From assembly GCA_020846935.1 (NCBI GenBank), contig JADLCY010000001.1, forward strand, positions 496,001 through 560,000: DNA of 64,000 nucleotides, given 5' to 3'. The notes below the pieces were generated by a model that was given only the letters and a program-made list of their open reading frames with translations, had not been told where the DNA came from and searched no databases. This stretch comes from Gemmatimonadaceae bacterium (GTDB lineage: Bacteria; Gemmatimonadota; Gemmatimonadetes; Gemmatimonadales; Gemmatimonadaceae). Each line of letters starts with the position of its first letter. Positions within the stretch are counted from its first letter, which is position 1. The position numbers were made by a program, and so were the translations under genes. This document shows positions 1-64,000 of the stretch, piece by piece.

Positions 1-57
1 GAGCGCGCCTACGAAGCGTTCGTCGCCAAGGCACCACCGCGCTTCGAGGGCAACTGA
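1..57 (+). CDS. Enoyl-CoA hydratase-like protein, C-terminal fragment
   Basis: Only the last 18 codons and the TGA stop lie in the window. The frame reads ...[15 protein letters not shown]. An ending of the type KRPPRFEG is common at the C-terminus of enoyl-CoA hydratase/isomerase (crotonase) proteins. It lies 7 bp before an acyl-CoA dehydrogenase and a CoA ligase, which fits a beta-oxidation-type hydratase as the first visible gene of the operon. The call rests on a short tail plus context, so the family is likely but the substrate is unknown. Confidence 0.5.
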
Positions 58-64
58 GCACGCC

Positions 65-1246
65 ATGGCCGACACCACGTATCTGGACTGGCCGTTCCTC
101 GACGACGCGCATCGGAAGTTCGCGCGTGATCTCGACGCATGGTGCGCAAACGGTCTCGGCGCCGCGCGTGTCGACCATCACGACGTCGACGCCTCCTGCC
201 GGCGCCTGGTCCGCGCGCTTGGCGCGGGCGGTTGGCTTGCCCACACGGTGCCGCGCTCCTCACCGACAGACGCACCCCGTCTCGACGTGCGCACGCTCTG
301 CCTCGCGCGCGACGTCCTGGCCCGTCACGACCCTCTCGCGGATTTCGCGTTCGCCATGCAGGGGCTCGGCGCCGGTCCCGTCTCGCTCTTCGGCTCCAAT
401 ACGCTTCGCGCGCGCTACCTGCCGCGCGTGGCCAGCGGTGAATTGATTGCCGCGTTCGCCCTCTCCGAACCGGATGCCGGGTCTGACGTGATGCGCATGG
501 CGACCACCGCGACGCAGGACGGCGATGGGTGGCGACTCGACGGCGAGAAGACGTGGATCTCGAACGGCGGCATCGCCGACTTCTACGTGGTGTTCGCGCG
601 GATCCCGTCAGGCGGCGAGCGCGCGTTCGCCGCCTTTGTCGTCGACCGGGAGAACCCCGGCCTGCGCGTCGCCGAGCGTCTCGACGTGCTCGCGCCGCAC
701 CCGCTGGCCCGTCTCGTCTTCGACGGCTGCCGCGTAGGAGCCGACGCGATCGTGGGTGAGGTCGGCAAGGGCATGCGCGTCGCACTTGGCACGCTCGACG
801 TGTTCCGGTCCACGGTTGGCGCGGCCGCGCTCGGCATGGCGCGTCGGGCGCTGGATGAAGCGGTGACGCACGTGACCGAGCGTCGCATGTTCGGCCAGCG
901 ACTCGCGGACTTTCAGTTGACGCAGGCGCGGCTGGCCGCGATGGCGACCGACATCGACACCAGCGCGTTGCTGGTCTACCGCGCGGCGTGGACGCGCGAT
1001 ACGAAGAGCCCGCGGGTGACGCGCGAAGCGGCGATGGCCAAATGGCATGCCACCGAGGCCGCCCAGCGTACGATCGACGCCGCCGTGCAGCTGTTCGGTG
1101 GCCGCGGCGTGCAGTCAGGCTCCGCAGTGGAGCGCCTGTACCGGGAGATCCGTTCACTCCGCATCTACGAGGGGACAAGTGAAGTGCAGCAGCTCGTGAT
1201 CGCGGGCCAGATCCTGCCGTCTCCTGCCGGGCAGGGCCGCACATGA
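65..1246 (+). CDS. Acyl-CoA dehydrogenase
   Basis: A 393-residue flavoprotein of normal acyl-CoA dehydrogenase length. The FAD/substrate-binding signature [10 protein letters not shown] is near residues 132-141. The C-terminal [10 protein letters not shown] near 370-380 carries the glutamate that is the catalytic base in short/medium-chain members. Family knowledge: it oxidises an acyl-CoA to the enoyl-CoA with electrons passed to ETF. The ATG at 65 follows the hydratase stop by 7 bp, and the gene overlaps the downstream CoA ligase by ATGA (1243-1246), so it is part of a tightly coupled operon. Substrate is inferred only from context (CoA thioesters made by the neighbouring benzoate/aminobenzoate-type ligase). 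Confidence 0.92.
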
Positions 1247-2913
1247 GTCCCGCGTCCGACACGGCACCGGGCGGCGAGAGCGCGCACGTCGACACCTTCG
1301 TCCGCGATCGGCTCCCGCCTCCCGAGACCTGGCCGCGCCTCGACTTCAGCAGCCTGCCTGGGCTGTCGTACCCTGATCGAGTGAACTGTGCCGTCGAGCT
1401 GCTTGACGGTGCGATCGCGCGCGGTTGGGGAGACCGCGTGGCCTTCCGCACGCCCACGGCCACGATCACCTACACCGAGCTCCTCGACCAGGCCAATCGC
1501 ATCGCGCGCGTTCTCGTGGAAGACGGCGGGCTCGTGCCTGGCGAGCGCGTGCTGCTTCGTGGCGCCAACTCACCGATGATGGTGGCGCTCTGGTTTGCAG
1601 TGCTCAAGGCCGGTGGAGTCGTGGTGTGCACCATGCCGCTCCTGCGCGCGCGCGAACTGGTCTTCACGGCGGACAAGGCCAGGATCCGGCTCGCCGTCAC
1701 TGACGCCCGGCTCGCCGAGGAGTGCGAGCAGGCCATGCGCGCCCATGCCGACGGTCGCGAGCGTGCGGGCGCCGTGGTGTTCCGGTATGGAGACGGCGCG
1801 GCCGACTCTCTCGAGGCGCGGATGGCCTCACGCGACAGCACGTTCAGCAACGTGTCGACGTCGGCGGACGACGTTGCGCTGATCGCCTTCACCTCGGGTA
1901 CGACGGGTGAGGGCAAAGGCACGATGCATTTCCATCGCGACGTGCTGGCGATCTGCGACTGCTTTCCGCCGCACGTCCTGCGCGCCACGCCGAACGACGT
2001 ATTCATCGGTTCTCCGCCGCTGGCCTTCACCTTCGGGCTCGGCGGCCTCGTGCTCTTTCCCATGCGCATCGGCGCGAGTGCGATCCTTCTCGAGCAGGCG
2101 GCGCCGCCGCTGCTCGCTCAGGCGATCCACGACTTCCGCGCGACCGTGGTGTTCACCGCACCCACCGCCTATCGCGCGATGTTGCCGCTGCTCCCCACGC
2201 TCGACCTGCGCTCGCTCCGCAAATGCGTCTCGGCGGGCGAGGCGCTGCCCCACCCCACATTCGATGCGTGGAAGGCCGCGACCGGCCTCACGATCATCGA
2301 TGGCATCGGCGCGACCGAGATGCTCCACATCTTCATCAGTGCGCGCGACGACGAGGTCCGGCCCGGATCCACCGGCAAGGTCGTTCCCGGCTACGAGGCA
2401 CGGGTGGTGGACGACGACATGCGCGATGTGCCGGACGGGGACATCGGTCGCCTCGCCGTGCGCGGACCTACCGGCTGTCGCTACCTCGACAACCTCGAGC
2501 GACAGCGCGCCTACGTGCGCGACGGGTGGAACCTGACCGGAGATTCCTACACGCGCGATGCAGACGGCTACTTCTGGTATCAGGCGCGCACCGACGACAT
2601 GATCATCTCCTCGGGCTACAACATCTCCGGGCCCGAGGTCGAGTCCGTACTGCTCGAGCACCCCGCGGTGGCCGAATGCGGCGTGATCGGCGTGCCTGAC
2701 GAGGAGCGGGGCCAGCTCGTGAAGGCGTGCGTCGTGCTGCGCGACAGCCACGCGCCCGGGCCGGCGACGGTGAAGCTGCTGCAGGACTGGGTCAAGCAGC
2801 AGCTCGCCCCCTACAAGTACCCGCGGGCCGTCGAGTTCTTCGACGCACTCCCGCGCACCAGCACGGGCAAGCTCCAGCGCTTCCGGTTGCGCCAACCCGA
2901 ACAATCCGAATGA
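1243..2913 (+). CDS. AMP-forming benzoate/2-aminobenzoate-type CoA ligase
   Basis: A 556-residue adenylate-forming enzyme. The phosphate-binding motif [17 protein letters not shown] is near residues 216-232. The hinge region [13 protein letters not shown] is near 450-462, and the C-terminal lid motif [11 protein letters not shown], whose lysine catalyses adenylation, is near 537-547. The MHFHRD ending of the P-loop and the [12 protein letters not shown] stretch are typical of the benzoate/2-aminobenzoate-CoA ligase branch rather than fatty acyl ligases. It is translationally coupled by ATGA overlaps to the dehydrogenase upstream and the RidA gene downstream. The precise acid is not provable; anthranilate fits the RidA neighbour. 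Confidence 0.85.
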
Positions 2914-3323
2914 CGCGACAAGACAACCTCCCGGTTGCCGTGCCCGGCTGGGCGCGGCCCCATGGCTATGCGGACGGCATGCAGGGCACCGGTCGTATCG
3001 TGGTCACCGCCGGCGTGATCGGATGGAATCCCGAGACGCAGGAGATCGAAACCGACAACTTCGGGTCCCAGGTCGCCCAGTGCCTGCGCAACATCGTGGC
3101 GATCCTCGCCGCCGCGGGCGCCGCGCCAACCCACCTCGTCCGACTTACCTGGTACGTGACAAACCGCGACGAATACATCGCCGCGCGTCCGGCGATCGGC
3201 CTCGCCTATCGTGAAGTCCTGGGCCGCCACTACCCGGTGATGGCGGTCGTCGTCGTGGCCGGCCTGCTCGAACCGCGCGCCAAGGTCGAGATCGAGGCGA
3301 TGGCGATCGTGCCCCAGGGATGA
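2910..3323 (+). CDS. RidA family (YjgF/UK114) imine deaminase
   Basis: A 137-residue RidA-type protein. The start at 2910 is chosen because it makes an ATGA overlap with the CoA-ligase stop, giving a protein of usual family length. The C-terminal segment EPRAKVEIEAMAI holds the conserved arginine that binds the carboxylate of imine substrates in this family. RidA proteins hydrolyse reactive enamine/imine intermediates. Members inside aromatic operons often act on 2-aminomuconate-type intermediates, so a role in the breakdown of a nitrogen-containing aromatic is inferred here. It overlaps the MATE gene by ATGA (3320-3323). Confidence 0.88.
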   Translation: MTRQDNLPVAVPGWARPHGYADGMQGTGRIVVTAGVIGWNPETQEIETDNFGSQVAQCLRNIVAILAAAGAAPTHLVRLTWYVTNRDEYIAARPAIGLAYREVLGRHYPVMAVVVVAGLLEPRAKVEIEAMAIVPQG

Positions 3324-4768
3324 GCGTGCCAGCGGCGGAGTCCCCGAATCCCGAGGCCGCGGTCGCGTCCTCGGGCCCGGATGCCCCGTTGTGGTCGGCC
3401 GTGAAGGAAGCCGTGCGTGGTGCACATGCCCACGACTACACCCAGGGTGCCATCGGGCGCTCGGTGATCCTGCTCGCGATTCCGATGGTCCTCGAAATGG
3501 CGATGGAGAGCGTTTTCGCCGTCGTCGATGTCTTCTTCGTCTCACGCCTCGGCGCGGATGCCGTCGCGACCGTCGTGCTCACCGAGTCGATGCTCACGAT
3601 GGTCTACACCCTCGCCATGGGGCTCGGCATCGGCGCAACCGCGATGGTCGCGCGCCGCATTGGCGAGCGGGACGCCGAGGGCGCAGCCGCGTCGGCGATG
3701 CAGGCGATCTGGCTCGGACTCATCGTCGCTGCCGTGCTGGGTGTTCTCGGCGTCACCATGGCGCCGCAGCTGTTGCGCCTCATGGGCGCCTCCGACGCCG
3801 TGCTCGCGACCGGCACCACCTACATGCGCGTGATGCTGGGCGGCAACGTCAGCGTGCTCATGCTCTTCCTGATCAACGCGATCTTCCGCGGCGCCGGCGA
3901 CGCGGCGATCGCCATGCGTACGCTTTGGCTCGCCAACCTGATCAACATGACGCTGGGCCCCTGCCTCATCTTTGGCGTCGGGCCGTTCCCGGAACTCGGC
4001 GTCACTGGTGCCGCGGTCGCGACCACGATCGGCAGGGCGACCGGTGCGCTGTACGCGCTCACCAGGCTGCTTCGGCCCGGCGCACGCATTCACCTCGCCA
4101 CACGCGACCTTCGATTGCAGGGCGACATCATGTGGCGCCTCGTGAAGCTCTCGGGGTCCGGCACCTTCCAGATCTTCATCGGCACCGCAAGCTGGATCCT
4201 GCTCATCCGCATCGTGTCCGGCTTTGGCAGTGACGTCATCGCCGGCTACGGCATCGCCATCCGCATCGTCATCTTTGCGATCCTGCCGGCATGGGGACTG
4301 AGCAATGCCGCGGCCACGATGGTCGGCCAGGCGCTGGGCGCCGGAAAGCCGGACCGCGCCGAGGCATCGGTGTGGCTCGCGGCCCGGTACAATCTGTTCT
4401 TCCTCGGCACGCTCGGCGTGGTGTTCGTGGTCTTTGCGCCGTTCATCGTCCACGTCTTCAGTCGCGAGCCGGCCATCGCGGCATCGGGCATCGACGCGCT
4501 CCGCGTGATCGCGGCGGGCTTCGTCTTCTACGCCTACGGCATGGTGGTGACCCAGTCGTTCAACGGCGCTGGCGACACGTGGACCCCCACGTGGATCAAC
4601 CTCGCGTGTTTCTGGTGCTGGGAGATTCCGCTGGCGTGGTTCCTCGCCCTTCGCACGGGAATGGGCGCGCATGGCGCGTACCTCGCCATCGCCATCGCGT
4701 ACGCCACGGTGGCAGTGGTCAGTGTAATGCTCTTCCGCCGGGGAGCCTGGAAGACGCGGACGGTATAG
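3320..4768 (+). CDS. MATE family efflux transporter
   Basis: A 482-residue polytopic membrane protein with about twelve hydrophobic segments after a roughly 45-residue soluble leader. The two halves show the repeated MATE pattern: the first half begins IGRSVILLAIPMVLEMAMES, with QALGAGKPDRAE in the second half. MATE proteins export cationic or amphipathic compounds using Na+ or H+ gradients. It starts inside the stop of the RidA gene (ATGA), so it is the last gene of the aromatic-acid operon and may export a substrate or toxic intermediate. That link is inference. Confidence 0.9.
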   Translation: MSVPAAESPNPEAAVASSGPDAPLWSAVKEAVRGAHAHDYTQGAIGRSVILLAIPMVLEMAMESVFAVVDVFFVSRLGADAVATVVLTESMLTMVYTLAMGLGIGATAMVARRIGERDAEGAAASAMQAIWLGLIVAAVLGVLGVTMAPQLLRLMGASDAVLATGTTYMRVMLGGNVSVLMLFLINAIFRGAGDAAIAMRTLWLANLINMTLGPCLIFGVGPFPELGVTGAAVATTIGRATGALYALTRLLRPGARIHLATRDLRLQGDIMWRLVKLSGSGTFQIFIGTASWILLIRIVSGFGSDVIAGYGIAIRIVIFAILPAWGLSNAAATMVGQALGAGKPDRAEASVWLAARYNLFFLGTLGVVFVVFAPFIVHVFSREPAIAASGIDALRVIAAGFVFYAYGMVVTQSFNGAGDTWTPTWINLACFWCWEIPLAWFLALRTGMGAHGAYLAIAIAYATVAVVSVMLFRRGAWKTRTV

Positions 4769-4781
4769 CCCGGATGGACGA

Positions 4782-5993
4782 ATGGGCGGCATGGTGAATA
4801 CGTTGACGCCCATGCCTCTCCGCCCGACTCCGATCACGAGCGACCTCGCCATGGTCCTCGGCGGTGGCGGCGCCCGTGGCGCCTATCAGGCCGGATTGCT
4901 GCGGGCGATCGCGCGCCGCTATCCCCACCTCAAGATCCCCACACTGGTTGGCGTGTCCGCGGGTGCAGTCAACACCACGCACCTCGCCGCACACCGCGGC
5001 ACCTTCGCGGAATCGATGGAGGATCTCGTCGCCCTCTGGCTGTCGATGACGCCGGAACAAGTCTTCCACGTGGACGCAACATCCCTCGCGTCGAACGTGC
5101 TGCGCACCGGCTTCAGGCTCGTCTCGGGCGGGTCGGCACATCCGGACCAGTTCCGCGGCATGGTGGACACCGCACCGCTGCGCGCGTTTCTCGAGCGCGT
5201 CCTCGAGCGAGCCAGCGACGGCACCTTCCCCGGCATCGACTTCAACCTCGAGCGCGGGACGCTGCAGGCCATCGCGCTGACCGCCACGAGCTACACCACA
5301 GGGCAGAGCGTGACCTGGGTGCAGGGCCGGGAGATCTCCTTGTGGGAACGCCCACAGCGCCGCAGCGAACATGCCCGGCTGACGGTCGAACATGTGATGG
5401 CGTCCACGGCGCTGCCCCTGCTCTTTCCGGCCGCGCAGGTTGGCACCGAGTGGTATGGAGACGGCGGCATTCGCCTCACCGCTCCACTCTCGCCTGCCCT
5501 GCACCTTGGCGCCTCACGCGTTATCACCATCTCCACGCGCTACGATCGCACGCGCGCCGAGGCCAGCGAGCCGCAGGTCGCCGGGTACCCGCCGCCCGCT
5601 CAGGTGCTCGGCGTCTTGTACAACTCGATCTTTCTCGACGTCATCGACCAGGACGTGCAGCGACTGGAGCGGATCAACGAATTGATTGAGCGGGTGCCGC
5701 GCGATCGTCGCGACGGCCTGCGACTCGTCGACATGCTCGTCCTGCGCCCCTCGATCGACCTGGGGCGCCTTGCACGACAGTACGAGCCGCGTCTCCCGCG
5801 CGTGTTCCGATTCCTCACGCGCGGACTCGGGACGCGCCGCACGCAGAGCCCGGACATCCTGTCCCTCGTCATGTTCCAGGAGGACTACCTGCGCCGCCTG
5901 ATCGAGCTGGGCGAGGCCGATGCCGACGCGCAGTGGGATCGCATCGCCCGTTTTGTGGAGGAGTCGCCGGACAATTCGTCCTTTCGAGCGTAA
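4782..5993 (+). CDS. Patatin-like phospholipase
   Basis: A 403-residue protein with the patatin catalytic set. The oxyanion-hole motif GGGGARGAYQAG is near residues 26-37, the nucleophile elbow GVSAG (serine) near 58-62, and the aspartate of the dyad in YGDGGI near 225-230. Patatins are serine acyl hydrolases acting on phospholipids or other acyl esters. There is no clear signal peptide, so it is probably cytosolic or membrane-associated. It lies 13 bp after the MATE gene and may share its transcript. In-frame ATGs at 4791 and 4812 are alternative starts; 4782 keeps the longest frame. Confidence 0.9.
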   Translation: MGGMVNTLTPMPLRPTPITSDLAMVLGGGGARGAYQAGLLRAIARRYPHLKIPTLVGVSAGAVNTTHLAAHRGTFAESMEDLVALWLSMTPEQVFHVDATSLASNVLRTGFRLVSGGSAHPDQFRGMVDTAPLRAFLERVLERASDGTFPGIDFNLERGTLQAIALTATSYTTGQSVTWVQGREISLWERPQRRSEHARLTVEHVMASTALPLLFPAAQVGTEWYGDGGIRLTAPLSPALHLGASRVITISTRYDRTRAEASEPQVAGYPPPAQVLGVLYNSIFLDVIDQDVQRLERINELIERVPRDRRDGLRLVDMLVLRPSIDLGRLARQYEPRLPRVFRFLTRGLGTRRTQSPDILSLVMFQEDYLRRLIELGEADADAQWDRIARFVEESPDNSSFRA

Positions 5994-6109
5994 AGCGCTC
6001 AAGTCCCGTCACGAGCGGCCGAGACTGGGATTCGGAGGAGTACGCGGGCGCAGGTCGTGTGATGCACGTCGCATCCGTGCTCGCGATGCCTCCCCACCAG
6101 GAGAAGCGC

Positions 6110-6394
6110 ATGACGGTGAACGGAGTGTCGTCAGGACTTGCTGCCATCAACCGGCAGACGGCAGCGATGGATCGCGCCGCGGAGAAGATCGCGCGCGCCA
6201 CCACGCCCGAGCGAGCCGCGACGAGCGCCGGGAATGCCGAGGTGGCGCAGACGCAGGAAGGCCAGTTGCTCGACGGGACCGTCGAGATGATGGTGGCGAA
6301 GCGAATGTTCACGGCGGCCATCAGGATGGCGCAGACCGCCAATGAAGGGGTGTTTGAGGCCCTCCGCGTCGGGGGCTACGGCGCCGCAGCTTGA
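6110..6394 (+). CDS. Small helical protein resembling flagellar rod N/C-terminal helices
   Basis: A 94-residue protein. The ATG at 6110 is preceded by a good ribosome site (AGGAG at 6099-6103), which decides the start over the longer open frame. The N-terminal stretch (GLAAINRQTAAMDRAAEKIA) and the C-terminal stretch (GTVEMMVAKRMFTAAIRM) resemble the paired terminal helices of flagellar rod proteins such as FlgC, with the middle domain missing. No other flagellar gene is visible in the window. A strong intrinsic terminator follows. Function is unknown; the flagellar resemblance is a reading by eye and could be generic coiled coil. Confidence 0.7.
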   Translation: MTVNGVSSGLAAINRQTAAMDRAAEKIARATTPERAATSAGNAEVAQTQEGQLLDGTVEMMVAKRMFTAAIRMAQTANEGVFEALRVGGYGAAA

Positions 6395-6437
6395 TTTGGC
6401 GCGTCCGCCTGCGGTCGCGCGACGGGTCCATTGGAAG

Positions 6438-6462
6438 AGCACCGCCACCGGCGGTGCTTTTT
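6438..6462 (+). terminator. Intrinsic terminator
   Basis: A perfect 9-bp GC-rich stem (AGCACCGCC / GGCGGTGCT) with a 3-nt loop, followed by TTTTT. It lies 43 bp after the stop of the small helical protein gene and ends that transcript. Confidence 0.9.
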
Positions 6463-6827
6463 CGTTCCGGTCGGATTGACGGAGGCGAGCGGTGCGAGCG
6501 TGCATCGGCTGTCGCTGCGCATCGCCACTTGAACGACACATGAACTCCTTGGATTCGGACCTTCTGCCCTCGGGACACGCGACTGCCGAATCTCGCGAAA
6601 GACCAATCATGGCGTAACGGGAGCAACGACAATGACTTGGCCGATATTGACGGTCGCGCTTGCCGTTTCAGCTACGCACGAGTTCGTCACGGCACGGGCC
6701 CTGCTATGTGAGTCAGCGCACATCGGCCCGGCCTCCATCGGCGGGTGTCCTTCTCGTCGCGGGGGCCGAGTCGATGCGCGCTACCGAGTCAGGGGACTCG
6801 ATCGCCAACGCTTTCACTCAACCAGCC
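6463..6827. other. Long intergenic leader before the PEP-CTERM gene
   Basis: 365 bases with no convincing gene. The open frame of the downstream gene extends back to 6660, but the signal peptide begins at 6828, so most of this stretch is probably promoter and untranslated leader. I see no riboswitch-like fold that I can name. Confidence 0.4.
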
Positions 6828-7514
6828 ATGCGCTTCGTCCGAATCCTTGCCGCCGCCGCCCTGACGCTGACCTCCCTCGAGGCGACGGCGCAGACCGCGA
6901 AGCTCAAGTTCCAGCCGGGCCCGCCGAGTCCAGCGGTGACGGCGTACGGCTACTACGTCGGGCCGTTCTGGGGCACCGTCACGTCCGACCCGACGAAGCC
7001 CAAGATCGACCTGTACTGCGTCGACGTGCTCAACCGCATAACTTGGGGAGCCAACTGGACCGCCAACCTGACCAACCTGGCCTCCGGAAACCTCGGCAAC
7101 ACGCGCCACGGCAACGCCAAGCTGGGCAGCTACCAAAAGGCGGCCTTCCTCGCGTCACAGTTCACCACGCCGGGCATCGCGACCGGCCAGTGGGGCGGCA
7201 TCCAGGCGGCGATCTGGAACTTGCTCAATCCCGGGAACCCGAACGGCGGCACCAACCCCGGCGTGAACACGACTGAGGCCTACTGGCTGGCGCAGGCGAA
7301 CAGCTGGTACAGCAACTCGGCGGCGGTGGCGAGCTTCGACTTCTCGCGCTGGACCATCGTCACCGACGTGAACGCGGCGGGCAACGTGTCCGGTCAGGGT
7401 GTGCAGGAGTTCCTCACCACTGGCATCGCGCCGGAGCCGGAGACGTGGATGCTGATGGGAACGGGCCTCATGCTGATCGTGGGCTTCGCGGTCAAGCGCG
7501 GTCGCATGGTCTGA
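6828..7514 (+). CDS. Exported PEP-CTERM sorting-domain protein
   Basis: A 228-residue secreted protein. The start at 6828 gives a clean signal peptide (MRFVRILAAAALTLTSLEATAQ). The C-terminus has the PEP-CTERM layout: APEPETWMLM near residues 201-210, a hydrophobic helix, then a basic tail VKRGR. Such tails are recognised and cleaved by an exosortase; none is encoded in this window. The body is rich in N, G, T and W and shows no catalytic motif that I recognise. It sits alone between two intrinsic terminators, so it is monocistronic. Confidence 0.88.
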   Translation: MRFVRILAAAALTLTSLEATAQTAKLKFQPGPPSPAVTAYGYYVGPFWGTVTSDPTKPKIDLYCVDVLNRITWGANWTANLTNLASGNLGNTRHGNAKLGSYQKAAFLASQFTTPGIATGQWGGIQAAIWNLLNPGNPNGGTNPGVNTTEAYWLAQANSWYSNSAAVASFDFSRWTIVTDVNAAGNVSGQGVQEFLTTGIAPEPETWMLMGTGLMLIVGFAVKRGRMV

Positions 7515-7540
7515 TCGCGCACCCCCTTCGCGCGATCCCC

Positions 7541-7586
7541 GAGCGGGGGGCCGAGAGTCGTGACTCGGCCTCCCGCTCTCTTTTTT
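7541..7586 (+). terminator. Intrinsic terminator after PEP-CTERM gene
   Basis: A 15-bp stem (7541-7555 with 7564-7578, one G-U pair) with an 8-nt loop, followed by a TC-T6 tract at 7579-7586. Very strong and on the + strand. Confidence 0.93.
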
Positions 7587-7646
7587 CAGTGACGGGGCGA
7601 GCACAGTTTCGTATTCCATCAGCAGGTTCTCCTCGCGCACCCGCCC

Positions 7647-8150
7647 ATGACTGCCCCTCGCTTTGACGACGCCGAGTCCCTCGTCGGCCCGATGTACTTC
7701 ATCGCGATTCTTTTGATCGCGACTCCGGCGCTGGACTTCGTCACCAGCGTCCTTCCGCTCCGGCCTTCGAACATCGAGTGGCGGTTCGCGACCGTCGGAC
7801 TGTTGTCCGGCTTCCAGCTCACGCCGCTCCTTGGCATCGTGCTGGCCATGGTCACCGCGGCGCTCGCGGGGCAATCGCGGGTGCAACGCGTCTTCGCGAT
7901 CCTGAACGCCGTCGTGGCCGCCGCCTCCGCGGTCGTGCTCGTGTTCTTCCTGCTCGACATCGTGCAGCTGCGGAGCGTGGTGCAGCCCGAAGCCAAGGCG
8001 TCGTTCGAGGGGGCCGCGTGGAAGGCCGCCCTCAAGCATCTGCTCTTCGTGATCGCGTCGGCGTGGCTGGCGCGGGCCGGGTTCCGCGCATCGCGCTGGG
8101 GCTCCTCCGCGACGTCGCGGCGGCCGGCGGCCGCCGTCATCATCGGGTAG
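7647..8150 (+). CDS. Hypothetical membrane protein with four helices
   Basis: A 167-residue protein with about four hydrophobic segments: around residues 15-35 (MYFIAILLIATPALDFV), 48-75, 80-108 and 128-145. I see no catalytic motif and do not recognise the family. The arrangement resembles small DUF-type inner-membrane proteins. No strong ribosome site is seen before the ATG, and the gene stands alone between a terminator and the promoter of the next gene. Confidence 0.7.
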   Translation: MTAPRFDDAESLVGPMYFIAILLIATPALDFVTSVLPLRPSNIEWRFATVGLLSGFQLTPLLGIVLAMVTAALAGQSRVQRVFAILNAVVAAASAVVLVFFLLDIVQLRSVVQPEAKASFEGAAWKAALKHLLFVIASAWLARAGFRASRWGSSATSRRPAAAVIIG

Positions 8151-8230
8151 CGACTCGTCCCTGCCGCACTCGACTGAGCGGCGGAAGGCACCGATGACCG
8201 TCGCGAGACCACGGTTCGTCCTCGTTTGGC

Positions 8231-8259
8231 TTGTCCGGCGCGGGGGAAAGCGCGATACT
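8231..8259 (+). promoter_or_regulatory. Candidate sigma70-type promoter for the TonB-family gene
   Basis: TTGTCC (8231-8236), a 17-bp spacer and GATACT (8254-8259), ending 36 bp before the ATG at 8296. Spacing is ideal and the -10 matches a second candidate in front of rho. Sequence-only prediction. Confidence 0.4.
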
Positions 8260-8295
8260 CGATGACGGAGGGCGGCGCGTCTGCCGCACCAACTC

Positions 8296-9012
8296 ATGCT
8301 GTTTCGACGCCTTTCGCAATACACGAGCGGGTCCCTCCTCACCGCGGTTGAAGGCTACGTCGTGAGTCTGGTCACCCATGCGATCATCCTGGGTGTGTTC
8401 TTTGCGCCCCGGACGGTCGCGGTGCCCGACGCCGAGATCCCGGAGTCATTCCAGTGGGCAAAGTTTCTCCTGCCCAAGGATCGTGCGCCGCGGAGCTCCG
8501 AGGTTCGGGAGCACCTGACCTTCATGAACACGCCTGCGGTCGGCGGCCGCGGCACGCTGCTCGATGATGTGAAGGAACCGGAGCGCCTCGAACTCGAGCT
8601 CCCGCCCGGGGGCGCGCTGGACCACCTCGCCGATATCGCCGCGCCACCGCCACCGCAGAGCGAGGTACCTGGTGGCGAGGTGCTGACCGTCCTCGACGTC
8701 GACACGGCCGCCGTCCGCGTGGAGGACAGTGCGGCGCCGCCCTACCCGTCGTCGATGCTCGAAAAGCGGATCGAGGGCTCGGTCGCGGTCCAGTACATCG
8801 TGGATACCACCGGACACGCAGACACGACGAGCTTCACGGTGCTTTCCACCACGCACCAGGACTTTGCGAAGTCCGTGCGGTCGTCGCTGCCGTTCATGCG
8901 GTTCCGTCCGGCGATCATGAACGCGCAGAAGGTGCGTCAGCTCGTGCAGCAGTTGTTTTCGTTCAGGATCGACACGACCGTGCTGTCACAGCAGGCCCGC
9001 CGCCGGCCCTGA
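8296..9012 (+). CDS. TonB family protein (C-terminal energy-transducer domain)
   Basis: A 238-residue protein with one membrane segment near residues 19-38 (VEGYVVSLVTHAIILGVFFA), a proline-containing periplasmic linker (ELPPGG, APPPPQSE) and a C-terminal TonB-type fold from about 145. The latter contains PYPSSMLEKRIEGSVAVQYI and ends with SLPFMRFRPA, the pattern of TonB C-terminal domains. TonB-like proteins carry proton-motive-force energy from the inner membrane to outer-membrane receptors. No ExbB/ExbD genes are adjacent. A lone TonB of this type could also take part in sensing. Confidence 0.85.
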   Translation: MLFRRLSQYTSGSLLTAVEGYVVSLVTHAIILGVFFAPRTVAVPDAEIPESFQWAKFLLPKDRAPRSSEVREHLTFMNTPAVGGRGTLLDDVKEPERLELELPPGGALDHLADIAAPPPPQSEVPGGEVLTVLDVDTAAVRVEDSAAPPYPSSMLEKRIEGSVAVQYIVDTTGHADTTSFTVLSTTHQDFAKSVRSSLPFMRFRPAIMNAQKVRQLVQQLFSFRIDTTVLSQQARRRP

Positions 9013-9050
9013 CGTCGCGCATGGGCAACACCCCATCGCTCAGGGCCTGA

Positions 9051-10160
9051 TCACCGCGCCCCGAGTGTGATGAGGTCCTCGTAGGTGCGGAACGCGCCGC
9101 GGCGCTGGAGCGCGGCGAAGTCGGTGAACCGCTGGAGCAACTGCACGGAGACGTGCCCGCGCACGCCGAGCCGGTGTCCGACGCCGGATCGGTCGAAGAA
9201 ACTCCGGATGATCACCCCGTCCGGGTTCGTCGGGAGGCGCATGACGGTCGCGGCAAACGCCGGAAAGCCGCCGCCGCGCCAGACGTACATTTCCGCATTC
9301 GACGTGTAGAGCGCCGAAATGGCCAGCCCGCGCGCGCGCACATCCCGACCAATGGCGGCGAGCGCGTGTGTGCCCGCGAGGTCACCCACCACGGGCACGA
9401 TCCGGCCCGCCGCGTGCAGGTCACGGACGAACTGCCAGTCCGCCTCCCGAACGAGGTACGAACGCATCGCCCCCGCGAGGTCGCGCTCGAGGATCAATCG
9501 GCGCAGTGTGGGATAGCCGGCGCCGGATCGATTGAACGAGCTGAACCGAAGTTCCAGCCCCTCGCGCATGAACTGCTGGTGGAACCGAAGGATGGTCTCG
9601 CGATCGCGCGCGTCGAGTGGAACGCCGAAGGATTCGACGACGCGCAGCGTCTCGCGGCGCTCGCGCTCGGCCGAGGAAGCGTCGATGGCGGTGCTGTCCA
9701 CCCAGGCGAGGAGGTCGAGGATCGGCCGCTGGCGCCAGGCCTCGAGGTCGGCGGGGACCCGGCGCCCGAGCCAGCGCGCCAGATACTCCACCCGCGTGCG
9801 CGAACGAGCGAAGAGCGCGCGGAACAACAGATGCTGCAGTGCGTTGTCGCGCCGGATGTCCATCATGTACGCCACCTGCGGGCGAATTGCCGCGAGGTAC
9901 GAATAGTTCTGGTCAGGCCCGACGCCAACGTACGCCCCGCCCTTCACCCCCAACTGGTCGAGCCGAGTCATCACGTGCAGGTATGACGTCTCGTTCGAAA
10001 TCAGGTTGTCGGAGTCGAAGTAGCCCCCGGGCTCCGACAGCGCCGCGACGAGCCCGGCAAAAGACGTGTCGACCCTCGTCGCGCCGGACTGCGCGAGCAC
10101 GGGTGAGGCCGCCAGCACCAGCATGGCGGCGGCAGCATGGACGGCGTGACGGTGGCGCAC
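9051..10160 (-). CDS. Exported LIC_10091-type protein, function unknown
   Basis: A 369-residue protein with a signal peptide (MRHRHAVHAAAAMLVLAASP, cleavage near AQS-G). The body starts with FAGLVAALSEPGGYFDSDNL and contains GGAYVGVGPDQNYSYLAA and DIRRDNALQHLLFRALF. I associate these with a conserved family annotated after Leptospira LIC_10091. The GVGPDQN and DIRRDN segments look like a nucleotide- or SAM-binding Rossmann core, but the enzyme activity is not established and export would be unusual for a methyltransferase. It is divergent from the FAD oxidase gene at 10262 (101 bp between starts). Confidence 0.75.
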   Translation of the reverse strand: MRHRHAVHAAAAMLVLAASPVLAQSGATRVDTSFAGLVAALSEPGGYFDSDNLISNETSYLHVMTRLDQLGVKGGAYVGVGPDQNYSYLAAIRPQVAYMMDIRRDNALQHLLFRALFARSRTRVEYLARWLGRRVPADLEAWRQRPILDLLAWVDSTAIDASSAERERRETLRVVESFGVPLDARDRETILRFHQQFMREGLELRFSSFNRSGAGYPTLRRLILERDLAGAMRSYLVREADWQFVRDLHAAGRIVPVVGDLAGTHALAAIGRDVRARGLAISALYTSNAEMYVWRGGGFPAFAATVMRLPTNPDGVIIRSFFDRSGVGHRLGVRGHVSVQLLQRFTDFAALQRRGAFRTYEDLITLGAR

Positions 10161-10261
10161 CAGGGCAAGATGATCGCGCGCGGCATGGAAGGGCAGCCGT
10201 CAGCGTATCCCGCACGAACGACCCACTGGCACGCGCGCCGGCGCGTCCGTTGGTTTCGCGC

Positions 10262-11878
10262 ATGCACTCGCCGCCCCCGGGGTTCCACGGCACGTTTCGA
10301 ACCGACGTCGACGCTCGTGGTGCCTACAGCGAAAGTGCAGGGATCCTCCGTGCGATGCCGCTTGCGGTCGCGGTGCCCGACACGCCGACCGACGTCCAGG
10401 CGCTGGCCCGCTGGGCGTCTCGGGAGCGGGTGCCCCTGATCGCGCGCGGCAGCGGCAGCAGCATGAGCGGCGCCGCGGTGGGACCCGGCGTCATCGTGGA
10501 TACGCACCGGCTGCGCGCCATCGATGCGGTCGATCCCGCGTGGAACCGGCTACGCGTTGGAGCTGCGGTCACGAGATCGCGTGCCGACGACGCCGCACGA
10601 CACCACGGCCTGCGCGTTCCCGTTGACCCGTCGAGCGGAGCGTTCGCAACCATTGGCGGCATGGCCGCCACCAACGCCGCCGGCCCACGCACCATGCGAT
10701 TTGGCGCGATGCGCCGCTGGGTCCACGCGATCGACTGCGTCTTTGCCGATGGATCGGCCGCCAGGGTTTCGCGAGACCGTCCCCCCGTTGGTGGAGCTAC
10801 CCTCGCGCGCTGGGCCGCGGCAGCACCTGATCTTCGCGCACGGTGCGCGCGGCTCGAAGCGCGACACGTGCGCAAGGATTCCTCCGGGTACGGCGTTCAC
10901 GACTTCGCGGTCTCAGGGGATCTGATCGACCTGCTCGTCGGCAGCGAAGGGACGCTCGCGCTTTTCACCGCCGTCGAATTGGACGTGCTCCCGCTGCCCG
11001 TCGCGAGCGCGTCGCTCCTGTGTTCGTGGCCTGATCTGGACCTCGCCGTACGCGGTGCGGCGCTGGCTCGTGAAGCGGGCGCGGTCGCGTGCGAACTGCT
11101 CGATGCGTCGTTCCTCGCGGTCGCCGCACGCGCGCGCGCACTGCCGGTCCCTTCGTCGTCCGAGGCCGTCCTCATCATCGAGTTCGAGGACGCCGAGCCG
11201 GGCTTCGCGACTTCACGGGCCGAAGCGCTGGCCGCAGCGTGTCGCCAGGCCGGCGCGTCCACCACACTGCTGGGCCTCGACCCCGAGTCGGAGGAGGCCC
11301 TCTGGGCGCTGCGGCACGCCGCGAGCCCCATTCTGTCCCGCCTCGATCCGCACATTCGCTCCATGCAGGTCGTCGAGGATGGCTGCGTACCACCGGAGCG
11401 ACTCGCCGACTACGTACGGGGCGTGCGGGCGGCTCTGCAGGCGTGCGCGCTCGAAGGCGTCCTGTTCGGGCATGCTGGCGACGCGCACGTGCATGTCAAC
11501 GCCCTCGTCGACGTCCGCTCCCCCACCTGGAAGGTCAGCGTGCGCGCGCTGTATGATCGCGTCGCTGAACTGACGGCGCGACTCGGTGGCACGATGGCAG
11601 GCGAACACGGGGACGGCCGGCTGCGGTCCCCACTGATGTCGCAGTTCTGGTCCGCGGACGCGATGGCCATCTTTGCCGAGCTCAAGGCGCTGTTCGACCC
11701 GGTCGGGATACTGAATCCCGGAGTGAAGGTGGGTGCGACCACTGACCCCTTCCAGCGCGTGAAGTACGACCCCTCGGACGCCATCGAGTCGCCGCCCGCG
11801 CACCGCGTTCTCGAGGAGGTCGAGGCCACGCGGGCCTACGACACGCTCCGGCTAGAGTTGCTCGATCGATCCGGCTAG
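10262..11878 (+). CDS. GlcD/D-lactate dehydrogenase-type FAD-linked oxidase
   Basis: A 538-residue enzyme with an N-terminal FAD_binding_4 domain (PLIARGSGSSMSGAAVGPG near residues 58-76) and GSEGTLALFTAVELDVLP near 227-244. The C-terminal FAD-oxidase domain holds HAGDAHVHVNALVD near 405 and AGEHGDGRLRSP near 445. Family members oxidise 2-hydroxy acids such as D-lactate or glycolate. The open frame extends 640 bases upstream, but the ATG at 10262 gives family length. No iron-sulfur partner (GlcF) gene is adjacent and the protein has no such C-terminal extension, so the electron acceptor is uncertain. Confidence 0.88.
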   Translation: MHSPPPGFHGTFRTDVDARGAYSESAGILRAMPLAVAVPDTPTDVQALARWASRERVPLIARGSGSSMSGAAVGPGVIVDTHRLRAIDAVDPAWNRLRVGAAVTRSRADDAARHHGLRVPVDPSSGAFATIGGMAATNAAGPRTMRFGAMRRWVHAIDCVFADGSAARVSRDRPPVGGATLARWAAAAPDLRARCARLEARHVRKDSSGYGVHDFAVSGDLIDLLVGSEGTLALFTAVELDVLPLPVASASLLCSWPDLDLAVRGAALAREAGAVACELLDASFLAVAARARALPVPSSSEAVLIIEFEDAEPGFATSRAEALAAACRQAGASTTLLGLDPESEEALWALRHAASPILSRLDPHIRSMQVVEDGCVPPERLADYVRGVRAALQACALEGVLFGHAGDAHVHVNALVDVRSPTWKVSVRALYDRVAELTARLGGTMAGEHGDGRLRSPLMSQFWSADAMAIFAELKALFDPVGILNPGVKVGATTDPFQRVKYDPSDAIESPPAHRVLEEVEATRAYDTLRLELLDRSG

Positions 11879-11935
11879 GTTTTGCCCGCCGGCGCTCCGG
11901 CGTTCGCGTGCTCCACGCCCTCCCTCGACCACGTC

Positions 11936-12685
11936 ATGCTCTTCTACGAGCCTCGCATCACCGTCATTGCTCGCCCGGCCTTCACCGAGCCTGAGCACCT
12001 CCCGGTCGAATGGAAGGGCGACTCGACCTCGGGCGAGCAGCTCGCAGAGTTTGCTGGTCGACTGTGCTACATGAGTCAGCGAAATCCTGCCGGACGCTCG
12101 ACGCGCGAATACCTGTCGAACATCCTGAAACAGGGCCATGGGAGCGTGCTCGAACACGCCACATGGTCCTTGCTCATCGAGGGAGTTTCGCGATCGCTGA
12201 CCCACGAGCTGGTGCGCCATCGCGCCGGGTTTGCCTATTCGCAGCTCAGCCAGCGCTATGTCGACGAGTCGCATGCGGCGTTTGTGGTGCCGCCGGCGAT
12301 CATCGGCGATGCCGCACTGGAGGCACGCTGGAAGGAGCAGGTTGAGTCGGCGCAGGCGGCGTACATCGCGCTGGTGGAGGAGCTGATGGCGCGCTACGCC
12401 TGGGTCGACGACAAGGTCCACCGCCGGAAGATGGCCCGCGAGGCGGCGCGCGGTGTGCTCCCCAACTCCACCGAGACCAAGATCGTCGTGACCGGTAACG
12501 CTCGCGCGTGGCGGACGATGCTCGAGCTGCGCTCGGGCGAGGGCGCCGAGATGGAGATCCGGCGCCTGGCGGTCGCGCTCCTTCGGGTCCTCCAGGCTGA
12601 GGCCGCCGGGCTGTTTGGGGACTTCGAGGTGTACCAGGCCTCGGATCGGCGCGAGGCAGCGAGGGTCGGGCACCACAAGGTCTGA
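11936..12685 (+). CDS. thyX: Flavin-dependent thymidylate synthase ThyX
   Basis: A 249-residue ThyX. The defining motif RHR(x)7S is seen as RHRAGFAYSQLS near residues 95-106, with YVDES following. FAD-binding GHGSVLEHA is near 66-74, and R-rich LRSGEGAEMEIR near the C-terminus matches the dUMP site. It makes dTMP from dUMP using methylene-tetrahydrofolate and NADPH via FAD, with no need for folate reductase recycling. The ATG at 11936 gives the usual start (MLFYEPRITV); an upstream TTG at 11882 in frame is less likely. It lies 57 bp after the FAD oxidase gene. Confidence 0.95.
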   Translation: MLFYEPRITVIARPAFTEPEHLPVEWKGDSTSGEQLAEFAGRLCYMSQRNPAGRSTREYLSNILKQGHGSVLEHATWSLLIEGVSRSLTHELVRHRAGFAYSQLSQRYVDESHAAFVVPPAIIGDAALEARWKEQVESAQAAYIALVEELMARYAWVDDKVHRRKMAREAARGVLPNSTETKIVVTGNARAWRTMLELRSGEGAEMEIRRLAVALLRVLQAEAAGLFGDFEVYQASDRREAARVGHHKV

Positions 12686-12902
12686 GGCGGCGCCGCGTCA
12701 CGGAGCCTCGCCGACGGACCGGAGTCGCCAGCGCCCGGCGTCTCGCTCGCCCGGACCCTGCTGCAACGCAAGCCAAGTCGTTGGTTCTGCGGTGTTTTGG
12801 TTGGACCCACCTAACCCGCACCGATCTCTTCCGGTGGCATGGGGACTGCAGATAACGTCTTGGGGCATCGCATGGTAGCTCGCCCCCAGACTCCCCCAGG
12901 TC

Positions 12903-13865
12903 ATGACCAGGCTCGGCGTTGCGCAGGGACAATTGTCGGACTCGCTGGTGGCACAGCGTGCGGTGATCCCGCGCGCGCTGCGGGTGTTTGGGGAGGTGGA
13001 GGTGCTACCGGTCGAGGCCGGCATGGCCGCGTTGGAGTCGCTTGCGCCCGACATCGTGTACCATGCGGCCCGCGGAGCACGCGAGCGGGAGCAACTCGCC
13101 GCCAACCTCGAAGCTGGCCGCACCCCGTTCACCGGCTGTTCGGCAGCGGCCCACGCCCATGCGGCCTCGCGCGAACACATGAAGGAAGCGCTCGGGGCAC
13201 GACTCATTCCGAGCGCGGCGTTCACGGTGGTGCGCGATGTCTCGCACCTCGAGCCCCTGACGCGCCGCGGCTTTCCGCTGGTCGTATTCCGCGCGACGGA
13301 CGTGTTCGAGGCCACCGATTGCGTGGTGGTGGAGAGCGTCGCCGAGCTGAACCGGGAGATCGAGAATCGGCTCGCGGCGTCATCGGAGGCCGTCTTTGTG
13401 GAGCGCTATCTCCCTGGCGCGGTCTTCGCGTGCACGGTGCTTGGCAACGGAGCGGATCGCGTGGTGCTGCCGCCAGTGTCACTCGCGACCGAGGTTGACC
13501 CCGGGGAGTCGACCCGCGTCTCGCACGTGCCCGAGGGGCTGCGCGAGGGCGTGGAGCGCGTGGTGCTCGAGACCTGCCGAGCGCTCGATCTGCGCGACTT
13601 CGCGCGCGTGGACCTTGCCCTCAGTGAGCGGGGCGTCCCGCACGTGATCTCGGTGGATGCGATCCCCGATCCCACCGGGGGCGCGACGAATCCGGTGCTG
13701 CTGGCGGCGGAGGGTACGGGCCTGGACCAGGTGGAACTCATCCAGCGCGTTCTGCACGCCGCGGCAAAGCGGTCGGGCGTCGCCCTGCCATCGTCACCGA
13801 TGTTCGACGACCTGCGCTACCGGACTCCGCCGCGCGGGTTGCGCATACGCGCCCGCCACGCCTAA
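12903..13865 (+). CDS. D-alanine-D-alanine ligase-like ATP-grasp protein, altered metal site
   Basis: A 320-residue ATP-grasp protein similar in layout to D-Ala-D-Ala ligase. The central region VFVERYLPGAVFACTVLGN matches the ligase strand that normally carries an R-E pair. RDFARVDLAL is followed by VISVDAIPDP, where ligases have E-x-N in the LLEANTSPG-type metal motif; here those positions read S and D. The N-terminal domain is short. This suggests a changed or lost ligase activity, or a different acceptor. It has no murein gene next to it. The gene ends with TAA at 13863. I am sure of the fold, not of the reaction. Confidence 0.7.
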   Translation: MTRLGVAQGQLSDSLVAQRAVIPRALRVFGEVEVLPVEAGMAALESLAPDIVYHAARGAREREQLAANLEAGRTPFTGCSAAAHAHAASREHMKEALGARLIPSAAFTVVRDVSHLEPLTRRGFPLVVFRATDVFEATDCVVVESVAELNREIENRLAASSEAVFVERYLPGAVFACTVLGNGADRVVLPPVSLATEVDPGESTRVSHVPEGLREGVERVVLETCRALDLRDFARVDLALSERGVPHVISVDAIPDPTGGATNPVLLAAEGTGLDQVELIQRVLHAAAKRSGVALPSSPMFDDLRYRTPPRGLRIRARHA

Positions 13866-13945
13866 CGAATCCACTCGTCACGGGCCCCTTGCCGGGGACG
13901 CCGGGACCGTTGATCGTTGCTGCACGCCCCTTCGGGGAGGTTCTC

Positions 13946-14365
13946 GTGGTCTCGCCGCTGGCCAGGTCCGCTCTGACGATCGCCGCAGCCGCCTTGCTCC
14001 TTTCGGGCTGCGCCGGGCGCCAGTCCGGCGCGGCGGTCGCCACCAGCAGCACCGACATCCTGCGAGCCGACGAGATCACGCGCTCCGGCGCTACGGACGC
14101 CTTTACCGCCGTGCGTATGTTGCGCCCGGCCTTCCTGCAATCGCGCGGGCGCACCTCCATCCTCCGAACGGAGAACACCGAGCCCATGGTTTACGTGGAT
14201 GACCGGTTGATCGGGGGTGTCGCTTCGCTCCGCGACATTCCGGCCAACCAGGTGGTTGAGGTGCGGTTCTTCGGCCCGGCCCAGGCGCAAATGCGTTGGG
14301 GTGCGGGGAACTCAGCCGGCGCGATACTGGTACGCACCGGAAGCGCGCAACGGACCCCTCGCTGA
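13946..14365 (+). CDS. Small lipoprotein with TonB-plug-like domain
   Basis: A 139-residue lipoprotein. The GTG at 13946 is chosen because GGGGAGG (13934-13940) lies 5 nt upstream and the frame then opens with a signal peptide and lipobox LLLSGC near residues 17-22. The mature part (DEITRSGATDAFTAVRMLRP ... PMVYVDDRLIGGVASLRDIP ... GAILVRT) follows the order of a TonB-receptor plug domain without any barrel. Such stand-alone plugs are frequent in this type of genome; their job is unknown. The ribosome site lies in a small CCCC-TTC-GGGG hairpin. Confidence 0.78.
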   Translation: MVSPLARSALTIAAAALLLSGCAGRQSGAAVATSSTDILRADEITRSGATDAFTAVRMLRPAFLQSRGRTSILRTENTEPMVYVDDRLIGGVASLRDIPANQVVEVRFFGPAQAQMRWGAGNSAGAILVRTGSAQRTPR

Positions 14366-14403
14366 TCAACATCGTGTCGGTAACCGCAGGACACATCCAG
14401 CCC

Positions 14404-16440
14404 GTGACGATCCGTCGCGGGCTTCTCTCTGTTGGCCTCGGACCCCTGGGAGCGATGCTTGGGATCCTGTTCGCCGCCGCATGTTCGGACGATCCCTCGG
14501 GTCCCGTTCGCAATCCGGGTGGCGCAGCGTCCATGGACGTTGTTCCCGCAACGGTGTGGCTCTCACCGGGGCTCTCGCTCCCGCTCGTGGCGAGCGCCAG
14601 GGACTCCGCTGGCGCGCCGGTCAGTGGCGTCACGTTCAGCTGGCGCAGCGCGGCCAGCACGGTGGCCACGACGTCGGCGATCGGCGTCCTGCAGGGCGTA
14701 GCGAATGGCAGCACGCGCATCACCGCATCGCTCGGATCGCTCTCCGCATCCACTGACGTGGTCGTGCTGCCGGCGGCGCGGGGTCTGCAGTTTGGCACCG
14801 AATTGCGCGGCGTCTCCGATGTCTCGCTCCTTGGTGCGTGGGCCGACGCAAACTCCGGCGAAGCTTTCGCCGCGGGTCAGGCCGGCGTGGTCCTGCACCG
14901 CCGTGGCAGTGCATGGCAACTCGAGCAACTCCCGACCGCGGAGACCCTGGTGGGAATCTGGGGGTCGGCGGCGAACGATGTGTGGGCCGTCGGTTCGGGC
15001 GGGGTGATCTTCCACTACGACGGCGCGTCGTGGCGCGCGGCGGACTCGCCGACACAGCTCACGCTCCTCGACGTTTTCGGGCTCGGGCCGAACGAGGTGT
15101 ACGCCGTCGGCGTACAGGGCACGGTGGCCCGTTGGGACGGCACGCGCTGGTCCCTGCTCACCACCGGCAATGCATGGGAGCTGTGGAGCGTTTGGGGCGC
15201 CTCGAGTACTGACGTCTGGGCGGTCGGCCAGAACGGCGTGATCGTGCATTTCGACGGCGCGAGCTGGTCGGAGCAGCCCACGCCGACTGGTGGCGCACTG
15301 TTCGGTCTGTGGGGCACGGCGGCGAATGACATCTGGGCGGTGGGAGTGAACGGCCTGATCATGCACTATGACGGATCACGCTGGCAGCTGCGTCCTCCAC
15401 CGACCAATCGCAACCTCTTTGCCATCTGGGGCCGTCGCAACGACCTGTACGCGGTTGGCAACACCGGAGCCGTGGTGCACTACAACGGCGCAACATGGCG
15501 TGTCCTCTCGACCACGGCGAGCGGCCAGAACCTGCGAGGCGTGTGGGGCGACAATGCGGGCCGGCTCGTTGCCGCCGGCTGGGACGGCACGGTGATCAGC
15601 GGGGATGCGTCGCCCGCGCGATGGAACACGGAGATCTCCTCGCCGACGTTCACTTCGGTCTGGGGCCCGGGCGATGGGACGCTGTATGCCGGTGGCGGCG
15701 GCGGAACGCTGCTCAGGCGAGCGCCTGGCGCGGTGTGGTCCAACGCAGGCTTGCCGCCATCGCAGCCCATCTACGGCATCCACGGCACGGGCCCGTCGAA
15801 CGTGGTCGCCGTCGGTGACACCGGCACCATCTGGCGCTACAACGGCACAGCATGGAGCGGGGAGACAAGCCCTCGCATCGTCCTGCTGCGTTCGGTCTGG
15901 CTACCGGCGCCCGGCACCGGGTTCATCGTGGGCGATCGAGGGACCATTCTGCAGCAGCAGGGAACGAGCTGGGTCGCCATGAACTCCGGCACCCAGGCCT
16001 TCCTGCGACACGTCTGGGGCACCTCAACGACCGACGTCTATGCGGTCGGCGACTCGGGCCTGGTTCTGCGATACGACGGCGCCCAGTGGCGACCGATGCC
16101 CACGCCAACCAGGGAACTGCTGCGCGGCGTTTGGGGGACCGGCCCCTCCGACATCTTCGTCGTCGGGGAGAAGGGCACCGTCCTGCGCTGGGACGGCAAA
16201 CGCTGGTACGCCATGGCGACCGGCACCGCGAGAGCGTTGCGCTCCGTGTGGGGGTCGAGCCCCGTCGACGTCTACGCCGTGGGCGACTCGGGCACCGTGC
16301 TCCAATTCAACGGCGCGGCCTGGAGTCCGCGACAATCGTCGACCCAGTCCCTCCTGATCCAGGCATGGGGGGAGCCCGGCGAGGGCCGCCTCTTCAGCGT
16401 GGGAACGGTGACGACCGTGGTACGTGGGGAACGACAATAG
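14404..16440 (+). CDS. Lipoprotein with Ig-like domain and 14 WGxxxxDVYAVG repeats
   Basis: A 678-residue lipoprotein from a GTG at 14404. The lipobox is in ILFAAACSDD near residues 21-30. One Big_2-like Ig domain follows (about 40-125). Then come about fourteen repeats of 40-45 residues of the form L-x-x-(V/I)WG-x-x-x-x-(D/N)-V-(W/Y)AVG-x-x-G-x-(V/I)-x-x-(Y/W/F)-(D/N)G-x-x-W, which must fold as one or two beta-propellers. No catalytic residues are seen. Likely a surface binding or adhesive protein. The open frame extends back to 14296 inside the previous gene; the GTG puts the signal peptide at the N-terminus. Confidence 0.82.
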   Translation: MTIRRGLLSVGLGPLGAMLGILFAAACSDDPSGPVRNPGGAASMDVVPATVWLSPGLSLPLVASARDSAGAPVSGVTFSWRSAASTVATTSAIGVLQGVANGSTRITASLGSLSASTDVVVLPAARGLQFGTELRGVSDVSLLGAWADANSGEAFAAGQAGVVLHRRGSAWQLEQLPTAETLVGIWGSAANDVWAVGSGGVIFHYDGASWRAADSPTQLTLLDVFGLGPNEVYAVGVQGTVARWDGTRWSLLTTGNAWELWSVWGASSTDVWAVGQNGVIVHFDGASWSEQPTPTGGALFGLWGTAANDIWAVGVNGLIMHYDGSRWQLRPPPTNRNLFAIWGRRNDLYAVGNTGAVVHYNGATWRVLSTTASGQNLRGVWGDNAGRLVAAGWDGTVISGDASPARWNTEISSPTFTSVWGPGDGTLYAGGGGGTLLRRAPGAVWSNAGLPPSQPIYGIHGTGPSNVVAVGDTGTIWRYNGTAWSGETSPRIVLLRSVWLPAPGTGFIVGDRGTILQQQGTSWVAMNSGTQAFLRHVWGTSTTDVYAVGDSGLVLRYDGAQWRPMPTPTRELLRGVWGTGPSDIFVVGEKGTVLRWDGKRWYAMATGTARALRSVWGSSPVDVYAVGDSGTVLQFNGAAWSPRQSSTQSLLIQAWGEPGEGRLFSVGTVTTVVRGERQ

Positions 16441-16471
16441 CCGGGGAAGAGGTGGACGGATGGCGCATGAA

Positions 16472-16505
16472 GAGGGGCCTCGCGGCGTACTCGGCGAGGC
16501 CCCTC
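16472..16505. terminator. Perfect 12-bp inverted repeat between convergent genes
   Basis: GAGGGGCCTCGC pairs with GCGAGGCCCCTC across a 10-nt loop, 31 bp after the stop of the repeat lipoprotein and in the tail of the convergent EF-G-like gene. No T tract on the + strand, so it may act as a stem barrier or a Rho-assisted bidirectional stop. Confidence 0.55.
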
Positions 16506-16654
16506 AGGTCATCCAACAGTCCGACCGCTCCTGCGTCTGCACAAACCGCATCCTCCGCGCATCCGTTGGTCCGACCACCCGATCCTGGGAGCATCCGACT
16601 CAGGCAGGCATCAGTCGCCCGGTTCTCGCCGCGTTCCCGACCATCCGTGCGAGG

Positions 16655-18766
16655 TCACTCCGCCAGTTCCTCGTCCTTCTTGTTCCTGGCGGCGTCCGCG
16701 ATGACGCGCTGGGCGGCGTCGCCTGGCATCTGTTCATACGCGTGGAACTTCCGGGCATAGCTCCCGTAGCCGTGTGTAATCGAGTTCAGCTCGGTGGCGT
16801 ACAGATGCAGCTCGGCCTGTGGAACGATCGCCTTCACGACCGCTCCGGTGCCGTCGCCCTGGGAGTCCGTGCCCATGATCCGGCCACGGCGCTGGTTGAG
16901 GTCCCCCATCACGTCGCCCATGTACGCATCCGGTACGCGGATCTCGACTTCGTCGAGCGGTTCGAGCAACACGGGCTTGCATTTCGGTGACACCGTCCGA
17001 AACGCGAGGATTCCGGCCATCTTGAACGACATTTCGTTCGAATCGACGGAGTGGTACGACCCATCGAACAGCTCGACCTCGAAGTCCACCAGCGGATAGC
17101 CGGCGAGAATGCCGCGCGCCGAGGCTTCCTGGATTCCCTTGTCCACGGCCGGGCGGAAGTTGGAGGGAATCACGCCGCCCACGATCCGGTCGACAAAGTG
17201 GTAGCCGGCTCCTCGTGGCCGCGGCGCCATGCGGATCCAGCAGTCGCCAAACTGCCCTCGGCCGCCCGACTGCTTCTTGTGCCGCCCCTGCCCCTCACCC
17301 TTGCCCACGAGGGTCTCGCGGTAGGGAATGCGTGGCTTGGTCAGCTCGCCCGTGACGTTGTACTTCCGCTTGAGCTTGGCCATGGTGACTTCGAGATGTC
17401 GTTCGCCGATGCCCGAGATGATCGTCTCGTGCGTTTCGGCGTTGTAGTGCGTCTCGAAGGTGGGATCCTCGTCGTGCAGCCGATGGAGTCCGGGCTGGAG
17501 CTTCTCCTCGTCATTGCGCGACGAGGCGTGCACCGCGAACGCGACCACTGGCTCCGGAAACGGAATCTGCGGCAATCGCACCGGGTGCTCTTTCGTGGAG
17601 AGCGTGTCGTTGGTGTGCGTGTTCTTGAGCTTGGCGACGCACCCGATGTCGCCGGCCCGGAGCACCGGCACCTCGTGGCGATCCTTGCCCTGCGCGACGC
17701 AAAGGTGTCCCATCTTCTCGACGACGTCGCGCGTCGCGTTGAAGAACTCCTGCCCGTTGGTCACACTCCCTGAGAAGATGCGGAAGTACGAGACCTCGCC
17801 CACGTGGGGCTCCGAGTGCGTCTTGAACACCAGCGCCGCAAACGGGTTGGTATCGATCGCGTGGATCTCGACCGTATGATCACCCTCTGCGCCCTTGAAC
17901 GCATGGATCTCCTCCATGTCGTACGCCGAGGGCATCAGCTGCACCAGCTCGGTGAGGAGGGCGTGCACGCCGATCACGTGCTCGGCGGAGACGGCGAAGA
18001 GCGGGTAGAGGTCCATGCGCTTCATGGCCTCCTTCATTCCGTGGATCGCCTCGTCTCGCCCAATCTCCGCGCCCTCGAGGTAGCGCTCGAGCATGGTGTC
18101 GTCGGTGGCCGAGATCGCTTCGATCATCTCCTGGTAGTACCGGTCGAACGTCGCCTGCTCTTCGGCGGGAATGTCGGACTCGGTGTAGTCGCCGGTCTTT
18201 GACCCGGACTTGTAGAGATAGGCCCGGCGGGAGAAGAGGTTCATCACACCGCGGAACGTGGGTCCAGCCCCGATGGGAATCTCCACGGGAACGACCTTGC
18301 CGGTCAGCTTCTCCTTGATCTGCTGGTAGACGCGATCGAAATCCGCGTGCTCCTTGTCCATCATCGAGACGACGAACAGCACTGGATCCTGTCTGGCGCT
18401 GGCCTCACGGAACATCTTGATCGTGCCGACTTCTACGCCGGAGGCCGCGCTCACGACGCAGACCACGCCATCGGCCGCCGCGACCCCGGCGATCGCATCG
18501 CCCTGGAAGTCGAGATACCCCGGGACGTCGATCAGGTTGACCTTCGTGTCCATCCACTCGGCGAACGCGCAGCCCAGTTCGATGGAGTACCCGCGTTCGA
18601 TTTCCTCGGGCGTGTGATCGGTCAGCGTAGTTCCGTCCTTGATGTGGCCGTGGCGCTTGCTTGAGCCGGACACGAACGCGAGGGCATCGACCAGCGTGGT
18701 CTTGCCGCTCGCGCCGTGTCCGACCACCGCCACGTTTCGAATGTCATTCGCGTGATACTCCCGCAT
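16655..18766 (-). CDS. Elongation factor G-like translational GTPase (EF-G paralogue)
   Basis: A 703-residue protein with EF-G domain order: G domain, domain II, then III-V (the latter with GGVIPSNFRPAVDKGIQEA near 520). The start at 18766 (MREYHANDIRN) places the P-loop GHGASGKTT at residues 16-24. Switch I reads ERGYSIELG instead of ERGITI. Switch II reads DVPGY where EF-G has DTPGH, so the catalytic histidine is tyrosine. The NKxD motif is replaced by SMMD. These changes are typical of the EF-G-like paralogue group rather than housekeeping FusA. No rpsL/rpsG/tuf genes are nearby. Role: probably accessory or stress translation, unproven. Confidence 0.9.
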   Translation of the reverse strand: MREYHANDIRNVAVVGHGASGKTTLVDALAFVSGSSKRHGHIKDGTTLTDHTPEEIERGYSIELGCAFAEWMDTKVNLIDVPGYLDFQGDAIAGVAAADGVVCVVSAASGVEVGTIKMFREASARQDPVLFVVSMMDKEHADFDRVYQQIKEKLTGKVVPVEIPIGAGPTFRGVMNLFSRRAYLYKSGSKTGDYTESDIPAEEQATFDRYYQEMIEAISATDDTMLERYLEGAEIGRDEAIHGMKEAMKRMDLYPLFAVSAEHVIGVHALLTELVQLMPSAYDMEEIHAFKGAEGDHTVEIHAIDTNPFAALVFKTHSEPHVGEVSYFRIFSGSVTNGQEFFNATRDVVEKMGHLCVAQGKDRHEVPVLRAGDIGCVAKLKNTHTNDTLSTKEHPVRLPQIPFPEPVVAFAVHASSRNDEEKLQPGLHRLHDEDPTFETHYNAETHETIISGIGERHLEVTMAKLKRKYNVTGELTKPRIPYRETLVGKGEGQGRHKKQSGGRGQFGDCWIRMAPRPRGAGYHFVDRIVGGVIPSNFRPAVDKGIQEASARGILAGYPLVDFEVELFDGSYHSVDSNEMSFKMAGILAFRTVSPKCKPVLLEPLDEVEIRVPDAYMGDVMGDLNQRRGRIMGTDSQGDGTGAVVKAIVPQAELHLYATELNSITHGYGSYARKFHAYEQMPGDAAQRVIADAARNKKDEELAE

Positions 18767-19072
18767 GCGTCGAGTCTCCGTGTTGGGCGTCCTTCCCTCG
18801 TGACGCTGTGCGGCGATCGCCAAGGAAGCAAGGGGAACAGGTGGCCGAGGACGGGTCGCGGAGAACCGCCATGGTCACGCGGTGCCGGTTGGCGATCGAC
18901 CGCCAACCCTCCAGCCACCACTCCATCCGACGGCCAGTCCATCGGGCCGCGCGTCCACCAGGCATCCGATCGACCGCGCATCGCGTTGGCATCCGAAGCC
19001 GGGGTGCCCACGAGGGTGCGTCGCGTGGGCATTCTCCCTGACGAGGCCAACCCACGCCGCCTCCCGAAACAC
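18767..19072. other. Intergenic region upstream of the EF-G-like gene
   Basis: 306 bases with no convincing gene. It must hold the promoter of the minus-strand EF-G-like gene. I see no clear -10/-35 pair on the minus strand and no conserved RNA fold. Confidence 0.4.
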
Positions 19073-19100
19073 TGAGGGCACCCCTTTCGGAGTGCCCTCA
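19073..19100 (-). terminator. Inverted repeat, likely terminator of the 19137-19676 gene
   Basis: TGAGGGCAC pairs with GTGCCCTCA, extendable by two more pairs across one mismatch. It lies 36 bp beyond the stop of the minus-strand gene at 19137. The T tract is weak (GTGTTTCGG), so efficiency is uncertain. Confidence 0.55.
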
Positions 19101-19136
19101 GCGCTTGACGATTGATCTGACAAGTCAGAATCGGAA

Positions 19137-19676
19137 TCAGTCTCCTTCGGTGTCGACACCGATGCCATCGGCCGACCGATAGCTGTCGAGGAGCGCGTCG
19201 TAGGACGCCCCCCCGGCGACCAGCACGGCGCTGGAGGTGAGGGTGAAGCTGATGGCGCGGCGCGTCCCTTCCGGCCAGTCCGGCATGGACAGTCCCGCCA
19301 CCAGGCGGCGAATCGAAGGCCCACACTCCGTGAGGAGGTGCGCCGCCGTCTCGGTCAGCACTTCGGAGGGAATGACCAGATCGCGCGTGACGAGCCCCCC
19401 CGTCGTTTCATCACGCCAGGCCGCGTCGCCCACCGCACCGCGCTCCGGCCAGAGCGCGACGTGTCGGATCGTCTCCGAACGTTCCGACGGCTCACGCCGA
19501 GCCTCCACCGCAGCCGCCAACGCGAGGGCCAGCAGCTCAGCCGTGGGATCGCCATACAGCGTCACCACGTCGCGCGACGGGCGCTCGGAGTTCAGCGGCG
19601 ACGGCACGGAGTTCACGTGCGCGAGCACCGTCGAGTGTTCGGGGCGTTCCTCGAGCATCACGAGAACGTCCATCAC
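19137..19676 (-). CDS. Hypothetical protein, 179 aa
   Basis: A soluble acidic protein with no signal peptide or membrane helix. The start at 19676 reads MMDVLVMLEERPEHSTVLAH; the second ATG at 19673 is an equal choice. The sequence is rich in E, A, L and T and ends DGIGVDTEGD. I do not recognise the family. Codon third positions are GC-rich as in neighbouring real genes, and an inverted repeat follows the stop. It stands alone between the EF-G-like gene and a divergent response regulator, with no operon partner. Confidence 0.6.
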   Translation of the reverse strand: MMDVLVMLEERPEHSTVLAHVNSVPSPLNSERPSRDVVTLYGDPTAELLALALAAAVEARREPSERSETIRHVALWPERGAVGDAAWRDETTGGLVTRDLVIPSEVLTETAAHLLTECGPSIRRLVAGLSMPDWPEGTRRAISFTLTSSAVLVAGGASYDALLDSYRSADGIGVDTEGD

Positions 19677-20126
19677 CCCTCCTCTCGGAAAGCCGGCCTG
19701 GCGCCGCCCTGTGCGCCGCCTTCACCGGGTGTACTTACTGGCAAGACCCCGCCAGTTGCCATTCGGACACTTCACCAGCAAGCGTCGTTCCGCCGCCCAC
19801 GACAACCTCACCAACTCTTCATGCGGCTCCTTCAGCAACGACACGACGCCACCCGTGATCCCCGGACGCGGGACAAAGTGTCCCGCGGCACCACGACCGA
19901 CGTGGGAGCTGCCGGCCATCTGCCGTCGCGCGTCAGGAGGGGCTTGGTGCTCCAGCCGCTGATGGCCAAGCCGGTAGCTGGCGGCGCTGCGCCCAATGCG
20001 CGGTCGGCGGCCTTCGGCCCGTAGCGCAGGTCCGACCACCGCGCGCCGACGCGCGGGCCGTCGCGATCGGATCGGGGCGCGGTGGTGAGCGCACGGCACC
20101 GTTTCAATCGCATTGCGTTGCTACGC
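19677..20126. other. Gene-poor stretch with a short perfect palindrome
   Basis: 450 bases with no gene that I can support. A 65-codon frame on the minus strand (19722-19919) has weaker third-position GC than true genes. At 19868-19886 an 8-bp perfect inverted repeat with a 3-nt centre (GCGGGACA / TGTCCCGC) could be an operator or a stem; no function is assigned. Confidence 0.35.
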
Positions 20127-20156
20127 TTGCCACAGGGTTGCGCGCGCCAATATTCA
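20127..20156 (+). promoter_or_regulatory. Candidate promoter of the OmpR-type regulator
   Basis: TTGCCA (20127-20132), an 18-bp spacer and TATTCA (20151-20156), ending 36 bp before the ATG at 20193. The -10 is imperfect; this is a weak sequence-only prediction. Confidence 0.3.
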
Positions 20157-20192
20157 GAGCGGCGTCGCCTTCCCCCCTTTGACTGCTTGTGA

Positions 20193-20888
20193 ATGGAGAC
20201 AGATCGCCAGAGCCGCATCCTCGTCGTGGAAGACCGGCGTGAGGTACTTGACGTCCTTGAGCGGACGCTCACGGACCAGGGTTACGACGTGGTCACCGCG
20301 ACGGATGGCGAAACGGCCATGGTCGTGGCGCTCGACCTCAGCCCTGACCTTCTCATTCTCGACGTCGGGCTACCCAGGAAGAGCGGACTTGAGGTTGCGC
20401 GCGAGCTGCGCGCACGTGGCTTCTACGCCCCCGTCCTGATGTTGACTGCGCTCGACACCATCACCGACAAGGTGTCGGGGCTGGACGCGGGCGCCGACGA
20501 CTACATCGCCAAGCCCTTCGACTTCGAGGAACTCCTCGCGCGTGTGCGGGCGCTCCTCCGCCGTGCGGCCCTCAAGGCCGAGGCTGCTCTGCTTCGCGTG
20601 GCGAACCTCTCCGTGAATCCGCTGAGCCGCGAGGTGAAACGCGGCGAACGCGTCATTTCACTCACGCAAAAGGAATACGCGCTGCTCGAGTACCTCGTGC
20701 GTCACGCCGGCCGCGCGATGTCACGAGAGCAGATCTCGAAGAATGTCTGGAAACAGGACCTCGACCCGACCACCAACATCGTCGACGTCTACATCAACTA
20801 CCTGCGCAAGAAGGTGGACCAGGAATCAGAACCAGCCCTGGTCCAAACAGTGCGTGGGGTCGGGTACATGATCAAACCGGACGCCTGA
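20193..20888 (+). CDS. OmpR/PhoB-type response regulator
   Basis: A 231-residue two-domain regulator. The receiver domain (about 1-120) has the acidic pocket in VVEDR (E13, D14), the phosphoacceptor D57 in LLILDVGLP, T85 and K107 (AKPFDFEELL). The C-terminal winged helix (about 130-230) has LTQKEYALLEYL, NIVDVYINYLRKKVD and the final VRGVGYMI typical of OmpR DNA-binding domains. No sensor kinase gene is adjacent, so it is an orphan regulator here. The last seven codons with the stop are partly duplicated just downstream. Confidence 0.95.
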   Translation: METDRQSRILVVEDRREVLDVLERTLTDQGYDVVTATDGETAMVVALDLSPDLLILDVGLPRKSGLEVARELRARGFYAPVLMLTALDTITDKVSGLDAGADDYIAKPFDFEELLARVRALLRRAALKAEAALLRVANLSVNPLSREVKRGERVISLTQKEYALLEYLVRHAGRAMSREQISKNVWKQDLDPTTNIVDVYINYLRKKVDQESEPALVQTVRGVGYMIKPDA

Positions 20889-20911
20889 ACGACCAAACAG
20901 GACGCCTGAAC
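20871..20911 (+). repeat. 21-bp tandem duplication over the regulator stop codon
   Basis: The 20 bases at 20871-20890 recur at 20892-20911 with two mismatches and an offset of 21 bp (seven codons), including the TGA stop. The second copy keeps frame with the first. Confidence 0.75.
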
Positions 20912-21122
20912 CGCCGATCGAGCCCGGCCATTCGACGGGCTTCTGGCGCGTCCCGTCGGCCTGACGCAGTTCTCGCACCTGTACACCGGCAAGTCGATGG
21001 ACGGGCTGCGCGCACGCGAGCTGCTCGAGGTCACGCAGCCGGAGCGCGCGCTCGTCTGTTTCACCGCCGTCGACGAAACCGCACGCAGATCGCGCGGGCG
21101 CGTGTACTCGCATCACGCGTGA
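20910..21122 (+). pseudogene. Coding-like remnant without a start codon
   Basis: In the same frame as the response regulator and just after its duplicated stop, an open stretch of 70 codons runs to TGA at 21120-21122. From about 20937 its third positions are almost all G or C, as in real genes of this window. The translation includes GLTQFSHLYTGKSMDGLRAR and LEVTQPERALVCFTAVDET. No ATG or GTG with a ribosome site lies at its head. It looks like the 3' part of a gene whose 5' part was lost. I cannot name the family. Confidence 0.4.
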
Positions 21123-21224
21123 AATGCATCAGGGAGGCCAGGCCTGCTGCAGGCGCCGGGTGGTCGCCGACCAATGGAGCGACCTCCAGAGCTTGCCCAG
21201 GCGCGGTCCGGGACGGGAGCGAAC

Positions 21225-21327
21225 GTTGGCTCAGGCCACCCCGAGTGGTGACCCAGGCCGGGGCGTACCTGGGCGGCCGAGAGGTCCGCAAGCTGACAGT
21301 TGGCTCAGGCCCCTGCGAGTGGTGACC
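21225..21327 (+). repeat. Imperfect 29-bp direct repeat pair
   Basis: The 29 bases at 21225-21253 recur at 21299-21327 with 26 identical positions, 74 bp apart, in the noncoding gap between a gene remnant and the response regulator on the minus strand. Both begin GTTGGCTCAGGCC and end GAGTGGTGACC. Origin unknown. Confidence 0.7.
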
Positions 21328-21328
21328 G

Positions 21329-22126
21329 CTACCCGGCCTGCGCCCGCGCCGAATCGCCTTCGGCAACCTGCAACAGGGTGCGCTCGAGCTCCTCGGCCAG
21401 CTGGCCGGGATCCTGATGCCGGCGCATCGAACCCTGGAAGTGGCTCGCGACATCTGTCGGAACCTCGTCGTCGCTCATCAGCCAGAGGCGAGGCGGCGGG
21501 GCCTGAAGTGTCGCGGCCAGCTTGCCGATCAGGCCGGCGAGCTGGACCTCCCCGATCAACGGAAGCCCGCGCGCGACGGCGACCACGACGGGGCGCGGAT
21601 CGGTTTCCTTGTAGAGCTTGAGGGCTGTGGCCGCCGACGGCGCGTCGATGACCGTGCAGGTGGCTTCGAGCAGGGGACGCACGCGGTCCCGGAAGTCGGC
21701 GTCCGGGTCGACCAGGAGGACGATCGGACGGCCTGCGGCTGCCTGCCGCCGGCGCCAGCCGCCGTGTTGACTGATGACCCGGCGAAAGCGTTCCTGCGCC
21801 TCCGTGGCCCGGATGGGCTTGGCCACGAAGTCCTGGATGCCTAACGCGACAAGAGAGATGACCTCTTCCTTTGCCCGGACGGCCGACATGCAGACGATCG
21901 GCAGGCCGCGATGTGCCGCCGATGCCCGCAGGGCCTCCACGACGGCGCGGCCGTCGAGCCCCGGCATCTGGATGTCCGTGAACAGGAAGTCGGGATCCTC
22001 CGACTCGATGAGACTCAACGCCTCGATGCCGTCGTTGGCCTCGATGATCTCGTCCGCCAGGTGCCTGAGGATACGCTTGAGGAGGTCGCGGGTGACCAGG
22101 TCATCCTCGGCGATCAGGATCTTCAT
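21329..22126 (-). CDS. Response regulator with a second, degenerate receiver
   Basis: A 265-residue protein from the ATG at 22126 (MKILIAEDD). Receiver 1 (residues 1-120) is complete: E7, D8, D9, phosphoacceptor D51 in FLFTDIQMPG, S81, K103 in VAKP. A second receiver-like half (about 133-250) opens with IVLLVDPDADF, but its beta-3 end reads VVVAVARGLP, with alanine where the phosphorylated aspartate should be. There is no output domain. It follows the CheA-like kinase gene on the same strand (154 bp gap) and is probably its partner. Upstream in-frame ATG near 22165 is an alternative start. Confidence 0.88.
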   Translation of the reverse strand: MKILIAEDDLVTRDLLKRILRHLADEIIEANDGIEALSLIESEDPDFLFTDIQMPGLDGRAVVEALRASAAHRGLPIVCMSAVRAKEEVISLVALGIQDFVAKPIRATEAQERFRRVISQHGGWRRRQAAAGRPIVLLVDPDADFRDRVRPLLEATCTVIDAPSAATALKLYKETDPRPVVVAVARGLPLIGEVQLAGLIGKLAATLQAPPPRLWLMSDDEVPTDVASHFQGSMRRHQDPGQLAEELERTLLQVAEGDSARAQAG

Positions 22127-22280
22127 CGGAACGGGCGTGTTGCGGTCGTGGGGAGCGCTCGGCATTTCGGAGTATCGGCAGGCAGGGTCGACCACGTTAG
22201 CGATCGCTCACAGGTACCGGCGCGGCACGGCGTGCTCCTGGCCTACGTGCCCCGGCAACCCGTTCGACGGGCGTGATACG

Positions 22281-23411
22281 TCACAGCTCGGTGACCAGGG
22301 CGGTTCGCTGGGTCAAAGGCAGCCGCAGCCGCACCCGGCTTCCCCGGCCCGGCGCGGATGCGAGGGACACGGTGCCATTGAGGGCTTCGATGGACCGTTT
22401 GACCACATCCATGCCGACGCCGCGTCCGCTCAGGTCGCTCACTTCGGTCACGGTCGAGAACCCCGGAGCAAAAATGATCTGGTGAATCGCGTCGTCATCG
22501 AGCGCGTCGTTCCCGCCGATCAGGTTCCGCTCGATCGCCCGCTCGCGAATGCGCGCCGTGTTGAGGCCGCGGCCGTCGTCGTCGATCTGGATGACGACGC
22601 CGTCGCCTTCGTGGAACACCCGGAGTGTCACGGTGCCGGTGGCGTCCTTGCCGGCGGAGAGCCGCTCGGCCGGCGTCTCGAGACCATGGTCCACGGCGTT
22701 TCGCACCAGGTGCGTGAGCGGGTCGCCAATGCGTTCGATCGTTCCCGCGTCGAGTTCCGTCTCTTCGCCGATCAGTTCGAGGCGCACCTGCTTTCCGAGC
22801 TTTGTGGCCGCGTCGCGCACCAGGCGCGGAAAGCGATGGAACACCGCGGCCACCGGCAGCAGGCGCACCGACCTCACGCGGTCCTGAAGCTCGCGCGTGC
22901 ATCGATCGAGCGAAGTCAGTGCATCGCGAAGCTCCGACGAGCGCGCGCTGTCACCGCCACCAACCAGCCGACTGACCAGCGCCTGCGTGATCGTCACGTC
23001 GCCGACGAGCGCGACGATCTCGTCGAGCTTCTCGGTCGATACGCGGATCGTCGCAGACTCCTGCGGCGTCGCCCCTTCGGTTCGGCTCGCCGAGAGCAGG
23101 TCGCGGAGCGTGCCGTTGGCGCGGTGGAGCATTTGCGTCACTTCGGACGTCGGTTGTACCGCACCGCTTCGCACCCGATCGAGCACGCTCTCGAACTCGT
23201 GCGTGAACGTCGCGATTTCACCAAACCCCAGCGTGGCGGCGAGACCTTTCACCGAATGAACGGCCCTGAAGACGGCGTTGAGCGTTTCCGCATCGGTCGC
23301 GCCTGCTTCGACGTGCCTGAGGCCGGCCTCCACTGCGGCGACATGTTCCGTCGCCTCCTCAAAGAAGGCCTCGTGGAACTCCTGCAGTGCTGGGACGGAC
23401 TGGACGCGCAT
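22281..23411 (-). CDS. Short CheA-like histidine kinase without CheW-type domain
   Basis: A 376-residue protein from the ATG at 23411. An Hpt domain holds the phosphorylated histidine H52 in AVHSVKGLAATLGF. A dimerisation region follows (about 118-180). The HATPase_c domain has the N-box HLVRNAVDHGLE, the G1 box IDDDGRGL, and the G2 region DLSGRGVGMDVVKRSI. It stops right after LRLPLT, so the C-terminal CheW-like receptor-coupling domain and the P2 docking domain of CheA are missing. It pairs with the two-receiver regulator downstream. With no chemoreceptor or CheW visible, a non-chemotactic signalling role is likely. Confidence 0.9.
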   Translation of the reverse strand: MRVQSVPALQEFHEAFFEEATEHVAAVEAGLRHVEAGATDAETLNAVFRAVHSVKGLAATLGFGEIATFTHEFESVLDRVRSGAVQPTSEVTQMLHRANGTLRDLLSASRTEGATPQESATIRVSTEKLDEIVALVGDVTITQALVSRLVGGGDSARSSELRDALTSLDRCTRELQDRVRSVRLLPVAAVFHRFPRLVRDAATKLGKQVRLELIGEETELDAGTIERIGDPLTHLVRNAVDHGLETPAERLSAGKDATGTVTLRVFHEGDGVVIQIDDDGRGLNTARIRERAIERNLIGGNDALDDDAIHQIIFAPGFSTVTEVSDLSGRGVGMDVVKRSIEALNGTVSLASAPGRGSRVRLRLPLTQRTALVTEL

Positions 23412-23549
23412 GACGACCGCGGGGACGAGCGAGTGAAGGGTGACCGTACACAGTTTCGGTTGCCCTGGGGTCAGGCTTGAATGGGGGCGGGCGTTAACGG
23501 GCCGCGCCTGAGCCACGTCCAATCCACCGCGTTCAGCCTCCGGTGCCCC

Positions 23550-25481
23550 ATGACGTCACGCCATGTGTTGTTGCTCTCGTTTCCCCTGCTCCTGGGCGTT
23601 GGCGCCACGGGCGCGCTTGTGAGCGCCGGGACCGACGCGCGCGCCGAGCGTGCCTGGCGACCGACAGCAGTCCCGGGCGCGACCGCGGAGCGAGAATTGG
23701 CACCACGTGACCAGGCCCTTCACGTCCTCAACAGGCTGGCTTTCGGGCCGCGCCCGGGCGATGTGGACGCGGTGCTTCGCCTGGGCGTGGATCGGTGGAT
23801 TGAACAGCAACTCGCGCCCGAGCGCATTCGCGACAGGAGCGTGGATGCTGTGCTATCGGCATATCCACACCTGGCAAAGGATGCGGGTGAGCTACGCGCG
23901 GAGTTTCCGCCGGCTGCCGCGCTGCGCCGGGCCGCCGAGGGTCGCATGACGGCGGCCGACAGCCAGGCCCTGCGACGTCAGGCACAGGAAGGTCGCCGAT
24001 TCGTCGCCGAGCTCACCTCGGCCCGCGTGGCGCGAGCCGTGGTGTCGGAGCGACAACTGGCGGAAGTGATGACCGACTTCTGGCTCAACCATTTCAGTGT
24101 CTTTGTCGGGAAGAACGCCCGGATGCGCTACTACCTCCCCACGTACGAGCGGGAAACGATTCGGCCGCACGTGCTCGGGAAGTTCCGCGACCTGCTTGGC
24201 GCCGTGGCAAGGAGCCCGGCGATGCTGGTCTACCTCGACAATGCCATCTCGGTGGCGGACAGTACGCGGCCCACGCTGGTGGACCGCGAAGTCGGTGAAC
24301 GTCGCCTCCGCCGTGCGCGTGCGGCGCTCAACCGCCGGCCCAACGCACGCGCCGATTCAGCGCGGCTCGAACAGCTGGTGCAGCGACGGCCACGTGGCCT
24401 CAACGAGAACTACGCGCGCGAACTGCTCGAACTGCACACGCTGGGCGTGGACGGCGGCTACACCCAGGACGATGTGATCAACGTCGCCCGCGTGCTCACC
24501 GGCTGGACGGTGCGCCTGGGCGCGCGCGACGACGGCGGCTTTCAGTTCAACCCCGCGGCGCACGATGCCGGGGAGAAGCGCATCCTCGGGCGCGTGTTCC
24601 GCGCCGGTCGCGGCGAAGACGAGGGCGATGCGGTGCTGGACCTGCTCGCCCGCCATCCGTCGACCGCGCGGCATATTGCGACAAAGCTTGCCGTGCGCCT
24701 GGTGTCCGACGATCCGCCGGACGATCTGATCGATCGCGCCACCGAGGTGTTTCTCCACACGGACGGCGACATTCGCGAGGTGGTCCGCGCCATCGTGACC
24801 TCGCCCGAGTTCTTCTCGAAGGCCGCCTGGCGGGCCAAGGTGAAGTCACCGTTCGAGGTGGTCGTGAGCGCCGCGCGCGCCCTTGGCGGCACAGCGGACA
24901 CGACGGCATTCAGCGCAGCACTCGTCGCGCGGCTGGGTCAGCCCATCTACGGACACCAGGCGCCGGACGGTTGGCCGGAGACGGGTGAGGAGTGGATGAA
25001 CACGGGGGCGATCCTCAACCGCATCAACTTCGGTATGGCCGTGGCGGCCAATCGTGTTCCGGGCGCGCGGCTCGACGCGTGGCCGCCGTATGCCGCGTTG
25101 CGCGAGGCGGACCGTGCGGCACAGGTGGACGCGGTGATCGCCGCGTTCCTTGGCGGGCAGACGTCGACGGAGACGCGCGCGATCCTGGTGAACGGGGCGA
25201 ACCCGATGCTTGGCGCATCCGTTCGCGATTCATTCGCGGTGGATGTGGATGGGGAAATCGCGATGAGCGAGCGCGGAGTCGCGAGGCGCCGCCGAGCAGG
25301 GGCGCTGGGGCCCCCCCCCGATGGTCAAGGTAACATGAACGATCGCGAACCCCGCAACCCGGATGTCTCCGGTCGTACCAATCCATTGCGTGGAAATCCG
25401 CTGGGTCCGCCCCGCGCCCTCTCCGGGCTCGACCAGCTCATCGGCCTCGCGCTCGGTGCGCCCGAGTTCCAGCGCCGTTAG
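23550..25481 (+). CDS. DUF1800 family exported protein
   Basis: A 643-residue protein with an N-terminal signal peptide (MTSRHVLLLSFPLLLGVGAT). The DUF1800 core is seen in ALHVLNRLAFGPRPGDV (about 57-73), the central MTDFWLNHFSVF (about 172-183) and LNENYARELLELHTLGVDGG (about 282-301), then ARVLTGW. The product has no known activity. DUF1800 genes are regularly paired with DUF1501 genes, as here (29 bp gap), and the pair is thought to act in the periplasm or at the surface. A C9 run near the end of the gene (25311-25319) is a possible slippage site. Confidence 0.92.
   Translation: MTSRHVLLLSFPLLLGVGATGALVSAGTDARAERAWRPTAVPGATAERELAPRDQALHVLNRLAFGPRPGDVDAVLRLGVDRWIEQQLAPERIRDRSVDAVLSAYPHLAKDAGELRAEFPPAAALRRAAEGRMTAADSQALRRQAQEGRRFVAELTSARVARAVVSERQLAEVMTDFWLNHFSVFVGKNARMRYYLPTYERETIRPHVLGKFRDLLGAVARSPAMLVYLDNAISVADSTRPTLVDREVGERRLRRARAALNRRPNARADSARLEQLVQRRPRGLNENYARELLELHTLGVDGGYTQDDVINVARVLTGWTVRLGARDDGGFQFNPAAHDAGEKRILGRVFRAGRGEDEGDAVLDLLARHPSTARHIATKLAVRLVSDDPPDDLIDRATEVFLHTDGDIREVVRAIVTSPEFFSKAAWRAKVKSPFEVVVSAARALGGTADTTAFSAALVARLGQPIYGHQAPDGWPETGEEWMNTGAILNRINFGMAVAANRVPGARLDAWPPYAALREADRAAQVDAVIAAFLGGQTSTETRAILVNGANPMLGASVRDSFAVDVDGEIAMSERGVARRRRAGALGPPPDGQGNMNDREPRNPDVSGRTNPLRGNPLGPPRALSGLDQLIGLALGAPEFQRR
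25311..25319 (+). repeat. C9 homopolymer inside the DUF1800 gene
   Basis: Nine consecutive C, directly preceded by GGGG, encode Gly-Pro-Pro-Pro near the 3' end of the gene. Loss or gain of one C would truncate or change the last 55 or so residues. Confidence 0.85.
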
Positions 25482-25510
25482 GCACTCCCGACTTCGACCC
25501 CGACCGTCAT

Positions 25511-26773
25511 ATGCAGCGCCGAGTCTTTGTGAAATCCGGAGCCCTCGCCCTCGTCACCATGGGGCTGAGCCCGTCGTTCCTCCGTCGCAGCGCCTTTGCC
25601 CTCGAGCTCCCCCGCACCACCAGGGGCAAGGTGCTCGTGTGCCTGTTCCAGCGCGGGGCGGCGGATGCGCTCAGCATGGTCGTCCCGCACGGCGAGTCCT
25701 CGTACTACACGCTTCGACCGGCCATCGCCATTCCGCGTCCGCGCGCCGGCGACGCGGCCTCCGCCATCGACCTCGATGGGTTCTTTGGCCTGCACCCGGC
25801 ACTCGCGCCGTTCCGACCCCTCTACCAGGACGGGATGCTCGCGCCCATCCACGCGGTCGGCAGTCCGAGCGCGACGCGCTCGCACTTCGACGCGCAGGAC
25901 TACATGGAGAGCGGCACGCCTGACCTCAAGGCTACGCGGGACGGCTGGCTCAACCGCTACCTCGCGGTGAGCGGCACGTGTGAAGCCTGCACCCCCGAGC
26001 CGACGCCGTTCCGCGCCGTGTCGATGACCGCACAGACCCCGCGCATCCTCGACGGCGGGGCGCCGGCGGTGGCCATGGCCTCGTTAGGCGACTTCACCGT
26101 GCGCGCCAGCTCGACATCCGCCGATCGTCTCGAGGCCCTCTATCGCACCGGCACGGCCGACCTCGTGCACGCCTCGGGCACCGAGATGTTCGAGGCCGTG
26201 AAACTCCTGCGCAGCGCGGACCCGCAGCGCTACCAACCGGGCAACGGCGCGGAGTATCCGCGATCGCCGTTCGGCCAGCGCCTGCTGGAGATCGCCCAGC
26301 TCATCAAGGCTGGCGTCGGTCTCGAGGTCGCATTCGCCGACGTCGGCGGATGGGACACGCACGTCAACCAGGGGGCGGGGACCGGCCAGCTCGCGACGCG
26401 ACTGCGAGACTTTGCCACGTCGATCGCCGCATTCGTCACCGACCTCGGCCCACGCATGGATGACGTCGTCATCCTGACGATGTCGGAGTTCGGGCGCATG
26501 GCGTCGCAGAACGGCAGCGGTGGCACCGACCATGGCCACGCCGGCGCGATGTTCGTCATTGGGGCCAGGATCAACGGTGGCCGGGTGCATGGCACGTGGC
26601 CGGGACTCGCTCGCGAACAACTCTACGAAGGACGCGACCTCGCCCTCACCACCGACTTCCGCGCCGTCTTCTCCGAAGTGCTTGGCCGGCACCTCGGCGC
26701 CACGGCGCTCGACCGGGTGTTCCCGGGATACCCCGGGAACCAGCGCGACTGGCGCGGCGTGCTCTCGGGTTAA
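25511..26773 (+). CDS. DUF1501 family exported protein
   Basis: A 420-residue protein whose N-terminus MQRRVFVKSGALALVTMG has the twin-arginine look of DUF1501 signal sequences, suggesting Tat export in a folded state. The core shows LVCLFQRGAADALSMVVPHG, then SATRSHFDAQDYMESGTP, VGGWDTHVNQG and the conserved TMSEFGR followed by GTDHGHAG, a sulfatase/alkaline-phosphatase-like metal layout. It follows the DUF1800 gene in an operon. Its stop overlaps the convergent regulator gene stop by 4 bp (26770-26773). Confidence 0.93.
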   Translation: MQRRVFVKSGALALVTMGLSPSFLRRSAFALELPRTTRGKVLVCLFQRGAADALSMVVPHGESSYYTLRPAIAIPRPRAGDAASAIDLDGFFGLHPALAPFRPLYQDGMLAPIHAVGSPSATRSHFDAQDYMESGTPDLKATRDGWLNRYLAVSGTCEACTPEPTPFRAVSMTAQTPRILDGGAPAVAMASLGDFTVRASSTSADRLEALYRTGTADLVHASGTEMFEAVKLLRSADPQRYQPGNGAEYPRSPFGQRLLEIAQLIKAGVGLEVAFADVGGWDTHVNQGAGTGQLATRLRDFATSIAAFVTDLGPRMDDVVILTMSEFGRMASQNGSGGTDHGHAGAMFVIGARINGGRVHGTWPGLAREQLYEGRDLALTTDFRAVFSEVLGRHLGATALDRVFPGYPGNQRDWRGVLSG

Positions 26774-29685
26774 CCGGGCCCTCGACCCTCGATGCGCTGC
26801 AGCGTCGACAGCACCTCGGCGCGATCCACCATGCCTGCAGAGTCCGGCGCGACGCGCAGCGCGAGGTACTGGCGCAGCGCATTCGCCGCACCAGCTGAAT
26901 CTTCCAGCCGCTCGGCGATGCGCGCTTCTGTACGAAGGTACGTACTGAGGTAGCGCGGCCAACCGCGCGCAACCGAACGGCGCCGCACGAGCGCATGCGC
27001 TCGCGTCAGCTCACCACGCTGCTCGCGCACCAGCGCCAGCGCCAGCGTTCCGTATTGCCGCAGGTCACCCGCCGTCGGTCCCGACAACACGAGCTGTTCG
27101 GCGCGTGCCAACACGTCCGACGCGCCCGCCCGCCCCTGCAACGCGGTGGCCAGGGCATCGAGGACCAGACCGCAGGCCACGCCGCCCGGAGCCACCGCCT
27201 CGTCGGGTGGGGCGACCCCGTCCGCGGACAACACGCGCACCGTCGCCGCAACGGTCGAGTAGTCACCGTGCCACACCCGCCACTGCTCGAGCACGCACAG
27301 GTCGGCCATCGCGCTCGAGCGCGCAACGGTGGATTCGCCGCGTGGGCCAACGCGTGCCGTTAGCCGTTCGACGGCGTCCACCGCCGCCGAGCTGTCCCCG
27401 CTCCCATACAGCGCGTCCAGTATGCGGAGCCGCAGGTGTGCGCCGCTGCTCTCCAGGTCCGCAAGCCGTCGTGTGGCAAGCAGCGCCCGCGACGGACTGC
27501 CGGCATTCAATGCGTAGGCATGTTCGGCGAGCACGACGTCGATCCGCGCGCCGGTGTTCTGCGTCCGCAGGCCGCGCGTGCGCAGCGCCTCGACTCCGTC
27601 GTCGAGGTATTCGCCCTCGGCCAGCGCCGACATCGCGATGCGTCGCAGGGCGTCGTCCGAAGCCTCTCCAAAGCCCGCGCGCGCCGCCCGAAGGGCCTCA
27701 CCATCGCGCGCCCGAACCGCGCGCCGCCACCGCAACCACGGCGCGAACTCACCCCCCGCCTGTTCGTCGACCACGCGCACCGCGCCGGCTCGACCCTGCA
27801 CCAGGCCTGCCAGCGCGATCCGTGCAGCGACGTGCGTCGAGTCGAGCGCGAGGGCCCGCGTGAACGCCTCGGCGGCGCCGGCCTCGGCATCGCGAAGGCC
27901 CGCGAGCCGCCCGTCGACCAGCAGGCGCCGGCCGAGGTCCGCCCAGAGTTCGGGGCGATCTCCGGTGCGCGCGACGCGCTCCCACGCCGCAAAGTGCTCC
28001 TCGCTCGTCGAAGGCCGCGGCGAATGCTGACCCTGCAACGCCACGAGCTGCTGCTGCTCGATCACGGGAAGCCGGTCCCGCCAGCGCTCGGCCACCTCGA
28101 GCCCCCGCGCGCGCTGCGGAAGGTCCTCGAGCCAGTCCGATGCGAGCGCGAGCCCGACGGCCGATGCCGTGAGCGCGGAGTCCAGGGCGAGCGCGCGTGC
28201 GTACGCGGCCTGCGCCTGCCGGAAGTCGGCGCGCAGGTAGGCGGAACGCCCCTGCAGGAACGCACGCAGCGCCCGCGGGTCGACATCGGGCGCATCCTGC
28301 ACGGCTTCGCCTGCGCCCGCGGCCGTGGCCACGAGGAGCGTGGCGAGACGATCCACGAGACGGGGCAGCGAGTCGAGCGCACCACTCGCCGTGACCGCCG
28401 CGATCGGTCGCCGAGTGGGAACCTCGATGAGCGCGGCGCGAATCACCACCTGCCGCGCGTTCCCGACCAGCGTGCCCGTGACCACCTGGCGCGCGCCTAA
28501 CGACTCGGCGCGTTCCAGCACCGTGTCGGCCGCCGGGGCCTGACGACCACCGAACGCGGCGTCCCACCACGCGTGCACCGTCTCGGGGTCCACGAGCGCG
28601 ACCGTGTCGCGCGCCGCCAGCGCCACGCTCAGCAGGTCGACCATACCTCCAGGGAGGAACGACAGGTCCCCGGACAGACTCGTCGCGCGGAACGGCAGGA
28701 TGGCCGTTGCCGCCGGGAGCGGCGCCGCCTCCCGACGCGCACGGCCCAGCTGGGCGATGGCGAGGAGCGCCACCACCACCGCCGCCGACGTCAGCGCGCC
28801 CTGCCTCACGAGCAGTCGCCAGCGGCGTGAGCGACGACGCCACCACGGCACCACTCCGCGCGTCCACGCGACCGCCTGTCCGAACGCACGCGCTGCGCCG
28901 GCGCGGAGGCGGAACACCGCACTGGCACTCGCCTCCTCCGCCGAGCCCGCATCGCTGATCACCACGGGCCGACGGCGGGATTCGGCGAGCAGCTCGTGCG
29001 CGACCAGTTCCACCCGCGGATCCGGATCGAGATCGAGCTCCTGCCTGACCAACTCTCCATAAACGCGTGCGTGCTGCACGCCGGCCGGGGCGTCGCCCGC
29101 AAGCGCGAGCGCGCGCATCAGTGCAATCGCCGCCGTGGCATCGAGCGGGTCGAGCGCCGCACGCCGCCGCAGGACGTGGACGGCGCCAACATGATCCTCG
29201 GCGCCATGGCGCGCGCGTGCCTGCGCATCAAGGAAGGCCGCCATGCGCTGCGACCAGAGCGAACGCTGCTCCTCGATCCAGCGCTCCAGCTCCGGCGCGC
29301 CGGGCACCATGAAGCCATCGAGCAGGGGACCCCGATAGCGGGCCAACGCCGTGTCGGCGTCGCCGGCAGCAACTGCCTGTTCGACCGCGGACACATCCGT
29401 CGCGAACCGCTCGGGATTCAGAGCGAGATGAGCGGTCCCGACAATGGCGTCGTCGAACGCAAGAAGTCGCCGTATCGCGTAGAGCGACTGGGTGAGCGCA
29501 TGTCGGCTACGCTCGGGATCGGCATCGGACCAGAGCAAGTGGAGCAGACGCTCCCGCGCGATGCCGCGCTGGCCTTGCACGGCGAGCACGGCCAGGATCG
29601 CGGCCAGCCGGCGCGGCAGAGCGGCACCAGCCGGTGAACCGGCCGCGTCTGTCGAGAATCCGCCAAATACCGATACAGAAATCAT
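26770..29685 (-). CDS. SARP/BTAD-type regulator with membrane helix, TolB-like domain and TPRs
   Basis: A 971-residue protein. The ATG at 29685 is chosen over the GTG at 29691 because AGGCGGTG, close to an ideal ribosome site, ends 3 nt upstream. The N-terminus (about 1-90) is a winged-helix domain of the SARP type (LLHLLWSDADPERSRHALTQ). A BTAD helical domain follows (about 95-240). A single hydrophobic segment lies near 298-316, then a TolB/FlgO-like domain (AILPFRATSLSGDLSFLPGG, about 330-470), then TPR-like helices to the end. So DNA binding is cytosolic and the rest probably periplasmic. It is divergent from a HAD/glycosyltransferase pair, with phased heptamers between. Confidence 0.87.
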   Translation of the reverse strand: MISVSVFGGFSTDAAGSPAGAALPRRLAAILAVLAVQGQRGIARERLLHLLWSDADPERSRHALTQSLYAIRRLLAFDDAIVGTAHLALNPERFATDVSAVEQAVAAGDADTALARYRGPLLDGFMVPGAPELERWIEEQRSLWSQRMAAFLDAQARARHGAEDHVGAVHVLRRRAALDPLDATAAIALMRALALAGDAPAGVQHARVYGELVRQELDLDPDPRVELVAHELLAESRRRPVVISDAGSAEEASASAVFRLRAGAARAFGQAVAWTRGVVPWWRRRSRRWRLLVRQGALTSAAVVVALLAIAQLGRARREAAPLPAATAILPFRATSLSGDLSFLPGGMVDLLSVALAARDTVALVDPETVHAWWDAAFGGRQAPAADTVLERAESLGARQVVTGTLVGNARQVVIRAALIEVPTRRPIAAVTASGALDSLPRLVDRLATLLVATAAGAGEAVQDAPDVDPRALRAFLQGRSAYLRADFRQAQAAYARALALDSALTASAVGLALASDWLEDLPQRARGLEVAERWRDRLPVIEQQQLVALQGQHSPRPSTSEEHFAAWERVARTGDRPELWADLGRRLLVDGRLAGLRDAEAGAAEAFTRALALDSTHVAARIALAGLVQGRAGAVRVVDEQAGGEFAPWLRWRRAVRARDGEALRAARAGFGEASDDALRRIAMSALAEGEYLDDGVEALRTRGLRTQNTGARIDVVLAEHAYALNAGSPSRALLATRRLADLESSGAHLRLRILDALYGSGDSSAAVDAVERLTARVGPRGESTVARSSAMADLCVLEQWRVWHGDYSTVAATVRVLSADGVAPPDEAVAPGGVACGLVLDALATALQGRAGASDVLARAEQLVLSGPTAGDLRQYGTLALALVREQRGELTRAHALVRRRSVARGWPRYLSTYLRTEARIAERLEDSAGAANALRQYLALRVAPDSAGMVDRAEVLSTLQRIEGRGPG

Positions 29686-29692
29686 TTGCACC

Positions 29693-29721
29693 GCCTGATG
29701 ATCGCCTGATTCCTGCCTGAT
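29693..29721. promoter_or_regulatory. Three GCCTGAT heptamers phased at 11 bp: candidate SARP operator
   Basis: GCCTGAT occurs perfectly at 29693-29699, 29704-29710 and 29715-29721, an exact 11-bp period with 4-bp spacers. SARP regulators are known to bind direct heptamer repeats with 11-bp spacing on one DNA face. The array lies between the SARP-type gene (start 29685, minus) and the HAD phosphatase gene (29769, plus). The first heptamer overlaps the regulator's ribosome site. Autoregulation and control of the divergent pair are inferred. Confidence 0.65.
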
Positions 29722-29768
29722 ACCCCACGCCGATCTTCCGTTCGTCCGACCGACCTCCCGCTCCCGAG

Positions 29769-30638
29769 ATGATGACCGAGTCCCTGTTTCCGAGCGCCTG
29801 TCAGCGCGTCGTGTTCTCCGATGTGGACGGTACCCTTCTGGATCGTGCTGGGCACTATCCCGCCTGCTGGCCGTCCGTCCGGCAATCGTTGGGCGATGCC
29901 ATGTTCGTGCTGACGTCGAGCCGGACCGTGGAGGAGCTGCTCGATGTGCAGCAGGCCCTGGGCATCGCCGGGCCGTTCATTGCGGAGAACGGCGCGATGT
30001 TGGTGCTGACGCACGAGTGGCTGGACCAGCCCCTTGGCACCGTGGTGACCGTTGGAGAACGATTGCTCCGGCTCGTGCCCATCGGAACCCCCAGCACGCA
30101 ACTCTCGGCGATCGTGCGCGGAGCGGCCTCGACCTGTGGTGTGACCATTGACGTGCAGCGTGGCATCACGACGGCAGACCTGCCGCCCACGTCGGTCGGC
30201 CGGGCGCCCTCGGTCACCAGCCACGCGCTCGCGCGGGCCCACTCCATCCTCCTGCGGATCAGCGGGACGACGGAGCAGCGCCTGCGCTTCTTCTCTACGC
30301 TCGCCCGCACCGGCCTGACGGTCTCGCACGGTGGACGCTGGCACGTCGTGCAAGGCGGATCGAGCAAGGGCATCGCCGTGCGCACCCTGCTGCAGCTCAT
30401 CCGTCGGCGCGCCTCGCACGAGCTGTGCGTGATCGGCGTCGGCGATGCGCAGAACGACCGCTCGCTGCTCGAAGCCGTGGATCATCGCTTTGTGATGCGT
30501 GGTCCCGACGGAACCGTCGACGCGGCGCTGGCCGATGTGCCGGGCGCCCACGTTCCGGAAACTTCCGGCATCGAAGCCTGGAGCGAGATCGTCGACCTGA
30601 TGCACCCTGCAACCCTGGAGGGCGCCGCCGATGCCTGA
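29769..30638 (+). CDS. HAD-IIB phosphatase, mannosyl-3-phosphoglycerate phosphatase-like
   Basis: A 289-residue HAD hydrolase. Motif I is FSDVDGTLLD (nucleophile D18, acid D20). Motif II is VLTSSRT. A type IIB cap follows. Motif III/IV is seen in GGSSKGIAVRTLL (lysine) and VIGVGDAQNDRSLLEAVD. The ENGA segment after motif II and overall length match the mannosyl-3-phosphoglycerate phosphatase group, which dephosphorylates a precursor of the compatible solute mannosylglycerate. The next gene, a glycosyltransferase, overlaps by 8 bp. Substrate is inferred; other sugar-phosphates are possible. Confidence 0.8.
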   Translation: MMTESLFPSACQRVVFSDVDGTLLDRAGHYPACWPSVRQSLGDAMFVLTSSRTVEELLDVQQALGIAGPFIAENGAMLVLTHEWLDQPLGTVVTVGERLLRLVPIGTPSTQLSAIVRGAASTCGVTIDVQRGITTADLPPTSVGRAPSVTSHALARAHSILLRISGTTEQRLRFFSTLARTGLTVSHGGRWHVVQGGSSKGIAVRTLLQLIRRRASHELCVIGVGDAQNDRSLLEAVDHRFVMRGPDGTVDAALADVPGAHVPETSGIEAWSEIVDLMHPATLEGAADA

Positions 30639-31707
30639 GCGACGCTGGACCATTTCCGTCCTCACGATCCCGAGCCGCGAGACGTACGTGCAGGCGCTGG
30701 TGGAGTCACTCGCCGCCGCGCGGGTGACGCGCCACGCGGATGTGAGTATCGTCTACAACTGGGACTCGCCGGAACCCCCGTCGACAATCGAGCAGCGGCT
30801 GCGCCGCGCCTGCCGCGGGGTGCCGATCGAGGTCTCGTTCAACACCACCAAACCGACGATTGCCGCTGGCCGGCAGCAGCAGCTGAACGCCTGCAAGACG
30901 CCGCTCATCTGCTTCATCGACGACGACGTCACCGTGCACGGTGACCTCGTCGCCACGATGGAGCGCGGGCTCCAGGCGCAGCCCCTGGGGATCGTGGGCG
31001 TGCCGTCCTACGTCGAGGGAACGCCCGAGCTGTTCAAGCCGAGGGAGAGCACGCCCTACGTGAACCACGATGGCGTGCGCTTCCAGTCCGTGCAGGGCAT
31101 GCTCGTGGGCGGCTACCGGAGACTCTTCATCGACGTCGGTGGTTTCAACCAGCGTCGTCGGTACTGGGGCGAGTGGACCGAACTGAACCTGCGCCTGTGG
31201 CGCTCGGGATTCCCGACGGGCTACGTGATGGACGGTGCGTACCTGCGCCATTGGCACGACGCGCCCGAATCACCCACGCGGAATCGGTCCGGACGCGAGG
31301 TGGACGTGTTGTGGGGACTGATGTGCACCGCCCTCGAGTACGACGCCGTGGACATCACCGAGGAGACGGAGAGCTTCTGGCGACTCGTCGCCGAGCGCTA
31401 CCTGGCATATTCGTTCGGGCCCGACGTCTCCCCTCAGTCGCTGCTGTCGGCGTTCCTGCGATTGGTGCCGCGGCTCCTGGCCGAATGGCCCCGGATCGCC
31501 GAGACGCGTGAGGCGGCCCGTGCGCACCCGTTCCGCTTTGCGCCGTTTGCGCCGTTCACGCCGGACGAAGTGACGGCCGTGATCGCCCACGCGTCGCCGC
31601 GCATCGCGACGTATCGGGCAGAAGCGAGCCGCGTGCCGAGCGTGATGGCCACGGGGCTACGCCGATTCGTGCGACTGCCCTGGCGCGCGCTCCAGCAGCC
31701 GGCGTGA
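30631..31707 (+). CDS. GT-A fold glycosyltransferase (GT2-like)
   Basis: A 358-residue soluble protein beginning WTISVLTIPSRETYVQALVE. The nucleotide-sugar metal site is CFIDDDVTVHGDL near residues 94-106. VGGYRRLFIDVGGFNQ and YWGEWTELNLRLWRSGF near 155-190 match the acceptor-side region of GT2-like enzymes. The ATG overlaps the HAD phosphatase gene by 8 bp with GGAGG upstream, so the two are co-translated. A sugar transfer followed by dephosphorylation, for example for a glycosylglycerate solute, is a reasonable model, but donor and acceptor are not visible in the sequence. Confidence 0.8.
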   Translation: MPERRWTISVLTIPSRETYVQALVESLAAARVTRHADVSIVYNWDSPEPPSTIEQRLRRACRGVPIEVSFNTTKPTIAAGRQQQLNACKTPLICFIDDDVTVHGDLVATMERGLQAQPLGIVGVPSYVEGTPELFKPRESTPYVNHDGVRFQSVQGMLVGGYRRLFIDVGGFNQRRRYWGEWTELNLRLWRSGFPTGYVMDGAYLRHWHDAPESPTRNRSGREVDVLWGLMCTALEYDAVDITEETESFWRLVAERYLAYSFGPDVSPQSLLSAFLRLVPRLLAEWPRIAETREAARAHPFRFAPFAPFTPDEVTAVIAHASPRIATYRAEASRVPSVMATGLRRFVRLPWRALQQPA

Positions 31708-31713
31708 CGCGTC

Positions 31714-32670
31714 TCAGGCGTGCAGGTCCCAGGAGCGGACCTGCTCGTCGGTGACATTGCTGCCGCACAGCACGGTCACGACGCGGCGCCCGGCGAATCG
31801 CGGGCGATCGGCAGCCAGCGCCGCCACACCCACGGCGCCGGCGGGCTCCACCAGGAGCCCAAGCGCACGCCGAAGATCGCGCATGGCGGCGAGCGTGGTC
31901 TCGTCATCCACGAGCACGACGTCGTCGACCACGCCCATCAGGCTCTCCACCGCCTCGGGGATCGGCACGCGCACTGCGATGCCGTCGGCAATGGTGTCCG
32001 CGCGTTCGGTGGGAACGGCGGCGCCGCGGGCCCACGATCGTTGCATGGACGGGGCGCCTGCCGCGCACACACCAATCACCTCGGCGCGCGGATCGTGTGC
32101 ACGGATCCACGCCGCCATACCGCCGAGCATGGCGCCATTGCCGAGCGGGATGAGCCACGCGTCGAAGGTGCCTCCGCCCCTGGTGAGCTCGAGGGCGATG
32201 GTGCCGGCGCCGGCCGCGATCGCGGGCTCGCGGCCGTCCTCCACGTAGCGGCGGCCGTTGGCTTCGGCCCAGGCGCGTGCGGCATCCTTGGAGGCATCGA
32301 AATCATCGCCGGCCTGGTGCACGGTCGCGCCGAGTGCGCGCATACGTGCGATCTTGAGCGGGTTGGCTCGCGTGGACGCAAACACGTCGAGCACCAGCCC
32401 GCGGCGGCGGGCCGCCCACGCGAGACCCTGTCCGAAGTTCCCGGCCGACGCGCACACGAGGCCCGGGCCGTCGGTGGGCAAGGTGGCAGCAAAGCACTCC
32501 GCACCTCGACCCTTGAATGATCGAATCGGGTTCACCGTCTCGACCTTCACGGTGAGCGAACATCCCATCGCCCCACCTAACGACTCCACCTCGAACTGCG
32601 GCGTGGCGAGAAACACCGGGTCGATGACGCCGATCGCCTCGGCGATCGCGGCGGGCGCGATCGAGCGCAC
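31714..32670 (-). CDS. PLP-dependent threonine/serine dehydratase-like enzyme
   Basis: A 318-residue fold-type II PLP enzyme. The PLP lysine is K53 in NPIRSFKGRGAE. The phosphate-side ASAGNFGQGLAWAA motif is near 76-89. The glycine loop LGNGAMLGGMAAWI is near 175, and VTVLCGSNV is at the C-terminus. Short length and no ACT domain match catabolic threonine/serine dehydratases. The GTG at 32670 lies 4 bp after the stop of the TPR gene on the same strand, so the two are coupled. The long open frame upstream of the GTG is antisense-like noise in the TPR gene. It converges with the glycosyltransferase gene (6 bp gap). Confidence 0.87.
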   Translation of the reverse strand: MRSIAPAAIAEAIGVIDPVFLATPQFEVESLGGAMGCSLTVKVETVNPIRSFKGRGAECFAATLPTDGPGLVCASAGNFGQGLAWAARRRGLVLDVFASTRANPLKIARMRALGATVHQAGDDFDASKDAARAWAEANGRRYVEDGREPAIAAGAGTIALELTRGGGTFDAWLIPLGNGAMLGGMAAWIRAHDPRAEVIGVCAAGAPSMQRSWARGAAVPTERADTIADGIAVRVPIPEAVESLMGVVDDVVLVDDETTLAAMRDLRRALGLLVEPAGAVGVAALAADRPRFAGRRVVTVLCGSNVTDEQVRSWDLHA

Positions 32671-32674
32671 CGCG

Positions 32675-33268
32675 TCAGAACTTCCAGCCGCGCAGGGCCT
32701 GCAGCGCGGTTTCCACGGCGGTACGCTGGGCGGGTTCGTCGGCCCGCGCCAGCAACTGCTCGTAGGCCGCGACGGAGAGGTCGAGCATTTCGTAGTCGTG
32801 TTCCGCGCCGGCCACGGCGGCCGCGTTGTCGGCCAGGTTGGCAAGCGCGAGATCGTCGCCGCTGAAGCGTTCAGTGACCTGACGCCAGCGCGTGGTGCGC
32901 TGTCGCGGATCGGACTCCGAAAGCGCCCACAGGTGCCACGCACCGCGATTGGCGGGGTCGATACCGATGGCCCGGTTTGCCAGATCCTCGACGACTTCGG
33001 TTCCTGTGCCAAGGAGCCAGTACGCGTTGGCGAGTACCACGAGTGCACGCGCATTGGCCGGCTGCGTTTCGACGATCACTTCGTAGATGGGCGCCGCGGT
33101 CGCGGGATCGTCGCGGAATGACTCGGCGGCGATCACGAGCGCGTCCGGTGTCGCGCTGCGCGCGACCGCCTGAAGCGCCGTGCGGAGTTGAGCGAACTGG
33201 CCCGCTTCGCGATACTGATGCACCAGCGTGCCAATCTGGTCGGCAAGTTGCCGTTGTCCCGTTGACAT
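32675..33268 (-). CDS. TPR-repeat protein
   Basis: A 197-residue all-helical soluble protein from the ATG at 33268 (MSTGQRQLADQI). The TPR pattern is seen in APIYEVIVETQPANARALVV, then NAYWLLGTG, then ANRAIGIDPANRGAWHLWAL, about three to four repeats. It is probably a protein-interaction scaffold. Its stop lies 4 bp before the GTG of the dehydratase gene, so a joint role is possible but unknown. It is divergent from the orphan phosphoacceptor protein at 33303 (34 bp between starts). Confidence 0.75.
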   Translation of the reverse strand: MSTGQRQLADQIGTLVHQYREAGQFAQLRTALQAVARSATPDALVIAAESFRDDPATAAPIYEVIVETQPANARALVVLANAYWLLGTGTEVVEDLANRAIGIDPANRGAWHLWALSESDPRQRTTRWRQVTERFSGDDLALANLADNAAAVAGAEHDYEMLDLSVAAYEQLLARADEPAQRTAVETALQALRGWKF

Positions 33269-33302
33269 GCTGGCAAGGTAACCCGTTGCGCCCTCGCACT
33301 GC

Positions 33303-33974
33303 ATGAGCCACGCCCCCACTGGAGCGCCCGAGAGCGCCGCGGTTCCGAGAATCACCTGCCTGTCGACCGACGCCGACGCCGCTGACGTGCTGCGTGCGTC
33401 GGTCCAGGCGCTGCTGCCCGTTGCCCTGGTCGAATCGGTGGATCTCGGCCTGTTGCGGGACCCGCCGCGTTCGGAGGTCGTGATCGTGGCGGTGGGTGCG
33501 CTGGCGGCGGCGTCGGAGTCAATCGTCCGCGACCTGCGTGCGCGCGGCTATCGCCATGCGATTCTCGTGATCGCCGACACGCCCGAGATGCTCCCGACGG
33601 CGGGCCTGGCGACGCTCGGTGTCCAACGAACGATTGCAACTGCGGCATTTGGCGTGTCGCTCCCCACCGAGCTGAACGCGCTGTTGCAGTGGCAGGAGCA
33701 CACACTGGCGACCGAGGGTGGGCGGCGCCTGCTCGAGTCGGTGCGCCGACTGCAGATGTTACTCGCCGCCGGTCAACTCGCGACGAGGTTGCAGCATCGG
33801 CTGAACAATCCACTGGCGGCACTGCTGGCCGAGGCACAGTTGCTCGAGCTCGAATCGATGGCGCCGGATCACGCCGTCTCGGTGCATCGGATCATCGAGC
33901 TGTGCCGTCGCGTGATCGAGGAAACGAAGTCGATCGAGGGGCTCGCGAACGCGGACGGTGTCCCCGGTCGGTGA
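33303..33974 (+). CDS. Pseudo-receiver plus orphan His-kinase dimerisation domain
   Basis: A 223-residue protein. The first part (about 15-130) has the strand/helix order of a receiver (ITCLSTDADAADVLRASVQA ... VVIVAVGAL ... HAILVIADTP) but lacks the phosphorylatable aspartate. The second part (about 150-210) is a HisKA-type helical hairpin with the H-box LQHRLNNPLAALLAEAQLLE; the protein ends without any HATPase_c domain. It therefore could be a phosphoacceptor or phosphotransfer helix pair that needs a kinase in trans, or a dimerisation module. It is followed by a long leader and rho. Confidence 0.72.
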   Translation: MSHAPTGAPESAAVPRITCLSTDADAADVLRASVQALLPVALVESVDLGLLRDPPRSEVVIVAVGALAAASESIVRDLRARGYRHAILVIADTPEMLPTAGLATLGVQRTIATAAFGVSLPTELNALLQWQEHTLATEGGRRLLESVRRLQMLLAAGQLATRLQHRLNNPLAALLAEAQLLELESMAPDHAVSVHRIIELCRRVIEETKSIEGLANADGVPGR

Positions 33975-34007
33975 CGGCCGGCCGGCGGGCCCGGCGGCGC
34001 GGACGTA

Positions 34008-34036
34008 TTGCGCGAACGCGCCGCCTGTGCGATACT
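34008..34036 (+). promoter_or_regulatory. Candidate sigma70-type promoter upstream of rho
   Basis: TTGCGC (34008-34013), a 17-bp spacer and GATACT (34031-34036). The same -10 and spacing occur in front of the TonB-family gene. It would give a leader of more than 300 nt before rho. Confidence 0.4.
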
Positions 34037-34375
34037 CACGGCATCCGCGGCGCGCACCACGGTCGCCCGGATTCCCGGGATTCACGGTCTGACGCGTGCG
34101 ATCGTCGCAGGTACCGGTTGGAATCCCCGGAGATTCGCCTGGCAAGGGTTGTCGGTTACGCGTGAGGCGTCCGCGCCGTCCGGAAGCCTGTACCCTGTGC
34201 GAATAACGCACCCTCGTCCCGCTCAGTTCGTTCCCTGATACTGCACAGCCGTTCCCGCGCCGCGCGCGTGGAAGACGCTGTGAACCCGTCTGGACACGTT
34301 GTCCGATTCGTCACGCAGCGGCGCTGGGCGCCATGTCGTGACCAGCCCGATCGACCACCACCACAAGTCCATTGC
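34037..34375 (+). other. Long leader upstream of rho
   Basis: About 340 bases with no convincing gene. The rho frame is open from a GTG at 34268, but the conserved-type start is later. A C-rich, G-poor run at 34210-34260 (CACCCTCGTCCCGCTCAG...) could serve Rho-dependent attenuation of rho itself, as known in other bacteria. This is inference from composition only. Confidence 0.35.
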
Positions 34376-35893
34376 ATGCCTGAACGCCGACGTCCGCACC
34401 GTCGCAGCCGACGGTCGTACAAGCGCCCGCCGAACGCCGATCCGAACAGCGAGCCCAACCCGTATCGCGACGGCGAGACCGACGAGACGGCGGAGAACAC
34501 CACCACCGCGGAGGCCGTGAGCGACGCGATTGGTGAGACCGGAGGCGACGGTGGCGGGGGCGAGGTCGTAGCGGAAGCGCCGCCGCCCGCCGAGATCCAA
34601 CCGGGAAATGTCGCGCCCGCGGGACCGCAGGGCGGTTCCCCACCGAACCACCACCAGCGTCAGGACTTCCCGCGAAACGACGGCGACTACCAGCAACGCA
34701 ACGGTCGGCGCAATCGGCGGCACCGCGGTCGCCGCGGCCGCGACAACCAGCAGACACCGCAGGTTCCTGTCGTCGCCGACGGCGAGACCACCGGCTGGTT
34801 CGATACGAATCGCGAGGGCGGCTTCGTCCGCCGAGCCAACAACAGTTACCTCAACGAGAACGGCGACGCCTGGGTGCCGCCGCACCTCATGCGGCAGGCC
34901 GGGTTGCGACGTGGCGACACGGTCACCTGCTCCACCGGGCGCGACCATCGCGGCCGCGTGGTGTGCGTGGACGTGCTGACGATCAACGGCGTGGAGGTCG
35001 CGAACTTTGCCCGCCGCCCGGACTTCTCCGCACTCACCGCCACGTATCCCGACCGGCGCATCACGCTGGAGACGGGGCGCCCGGCCAAGGCCGGTCCCGA
35101 GCTCACTCGCCGCGCGATCGACCTCATGTCGCCGATCGGCTTCGGACAGCGCGCCCTGATCGTCGCGCCGGCTCGCGCCGGCAAGACGATGTTGCTGCAC
35201 GCGATCACCGAGGGCATCGCACTCAATCACCCCGAGGCCGTCCTGTTGATCCTGCTCGTGGATGAGCGGCCAGAGGAAGTGAGCGAAGCGATCTCCTGGG
35301 GCGTGGGCGAAGTCGTGTCCTCGAGCTTCGACCAGCCGGCACAGCGCCACGTCGAGGTCTGCGAGATCGTACTCGAACACGCGCGTCGCCAGGTGGAGAT
35401 GGGCAAGGACGTGGTGATCGTGCTCGACTCGCTCACGCGCATGGCACGAGCGCACAACACCGCGGAGCGTGGCTCCGGCCGCACGATGTCGGGCGGACTC
35501 GACACGACGGCCATGGCCAAGCCCAAGGCCTTCTTTGGTTCGGCGCGCTGCGTCGCACCCAAGGACGGCGGCGGCAGCCTCACGATCATCGCGACGGCCC
35601 TCGTCGAAACCGGCTCGCGCATGGACGACGTGATCTTCGAGGAGTTCAAAGGCACGGGCAACTGCGAGATCAAGCTCGATCGGTCGCTGTCGGAGAAGCG
35701 CATCTTCCCGGCGTTCGACATCGCGGCCAGCGGAACGCGGCGCGAAGAGAAGCTCTACAAGACAGATCAGCTCGACGCGATCTACACGCTGCGTCGCGGG
35801 CTGCAGCAGATGCCGCCGCAGGCCGCCATGGAATGGATGATCAAGCGCATCGCGGCAACGCCCAACAACGACGCCTTCCTGTCCGGACTCTAA
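34376..35893 (+). CDS. rho: Transcription termination factor Rho
   Basis: A 505-residue Rho (E. coli Rho is about 419). The N-terminal 125 residues are a low-complexity region rich in R, N, E, G and P (MPERRRPHRRSRRSYKRPPN ...) in place of the usual compact helix bundle. The OSB RNA-binding domain follows (TGWFDTNREGGFVRRANNSY). The ATPase core has Walker A VAPARAGKTML near 262-272, the DERPEEVSEA motif, Walker B VVIVLDSLTRMARAHN, the Q loop and R loop (GSGRTMSGGLDTTAMAKPK), and a normal C-terminus. The second Walker A lysine common in Rho (PPKAGKT) is arginine here. The start at 34376 could instead be the GTG at 34268. Confidence 0.95.
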   Translation: MPERRRPHRRSRRSYKRPPNADPNSEPNPYRDGETDETAENTTTAEAVSDAIGETGGDGGGGEVVAEAPPPAEIQPGNVAPAGPQGGSPPNHHQRQDFPRNDGDYQQRNGRRNRRHRGRRGRDNQQTPQVPVVADGETTGWFDTNREGGFVRRANNSYLNENGDAWVPPHLMRQAGLRRGDTVTCSTGRDHRGRVVCVDVLTINGVEVANFARRPDFSALTATYPDRRITLETGRPAKAGPELTRRAIDLMSPIGFGQRALIVAPARAGKTMLLHAITEGIALNHPEAVLLILLVDERPEEVSEAISWGVGEVVSSSFDQPAQRHVEVCEIVLEHARRQVEMGKDVVIVLDSLTRMARAHNTAERGSGRTMSGGLDTTAMAKPKAFFGSARCVAPKDGGGSLTIIATALVETGSRMDDVIFEEFKGTGNCEIKLDRSLSEKRIFPAFDIAASGTRREEKLYKTDQLDAIYTLRRGLQQMPPQAAMEWMIKRIAATPNNDAFLSGL

Positions 35894-35915
35894 GGGCGCG
35901 AGGATGGGCTGACGA

Positions 35916-35940
35916 ACGCCTGCCCGGCGCGGGCGGGCGT
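35916..35940. terminator. Stem-loop after rho
   Basis: ACGCCTGCCCG pairs with CGGGCGGGCGT (11 bp, one T-G pair) across a 3-nt loop, 22 bp after the rho stop and between convergent genes. No T tract, so it may block or stabilise 3' ends rather than act as a classic terminator. Confidence 0.5.
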
Positions 35941-36058
35941 GATACCTGCGAGCGCGCTCGCCGCCATGGCGATCGGGGCACTGGCCCGTCCTTTGGCGCG
36001 GTCGGCGCGCCGGACCTCCCGGGTGCCGGGTGGCAGCATGGTCAGCGCGGCGGATGAA

Positions 36059-37264
36059 TCAGGGCCTGGCGTACCTGCCCAGGTACTGCAGGTCGTCGGC
36101 GTCGCTGCGCGTGACGTACACGTGCTTCGTGCCAATACCCACGAGCGCGTGTTTGGCCGGGAGATCGAATTGCATGCGACGGACGCCGGCCGGGGTGAAC
36201 ACGTCCCAGGATTGACCCTCGAACGCCGCGTCCCTGAGACGTGAGATCCAGATCTCTCCGTCAGGCGCGACCTTGAGCGCGGCCTGACCGAAGGCTGGCT
36301 TGACGGCCGGCCACTCGGTAGGCTCATCAACGGCCATCGACGGCATCTTGCCGCGCGCCTGTGGCATCGAGGCGCTCGCGCCGGCGACGACCTTGCGGAT
36401 CTCCTTCTGCATGTCCTCGCGCTGCTTTCTGAGCCTGGCGTGGTCCTGGTTCGTGACCTTGACGCGCTCGTACGGCACGGTGACCCGCGTCGTCGTCGCG
36501 CCGGGCCCGGTGATGAACTCCATGGAGTACGTGTCACTGCGCACCACGACGATCCGGCCATCAGGAAGCAGGCCCCACTCGTCCACGACGGGGAACGCGG
36601 GCACCGTGAGGCGCATCGCCCCCGTCCCCTTGCTCACGTCGCCCGACATCTTCATCCCCGGCGATCCGATGCGCACCCACGAGAGCGTGTCCACGACCTT
36701 CTTCGCAGGGTCCAGGCGCAGCACCGACGATGTGTCGGACAACGCCGGTCCGTTGGGGCCCATGCGCATCTTCATGCCCTGGAAGTACAGTCGGCCACTG
36801 GCGTCATATCCCTTCACAGCCATCGGCCCGACGGGTAGTCCACCGGACGCCTCCCGGAGCGAGATGGTCGAAACCGCTGAGCCTCGACCATCAACGACGA
36901 GGAATCGGGCGTTCATCACGTCGTACGCGAGTGTGCTGTCGCCCTTTCGCGGGACGAGCTGCGTGAGCCGGCGGAACTCGGTCGGTCCGGACCCCTCGCG
37001 TGAGATGGGTGTGACGCTCGAGAGATCCGATGCGAGGAGACTCAGCGTGTTGTCCTTCACGTCCAGGACCACCAGCCGCCCGTCCCTGAGCTCGCGCGCA
37101 TCGAAGGCGCCACTGAACGGCTCCTCGAGCTCGGCGAGTGGCTTGCCAAGCGTCCTCGTGGGCACGCGCTGGGCCGCGCCAATGGCTGGTGCCATGGCGA
37201 TGATGAGCGCGAGGACCACACCGAGTGGCGTGGTGCTCGGAATCCGTGCCGGTCTGACTGTCAT
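36059..37264 (-). CDS. Exported 6-bladed beta-propeller protein
   Basis: A 401-residue secreted protein. The ATG at 37264 opens a signal peptide (MTVRPARIPSTTPLGVVLAL, cleavage after IGAAQ). The mature part shows NHL/6-bladed-propeller strands: FDARELRDGRLVVLDVKDNT, then SREGSGPTEFRR, FLVVDGRGSAVSTI, and the final GQAALKVAPDGEIWISRLRD. A polar charged helix (about 275-310, LRKQREDMQKEIRKVV) is inserted in the propeller. Ligand unknown. It is the third gene of a minus-strand operon after the GGT fusion and the small zinc-ribbon-like gene (22 bp gap). Confidence 0.82.
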   Translation of the reverse strand: MTVRPARIPSTTPLGVVLALIIAMAPAIGAAQRVPTRTLGKPLAELEEPFSGAFDARELRDGRLVVLDVKDNTLSLLASDLSSVTPISREGSGPTEFRRLTQLVPRKGDSTLAYDVMNARFLVVDGRGSAVSTISLREASGGLPVGPMAVKGYDASGRLYFQGMKMRMGPNGPALSDTSSVLRLDPAKKVVDTLSWVRIGSPGMKMSGDVSKGTGAMRLTVPAFPVVDEWGLLPDGRIVVVRSDTYSMEFITGPGATTTRVTVPYERVKVTNQDHARLRKQREDMQKEIRKVVAGASASMPQARGKMPSMAVDEPTEWPAVKPAFGQAALKVAPDGEIWISRLRDAAFEGQSWDVFTPAGVRRMQFDLPAKHALVGIGTKHVYVTRSDADDLQYLGRYARP

Positions 37265-37286
37265 GGTCACCCTTGCGTCGAGCGGC

Positions 37287-37553
37287 TCAGCAGCCGCTGC
37301 ATCCCTGGCGACGGCGATCCGGCCGACACCGTTCGTGAAAGGCCGCCACGGCGGCGGCCTGCCGCATCACAATGATCGACGCCTCGTCGTTCGCAAAGGG
37401 GCGGCGGCACCGCGCACAGTGCTGAAGGACCAGCTCGCTGCCTCTCGGGGAAGGCGTTCGGGTGAATCGATACGAAGCCGTGAGCGCGGGCCGGACGGGC
37501 GCGCCGGAGACGCTCGGCGAGGTCGCACCTGGTTCGGTCGCGCTTGTCTCCAT
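37287..37553 (-). CDS. Small zinc-ribbon-like protein coupled to GGT gene
   Basis: An 88-residue protein. The TGA stop of the GGT gene overlaps the ATG of this gene by one base (37553), a classic translational coupling. Third codon positions are GC-rich as in true genes. A cysteine/histidine pattern QHCARCRRPF ... FHERCRP ... GCSGC in the last 45 residues could bind one zinc ion or more. The first 35 residues are low complexity. Function unknown. The gap of 22 bp to the propeller gene places it in the same operon. Confidence 0.6.
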   Translation of the reverse strand: METSATEPGATSPSVSGAPVRPALTASYRFTRTPSPRGSELVLQHCARCRRPFANDEASIIVMRQAAAVAAFHERCRPDRRRQGCSGC

Positions 37554-40432
37554 CACGGCACAGCCCCAGCGGCGCCGGATCGCCGGGGATCGGCGCCCGC
37601 GGTGACTGCGTCACGCCCGATCGAGATCGCGGCGCCGTAGCCCATGCGCAGCTCGCCCTTGAGCGAGATCACGTTGAAGCGGTGGCCCATGGCGCGGAGT
37701 TGTGCGGTGACGGCCGGAGCGATCCCGTCTTCGATGTCGATCATGAACTCGCGCGTTGCGCCGCCACCGAACGCCCCGCGCTGCGAAGGGAGAAAGCGCG
37801 GGAGTTCGAGCGCCCGTTGCGGTGACAGCCCAAGGTCGAGGACTCCCACCAGTGTCTGGTACACGGCGGCGTTGATCCACGCGTTCCCCGCAGCGCCCAA
37901 CGTGAGGACGGCGCGCCTCTGGTCGCCATCACCGCGCAGCACGATGGTCGGCGAAATCGTCGAGCCGTGGCGCGCGTATGGCAGCCGTGCTCCGTACGCG
38001 TTGGGATCTGTGCCGTAGGATGTGAGCTTGTCGTTGTAGAGGAAGCCGAGCCCCGGGGTCACGTAGAAGTTCCCGCCCCATGTGCCGAGCGTCTGCGTGA
38101 CCGCGACCGCGTTGCCATCTGCGTCAGCCACGGTGAAGGAGGTGGTGCCCTGGGCACGGCACTCCGCGGCCCGCGCGTGATCCTGCAGGTTGCAGGGTTC
38201 GGTGGTCGACACCTCAGCGAGGTCGGCGGGCCCGATGTCTTCGTGCGCGTTGCCCTGCGGCGTGGCCGCCGGCCCGGCGCAGGTGAGGGTGTCGCCTCTG
38301 AACACGGACGGCGCGAGCGCGTGGGCCGGATCGAAGCACCGCCAGCGGGTGCGGGCGGTGTCCTTGCTGGTGAAGGGCGAGATGTCGGTCGGCCAGAGCG
38401 AGGGGTCGGCGATGCGGTTGCGCGACGTCGGCACGAGCTGCCACGCCGTGATCATCGCGTGCAGCGTGGCCGCATCCGACGTGTAGGGGCGGAGCGTGGC
38501 GACCTGCTCGAGATGATTGAGCTGGGCGGCCAGCGTGGCGCCACCGCTCACCGGCGGCGCGCTCCCGTAGACGGTGTACCCGCGGTAGGTCGTGGCCACG
38601 GGTTCACGATCGGCGGCAAAATACCTCGCGAGGTCGGTCAGCCTGATGGCGTTGCCCTTGCCACGCAGATCGTTCACCAGCCGGCGGGCCACCTCGCCGC
38701 GATAGAACCCGTCGGCGCCGGCTTTCGCGATCTGATCGAGGGTCCAGGCGAGGTCCGCGTTGCGCAGCGTGTCGCCGGCCTGGAGCGGCTTGCCGTTGCG
38801 AAAGAAGAGCGCCCGGCTCGATTCGTACTTCGCGAAGCGCTCGCGTTCGAGACGAAGCGTGGTGGCGAGCCCGTCACTCACCACGTAGCCATCACGCGCC
38901 GCGCGGATCGCCGGAGCCACGAGATCGGCCCACGGAACCTTGCCGCTGCCGTGTCGCTTCCACGCCGTGTGCATGGCCGCGACCGTCCCCGGCACCATCG
39001 CCAGCATCGGCCCGTCCGAGGGATACCGGCCGTCGGTCATGAGGGTCGCGTTGGAGAGCCCGGCCTCCTCCGGCACGCGGGCCATGAACTCGAGCAGCGC
39101 CGGCTTCGCCATCCCCTTGAGCTGCACCAGCATCTCGCCGTAGCCACCGACGCCGCTGGCGTCAGGCTCCACCACGCCTAACGCGAACGACACGGCCACG
39201 GCGGCGTCGACCACGTTGCCTCCCTTGGCGAGGATCTCGACCCCGGCGGCGGTGGCCACCGGATGTGCGCTCGACACGGCCGCGCGCCCGGTGGCCGGTT
39301 CGCGCAGCTCGGGACGCTCGGCGATCGCCTGTTGCATGGTTTCCTCGAGCGCGCTGTCGCTCACCGCGGCCGCCGCGCGCGGCGCCAGCCGATCGATCAC
39401 GGCGCGCCAGGCCCGGGCCCGGTTAGCGGCCTCGGGTGCGGCAAAGTACGTCCGCTCCATGCGCGTCGCGAAGCGCGCAAAGGCGTCGCGATTGCGCGAC
39501 GCGCGATCACCGCGCACGTCGACGACCACCGCCGTCGGCGTGCCCGCGGGCGCCACGGGCGCCGGGATCGTCAGCAGGCGATCGTCACCGCGCAGGGCTT
39601 CCGACGCCCGTCGGTCGCCCACGCGGTCCGGATCACCGTTGTACCCCGCCTCGTCAGGCGTCCGCTGCGCCACGAGGATCGTGGCCCCATCGGGTGACCA
39701 CGCCACGTCACCGCGCGCCGACGCAACAAAGTTCACGTAGCGACCGTCGGCGGGCGTCACGTAGAGCGCCGGCCGCGGCGTCCCCGTCGTGAGCGCGATA
39801 CGGTCGCCGCCCGGCGACCACGCAATGTCGTCCGCGCTGCGTTCCGCCGTCACGATCGAATCGGCGGAGCCACCGACGACGCGCACTCGCACGCGACGGC
39901 CTCCGTCAAAATGCTGGATGTACGCCAGGCGGTCACCGGCCGGCGAGAGCACCGGCGAGCGTTCCTGTGTGGTACCACTCGTCAGGCGCTTCTCCTCGCC
40001 ACTGGCCGACCGCTGCCAGAGCCGCGCGTCGTTGCCGCGCTCACGCACAAAGAAGATGGTCCCATCGCGCGCGACCGCGGGCTCGAGGTCCGGCAAGGGG
40101 CTCGTGGTCACGCGCTGCACAGCCGCCTCGCGCGCGGGAGCCACGCGATAGAGGTCGTCCTGACCCTCACGATCGGACACGAACACGAGATACGCCCCGT
40201 CCGTCGCCCACGCCGGCTGGCGGTCCCATGCGGCACCGCGTGTGACCTGGACCCAACTTCGGCCGTTCGACTGCCGAACCCAGATGTCCCCTTCGATCGA
40301 GGCCGCGAGCCGACCGTCACGCGCGAACGCGATATCGCGCACCGGGAGGCCCGGCGCCTGGGCTGACGCGTCGTGGGCCGCGAGAATGGTCCCGGTCACG
40401 AGGACGACAAGAGATCGATGACGTGTGTTCAC
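37553..40432 (-). CDS. ggt: Gamma-glutamyltransferase fused to an N-terminal TolB/PD40-like propeller
   Basis: A 959-residue exported protein from a GTG at 40432 with GAGG 6 nt upstream and a signal peptide (VNTRHRSLVVLVTGTILAAH). Residues about 30-310 are PD40/TolB-like repeats (AFARDGRLAASIEGDIWVRQ, WATDGAYLVFVSDREGQDDL, LSPAGDRLAYIQ, WSPGGDRIAL, WSPDGATILV). Residues about 390-950 are a full gamma-glutamyltransferase: ASGVGGYGEMLVQ in the large subunit, and the autoprocessing site GTTSFTVADADGN (nucleophile threonine near 762) opening the small subunit. It cleaves gamma-glutamyl bonds such as in glutathione. The propeller head is not part of classic GGT. Confidence 0.92.
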   Translation of the reverse strand: MNTRHRSLVVLVTGTILAAHDASAQAPGLPVRDIAFARDGRLAASIEGDIWVRQSNGRSWVQVTRGAAWDRQPAWATDGAYLVFVSDREGQDDLYRVAPAREAAVQRVTTSPLPDLEPAVARDGTIFFVRERGNDARLWQRSASGEEKRLTSGTTQERSPVLSPAGDRLAYIQHFDGGRRVRVRVVGGSADSIVTAERSADDIAWSPGGDRIALTTGTPRPALYVTPADGRYVNFVASARGDVAWSPDGATILVAQRTPDEAGYNGDPDRVGDRRASEALRGDDRLLTIPAPVAPAGTPTAVVVDVRGDRASRNRDAFARFATRMERTYFAAPEAANRARAWRAVIDRLAPRAAAAVSDSALEETMQQAIAERPELREPATGRAAVSSAHPVATAAGVEILAKGGNVVDAAVAVSFALGVVEPDASGVGGYGEMLVQLKGMAKPALLEFMARVPEEAGLSNATLMTDGRYPSDGPMLAMVPGTVAAMHTAWKRHGSGKVPWADLVAPAIRAARDGYVVSDGLATTLRLERERFAKYESSRALFFRNGKPLQAGDTLRNADLAWTLDQIAKAGADGFYRGEVARRLVNDLRGKGNAIRLTDLARYFAADREPVATTYRGYTVYGSAPPVSGGATLAAQLNHLEQVATLRPYTSDAATLHAMITAWQLVPTSRNRIADPSLWPTDISPFTSKDTARTRWRCFDPAHALAPSVFRGDTLTCAGPAATPQGNAHEDIGPADLAEVSTTEPCNLQDHARAAECRAQGTTSFTVADADGNAVAVTQTLGTWGGNFYVTPGLGFLYNDKLTSYGTDPNAYGARLPYARHGSTISPTIVLRGDGDQRRAVLTLGAAGNAWINAAVYQTLVGVLDLGLSPQRALELPRFLPSQRGAFGGGATREFMIDIEDGIAPAVTAQLRAMGHRFNVISLKGELRMGYGAAISIGRDAVTAGADPRRSGAAGAVP

Positions 40433-40533
40433 GAAGACCTCGGCGAAACGCGACGGACACGCGCCGCGACCTCGCGGAATTTGCTGACCGGCCATCCCGG
40501 CGCCAGCTTCTCCGCTCCCTCACATCAGGCCCC

Positions 40534-40986
40534 ATGGACGACGTCAACCTGAAGGCCCTCGTCGAGGGCGGCGATGGAATCCACGTGATCCGCGGCAGCC
40601 CGGACATCCGGGCCTGGAACGGTATCCGCTACGCCGCCGGGCTCTCGGCGAAAAACGTCCCCGCGAAGCAGCTCTCGATGAACGTCGCGCGCATTCCACC
40701 CGGCGGCGTGGCATACGCCCACGTGCACGTCGGCTTCGAGGTGATGCTCTACATCCTGCAGGGTACCGTGCGTCATGAATACGGCGAACACCTGCGTCAG
40801 CGCATCGTGAACACGGCCGGCGACTTCATCTACATCGAGCCGGGCGTGCCGCACGAGGTGTTCAACGAGAGCGACACGGAACCGGTCATGGCCGTCGTCG
40901 CGCGCTCGGACGCCAGCGAGTGGAGCCACATTGTGGTCTACGACCGCGAGAGCGGCAAACTCGGGGAGGTGCTCGCGCGCGAGTAG
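40534..40986 (+). CDS. Cupin-domain protein
   Basis: A 150-residue single-domain cupin from the ATG at 40534. Motif 1 is AYAHVHVGFEVMLYILQG, with two histidines and a glutamate as metal ligands. Motif 2 is DFIYIEPGVPHEVFNES, with the fourth ligand histidine. The protein is cytosolic. Cupins of this size include isomerases, dioxygenases and small-ligand sensors, so the reaction cannot be told. It is divergent from the GGT fusion gene (101 bp between starts) and converges with the aminopeptidase gene (5 bp gap). Confidence 0.85.
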   Translation: MDDVNLKALVEGGDGIHVIRGSPDIRAWNGIRYAAGLSAKNVPAKQLSMNVARIPPGGVAYAHVHVGFEVMLYILQGTVRHEYGEHLRQRIVNTAGDFIYIEPGVPHEVFNESDTEPVMAVVARSDASEWSHIVVYDRESGKLGEVLARE

Positions 40987-40991
40987 CGCCG

Positions 40992-42479
40992 TCAGCGCAT
41001 CAGCCGCTCGATCTCACTCGCCTTCTTCGGGACCGCGGCCGACAGGTTCTCGGAGCCCTGCGGAGTGACGAGGATCATGTCCTCGATCATGATCGCGATG
41101 TGCTTCTCGGGGATATAGATCTTTGGCTCGATGGTGATGACCATGCCGGGCTCGAGCGGCATGCTGTAGTCCCGCGAATCCTGGACCTCGAGCCCGATGT
41201 GATGACCGAGGTCGCGCACCCCGCGCCCGAACGAGTTGTAGCGCACGATGCCGGCGTTGCGTGTGAGATAGTGCGTGGGCGACGGCATGATGCCCCAGAC
41301 CTTGTCCACTCCCATGCGCTGCACGTCTTCGTACTGCGCCAGCCCGTGCTTCTCGAACACGCGCGCCGACGCCTTGATCACGTCGATCATCATCACGCCC
41401 GGTCGGATGGCGGCGATGGCGGCCTCCTGGGCCTCGAGGACGATGTCGTAATACTTGCGCTGCTCTGCTGTGAAGCGCCCCGAGACCGGCCACGTGCGGC
41501 AGATGTCGGTGGTGTACGTCATGTATTCCGCGGCACCGTAGTCCACGAAGACGAGATCCCCGTTCCGCATCACACGATCGACGGCGTTGTAGTTCTCGCG
41601 CAGCAGCGAAAAGAACGTCAGTGAGTTCTCTCCTGACGAGACAATCGGCGGGAACGAAGCACGCGGCGACCCCTGGCGCTTCCACTCGTACTCCATGAGT
41701 CCCGCCAGCTCGCGATCGTTCATCCCCGGACGCAGGGCGCGCAGGCCGGTCAGCATGCCCCGTCCCGAGATCGCCGCGGCACGACGCAGGGCGTCGATCT
41801 CGTGGCGATCCTTCACGAGGCGCAGGCGTTCGGTCAGCGGCGACAGGTCGCGCCACTCGGCGCCCGGAGCGAGCGCGCGCAGCGACTCACGGAACTGTCG
41901 ATGAAACGAGCCCGGCGATGGAAGGCCCGGGGGCGCGTAGAGCGAGTCCCCGAACGGGACGACGATCGCGCGAGTCTCCGACGCGGCCGCGCGAAAGCGA
42001 TCCGCAAACGCCGAGAGCGGCAACACCTCGCGAGCGCCGGTGGCGAGGCGTGCTCCGGGACCCGGCGCAAGACGACGACGTGGTCGGTTCCACACCGCGT
42101 TCCTGAACGCGGGGTCGTCCATCGGGAACTGTCCACCCGCGAACTGCATGGAGTCGGGCACGAAGAGGAAGGTGTCGTGCCCCTCGCCCCGGGGCACCAT
42201 GAGCAGGATCGCGTACGGTGACTCGACGCCGGTGAGGTACCAGAACGTCGGGTCCTGCTTCACCAGTCCGTCGCCCGGGTTGATCAGGTATTCTCCCGCA
42301 GCCACCACGACCGCATTTCCGACGCGTGCCGAGAGCGCGGCGCGGCGCGCGGTGTAGGCGTCGAGCGGAAAGGCGACGTCGCTCTGGGCCGCAGCCGACG
42401 GCGCGGTCGCCAGGGCCGCGACGAGCGCGATGCACCTCGCGAGCCGACCGCCGTGCCCTGCCTGACAGGATGAGTGCAT
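40992..42479 (-). CDS. Exported Xaa-Pro aminopeptidase (M24B)
   Basis: A 495-residue enzyme. The ATG at 42479 gives a signal peptide (CIALVAALATAPSAAAQS), so the product is periplasmic or outer. The N-terminal creatinase-like domain spans about 30-200 (WYLTGVESPYAILLM). The C-terminal pita-bread domain carries the five metal ligands: D in LVFVDYGAAEY, D in TTDICRTWP, H in DLGHHIGL, E in GMVITIEPKIY and E in IMIEDMILVT. It removes N-terminal residues before proline using two metal ions. It is divergent from the PlsC-like gene (103 bp between starts). Confidence 0.93.
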   Translation of the reverse strand: MHSSCQAGHGGRLARCIALVAALATAPSAAAQSDVAFPLDAYTARRAALSARVGNAVVVAAGEYLINPGDGLVKQDPTFWYLTGVESPYAILLMVPRGEGHDTFLFVPDSMQFAGGQFPMDDPAFRNAVWNRPRRRLAPGPGARLATGAREVLPLSAFADRFRAAASETRAIVVPFGDSLYAPPGLPSPGSFHRQFRESLRALAPGAEWRDLSPLTERLRLVKDRHEIDALRRAAAISGRGMLTGLRALRPGMNDRELAGLMEYEWKRQGSPRASFPPIVSSGENSLTFFSLLRENYNAVDRVMRNGDLVFVDYGAAEYMTYTTDICRTWPVSGRFTAEQRKYYDIVLEAQEAAIAAIRPGVMMIDVIKASARVFEKHGLAQYEDVQRMGVDKVWGIMPSPTHYLTRNAGIVRYNSFGRGVRDLGHHIGLEVQDSRDYSMPLEPGMVITIEPKIYIPEKHIAIMIEDMILVTPQGSENLSAAVPKKASEIERLMR

Positions 42480-42582
42480 ATCTTTCCGTCCGTCGCTCCG
42501 TGTCACCGCACTGGTGTCCCACATCTTCCCCAACCTGCCGTGAGCGCCTGACGATGGCCAGAGGCGACGCATCGCTCGCCGC

Positions 42583-43428
42583 GTGAGCGTTCTTCTGCGC
42601 GACCGACTCGGCGATCCGCTGCCGCCTGACGTGCGGGCCACGCTCGCACCGCTCGAGCGCCTGCATTTCGAGATCGCGCTGCGCATGAACCGCGAGCCGA
42701 TCAAGGGCTTCTGGACACAGGTGCAGCGTTGGTTCGGCGCACTCGCCGTCCGATTCCTCACGCGCAATCTGGTCCGGGAGCACGGCTTTGCCCACGTGGA
42801 AGCCGCGATCGAACGCGGACCTGTGCTCCTCGTGGCGAATCACCGGACCTACTTCGACATGTTCATCGTGTCGTCGCTGCTCCACCGCCGGTTGCGCCGC
42901 CGTCTTCGGCTCTACTTTCCCGTGGTTGGGCAGTACTACTACCAGTCGGTCGTCGGCATGGTGCTGAATCAGGTGGCGGCGTCGTGGTCGATGTTCCCGC
43001 CACTCTTTGCGCTGCCCACACACGGGGCGAGCGACCGGTATGCCCTCGACCTCCTCTGCGACCTCTGCGCACGCGGCCCGGGCACGGTGCTCGGCATCCA
43101 CCCCGAAGGCGGCCGTAACCTGAACCCCGACCGGTACTCGTTCATGCGATTCCAGCCGGGTACGGGGCGCATCATCCATGCGGCGCGGCCGATCGTGGTG
43201 CCCGTGTTCATCGCGGGACTGAGCACGCACCTCGGCGAGCAGGTGCGCGGAAACTGGCGTGGCGGCGAGGATGTCCGCGTGTGGTTCGGGGCCCCGGTGG
43301 ACCTCGACGCGCACCATGCCCTGCCGGGAAAGGGCAGCACCTACAAGGCGATCGTCGACGAGGTGATGGCCCACGTCCGCGGGCTGGCCGAGCAGGACCG
43401 CACGGCATACCACGCGACGGGCGGCTGA
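42583..43428 (+). CDS. PlsC-like 1-acyl-glycerol-3-phosphate acyltransferase family protein
   Basis: A 281-residue protein from a GTG at 42583. The HX4D catalytic motif is ANHRTYFDMF near residues 84-93. The second block IHPEGGRN near 168-175 replaces the usual FPEGTRS. Block IV-like ARPIVVPVFIAGL is near 205. There is one hydrophobic stretch near 95-130. It probably transfers an acyl chain to lysophosphatidate or a related lipid at the inner membrane. The EGGRN variant points to a side branch of the family, so the acceptor is uncertain. Confidence 0.8.
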   Translation: MSVLLRDRLGDPLPPDVRATLAPLERLHFEIALRMNREPIKGFWTQVQRWFGALAVRFLTRNLVREHGFAHVEAAIERGPVLLVANHRTYFDMFIVSSLLHRRLRRRLRLYFPVVGQYYYQSVVGMVLNQVAASWSMFPPLFALPTHGASDRYALDLLCDLCARGPGTVLGIHPEGGRNLNPDRYSFMRFQPGTGRIIHAARPIVVPVFIAGLSTHLGEQVRGNWRGGEDVRVWFGAPVDLDAHHALPGKGSTYKAIVDEVMAHVRGLAEQDRTAYHATGG

Positions 43429-43458
43429 CCTGCGAGGTCGCGCAGGCGCAGGCTCCGA

Positions 43459-44364
43459 CTAACTCTTCCGTGCCTTGCGACGCGCCGCGTCCGTCTGGTA
43501 CGCCACGTCGGGAGGCGGATCCCCCCGGGGCCAGTCCCGCTCTTTGCCGCGAAAGTCCGGACGCGAGTGCGAGTTGACGAACCGCGCCACATCAAACGCC
43601 TCCTGCTCCGTGAGTACCCCCGCCGAATCCTGCGGCATGCGAGCCTTGATGAAGGCAGCCGCCGTCCGCAGGCGCGCCATCCCGGCACCGATGTTGTAGG
43701 ACTGAGCACCCCAGACCGGTGGCGCGAGCACCGTCCCCTCGCCGCGACCGCCGTGGCATCGCACACACCGCCCCTGGAACACCAGGCGTCCACGTGTCGA
43801 ATCCGCCTCGAGCGGCGTGAGCGCGGGCGAGGCCTGGCCGTCCACCTCGGCCCCAACCGGATACCCGTTCGAGAGGAACGCCATGTACGCGACGATGTCG
43901 CGCATGTCGCGACTCTCCGCCACAAGCGGCGTGCCGTTCAGCGACCGCTTGAAGCAGTCGTTGATGCGATCTTCGATGATCATTGTGGTGCCGGCGCGCG
44001 AGCGATACTGCGGGAACCGCGCGTACACCCCGACCCACGGCAATGCGCCCTTCACTGTGCCGGCCTGCTGGTGACACGACGTACACGCCAGCTTGTTGCC
44101 CACATGGCGCGGCAGCGAATCTTTCGTGAACAGCATCATCGCGCGACCACGACGCACCGAGCGCAACACCACGGTGTCCCTGACCTCGGACTCCTGCGGA
44201 ATGCGGAACGCCACGCGCCGCGTCGGCGAGGGATCGGGAAGGCTGGCGGTGTCCGCCGTGGTGGTTTCCGCCAAGGCGCGCGGCTCGACCTTGCACGCGG
44301 CCAGCAAAGCGAGCACGGCCACCAGGGCGACGGGTCGAGACGACAGGTGAGGTCGGTTCTTCAC
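43459..44364 (-). CDS. Dihaem cytochrome c lipoprotein, TsdA-like
   Basis: A 301-residue lipoprotein (lipobox LLAAC near residues 20-24) with two c-type haem sites: ACTSCHQQAG near 93-102 and CVRCHGGRG near 199-207. Between them, DRINDCFKRSLNGTPL is the region that in thiosulfate dehydrogenase TsdA supplies a cysteine as unusual axial ligand to the first haem. TsdA oxidises thiosulfate to tetrathionate or the reverse. A general dihaem electron-transfer protein is the alternative. It converges with the PlsC-like gene (30 bp gap) and has no sox genes nearby. Confidence 0.82.
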   Translation of the reverse strand: MKNRPHLSSRPVALVAVLALLAACKVEPRALAETTTADTASLPDPSPTRRVAFRIPQESEVRDTVVLRSVRRGRAMMLFTKDSLPRHVGNKLACTSCHQQAGTVKGALPWVGVYARFPQYRSRAGTTMIIEDRINDCFKRSLNGTPLVAESRDMRDIVAYMAFLSNGYPVGAEVDGQASPALTPLEADSTRGRLVFQGRCVRCHGGRGEGTVLAPPVWGAQSYNIGAGMARLRTAAAFIKARMPQDSAGVLTEQEAFDVARFVNSHSRPDFRGKERDWPRGDPPPDVAYQTDAARRKARKS

Positions 44365-44598
44365 GAGACTGGACGGTGACGGGAGTGATCACCCACTATC
44401 TGCGTCAATACACAATCTGACAGGACACGCGTCGTGAGGCCAATGCGTCCTGGTGTGTTCGCCGCTGCCGTACATGGCCTCGCCACGCGAGGGCCAGTCT
44501 CCGCGCGACTCCTCGGGGTTCCCGCCCGCATCTACGACGTGACTGGGCCAAGCGAAGAGAGCTGCCCATCGTCACCGGGAAGCCCAGATAAACGACAG

Positions 44599-44628
44599 GG
44601 CGGGCCGGCGACCGTCCGCCGACCCGCC
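44599..44628 (-). terminator. Terminator-like stem after the barrel gene
   Basis: On the minus strand GGCGGGTCGGCG pairs with CGCCGGCCCGCC (12 bp, one G-U pair, 6-nt loop), followed by CTGTCGTTT. It lies 23 bp beyond the stop at 44652. The U tract is short. Confidence 0.6.
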
Positions 44629-44651
44629 ATACGCTCCGTCCCACCCCCCAT

Positions 44652-45287
44652 CTAGAACCCGACGTTCAGGCCAACCGTAAACGCCACGTTGTGCGTGCGC
44701 TTGCTGCTGATGTTGAGGTTCGCCACGTCCTTCAGGTCGACCTTGCCGACGTAGTCCTTGGCCATCGCGCGGACGCCGAGCGATCTGCCCAGACTCAGGT
44801 CGACCCCACCGCCAAAGTTCCAGGCAAGGTTCGTGGAGCGAACGTCGAACGAACCGACGCCGACTTCGGTGCGCATCGCGCCTGCCCCGGCCTCCACGAA
44901 CGGCACTGCGCTGGTGCGGCCAAGCGTCTCGCCAATCGGGAGGCGGTACTGCAGCCCGGCGTCGTACATGAGGACCCGGGTGTCGGCACCCACATCGAAG
45001 CCACCGATGATCGGCACACCGACTTCGAGGTTCGAAGCGGAATACGCCACGTTGCCGACAAAGGCGAGATTCGGGAGCAGGTCGATGCCGAGCTGCGCGC
45101 CGTAGACGGGCGCGCCGGCGTTGCGCACGCTCGTTCCCAGCGGGCCGTCGACGTAGCTGCCGAACTGCATGTACCCCGCGTACGGCGTGACGCGCGCAAT
45201 CGACGGCGAGGTTCTGCGCTGCGCCTCGGCGCTCGATGCACAGACGACGAAGGCAAGCGTGGCAATGCTGACAAGACGAGCAGTCAT
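44652..45287 (-). CDS. Outer-membrane beta-barrel protein
   Basis: A 211-residue protein with AGGAG 8 nt before the ATG at 45287 and a signal peptide (MTARLVSIATLAFVVCASSA, cleavage near AEA-Q). Alternating strands (TPYAGYMQFGSYVD, LAFVGNVAYSASNL, VLMYDAGLQYRLPI, LAWNFGGGVDLSLG) end with the C-terminal aromatic signature VAFTVGLNVGF, typical of eight-stranded OmpA-like barrels inserted by Bam. No periplasmic OmpA domain is present. Function unknown. It is monocistronic with its own terminator. Confidence 0.85.
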   Translation of the reverse strand: MTARLVSIATLAFVVCASSAEAQRRTSPSIARVTPYAGYMQFGSYVDGPLGTSVRNAGAPVYGAQLGIDLLPNLAFVGNVAYSASNLEVGVPIIGGFDVGADTRVLMYDAGLQYRLPIGETLGRTSAVPFVEAGAGAMRTEVGVGSFDVRSTNLAWNFGGGVDLSLGRSLGVRAMAKDYVGKVDLKDVANLNISSKRTHNVAFTVGLNVGF

Positions 45288-45443
45288 GGAAGTCTCCTGG
45301 TGAATGCGACGGATTGCATCACACAGGAAGGGCAGGAGCGGTGCCAGGTCCATCCAGGCCCGTATGTCGTTGACTGCTCACGTCTTGCGTCAGACGTCGG
45401 TTCTCGAATGTCCTCGTGTCAGGACACGCGAGCGTCCCTGAAC

Positions 45444-46856
45444 CTACGCTTCTCCTGTCGCGTCGCTCGGCCGGTCGCGCCTTCCGGTCGCTTCGGTTCC
45501 CAGTTCGTCCCATAGTCGCGCCGCGGCGGTCATACCTCTGACGAAGTTGTCGTCGCTGATCCATTCGTTGGGTGCGTGGGCATTTTCGCCGGGCAGCCCA
45601 AACCCCATCAGCAGGACCGGCGCGCTGAGGACGCGGGCAAAGTCATGAACCACCGGAATGGAGCCGCCCTCACCGGTGATCACCGGTGCCGTGCCAAACG
45701 CGAATTCGAGCGCCCGTCGCCCTGCCTCGAAGAGCGGACCGGACAGTTCGCCGCGCCATGGCATGCCGCCGTGCAGCGCGCGAACGCTCACGCGAACGCC
45801 GGAGGGCGCCACACGCTGGACGTGAGCGGTCAGTAACGACTCGATCGCGGCGGGCGTTTGGTCGGGCACGAGTCGGCAGCTCACCTTGGCCATCGCCCTG
45901 GAGGGGAGGACTGTCTTCGCGCCCTCACCCGTGTACCCGCTGAGGAGCCCGTTCACCTCGCACGTCGGCCGGCTCCAGATGCGCTCGAGCGTCGAGTAGC
46001 CTGCTTCGCCACCTAACGATTCCGCCCCGGTTTCGGCGCGGAAATGTTCCTCGTTGAACGGCAAGCGCTGCACCTGCGCGCGCACGGCGGGATCCCACGC
46101 CCGCACCGCATCGTAGAACCCGGGGATCGCGACGCGGCCGTCTGCGTCGTGAAAGCTCGCAAGGATGCGTGCCAGCGCCATCGCCGGGTTGATCACCGCG
46201 CCACCGTAGCTGCCCGAGTGGAGATCCGATGTTGGGCCTTCGACCTCGATCTGCAGGTAGGCAAGGCCACGCAGCGACGAGAGAATGGACGGCAGACCCG
46301 GCGCGAACATCGCCGAATCCGAGATCACGACGCCATCGCAGGCCAGTCGTTCCCGATGCGCCTCGACGAAAGTCGTCAGGTGCTCGCTGCCCACCTCCTC
46401 CTCGCCCTCGGCCAGCACAATGACGTTGCACGGCAGCACGCCGCGGGTCGCGAGGTGCGCTTCGATCGCCTTCACGTGCAGGAAGAGCTGGCCCTTGTCG
46501 TCGACGGAGCCGCGCGCATAGATGCGCCCGTCGCGGATCACCGGCTCGAAGGGCGGACTGTCCCACAGCTCCAACGGCTCCGCGGGCTGCACGTCGTAGT
46601 GGCCGTAGACGAGGATCGTCGGCGAACCCGGCGGCGCCTTGCGCCACTCACCCAGCACCACGGGATGCCCTTCGGTGGGGTGAAGGCTCGTCGACAGACC
46701 AGCGCGTTCCATGTTCGCACGCAACCACTCGGCCGCGCGGGCCACGTCGGCGGAGTGTTCGCTGCGTGCACTCACGCTCGGAATGCGCAGGAACGCAAAC
46801 AGCTCATCGTGGGCCCGGCGCACGTTGGACGCGAGATAGTCGTAGGGCGAAGTCAT
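45444..46856 (-). CDS. M20 family dipeptidase/metallopeptidase
   Basis: A 470-residue cytosolic peptidase. Zinc ligands and base follow the M20 order: H in ILVYGHYDVQPAEP (about 83-96), D in YARGSVDDKGQLF (about 115), E-E in VLAEGEEEVGSEH (about 150), D in VVISDSAMF and H near the end in PGENAHAPNEWI (about 433). The dimerisation lid lies in between (about 200-370). Length and the PxNEW ending match the CNDP/carnosinase-like dipeptidase branch. It is divergent from crcB (190 bp between starts). Confidence 0.93.
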   Translation of the reverse strand: MTSPYDYLASNVRRAHDELFAFLRIPSVSARSEHSADVARAAEWLRANMERAGLSTSLHPTEGHPVVLGEWRKAPPGSPTILVYGHYDVQPAEPLELWDSPPFEPVIRDGRIYARGSVDDKGQLFLHVKAIEAHLATRGVLPCNVIVLAEGEEEVGSEHLTTFVEAHRERLACDGVVISDSAMFAPGLPSILSSLRGLAYLQIEVEGPTSDLHSGSYGGAVINPAMALARILASFHDADGRVAIPGFYDAVRAWDPAVRAQVQRLPFNEEHFRAETGAESLGGEAGYSTLERIWSRPTCEVNGLLSGYTGEGAKTVLPSRAMAKVSCRLVPDQTPAAIESLLTAHVQRVAPSGVRVSVRALHGGMPWRGELSGPLFEAGRRALEFAFGTAPVITGEGGSIPVVHDFARVLSAPVLLMGFGLPGENAHAPNEWISDDNFVRGMTAAARLWDELGTEATGRRDRPSDATGEA

Positions 46857-47046
46857 GGTGTGGGCAACGGGAGGCGTAAGGTGTGCAGCGCGCGTCGCTC
46901 GGTGATGCGCGAGGTGCGGCGATCATGCATCGGCGTGCGGTCCAACGGGACAGGAGGAACGCCGATACGTCGTTCCATAAGATGCGGGCTCGGGTTCCCG
47001 ACGTCGACCGCGCAGCTATTCTCCAGTCGACACCTCCAATTCGCAA

Positions 47047-47421
47047 ATGTCGATTCTGCTTGCCGTTGCCATCGGCAGTGCCACCGGTGGAGTCGCCCGC
47101 TACGTCCTGAGCGGTGCGATCCAGTCCCGACAGACCGCCGCGTTCCCCTCGGGCACGCTGGTGGTGAACATCGTCGGCTCGCTGATTCTCGGCGCGCTCT
47201 GGAAACATGCCGCAACCAACCCGCAGCTCTCCCCTGAATTGCGCGTGCTCCTCGGCGCCGGATTCTGCGGCGGCTTCACGACGTTCTCTACCTTCAGCGT
47301 CGAGACCCTCGACTTGCTTCAGAATGGCACCCCCTGGCGAGCGGCAAGCTACGTGATGCTGAGTATCACCACTGGCCTGCTCGCAGCCACGCTCGGTGCA
47401 AAGATCGCTGGCCGGCCGTAG
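47047..47421 (+). CDS. crcB: Fluoride channel CrcB/Fluc
   Basis: A 124-residue membrane protein with four helices. The conserved Fluc motifs are present: GGVARYVLS near residue 14, the pore asparagine in VVNIVGSLILGAL near 40, and GFCGGFTTFSTFSVET near 73-88, which contains the Na+ site and the phenylalanine box. It exports fluoride as a dual-topology dimer. A single gene is enough for that arrangement. I looked upstream for the fluoride riboswitch and did not see its conserved core. Confidence 0.93.
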   Translation: MSILLAVAIGSATGGVARYVLSGAIQSRQTAAFPSGTLVVNIVGSLILGALWKHAATNPQLSPELRVLLGAGFCGGFTTFSTFSVETLDLLQNGTPWRAASYVMLSITTGLLAATLGAKIAGRP

Positions 47422-47626
47422 TCAGGCACCTCGACCAACACGCTGAGACGTTTCACGGTGCGCAGAGTCGACGCACCTCCGCGGCCCTCTCTTCGGCGTC
47501 CTGGGTGACGACGGGGACCTTGATGGAGACGTTATCGTCGGCCCCTGCGACGCCCGATACGCGCCCTCCATCGCGCAGCTCGCGGTCGCGATGTTTCAAG
47601 TCACCTTGTTCCCCGGCAACCACCTG

Positions 47627-49666
47627 ATGCCCAACCGCCTGGCGACCGAAACCTCGCCCTACCTTCTGCAGCACGCGAACAATCCGGTCGACTGGTACCC
47701 GTGGGGGCCCGAGGCGCTGGAGCGTGCGAAGCGCGAAGATCGTCCTATCCTGCTTTCCATCGGCTACGCGGCGTGCCACTGGTGTCACGTGATGGAGCAC
47801 GAGTCGTTCGAGAACGCCGCCATCGCACAGCTCATGAACGCGCAGTTCGTGAACATCAAGGTCGATCGCGAGGAGCGGCCTGACCTCGACGCGATCTACA
47901 TGCAGGCCGTGCAGGCGATGACCGGCCAGGGTGGCTGGCCGATGACGGTGTTTCTCACGCCAGAGGGCGAGCCGTTCTACGGCGGCACCTACTTCCCGCC
48001 GACTGATCGGCACGGCATTCCGGGCTTTCCCCGGGTGCTGGAGGCAGTCGCGACGTCGTGGCGAACGGATCGTGCGCGTGCGGTCGAGGTTGGCGCGCGA
48101 CTGCGCGAGATGTACTCGGCGGGCACGCGCGCCCTGCCGAGCGAAGGTGCGGTAACGGCAGCCACCTTCGAGCGGGCTTTTCGTGCGCTCGATGCGCAGT
48201 TCGACGAGCGCCACGCCGGTTTCGGCGGTGCGCCAAAGTTTCCGCCGAGCATGGCGCTCGAGTTCGTGCTCACGCACGGCGCGCGCACCGGCTCGGCGCG
48301 CGCGCTCGACGTGGCGCATCGCACCTTCCTGGCCATGGCGCGCGGCGGCATCTACGACCAGGTCGGTGGGGGACTCCATCGCTACAGCGTCGATGCCGCG
48401 TGGCTCGTGCCGCACTTCGAAAAGATGCTGTACGACAACGCGCTCTTCGTGCGTGCCGGCGTTCACCTGTGGCAGCAGACGCACGACGACGAGGTACGTC
48501 GCGTGGTCGAGCAGACCGTGGCGTGGCTCGGGCGCGAGATGACGTCGCCCGATGGTGGGTTCTACTCTTCGCTCGACGCCGACAGTGAGGGCCACGAGGG
48601 TCGCTTCTACGTCTGGTCGGCGGCGGACTTTGATGCGGTGCTTGGCGCGGACGCCCAGGTGGTTCGCGCGGCGTGGGGCGTGAGCCATGAGGGAAACTTC
48701 GAGGGCGCGAACATCCTGCACGTGGCCGCCGAGTCGCGCGTGGTGGCGGCGCGACTCGGGTGCGACGTGTCGATGGTGGAGGCGACGTTGGAGCGTGCGC
48801 GCAGCGCGCTCTACGCCGCGCGATCGCAGCGCATCTGGCCGGCGCTCGACGACAAGGTCCTCGGTGGCTGGAACGGGCTCATGTTGCGCGCGCTCATCGA
48901 GGTGGCGCGGGCCTTTGGCAGTGAGGAGGCGCTGCGACTCGCTCGGCGCAATGCGGTGTTCCTGCGTGACGTGCTGGTGCGCGACGGGCGCGTGTTGCGT
49001 TCATGGCGGGCCGGGCGCGTGCAGGAGGTTGGCTTTCTCGAAGACCAGGCCGCGGTGGCGCTCGCATTCATCGACGTCGCCGCCCTCACCGGGGACGCGA
49101 ACTGGCTGGATCTTGGACGGCGCATCACCGCGCGCGCCGTGGCGGATTTCAGGGATGCGGCCGGGGTCTTCTTTGACACGCCGTATGACCACGAATCGCT
49201 GATCACACGACCACGCGACGTGACCGACAACGCACTGCCCGCGGGGTCGTCGCTGATGGCCGAATTGCTGCTGCGCCTCGCAGTGCTCGACGATCGAGAG
49301 GACTACCGTGCCATGGGGGCCGCGCTCGTGAACGGTCTCGCGAATGCGATGGGCGAATACCCCATGGGCTTCGGGCACCTGCTGGGCGCGGCGGACCTTG
49401 TCGTGCATGGGGCACTCGAGGTGGCGATCGTGGGGAACGCCGAGACACGCCGCCCGATCGAGGCCGCGTTAGGCGCCACCTTTGCGCCGTCGCTGGTGTG
49501 GGCGTGGAAAGCGCCCGGCGACCGGGACCACTCGGTGCTGACGCGTGACAAAGCCGGGGGTGATGGTGCCGTTGGTTACGTCTGCCGGCGGTATGCTTGC
49601 GCAGCCCCGACCGGGGATCCGAAGGTCCTGGTGGAGCAGGTCGAGGCCGCGTCCCGGCGAGTGTAG
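47627..49666 (+). CDS. DUF255 (YyaL/SSP411) thioredoxin-fold and six-hairpin protein
   Basis: A 679-residue protein. The start at 47627 ([20 protein letters not shown]) matches the strongly conserved N-terminus of the family. The thioredoxin-like domain (about 1-165) has the active-site sequence [15 protein letters not shown] near 47-61. From about 200 a long alpha/alpha-barrel follows ([59 protein letters not shown]), resembling N-acylglucosamine epimerases and glycosidases. The activity is not established. Human SSP411 is a fertility-linked homologue. Confidence 0.94.
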
Positions 49667-49908
49667 GGTCGCCGGGCCACGCAGGGCACATCCCTTGCAC
49701 CTGCCGTTTCCGGCCCTGCGGTCGGTCGTCCATTCACGGAGTCAGTCCCCGGTCAAAATGACTCGCGTCCGCTAGCTTCCTGAGCGGTCGGGGCTTGGCG
49801 CAGGGCCCGGTGTCGAGCTGAGTGGCCGGCCCGGACTCGTCGCGGACTCGACGTCGCCTCCGTCGTACCAGATCCATGTCATTCATTCGCAAGGAATTGG
49901 GAGCCATC

Positions 49909-51840
49909 ATGATCGGTGCTGCCGTTGCCCGCCGTCCGTTCCAGCTCGTCGCCGCCGTTGGGTTCCTCTGGGCCGCGGCCTGCACCACGGACGTCGCCCC
50001 GGTCGCCATTGCCTCCGTTGCCATCAACATCGCCAGCGATTCGATCCTGCCCGGCCGCACGCTGCAGGCGTCGGTTTTGGTGAAAGACGCGAGCGGGATC
50101 GAGCTCAGCGGGCGAAAGGCTACGTGGGAGAGCGCCTTCCCGAACATCGCGACCGTCTCAGCGACCGGCCTCGTCACTCCCGTGGCGACCGGCGTGACCC
50201 AGATCCGCGCGACCGTCGAGGGGCGCACAGCGGCAGTCAACATCAAGGTGCTCGAGAAAGTCACGCGCGTCGTCATCACGCCCCAGAACGACAACGTGGC
50301 CATTGGTCAGACGCGACAGCTCACCGTGACCGTGACCGGCGCTAACGGTGCCTCGATCTCCGGCCGCGTGGTGCGCTATCAGTCCAGCAATCCATCGGTG
50401 GCCATCGTGTCCGCGCAGGGCGTCGTGTCCGGCGTATCCAAGGGCACCACCACGATCCTGGCTGACGCCGAGCTCGACCAGGTGAACGGCACCGCCACGA
50501 TCACGGTCATCGACGTGCCCGTGAGTTCGGTGACCATTGCGCCGGTTGGCGCACAGATCATGCGGCTTGGAAACTTCCTCCAGGCGACGGCCACCACACG
50601 AGACGCGAGCAACAACGTGCTGCAGGGCCGCACGGTCACGTGGACGGCGTCGAACCCCGCCGTCGCGACCGTCACGCAGTCCGGGCTGATCACTGCGATT
50701 GCCCTCGGCTCGACGACGATTACCGCGGAGTCGGAGGGACGGACCGCGTCCATGCCGGTCACCGTCACCGAGGTTCCCCCGAAGTCCGTCACCCTCACGC
50801 CGGATACCGTGTCGCTCGGCACCGGCACGACGCGTCAGCTCACGCCGACCGTGATCGACTCCCTCAACCGCGTCGTGAATTCGCTGGCCACGCGCTCGGT
50901 GCTGTGGACGTCGAGCAACCCGGCCGTGGCCACCGTGAGCAATACCGGCGTCGTGTCGGCGCTGACCGCCGGCACGGCTCGTGTGAACGTCACCGTCGAC
51001 AACGTTCGGTCCAACGACGTGGTCTTCGTCGTCACCGATCAGGTGAACTCGATCCGCCTGACGCCGGCACAGACGCCGCCCATGCGCGTGGGGAACACGT
51101 TGCAGGTGACCGCGCAAGCGCTCAACAACCAGAACCAGCCGCTGCCGGGCAAGACGTTTACGTGGACGTCGAGCAATCCCTCGGTGGCGACGGTCTCCAG
51201 CAGCGGCCTCGTGACGGCCAACGCGGTGGGCTCCGTCACCATCACCGCCGAAACCGAGAATCGGACGGCGTCGCTCAACATTCAGGTGACGCTCGTGCCG
51301 ATCGGCACCGTGACCATCGTGCCGAGCCAGGACACGCTGATCAACGGCGACCAGAAACAGTACAACCCGGTCGTCACCGACTCGGCCGGTCGGCCGGTGA
51401 CGTCGCTGCTCGGTCGATCCGTGGTCTGGACCAGCAACAACATTCCCGTTGCCGGCGTCGCGTCACCGCAAGGCATCGTCACGGCCTCCAACGCACAAAC
51501 CGGCATCGCACAGATCACCGTCACCATCGACGGAGTAACCAGCAACACGCTGACCGTGCGCGTCGCACAGGTGGCGACCATCCAGGTGTCACCGAACCCC
51601 GCTACGGTGCAGGTGACCAAGACCGTCACCCTGGCCGTCACGCTCAAAGACGCCCAGGGTAACACGCTCAACACGTCCCGCACCATCAACTTCACCCCCA
51701 CGGGACCCAACGCCGGCAACATCACGGCATCCCCCGCGGGGGTGATCACCGGCGTGACGGCCGGCACGTCGCAGGTGACGGTCACCGTGAGCGGCGTGAT
51801 CGGCGTGGCCACCGTCGTACCGGTAACGGTCAACCCCTGA
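49909..51840 (+). CDS. Lipoprotein with seven Ig-like (Big_2) repeats
   Basis: A 643-residue surface protein. The ATG at 49909 is preceded by GGGAG 6 nt upstream, better than the ATG at 49876; it opens a lipoprotein signal with lipobox in FLWAAAC near residues 18-24. Seven repeats of 82-88 residues follow, each of the Big_2 form V-x-x-(V/I)-x-(I/L)-x-P ... V-x-W-x-S-x-N-P-x-V-A-T-V-x-x-x-G-x-(V/I) ... A-x-(V/I)-x-V-x-V. The repeats are diverged from one another, so the array is old rather than newly expanded. Probably a surface or adhesion structure. A strong terminator follows. Confidence 0.9.
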   Translation: MIGAAVARRPFQLVAAVGFLWAAACTTDVAPVAIASVAINIASDSILPGRTLQASVLVKDASGIELSGRKATWESAFPNIATVSATGLVTPVATGVTQIRATVEGRTAAVNIKVLEKVTRVVITPQNDNVAIGQTRQLTVTVTGANGASISGRVVRYQSSNPSVAIVSAQGVVSGVSKGTTTILADAELDQVNGTATITVIDVPVSSVTIAPVGAQIMRLGNFLQATATTRDASNNVLQGRTVTWTASNPAVATVTQSGLITAIALGSTTITAESEGRTASMPVTVTEVPPKSVTLTPDTVSLGTGTTRQLTPTVIDSLNRVVNSLATRSVLWTSSNPAVATVSNTGVVSALTAGTARVNVTVDNVRSNDVVFVVTDQVNSIRLTPAQTPPMRVGNTLQVTAQALNNQNQPLPGKTFTWTSSNPSVATVSSSGLVTANAVGSVTITAETENRTASLNIQVTLVPIGTVTIVPSQDTLINGDQKQYNPVVTDSAGRPVTSLLGRSVVWTSNNIPVAGVASPQGIVTASNAQTGIAQITVTIDGVTSNTLTVRVAQVATIQVSPNPATVQVTKTVTLAVTLKDAQGNTLNTSRTINFTPTGPNAGNITASPAGVITGVTAGTSQVTVTVSGVIGVATVVPVTVNP

Positions 51841-51873
51841 TGGTGTGAGATTGGGGCGGTGACAGTCCACGAG

Positions 51874-51905
51874 CGGGGTCGGGCCATCACGCCCGACCCC
51901 GTTTT
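51874..51905 (+). terminator. Intrinsic terminator after the Ig-like lipoprotein
   Basis: CGGGGTCGGGC pairs perfectly with GCCCGACCCCG (11 bp) across a 6-nt loop, followed by TTTT. It separates this gene from the acyl-CoA dehydrogenase at 51934. Confidence 0.92.
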
Positions 51906-51933
51906 CGCTCCCCTGCTCCGATGAGGCCGACCG

Positions 51934-53736
51934 ATGAACGACCAACGTCCGTCTTTCACGCGCGGGCTCTTTGCCGGCGCGATCCACGACGACCTGGTCT
52001 TTCCGTTCCCCGTGTCGCTCGAACAGGTGCGGCCGGATGAAGCGAGACTCGTCAGGCGACTGGTAACCGATCTCCACGCGCTCGTCGGTGACGTCATCGA
52101 TCCAGCGGCGATCGACGAACAGGCGACCGTCCCCGAGCCGGTGATCCATGCGTTCGCGCAGATCGGCCTCCTGGGCCTGACCATCCCTCGTGCCTACGGT
52201 GGCCTCGAACTGTCGGCGTCGGCGTATGCCCGCGTGTTTGGCGAGATCTCGCGGATCGACGCGTCGCTCGCCGTGCTCGTCGGCGTCCACTGCGGGCTCG
52301 GAGCCAAAGCCATCGTGCTGTTCGGGAGTTCGGAACAGAAGGCCCGCTACCTGCCCATGCTGGCGCGTGGCGAAACCCTTGCGGCCTACGCGCTCACCGA
52401 GCCCGACACCGGTTCGGATGCCCAGAACATCACGACGAGGGCGGTGCAGCACGCCGACGGATCGTGGACCCTGACTGGTCGAAAGATCTGGATCGGCAAC
52501 GGCCACCGGGCCGGCGTGATCGCCACCTTTGCGCAGGCCGCGGTGGAGCGCAAAGGCGAAGTGGTGCAGCGCCCGACCGCGTTCATCATCCGGCCGGACA
52601 TGCCGGGCTTTCGCGTGGTAGGTACGGTGCAGAAGCTCGGTATCAGGGGGTCGACCCAGGCCGAGCTTGCGTTCGAGCAGCTCAGCGTCCCGGGCGACCA
52701 CGTGCTTGGAACCGTCGGCAAGGGATTCGGCGTCGCTGTGCACGTGCTCAATGGCGGTCGGCTCACCCTCGCAGCCGGCTGCACGGCCGGAGCCAAGGCC
52801 CTGCTCGGCCACATGACGGAATACGCCGAGCATCGCGTGCAGTTCGGGCGCCCGATTGCCGACTTCGAGATCACGCAGCGCAAGCTTGCCACGCTTGCCT
52901 CCGAAGCCTACGCATCGGATGCGATGCTCGGCGTGCTCGCCTCGCTCGTCGACCGCGGCGTCGCCGACCACTCCCTCGAGGCCGCGTGTGCGAAGGTCTT
53001 CGCCTCGGACCTCATCTGGCGCGCCGCCGATGAGACGGTGCAGGTCGCCGGCGGTCGCGGCTTCGTGAAGCCGTATCCGTACGAGCGCTTCCTGCGCGAT
53101 GCACGCATCAACCGGATCTTCGAGGGAACCAACGAGATCCTGCGACTGTTCATCGCGCTCAACGGCGTGCAGGGGCCAGCCGAGCGGCTCAGGGAAATCG
53201 GATCCGCGCTGCGACAGCCCCTCAGGAACCTGGGACTGCTCTCTGGCTACGCGGCGTCCCGGATTCGGTCCGTGATGGGAGCGACCGACACGCTCGACAC
53301 CACGCTGCACGAACGGCTCACAAAGCATCGGACGTTTTTCGAGAAACACGTTGCGGAGCTTCGCGACCGCACCGAGAAGGCGATTCTGCAGTACCGCGCC
53401 GACATCGTCGAACGGCAGTTCGTGCTGGAACGCCTCGCCAACATGGCCATCGAGCTGTACGCCACCGCGTGCGTGCTGTCGCGGACACAGCAGTGCATCG
53501 AGCGCGAGGGGGTGGAGGGTTCGGCGCACGAACTCGCGCTCTGCGACCTGTTCTGCGTCGAGGCAGGCCGGCGCTTTCGCGAAGCGCGGCTCCAGCTGGA
53601 CGCACCCGATCAGCAGGTTGACGACCAACGCCGTGCGATTGCTGGTGTCGTCCGCGCACGTGACGGCTACGGCGTGGCCGATGCCATTCTCGACCTGGCC
53701 CCAGCGATCGAGCGCTCCAGCGGCCCCACCGGCTGA
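51934..53736 (+). CDS. Acyl-CoA dehydrogenase, long form
   Basis: A 600-residue acyl-CoA dehydrogenase, about 200 residues longer than the first one in the window. Signature 1 is YALTEPDTGSDAQN near residues 149-162. The C-terminal part of the core has RIFEGTNEILRLF near 393-405, with the catalytic-type glutamate. About 190 extra C-terminal residues form helices, as in very-long-chain (VLCAD/ACAD9-like) enzymes that bind membranes. It probably handles long acyl-CoA. It is monocistronic, with GAGG 9 nt before the ATG. Confidence 0.92.
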   Translation: MNDQRPSFTRGLFAGAIHDDLVFPFPVSLEQVRPDEARLVRRLVTDLHALVGDVIDPAAIDEQATVPEPVIHAFAQIGLLGLTIPRAYGGLELSASAYARVFGEISRIDASLAVLVGVHCGLGAKAIVLFGSSEQKARYLPMLARGETLAAYALTEPDTGSDAQNITTRAVQHADGSWTLTGRKIWIGNGHRAGVIATFAQAAVERKGEVVQRPTAFIIRPDMPGFRVVGTVQKLGIRGSTQAELAFEQLSVPGDHVLGTVGKGFGVAVHVLNGGRLTLAAGCTAGAKALLGHMTEYAEHRVQFGRPIADFEITQRKLATLASEAYASDAMLGVLASLVDRGVADHSLEAACAKVFASDLIWRAADETVQVAGGRGFVKPYPYERFLRDARINRIFEGTNEILRLFIALNGVQGPAERLREIGSALRQPLRNLGLLSGYAASRIRSVMGATDTLDTTLHERLTKHRTFFEKHVAELRDRTEKAILQYRADIVERQFVLERLANMAIELYATACVLSRTQQCIEREGVEGSAHELALCDLFCVEAGRRFREARLQLDAPDQQVDDQRRAIAGVVRARDGYGVADAILDLAPAIERSSGPTG

Positions 53737-53884
53737 CCCTGGCACTACGCTCGACGGTCAACGACGAGGCATACGGCCGGCCTCAGGTCCAGTTGACGAC
53801 GACGCGGGGGGCGGCCGCCAGGCCAAATGCGGCCGCGTCGGGGCTTGCGTAGTTCGACCGACATCATGACCTTAAATCCATGAT

Positions 53885-53911
53885 GAATGCCGATAGATTC
53901 TATCGGCATTC
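53885..53911. promoter_or_regulatory. 27-nt near-perfect palindrome, candidate operator
   Basis: Two perfect 13-bp arms (GAATGCCGATAGA and its complement) around one central base, AT-richer than its surroundings, 70 bp upstream of the exported CbiX-like gene. It has no T tract. Size and symmetry fit a dimeric repressor site; a metal-responsive regulator is a guess from the chelatase-like target. Confidence 0.55.
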
Positions 53912-53981
53912 GCAAGGCCCGGTGTCGCTCGCACCCCCGCGCGGCACGCGGACAGAACTCCCCTGAACCTACTCCCCTTTC

Positions 53982-54869
53982 ATGAAGCTTCGCGTTGCAC
54001 CGCTCGCCCTGGCCGCGTCCTTCCTTCCGCTTGCCGCCCCCGCGCAGACGCCGACACGTATTGGCACGATCATCGTTGCCCACGGAGGGAGCGCCGAGTG
54101 GAACGGCCACGTGAAGGAGGTGGCGGGGCTGGTCAAGACCGGTGGCCCGGTCGCGGTCTCGTTCCTCATGGGTCCCGAAGCCGCGACCACGCGATTCCAG
54201 GACGTCGCCACCACCATGGAGCGCTCCGGCGTGGCGTCCATCGTCGTCGTGCCGATGCTGGTTTCCTCGTACAGTGAGCACTACGAGCAGGTCCGCTACC
54301 TGGCTGGCGCCACGGATTCGATCAACCACGCGCTGCATGCGCTCATGGGGCACAGCGGACTCGAGCCGGTGAAGGTATCGGTGCCCATGAAGATCTCGCG
54401 CGCCATCGACGACTCGCCGGTCGCTGCGCAGATCCTCGCCGAACGCGCGCTGGCGCTCACCACGGCTCCCGCGAAGCGCGCGCTGTTTCTGGTCGGGCAC
54501 GGGCCCAACACGGCCGAAGACTATGCGCACTGGATGGAGAACCTTCGGACGATCGTGGACAGCGTGCGAACGCGGGCCCCGTTCGCCGACGTCCGGGTCG
54601 ACCTGGTCCGCGACGATGCTCCAAAGCACGTTCGCGCCGAGGCCGTCCGACGCGTGCGCGAGTTGATCGATCTGCAGCATCGACTCACCGGGGACTCGGT
54701 CGTGGTCGTGCCGGTGCTCCTGTCACGCGGGCGTGTGAGTCGCGAGACGTTCATGGCCGACCTGTCGGGATTACCGGTCATCTACAGCGGCGATCCACTC
54801 CTCCCGCATCGCGGGCTCGCGCGTTGGGTGGAGCAGCGCGTGCAGGAAGCGTCAGCAGCACACCACTAG
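53982..54869 (+). CDS. Exported CbiX/sirohydrochlorin chelatase-like protein
   Basis: A 295-residue protein with a signal peptide (MKLRVAPLALAASFLPLAAP, cleavage near AQT). Two CbiX-like halves follow: IGTIIVAHGGSAEWNGHV (histidine of the first half near residue 33) with VVVPMLVSSYSEHYEQVRYL, then RALFLVGHGPNTAEDYAHWM with VVVVPVLLSRGRVSRETFM. Class II chelatases insert Co, Ni or Fe into tetrapyrroles in the cytosol. A signal peptide on such a fold is unusual, and no cobalamin or sirohaem gene is near. It may bind metal or haem-like ligands in the periplasm. Confidence 0.82.
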   Translation: MKLRVAPLALAASFLPLAAPAQTPTRIGTIIVAHGGSAEWNGHVKEVAGLVKTGGPVAVSFLMGPEAATTRFQDVATTMERSGVASIVVVPMLVSSYSEHYEQVRYLAGATDSINHALHALMGHSGLEPVKVSVPMKISRAIDDSPVAAQILAERALALTTAPAKRALFLVGHGPNTAEDYAHWMENLRTIVDSVRTRAPFADVRVDLVRDDAPKHVRAEAVRRVRELIDLQHRLTGDSVVVVPVLLSRGRVSRETFMADLSGLPVIYSGDPLLPHRGLARWVEQRVQEASAAHH

Positions 54870-54898
54870 GGCGCGGCGGCCCGCGTCTGGACGCGGGC

Positions 54899-55098
54899 AG
54901 GACTACTCGGAGTCGAGGGCGAGGTTGAGTGCGGGAGGGGAGGTGGTCAGCGACGGGTGGGTAGGACTGCCCGAAGTCGAGGGCGAGATTTGGCGCTGGA
55001 GGGAGGCGGTCAGCGCGCCGACGGGCGGGTAGGACTACTCGAAGTCGAGGGCGAGATTGAGCGCGGGTGGAGAGTGGGTCAGCGCGCCGACCGAGATG
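54899..55098 (-). repeat. Threefold tandem repeat covering the 3' end of nadC
   Basis: Three units of 64, 68 and 68 bp (54899-54962, 54963-55030, 55031-55098) share a core AAGTCGAGGGCGAGATT and, except for a small gap in the first unit, CAGCGCGCCGACGGG. The third unit is the true end of nadC with its TAG stop; the other two are diverged extra copies beyond the stop. Confidence 0.85.
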
Positions 55099-55943
55099 TA
55101 GTCCACGCCCGCGCCAGCGATGGCGCGCACCGTGTCGAGCGACACACCACCGGACGCTTCGGTCTTTGCGCGCCCGGCCACGAGGTCGACGCATTCGCGC
55201 AGCGCGACGGGCGGCATGTTGTCGAGCAGGATGATGTCGGCGCCGTGCTCCGCGGCCTGCGCCACCTGCTCGAGCCGATCGCACTCGACCTCGACCAGTG
55301 CGCCGGGCTCAGCGAGGTCGCGGCATCGACGGATCGCCAACCCGACATCGCCGTTCACCGCCATCAGGTGGTTGTCCTTGATGAGCACCGCGGCGGCGAG
55401 ATCGAGTCGGTGGTTCGAGCCGCCACCGCAACGCACACTGTACTTCTCCAGTGAGCGCCAGCCGGGCGTGGTCTTGCGGGTGTCGAGGATGCGCGCCCGA
55501 GTCCCCTGCACCGCGAGCACGTAGCGACTGGTGAGTGTGGCGATCCCTGACATGCGCTGCAGGAAATTCAGCGCCACGCGCTCGGCGGACAGCAAGCTGC
55601 GGGCGTGCCCGGACATGAAGAGCACCGTGTCGCCCTTCTTCACCGTCGCGCCGTCTTCGGCGTCGACGCGGATCGAACATTTGTCATCCATGGCCTGGAA
55701 CGCGGCGATGGCGAAGGGAACGCCGCACACCACACCGGGCTGTCGCGCGACGAGTCGCGCGCGCGCGCGTCGATCGCTCTGCACGGTGGCAATCGTGGTC
55801 ACGTCGTCGAACGCGCGGTCCTCGTCGAGGGCCGCCTGCACGCGTCGCGTCAGCTCATGGGCATCGAGCGGGAACCTGAAGCTGGTGTAGGTCGACGCGC
55901 CGGCCGGCGCAGACGGCGGGCAGCTGCGGCAGCGGTGTTCCAT
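55035..55943 (-). CDS. nadC: Quinolinate phosphoribosyltransferase (nicotinate-nucleotide pyrophosphorylase)
   Basis: A 302-residue NadC. The substrate region TRKTTPGWRSLEKYSVRCGG and NHRLDLAAAVLIKDNHL near 155-195 carry the quinolinate- and PRPP-binding basic residues. VEVECDRLEQ, IILLDNMPP and GGVSLDTVRAIAGAGVDYIS complete the barrel. It converts quinolinate and PRPP to nicotinate mononucleotide in de novo NAD synthesis. It is the third gene of nadB-nadA-nadC, 235 bp after nadA. The start at 55943 has no clear ribosome site. The last 20 codons are repeated twice beyond the stop. Confidence 0.96.
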   Translation of the reverse strand: MEHRCRSCPPSAPAGASTYTSFRFPLDAHELTRRVQAALDEDRAFDDVTTIATVQSDRRARARLVARQPGVVCGVPFAIAAFQAMDDKCSIRVDAEDGATVKKGDTVLFMSGHARSLLSAERVALNFLQRMSGIATLTSRYVLAVQGTRARILDTRKTTPGWRSLEKYSVRCGGGSNHRLDLAAAVLIKDNHLMAVNGDVGLAIRRCRDLAEPGALVEVECDRLEQVAQAAEHGADIILLDNMPPVALRECVDLVAGRAKTEASGGVSLDTVRAIAGAGVDYISVGALTHSPPALNLALDFE

Positions 55944-56178
55944 GGTCGGGAAAACAAGGGAGCAAGTCAGGAATCGGCCGCGTCACGCGGCCCGAAGTAA
56001 CGCCTTCCTGAGGGTGGGCTGCCTCGCGCCGAAGCGCAACAGCTCACCAGCGCGATGCCCCCGCACCTCCCCAGCGTTCCCGCCATCCAGGATGGTCGCC
56101 GTGCGGGGAGCTCCTCCCCCTCGTTCCCGTCATCCACACTGGTGCCCGCGTGATGAGCCGGGCGGCGCCGGTGCTGCC

Positions 56179-57180
56179 CTACTCGCCGGGATCGGTCTCG
56201 GCAGCGCGAGCCGGCGCCGAACCGCCGATGGCCACCATCCGCTCGAGGGCAAGGCGAGCTCGCTGCGCCACCGCGTCCGGGACCATGATCCGGTGCTGAT
56301 CATGCTCGAGGGCACGAAGCACCTTGGGTAGCGTCGTGAGCTTCATGTACTGGCATTCGGCGCGATCGCTGGCCGCGATGAACGTTCGGTCAGGGTTGGC
56401 GCGCCGGAGGCGATGCAGGATGCCCGTTTCCGTTGCCACGATGAATGCGTTGGCGCCTGACGCTCCGGGTCGCTTGATCATGCCCTCGGTCGACAACACG
56501 TGAACGCCCTCCTCGGGAATTGCGCCTGCCGAGAGCGCCTCGACAACGTTGGTGGCGCATCCGCATTCGGGGTGCACGAGCACTTCGGCGCCCGGATGTT
56601 CGTTGCGCTGACGCGCGAGACTCTGTGGCGTGATGCCCGCGTGTACGTGGCACTCGCCCTGCCAGACGTGGATGTTTTCGCGGCCGCTCACGCGCCGCAC
56701 GTGCGCGCCGAGAAAGAAGTCCGGGAGGAAGAGGATCTCGCGATCGGCGGGAATCGCCTGGATGACTTCGACAGCGTTCCCGGAGGTGCAGCAGTAGTCG
56801 CTTTCGGCCTTGACCGCGGCAGACGTGTTGACGTACGACACGACGACGGCACCGGGGTATTGCGCCTTCCAGTCGCGGAGCTGGTCCGCGGTGATGGTGT
56901 CGGCGAGCGAGCATCCCGCGGCGAGATCGGGCAGCAGGACCGTCTTGCCGGGCGACAGGATCGCCGCGGTCTCGGCCATGAAGTGGACGCCGCAGAAGAC
57001 GATGACCTCGGCATCGGTGCGCGCTGCCTCGCGGCTCAGGCCGAGCGAGTCGCCAACGAAGTGGGCCACATCCTGCACTTCGGGCCGCTCGTAGTTGTGG
57101 GCGAGGATGATGGCGCGTCGCTGCGAGGCGAGCGCACGGATGCGACTCGCGAGGCCAGTGTCGGTGGTGGTGGAGGTCAT
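56179..57180 (-). CDS. nadA: Quinolinate synthase
   Basis: A 333-residue NadA of the short type. The N-terminal [20 protein letters not shown] holds the histidine and tyrosine of the active site. The three [4Fe-4S] cysteines are in [13 protein letters not shown] (about 89), [12 protein letters not shown] with ESDY (about 149) and [12 protein letters not shown] (about 237-239). It condenses iminoaspartate with dihydroxyacetone phosphate. The start at 57180 is 23 bp after the nadB stop, so the two are co-transcribed and the unstable iminoaspartate is made next door. A longer upstream frame is in the nadB gene and rejected. Confidence 0.96.
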
Positions 57181-57203
57181 GCCGGAATCTATGGCGGCGA
57201 CGG

Positions 57204-58715
57204 CTACCACTCGATGTGGCGACCCTTCCAGGTTCGGCTGGCGCGCGGAAAGTCGCGTCGGTAGTGACCTCCGCGCGACTCGCGTCGCTGGAGCGCGGCG
57301 GCGGCGATGAGGGTGGCGACGTCGCACATGTTGCGCTCTTCGGTCATGCCCGGGCTGAGGCGCGAGGCGATGCGTTCGAGTTCGCCGAGGCAATGACGGA
57401 GCCCGTCCTCGTGGCGATCGATGGCCGCGTGGTCCCACATGAGCGCGCGAATCTCGTCGGCGGCCACCTGCGCGGCCCCGCGATCAGCAAGCGGCGGCAC
57501 GTCAAACGTCGACGCGCGTCGCGGCGCACTGTGTCGCTCCGTCGCAGCCAGCTCGCGCGCCACGCGCTCGGCAAAGACGAGGCCTTCGAGCAGCGAGTTC
57601 GACGCCAGGCGATTGGCGCCATGAACGCCGGTGCAGGCAACCTCGCCACACGCGTAGAGGTCGGCGACCGAACTGCGTCCAGCAAGATCGGTGACGATGC
57701 CACCCATCATGTAGTGCGCGGCCGGCGTGATGGGGATCGGTTGCTTCCGCGGGTCGATGCCGCGCGCCACACAGAGGGCCAGAATGCCGGGGAAACGTGT
57801 CGCGAAGGCCGCGCCTAACGCGGTGGCGTCGAGGGTGACACGCCCGGTCTCGCGTTGCTCGCGGAAGATCTCGCGCGCCACCACGTCGCGCGGCGCCAGC
57901 TCGGCGGCCCGGTGACGACCCACCATGAAGCGCCGGCCCTCGGCGTTGCGGAGGATCGCGCCCTCACCGCGCACCGCTTCGGAGACGAGCGCGAGCGGAT
58001 TCTCCGGCGTGTCGAGTGCGGTGGGATGGAACTGCACGAACTCCAGGTCCGCGAGTCGGACGCCGGCGCGTCGCGCGAGGGCGTATCCGTCACCGGTGGC
58101 GACGACCGGGTTGGTGGTGTAGCGGTAGACCTGTCCGCAGCCACCGGTGGCGAGCACGGTGGCGTCGGCACGGATCTCCACCGGCTGGCCGAGCACGCTC
58201 GCGCGTACGCCGGCGCAGCGTCCGCGCTCCATGATGAGTTCGAGCACGCGGGCATGCTCCAGCACCGACGTCCGACGCCCGGAGCGCACCCTGTCGACGA
58301 GCGTGCGCGCCACTTCAGCGCCGGTGCGATCGCCGTGGGCGTGCACGATACGACGCCGAGAATGTGCGGCCTCGCGCCCCAACTTCAGGTTGCCGTCGCT
58401 GCCAAGGTCGAACGCGGCACCGGCGAGCTGCAGCTCGCGCACGCGCGCGGGGCCCTCCTCCACCAGCACCTCCACGGCCCCGGTGTCGCAGAGCGCCGCA
58501 CCCGCGGCGAGCGTGTCCTTGCGGTGCAGCTCCGGGGTGTCGCCCGCTCCAAGCGCCGCCGCAATACCACCCTGTGCGTAGGCCGTCGCCGAGTCGAAGA
58601 GCGTGCGCTTGGTCATCACGAGAACGTCGCCGTGCTGTGACGCGCGCCACGCCGTGTGCAACCCGGCCACACCGCTGCCGACCACGAGGAATCGAGTGCG
58701 CAGGAGCGAAGACAC
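57204..58715 (-). CDS. nadB: L-aspartate oxidase
   Basis: A 503-residue flavoprotein from the GTG at 58715. The dinucleotide fold [18 protein letters not shown] is at the N-terminus, followed by [15 protein letters not shown], the active-site helix segment [25 protein letters not shown], and [20 protein letters not shown] with [19 protein letters not shown]. It oxidises L-aspartate to iminoaspartate, first step of the NAD pathway completed by nadA and nadC downstream. An in-frame ATG at 58832 has GGAG 6 nt upstream and would add 39 low-complexity residues, but leaves only 29 bp to the divergent cyclophilin gene. Confidence 0.94.
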
Positions 58716-58861
58716 GGGAGGAGGGACGAACGGTGGAGGATGCGGCGAGCGCGGAGTCCGAGACGTGCGCCGGGCTGAAACATGCGATGGGGGGCGGTCT
58801 GGCGCCTGGGGGATGCGATAGGTTTCGCGCATCTGATCTCCGCTTCCACCCCTGCGTTGCC

Positions 58862-59551
58862 ATGCGCTGTCGTTCCCTCATCGCTACCGCGGTTTGCACC
58901 ACTACCCTGCTGGCCTGTGACGCCGCCGACACGAGTGGCCGCGGCGCGATGCCCGCACCGCCCGCCACGGCGGAGCGCGCACCAAATGTCTTTGCGGCGA
59001 GGTTCGAAACCAGCAAGGGACCGTTCGTGGTCGAGGTGCATCGCACCTGGGCCCCTGTGGGCGCCGACCGGTTCTACCAGCTCGTCAGGAGCGGCTTCTT
59101 CGACAACACCCGCTTCTTCCGCGTGGTCACGGGATTCATGGTGCAGTTTGGCGTGCACGGCGATCCGCAGGTGAACGAGGCGTGGAAGGATCTCTCGATC
59201 GCCGACGACTCCGTGACGCAGAGCAACACGCGCGGCATGGTCACCTTTGCGATGGCCTCGGCACCCAACACCCGCAACACGCAGGTCTTCATCAACCTGG
59301 TCGACAACCACAACCTGGACGGGATGGGGTTTGCGCCCTTCGGTCGCGTGATCGACGGCATGCCGGTGGTCGACTCGCTGTACGCGAACTACGGCGACGG
59401 GCCGCCTGCGGGCTTCGGGCCTGACCAGATGCGCCTGATGGACGAGGGGAACGCGTACCTGGAGCGCTTCTTCCCCAGGCTCGACTTCATTCGCTCGGTG
59501 CGCCTGGTCGCGGACTCGGCCGTCGCGCCGGCGCCCGCGACCACCAAATGA
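58862..59551 (+). CDS. Cyclophilin-type peptidylprolyl isomerase lipoprotein
   Basis: A 229-residue protein. The ATG at 58862 opens a lipoprotein signal with the lipobox TTLLAC near residues 14-19. The cyclophilin domain (about 44-215) has GADRFYQLVRSGFFDNTRFF, RVVTGFMVQFG, MVTFAMASAPNTRNTQVFIN and FAPFGRVIDGMPVVD, with the usual catalytic R in FFRVV and the FxMA and QFFI-equivalent QVFI. It probably helps fold periplasmic or outer-membrane proteins. It overlaps the next gene by ATGA (59548-59551) and is divergent from nadB. Confidence 0.92.
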   Translation: MRCRSLIATAVCTTTLLACDAADTSGRGAMPAPPATAERAPNVFAARFETSKGPFVVEVHRTWAPVGADRFYQLVRSGFFDNTRFFRVVTGFMVQFGVHGDPQVNEAWKDLSIADDSVTQSNTRGMVTFAMASAPNTRNTQVFINLVDNHNLDGMGFAPFGRVIDGMPVVDSLYANYGDGPPAGFGPDQMRLMDEGNAYLERFFPRLDFIRSVRLVADSAVAPAPATTK

Positions 59552-60789
59552 TGCATCGGGGCAGCGCGCGCGCGCTGTCAGCGTTCCTCGCGCTCTTCAC
59601 CGGCTCGACGCTCGGCGCGCAGCACGTGCACGCCGAGGGCGACAGCGCCGGGCGGTTCACGATCGGAGCCATGGGCGTCGCGGTGTTCACGCACGTGCGC
59701 CCCGGGGCCCTGGCCCGGAATGTCACCGAGGGCTACCTCACACAGCCGATGCTCATGGCCGGGGCACGCTCGACTGGCGGGCGCCTCCAGGCGTTGCTGA
59801 TGCTCAACGCGGAAGGCGCCACACTCGATCGTGGCGAGATCGGCCCGGGGATCTACGGCGAGGGCTACATCGACCGCCGGCACCCGCACACCTGGCTGCA
59901 TGAGGTGATGGTCGGCGTGCAACAGCCGTTAGGCATGGCGACGGTCGCGCTCTTTGCGGGGAAAGGGTTCGTCCCCTATGGCACCGACGACCCGATGGTG
60001 CGCCCGTTCGTGAAGTTCCCGGTGAACCACCATCATGCGCAGCTGCTGGAGCGCGCGATGCTCACCGCCGCAGCCTCCGCTGGTCCGGCGTCGGTCGAGG
60101 TGGCCCGGTTCAACGGCGACGAACCGGAGTCACCGAGCGACTGGCCCAACCGCGATCGCGGCCTCGACTCGTGGGCCGTACGGGCCACCTGGCTGGCACG
60201 AGGCTCGGTGGAGCTGTCGGCAAGCGCGGCCTCGGTACACTCTCCCGAGTTTGCCAATGGCGACGGCCTGGATCAGCGCAAGGCGGCCGCCTCGGTGCGC
60301 CTCACGCCCACCGGAGGCTTCGTGCGGTATGCCCTGATCGAGGGAGCGCGTACGCGGGAATACAGCGGCGATCGCCGCGTGTTCGAATTCTCATCGCTGC
60401 TCGCTGAAGCGGAGGGAAGGGCCGGCCGACTGGTGCTGGCGGCGCGCATGGAGCGTACGACGCGACCCGAGGAGGAGCGCGCGGGCTCGCCGTACCGGAC
60501 AACACGTCCGCTGCTGGACTTCAACATCCTCGGTCGCACGCAGTGGACCAACGTGACGGTGGCGCTGAGTACCGACCTATGGGGTTCAGCGCTCCTGATG
60601 GGTCGTCCTTTTGTCGAAGCAGGTTATCATGTTCCGCGGGCGACCCGGCGACCAACACCGCTCGATCCGGTGGAATGGTTTGGCGCGGATGCCCTGTGGA
60701 GCTTTTCGGCCGGGATCAGGTTGCACGCCGGTCGCATGCGCTCCCGTGTTGGCCGCTATGGCATCGCGTCGTCGTCACGCCGTCCCTGA
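59548..60789 (+). CDS. Exported His-containing outer-membrane-type protein, unknown family
   Basis: A 413-residue protein with a signal peptide (MMHRGSARALSAFLALFTGS, cleavage near LGA-Q). The mature N-terminus starts QHVHAEGDS and later segments hold clustered histidines (RRHPHTWLHEV, FPVNHHHAQLLE). Alternating hydrophobic strands (RFTIGAMGVAVFTHV, GRLQALLMLNAEG, GMATVALFAGKGFV, ASVRLTPTGGFVRYAL, WTNVTVALSTDLWG) suggest a beta-barrel. It is coupled by ATGA to the cyclophilin gene and precedes the LVIVD lipoprotein and, convergent, two ZIP transporters. A metal-related outer-membrane protein is a reasonable guess; the family is not recognised. Confidence 0.65.
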   Translation: MMHRGSARALSAFLALFTGSTLGAQHVHAEGDSAGRFTIGAMGVAVFTHVRPGALARNVTEGYLTQPMLMAGARSTGGRLQALLMLNAEGATLDRGEIGPGIYGEGYIDRRHPHTWLHEVMVGVQQPLGMATVALFAGKGFVPYGTDDPMVRPFVKFPVNHHHAQLLERAMLTAAASAGPASVEVARFNGDEPESPSDWPNRDRGLDSWAVRATWLARGSVELSASAASVHSPEFANGDGLDQRKAAASVRLTPTGGFVRYALIEGARTREYSGDRRVFEFSSLLAEAEGRAGRLVLAARMERTTRPEEERAGSPYRTTRPLLDFNILGRTQWTNVTVALSTDLWGSALLMGRPFVEAGYHVPRATRRPTPLDPVEWFGADALWSFSAGIRLHAGRMRSRVGRYGIASSSRRP

Positions 60790-60801
60790 TTCCTGCCTGA
60801 T
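60784..60801 (+). promoter_or_regulatory. Second phased heptamer pair (CCCTGAT, GCCTGAT at 11 bp)
   Basis: CCCTGAT (60784-60790) and GCCTGAT (60795-60801) are spaced exactly 11 bp and share the spacer TCCT with the array at 29693-29721; 18 bases (60785-60802) are identical to 29705-29722. The element abuts the ATG at 60802 and the first heptamer contains the stop codon of the preceding gene, so coincidence is possible. Confidence 0.4.
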
Positions 60802-62049
60802 ATGCTCGCCATGCGTTCGGTGCACCCGATGCTGTCCGTCGTCCTGCTTGCGGCCCTGGCCTGTGGGGGCGACCAGCGCGACGACGGCTCGCCAACCGCG
60901 CCACCGGCGCAGAACCCTCCTCCCACGCCCACGCGGCTGACCGTGGCCGGGCGCGGCGTGGTCGACAACCGATATACCTCGGAGCTTTGGGTTCACGGGA
61001 ACTACGGCTACACGGCGACCTGGGGGTCGCGTGTCTCCAGCGGCGCCAGCGCGGCCGGGAACACGATCCACGTGTGGGATGTGCGCGCCGCCGTGCCCGT
61101 CCTGCTCGATTCGGTACGCGTGGCCAATGCGACCACGGTCGGCGACGTCCAGGTGTCGAGCGACGGCCGCTACCTCGTGGCGCCAACCGAACAGTCTCCG
61201 GGGTCGATCGTCGTGTACGACCTGGCGGACCCCGTGCGTCCGCGACTGGTGTCGACGTTCACGTCGCCAAAGATCACGCGTGGTGTCCACACCTGCGAAA
61301 TCCAGACGATCAACGGCCGGCTCACCGCCTTCCTGTCGGTGAATCCGGGGACGAATCACCCGGCGCGCCTCATGATCGTCGACCTCGGCGATCCGGCGGC
61401 CCCGACGGAGGTGTTCACGCTTGATATCACGTCGTCGTTTGTCCACGACGTGTTCGTGCGCGACGGTCTCCTGTTTTCCGCGCAATGGAACAACGGCCTG
61501 GTGATCCACGACATCGGCGGCGGTGGGCGGAGCGGAACGCTCGCCGCACCGGTGGAACTCGGTCGGTTGCGCACCAACGGCGGCAAGGTCCACAACATCT
61601 GGTGGTTCCACGACCCGTCGAGCGGCCGCAAGACCTACGCGTTCGTGGGCGAGGAAGGTCCGGCGTCGCTCTTCACGGCCTCATCGGGCGACATCCACGT
61701 GGTCGACATCTCGTCACCCGCCGCCCCACGTGAAGTCGCGTTCTACACCGTGCCCGGAGCAGGGACCCACAACTTCGCGCTCGACGAAGCCAACGGCTTC
61801 CTGTACGCGGCGTACTACAACGGCGGTGTGCAAGTGCTGGATGTCCGTGGCGACCTCGCGACCTGTACCGCGGCGCAGAAGGCCGCCGATGGCCGGTGCA
61901 ACCTCGGCCTGATGGGCCGAACGAAGTCCATCGGGCTCCTCGACCAGGGCATCCCCGTGTTCGTCTGGGGCGTGCACCTCGCCAACAGGTCGCTCTTCGC
62001 CAGCGACATGATCAACGGCTTCTGGCGCCTCGCCCCGGCGACGCGTTAG
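60802..62049 (+). CDS. LVIVD-repeat beta-propeller lipoprotein
   Basis: A 415-residue lipoprotein (lipobox LLAALAC near residues 15-21). The body consists of LVIVD-type repeats, each a short strand with a V-x-D-(I/L/V) ending: NTIHVWDVRAAVPVLLDSVR, GSIVVYDLADPVRPRLVSTF, RLMIVDLGDPAAPTEVFTLD, NGLVIHDIGGG, GDIHVVDISSPAAPREVAFY, GGVQVLDVRGD. These form a propeller on the cell surface or in the periplasm; the ligand is unknown. No ribosome site lies before the ATG at 60802; ATG 60811 is an alternative. Its stop overlaps that of the ZIP gene by 4 bp. Confidence 0.85.
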   Translation: MLAMRSVHPMLSVVLLAALACGGDQRDDGSPTAPPAQNPPPTPTRLTVAGRGVVDNRYTSELWVHGNYGYTATWGSRVSSGASAAGNTIHVWDVRAAVPVLLDSVRVANATTVGDVQVSSDGRYLVAPTEQSPGSIVVYDLADPVRPRLVSTFTSPKITRGVHTCEIQTINGRLTAFLSVNPGTNHPARLMIVDLGDPAAPTEVFTLDITSSFVHDVFVRDGLLFSAQWNNGLVIHDIGGGGRSGTLAAPVELGRLRTNGGKVHNIWWFHDPSSGRKTYAFVGEEGPASLFTASSGDIHVVDISSPAAPREVAFYTVPGAGTHNFALDEANGFLYAAYYNGGVQVLDVRGDLATCTAAQKAADGRCNLGLMGRTKSIGLLDQGIPVFVWGVHLANRSLFASDMINGFWRLAPATR

Positions 62050-62864
62050 GCCAGCGCGCGCTGGAACAGCAGCATGCCGACGAGGCTGAGCGTCACCGTG
62101 GCGGCGATGCTGCTCATCGGCGCCCACGCGGGCTCTGACGCCTCGTTCGCTCCCTCCGCCTCCGCCTCGTACGCCTCCGGGAGCAGCTCGACGAGCACGA
62201 CGTAGATCATGGCACCGGCGGCAAAGCCGAGCCCGAACGGTAACGCGCGCTGAAAGTGCTCGACGAAGAGCCACGATGGCACCGCCATGATGGGCTGCGG
62301 GAGCGACGAGAATACGCTCCACCAGGCGCAGGACCACAGGCTCGCCCCGCGCGGGCGCAGCACCGCGGAGATCGCGAGCCCTTCCGGGATGTTGTGCACC
62401 GCGATCGCCACCGTGATCGCCGTCGCCAGTGAGGCCCCACCACCAAACGACACCCCCACCGCGACCCCTTCGGCGAACGAGTGGACCGTCATCACCACGA
62501 CGATGAGGATCATCTTCCGCGCGCCCGCACCCTGAATGTCGCCGAACGACACCTCGTGCCCGGCGAGGTAGCGCTGCGTCATGAGGATGAACGCGAGCCC
62601 GGTCGCCGCGCCGGTCACCGTTTGCCAGACTCCGTGTTGCGCTCCCTCGGCCACCAGCCCGAAGCTCGCGCCGAGCATGAGGCCGGCCGCGAGCGCGTTC
62701 GCCAGCCCCATCGTGCGCGACGACATGTTGCGCACGAACGCGAACGGGATCGCGCCAAACCCCGTCGCCACCGCCGTCCACAGCGCCGCCAGGAACACGG
62801 TGAGTGCGCCGTGGAAGGTGTCCATCGAGTCGACGCCAAACCACTGCTGGATGATCGTCGCCAC
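62046..62864 (-). CDS. ZIP family divalent metal transporter 1
   Basis: A 272-residue membrane protein with eight predicted helices. The ZIP metal-site helices are present: VVMTVHSFAEGVAVGVSF (H and E of helix IV) and IAVHNIPEGLAIS (H, N, E of helix V), which hold the binuclear metal centre. ZIPs bring Zn, Fe or Mn into the cytosol. The GTG at 62864 directly abuts the TGA of the second ZIP gene, so the two are co-translated and may form a pair. The insertion of a charged stretch EAYEAEAEGANEASEPAW follows helix VII. Confidence 0.9.
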   Translation of the reverse strand: MATIIQQWFGVDSMDTFHGALTVFLAALWTAVATGFGAIPFAFVRNMSSRTMGLANALAAGLMLGASFGLVAEGAQHGVWQTVTGAATGLAFILMTQRYLAGHEVSFGDIQGAGARKMILIVVVMTVHSFAEGVAVGVSFGGGASLATAITVAIAVHNIPEGLAISAVLRPRGASLWSCAWWSVFSSLPQPIMAVPSWLFVEHFQRALPFGLGFAAGAMIYVVLVELLPEAYEAEAEGANEASEPAWAPMSSIAATVTLSLVGMLLFQRALA

Positions 62865-63578
62865 TCAGCGTCCTCCCAGGGCGGCGACCACCGCACCGGC
62901 GGCCATGACGGTCAGCGCAACGCCGACGCGGCCGATGCGCGCGTACGCCTCCATCAGCAGCTCAGCGATCACCAGGTAGACGAGCCCCGCAAACGCACTG
63001 GCAAAGAGCGGTGCCGCCGCGAGCGGGCTGGCCACGACGAGGAGCCACGAGCTGGCGGCCGCAGCGGCCTGCGGCAGCTTGTCGACGAACGCCAGGAGCA
63101 TCGCACGTCCGAGCGACATGCTGACCCCCGTGTCGCGCGTGCGCGCGGCAAACAGCGCCCCCTCTGCGACGTTGTGTGCGGCGATGGTGACCGCGACCCA
63201 CAGCCCGAGCGGGAACTGCGCGGCGAGCGCCGTGCCGAGCGCAATGCCTTCGGGAATACCGTGCAGCAGCGCCATCCGCCGCGAGACCGCGCCCAACGGG
63301 CTGCTGCGCCGCATGGCGCGGTGCGCCGCGAAGATCACGGGTACCGTGACCACAGCGGCCAATGGCGTGATCCCCGGCCATGACCGCATGCTGCTCGCCA
63401 TGATCAGGTACGCAGCGCCAAACATCACTCCCGACGCCACCGCGCCGCTCGCACCGAGCAGTTGCGTGCGGTACACGGGAACCGCGCGCATGAGCAGCGG
63501 CCCGGCCGCGGCCGCGCCGAGCGCAGCGGCCAGCGCGGTCACGAGTGGTTCGGCAGCAGTGATGTCGACCGTCAGCAC
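62865..63578 (-). CDS. ZIP family divalent metal transporter 2
   Basis: A 237-residue ZIP protein, shorter than its downstream partner. Helix IV reads RMALLHGIPEGIALGTAL and helix V reads IAAHNVAEGALFAAR, again with the H/E and H/N/E metal residues; the P-E of helix V is A-E here. Seven to eight helices are seen. The two ZIP genes are only distantly similar, so the pair is not a recent duplication. It is first in the two-gene operon; upstream 63579-63807 holds the promoter and nothing else that I recognise. Confidence 0.88.
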   Translation of the reverse strand: MLTVDITAAEPLVTALAAALGAAAAGPLLMRAVPVYRTQLLGASGAVASGVMFGAAYLIMASSMRSWPGITPLAAVVTVPVIFAAHRAMRRSSPLGAVSRRMALLHGIPEGIALGTALAAQFPLGLWVAVTIAAHNVAEGALFAARTRDTGVSMSLGRAMLLAFVDKLPQAAAAASSWLLVVASPLAAAPLFASAFAGLVYLVIAELLMEAYARIGRVGVALTVMAAGAVVAALGGR

Positions 63579-63807
63579 CTGGATAAGCTAGACGGTGTGG
63601 GGGAGCGGGCGAACCCGGATCGCTCCGTGAGCCTCGTCGGAGTCATCGGGGGCGGGCAGCGGCACAGAGCGGGCACGGCCCCGGAGCTCGGTGAACCGCC
63701 TGCTCGAAACCACGGATCGTGGACCGCGAACTTCAGGCTCAGACCATCGAGAGCGGCGTTTCCTATCGAGAGCCGAGGAAGAGGAACGTGGCGCATTCAC
63801 GGGGGCG

Positions 63808-63848
63808 AAAAAAGCGAGGCGGCCGGCGCGATTCTGCCGACCGCCTCG
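63808..63848 (-). terminator. Intrinsic terminator of the gene entering from 64000
   Basis: On the minus strand CGAGGCGGTCGGC pairs with GCCGGCCGCCTCG (13 bp, one G-U pair, 8-nt loop), followed by CTTTTTTC. It is 67 bp beyond the stop of the partial gene. Confidence 0.9.
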
Positions 63849-63915
63849 AGCTCGTTCCGTGGACCCTGCCCCCCTGCTCCCTGATACCCGGGAGCCCCCC
63901 TCTCCGTCTGCGGTG

Positions 63916-64000
63916 CTACTTCCCGATGCCGAATGTCGCACCGACGTTGAGGGTCGACGCGCCGGCGCCGGCGTCGGCGTAGAGTGCGAGGCGCGGCTGC
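63916..64000 (-). CDS. Outer-membrane barrel protein, C-terminal fragment
   Basis: Only the last 27 codons and the TAG stop lie in the window. The frame reads QPRLALYADAGAGASTLNVG followed by ATFGIGK. The alternating pattern and ending G-x-x-F-G-(I)-G-K look like the last two strands of a small outer-membrane beta-barrel, as in the barrel gene at 44652, which ends VGLNVGF. An intrinsic terminator follows. The rest of the gene is outside. Confidence 0.55.
   Translation of the reverse strand, partial: QPRLALYADAGAGASTLNVGATFGIGK

Follow-up and report, generated by a model that had tools for sequence, protein, structure and literature searches.

Three perfect GCCTGAT heptamers with an exact 11-bp period lie between a SARP/BTAD-type regulator gene and a divergently oriented HAD hydrolase/glycosyltransferase pair in the 64-kb stretch of DNA analyzed here (the window). 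In the model that we judge probable from the sequence comparisons below, the membrane-anchored SARP would bind these repeats, activate the divergent gene, and damp transcription of its own gene, with both directions served by a shared bidirectional promoter. Features of the locus and the corresponding repeats in genus relatives are collected in Table 1.

Table 1. Features of the window and repeats upstream of the related regulator in three genus relatives
Feature	Coordinates	Strand	Description
SARP/BTAD-type regulator	26770..29685	-	Winged helix, BTAD domain, transmembrane helix, large C-terminal part
Repeat 3	29693..29699	-	ATCAGGC on regulator strand; start-codon-proximal
Repeat 2	29704..29710	-	GCCTGAT without mismatch (ATCAGGC on regulator strand)
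Repeat 1	29715..29721	-	GCCTGAT without mismatch; nearest the -10
Predicted shared 7-bp -10 element	29732..29738	both	GATCTT on + (29732-29737, HAD promoter); GAAGAT on - (29738-29733, regulator promoter)
Divergent gene 1: HAD-IIB hydrolase, mannosyl-3-phosphoglycerate phosphatase-like	29769..30638	+	Pfam Hydrolase_3, E 7e-15
Divergent gene 2: family-2 glycosyltransferase	30631..31707	+	Pfam Glycos_transf_2; synteny in genus
Repeats upstream of regulator, closest relative (L014)			ATCAG x3
Repeats upstream of regulator, L005			TCAG, TCAC, TCAG
Repeats upstream of regulator, L007			TCAC, TCAC, TCAG

The three heptamers reported by the sequence-only reading were all confirmed, with zero mismatches. 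On the regulator strand they run in the order ATCAGGC, AGGA, ATCAGGC, GATC, ATCAGGC, followed by GGTGCAAATG and the ATG at 29685; the last ATCAGGC stops 7 nt ahead of that codon. GCCTGAT is the sole perfect 7-mer triplet at 11 bp in the window, against a Markov-model expectation of ~0.002 perfect 7-mer triplets per lag per window. The window also holds two more perfect 7-mer triplets at other lags (18 and 24), which speak for a chance origin; at the level of the window such an origin is unlikely, but the figure is not decisive, and relatives settle the question. Three genus relatives keep three TCA cores at exactly 11 bp upstream of the related regulator, as the flanks and outer heptamer letters drift, and the phasing also recurs phylum-wide, which leaves chance with a negligible probability. 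The same intergenic region in relatives had been proposed as a check on the repeats, and it bears out the 11-bp phasing. The proposal that the triplet is the SARP's own operator gains support from the phasing and from the prediction of repeat letters by regulator residues 64 and 68. One correction applies: The full heptamer is not conserved. What is conserved is a core of 3–4 bases (TCA, TTA, or TCG on the regulator's strand).

The phasing was examined in upstream regions of 166 SARP/BTAD-type regulator genes, 90 from the family and 76 from across the phylum. Three perfect 4-mers at lag 11 occur in 26 of the 90 family regions vs. 0.4–0.7 expected, and all other lags from 6 to 30 stay at background level. 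The second set replicated this pattern: 27 of its 76 genes have T(C/T)A three times at lag 11, vs. 0–1 at other lags. Combined, 58 of 166 genes, drawn from 27 genera and four families, show an exact 11-bp spacing of at least three T(C/T)A cores (other spacings, 0–1); a clear T(C/T)A triple was not seen in the other 108 BTAD genes. Judged by these counts, the window triplet is one case of a general rule for SARP/BTAD-type regulators of the phylum. This genome has a second regulator with TCAA x3 at 11 bp (L122; G000:C11, about 299376), which shows an apparent fusion to a kinase-like domain and faces a divergent gene for a sigma-70-type factor.

The window operator itself appears to be private. 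Across the whole 4.5-Mb genome, ATCAGN6ATCAGN6ATCAG with at most two mismatches matches the window locus alone, and a two-heptamer pattern with at most one mismatch matches there and once more, at 60784-60801. The genome scan for phased pairs and triplets suggested by the earlier reading thus returned the window operator plus one further pair, which we rejected as a regulon member: It straddles the upstream gene's stop codon, and the repeat is missing before the ortholog in three genus relatives. That site, CCCTGATTCCTGCCTGAT, has 18 exact bases in common with the operator and stands immediately 5′ of a lipoprotein-like gene at 60802; the match is probably due to chance or species-specific. 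The pair and triplet scans found no wider regulon in the 4.5-Mb genome, and a second convincing copy of the operator seems to be absent from it.

The regulator is predicted to be a SARP-fold, membrane-anchored one-component protein, an assignment made because AfsR and EmbR are its best fold matches and a transmembrane segment follows. Its N-terminal 240 residues (AlphaFold model, pLDDT 96) match solved structures of AfsR in its transcription complex (Z 17.5 over 230 residues) and EmbR (Z 16.8) best, with the next unrelated structure at 13.0; profile matches agree (EmbR, E 1e-9; AfsR, E 3e-9), and the Pfam BTAD match reaches E 4e-9 and 37.3 bits against a cut-off of 22.1. The earlier assignment of the gene starting at 29685 to the SARP/BTAD type is upheld by this Pfam match and by the AfsR/EmbR-like fold. 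An alternative start is a GTG at 29691; numbered from it, the OmpR-type winged helix has its recognition helix at residues 59–77, including H64 and Q68. The transmembrane helix spans about residues 298–316 (hydrophobic 19-mer, KD 1.96), and a hydrophobic segment beyond residue 240 occurs in 31 of the 38 repeat-bearing regulators with enough sequence. The protein probably senses across the membrane. In the closest relative (L014, genome G029) the reading frame ends at 469 residues and is possibly split or frameshifted past the transmembrane helix. The suggestion that the SARP rule extends to a membrane-tethered protein of another phylum gains support from the phylum-wide phasing, the fold, and the transmembrane segment.

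Paralogues appear to differ in their repeat letters in a manner matched by recognition-helix residues 64 and 68. In simple counts made without promoter scoring, TCG x3 precedes 10 of 21 D68 genes and 0 of 118 Q68 genes, whereas T(C/T)A x3 precedes 0 of 21 and 55 of 118, respectively. N64 is present in 6/6 TTA-class genes, and H64 in most TCA genes. A scan of 90 protein columns placed position 68 first for the third base of the core; for the middle base, position 64 is one of the two highest-ranking columns. D68 regulators with TCG instead of TCA repeats include L087, L097, L116, L180, L198, L215, and L219. Part of this covariation reflects shared ancestry, because the tree holds few independent changes at residues 64 and 68; in a tree-controlled pairs test the informative pairs agree and are too few for power. 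Since Q68, D68, and N64 predict the core letters, the reader of the repeats is almost certainly the regulator itself; that each regulator reads its own repeats is supported by these matched letters, which would otherwise be hard to explain. Because the repeats fall within the predicted 5′ leader of the regulator mRNA, they could instead act as RNA, with an RNA-binding protein recognizing TCA at 11-nt steps. But 11 nt corresponds to one turn of DNA, and it is with the regulator's DNA-recognition helix that the repeat letters covary; we rejected this very improbable alternative on the recognition code. The sequence in which residues 64 and 68 line up with the core bases further suggests AfsR polarity on the divergent strand, as judged from the R92 and T88 contacts of AfsR (PMC10936776) and assuming that R74-R75 align with R94-K95.

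The repeats also stand in a fixed relation to a promoter. With upstream regions anchored, alignment-free, on the first repeat only, an A at -17 and a T at -13 from that repeat (xAxxxT, -10-like) occur in 27 of 31 loci of the first set and 22 of 27 of the second, 49/58 in total, against 0–3 at other shifts; several of the nine loci without the fixed -10 look shifted by one base. A TTG at -41, i.e., 17 bp upstream of the -10 hexamer, is found at 11 loci per set (22/58). A blind search of 395 genomes with the composite pattern (TTG, -10, and three TCA) returned 13 matches, 12 of which precede BTAD genes, and 0 control matches. At the thirteenth (L238; G102:C27:948-1013) the element precedes a methyltransferase-like gene and is possibly a moved or orphan operator. 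Both conserved positions, A and T, are present in the window -10, although its promoters match the consensus weakly: The regulator -35 is GCGGGA, without TTG, and G replaces T at -12 on the plus strand.

This -10 could serve both directions. The pattern xAxxxT is identical on either strand, a symmetry read from sequence, and in 72% of loci position -12 of the divergent strand is a T, seen on the regulator strand as a conserved A after the -10; the outer T and A around xAxxxT are both present at 18/58 loci. The start sites predicted for the window, 29744 (+) and 29726 (-), are 18 bp apart, a separation computed from sequence with inferred starts. In E. coli bidirectional promoters, 18 bp is the commonest start-site distance, and an activator of one direction tends to repress the other (PMC12825309). 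Relative to the predicted divergent start, the window repeats occupy -29 to -23, -40 to -34, and -51 to -45, with the T of TGA at -37 and -26. At SARP sites, repeats overlap the -35 of the gene that is activated, and some 8 bp separate the 3′ repeat from its -10. On the divergent strand the window repeats fit this placement, in a register within 1 bp of AfsR, given predicted starts and a strand-symmetric -10.

Two simpler readings each account for part of this geometry. In the first, a pure autorepressor, the repeats would be an operator between the regulator's start site and start codon, and the divergent gene would be affected by chance or not at all. The repeats begin at ~+6 of the regulator's own predicted transcript and cover about +6 to +34, downstream of a promoter with TTG, a 17-bp spacer, and a fixed-distance -10; their distance to the -10 is constant, while that to the start codon varies. 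However, the conserved A after the -10, the near-universal divergent gene, and the AfsR-like polarity and register all fit activation of the divergent gene. We demoted a simple leader operator to a rival because the -10 is strand-symmetric and the neighbours are divergent; autorepression only is a serious rival, albeit an unlikely one. The second reading, plain SARP activation of the divergent operon with an irrelevant regulator-ward promoter, agrees with the AfsR register and with SARPs being activators (PMC10972967). It gives no role to the TTG that 22 of the 58 loci carry at precisely 17 bp from the -10, and the interval from repeats to start codon leaves little space for a further promoter; we consider this reading improbable.

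Activation of the divergent gene combined with damping of the regulator's own transcript is the model we infer. The membrane-anchored SARP would sit side by side on the 11-bp repeats, in an operator located at a bidirectional promoter whose single -10 is strand-symmetric. Once bound, it may touch RNA polymerase aimed at the divergent gene (here HAD and glycosyltransferase), as AfsR does, and so switch that gene on. The same binding would cover the first ~35 bases of the regulator's own transcript and favour the opposite polymerase orientation; own synthesis would be damped because the leader is covered and polymerases compete.

The neighbouring genes are consistent with control of both divergent units, which the sequence-only reading had raised as a possibility. 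The glycosyltransferase gene overlaps the HAD gene (operon), and the pair is divergent from the regulator in 4/4 genus members examined, at 40–44% (HAD) and 62–70% (glycosyltransferase) identity; this conserved divergence and the shared-promoter geometry both lend the proposal weight. The HAD gene matches NCBIfam TIGR01486 at E 1e-33, below the family cut-off, and a protein search of named genomes gave HAD matches only in distant phyla. A DUF1800/DUF1501 gene pair (window 23481-26773) is convergent with the regulator and overlaps its 3′ end by 4 bases. These neighbours do not suggest an actinomycete-type antibiotic cluster. Shortly beyond nearly every repeat-bearing locus with enough flank, a divergent gene starts (called by codon statistics for most loci, except named ones); at L117, which has the repeats, a convincing divergent gene was not found. 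Nine of ten sampled partners have Pfam family matches, and the ten include GDSL, PAP2, sigma factor, TonB-dependent receptor, tyrosinase, Big_2, and PEP-CTERM proteins. A lipobox is present in 12/56 partners by a crude rule and 26/56 by a hydrophobic start, counts taken without a background set.

To our knowledge, nearly all SARP operators described so far belong to actinomycete antibiotic clusters. The sequences compared here show operators with an 11-bp period, promoters of fixed geometry, and a recognition code of two residues across another phylum. Together they predict the target gene and binding letters for dozens of uncharacterised regulators, tie the SARP mechanism to bidirectional promoters, and offer natural regulator–operator pairs for testing how a code diverges following gene duplication. 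The chances seem even that the phylum has a portable one-component module, in which a membrane-anchored SARP is combined with a bidirectional promoter of fixed design and a swappable divergent gene, and in which paralogues have co-evolved private operators partly readable from two recognition-helix residues. If so, operators would be predictable from a genome alone by their 11-bp self-similarity, and many mutually independent regulator–promoter pairs would exist.

Among the titles and passages seen, the literature gave no match, either for operators of SARP/BTAD proteins in organisms of this kind or for a bidirectional promoter of this design served by a SARP. The nearest comparison is AfsR at the afsS promoter of Streptomyces coelicolor, which shares the OmpR-type winged helix and BTAD fold (Z 17.5), the 11-bp direct repeats, the side-by-side binding predicted here from sequence, and, in the divergent reading, a register of the repeats relative to the -10 that agrees to within 1 bp. 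Its repeat is CGTT(T/C)ATCGNN (PMC10972967); of the repeats at -40 to -30 and -29 to -19, the first 8 bp are in contact with AfsR, and the contacted positions comparable to the T of TGA are -36 to -38 and -25 to -27 (PMC10936776). Unlike AfsR, a NOD-TPR protein, the regulator here is membrane-anchored (kinase-fused in some relatives), its site adjoins its own gene in a shared promoter, its repeat letters vary between paralogues, and the partner, whether one gene or an operon, differs widely in function.

Membrane-bound activators such as CadC and ToxR likewise combine a winged helix, a transmembrane helix, and a further C-terminal part. Sequence matches to them are weak (E 0.005–0.012), and, unlike them, the system here has a BTAD domain and 11-bp direct repeats; because BTAD is present, the regulator was not filed under CadC/ToxR. 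The TAACTGA repeats of Beggiatoaceae (MacGregor 2015, PMC4679880) are also direct repeats of a heptamer that stand immediately before start codons, but they are one heptamer genome-wide with a proposed translational role; they might be DNA operators of a winged-helix regulator. In promoter architecture, the closest likeness is to the E. coli acrA/acrR and soxS/soxR bidirectional promoters (Warman et al., PMC12825309), in which one symmetric -10 serves both strands; the 18-bp start separation and the damping of one direction by the activator of the other, both predicted here, are further points in common. Unlike in those promoters, the regulator encoded on one side is here the predicted activator and belongs to the SARP class, and the module recurs across a phylum.
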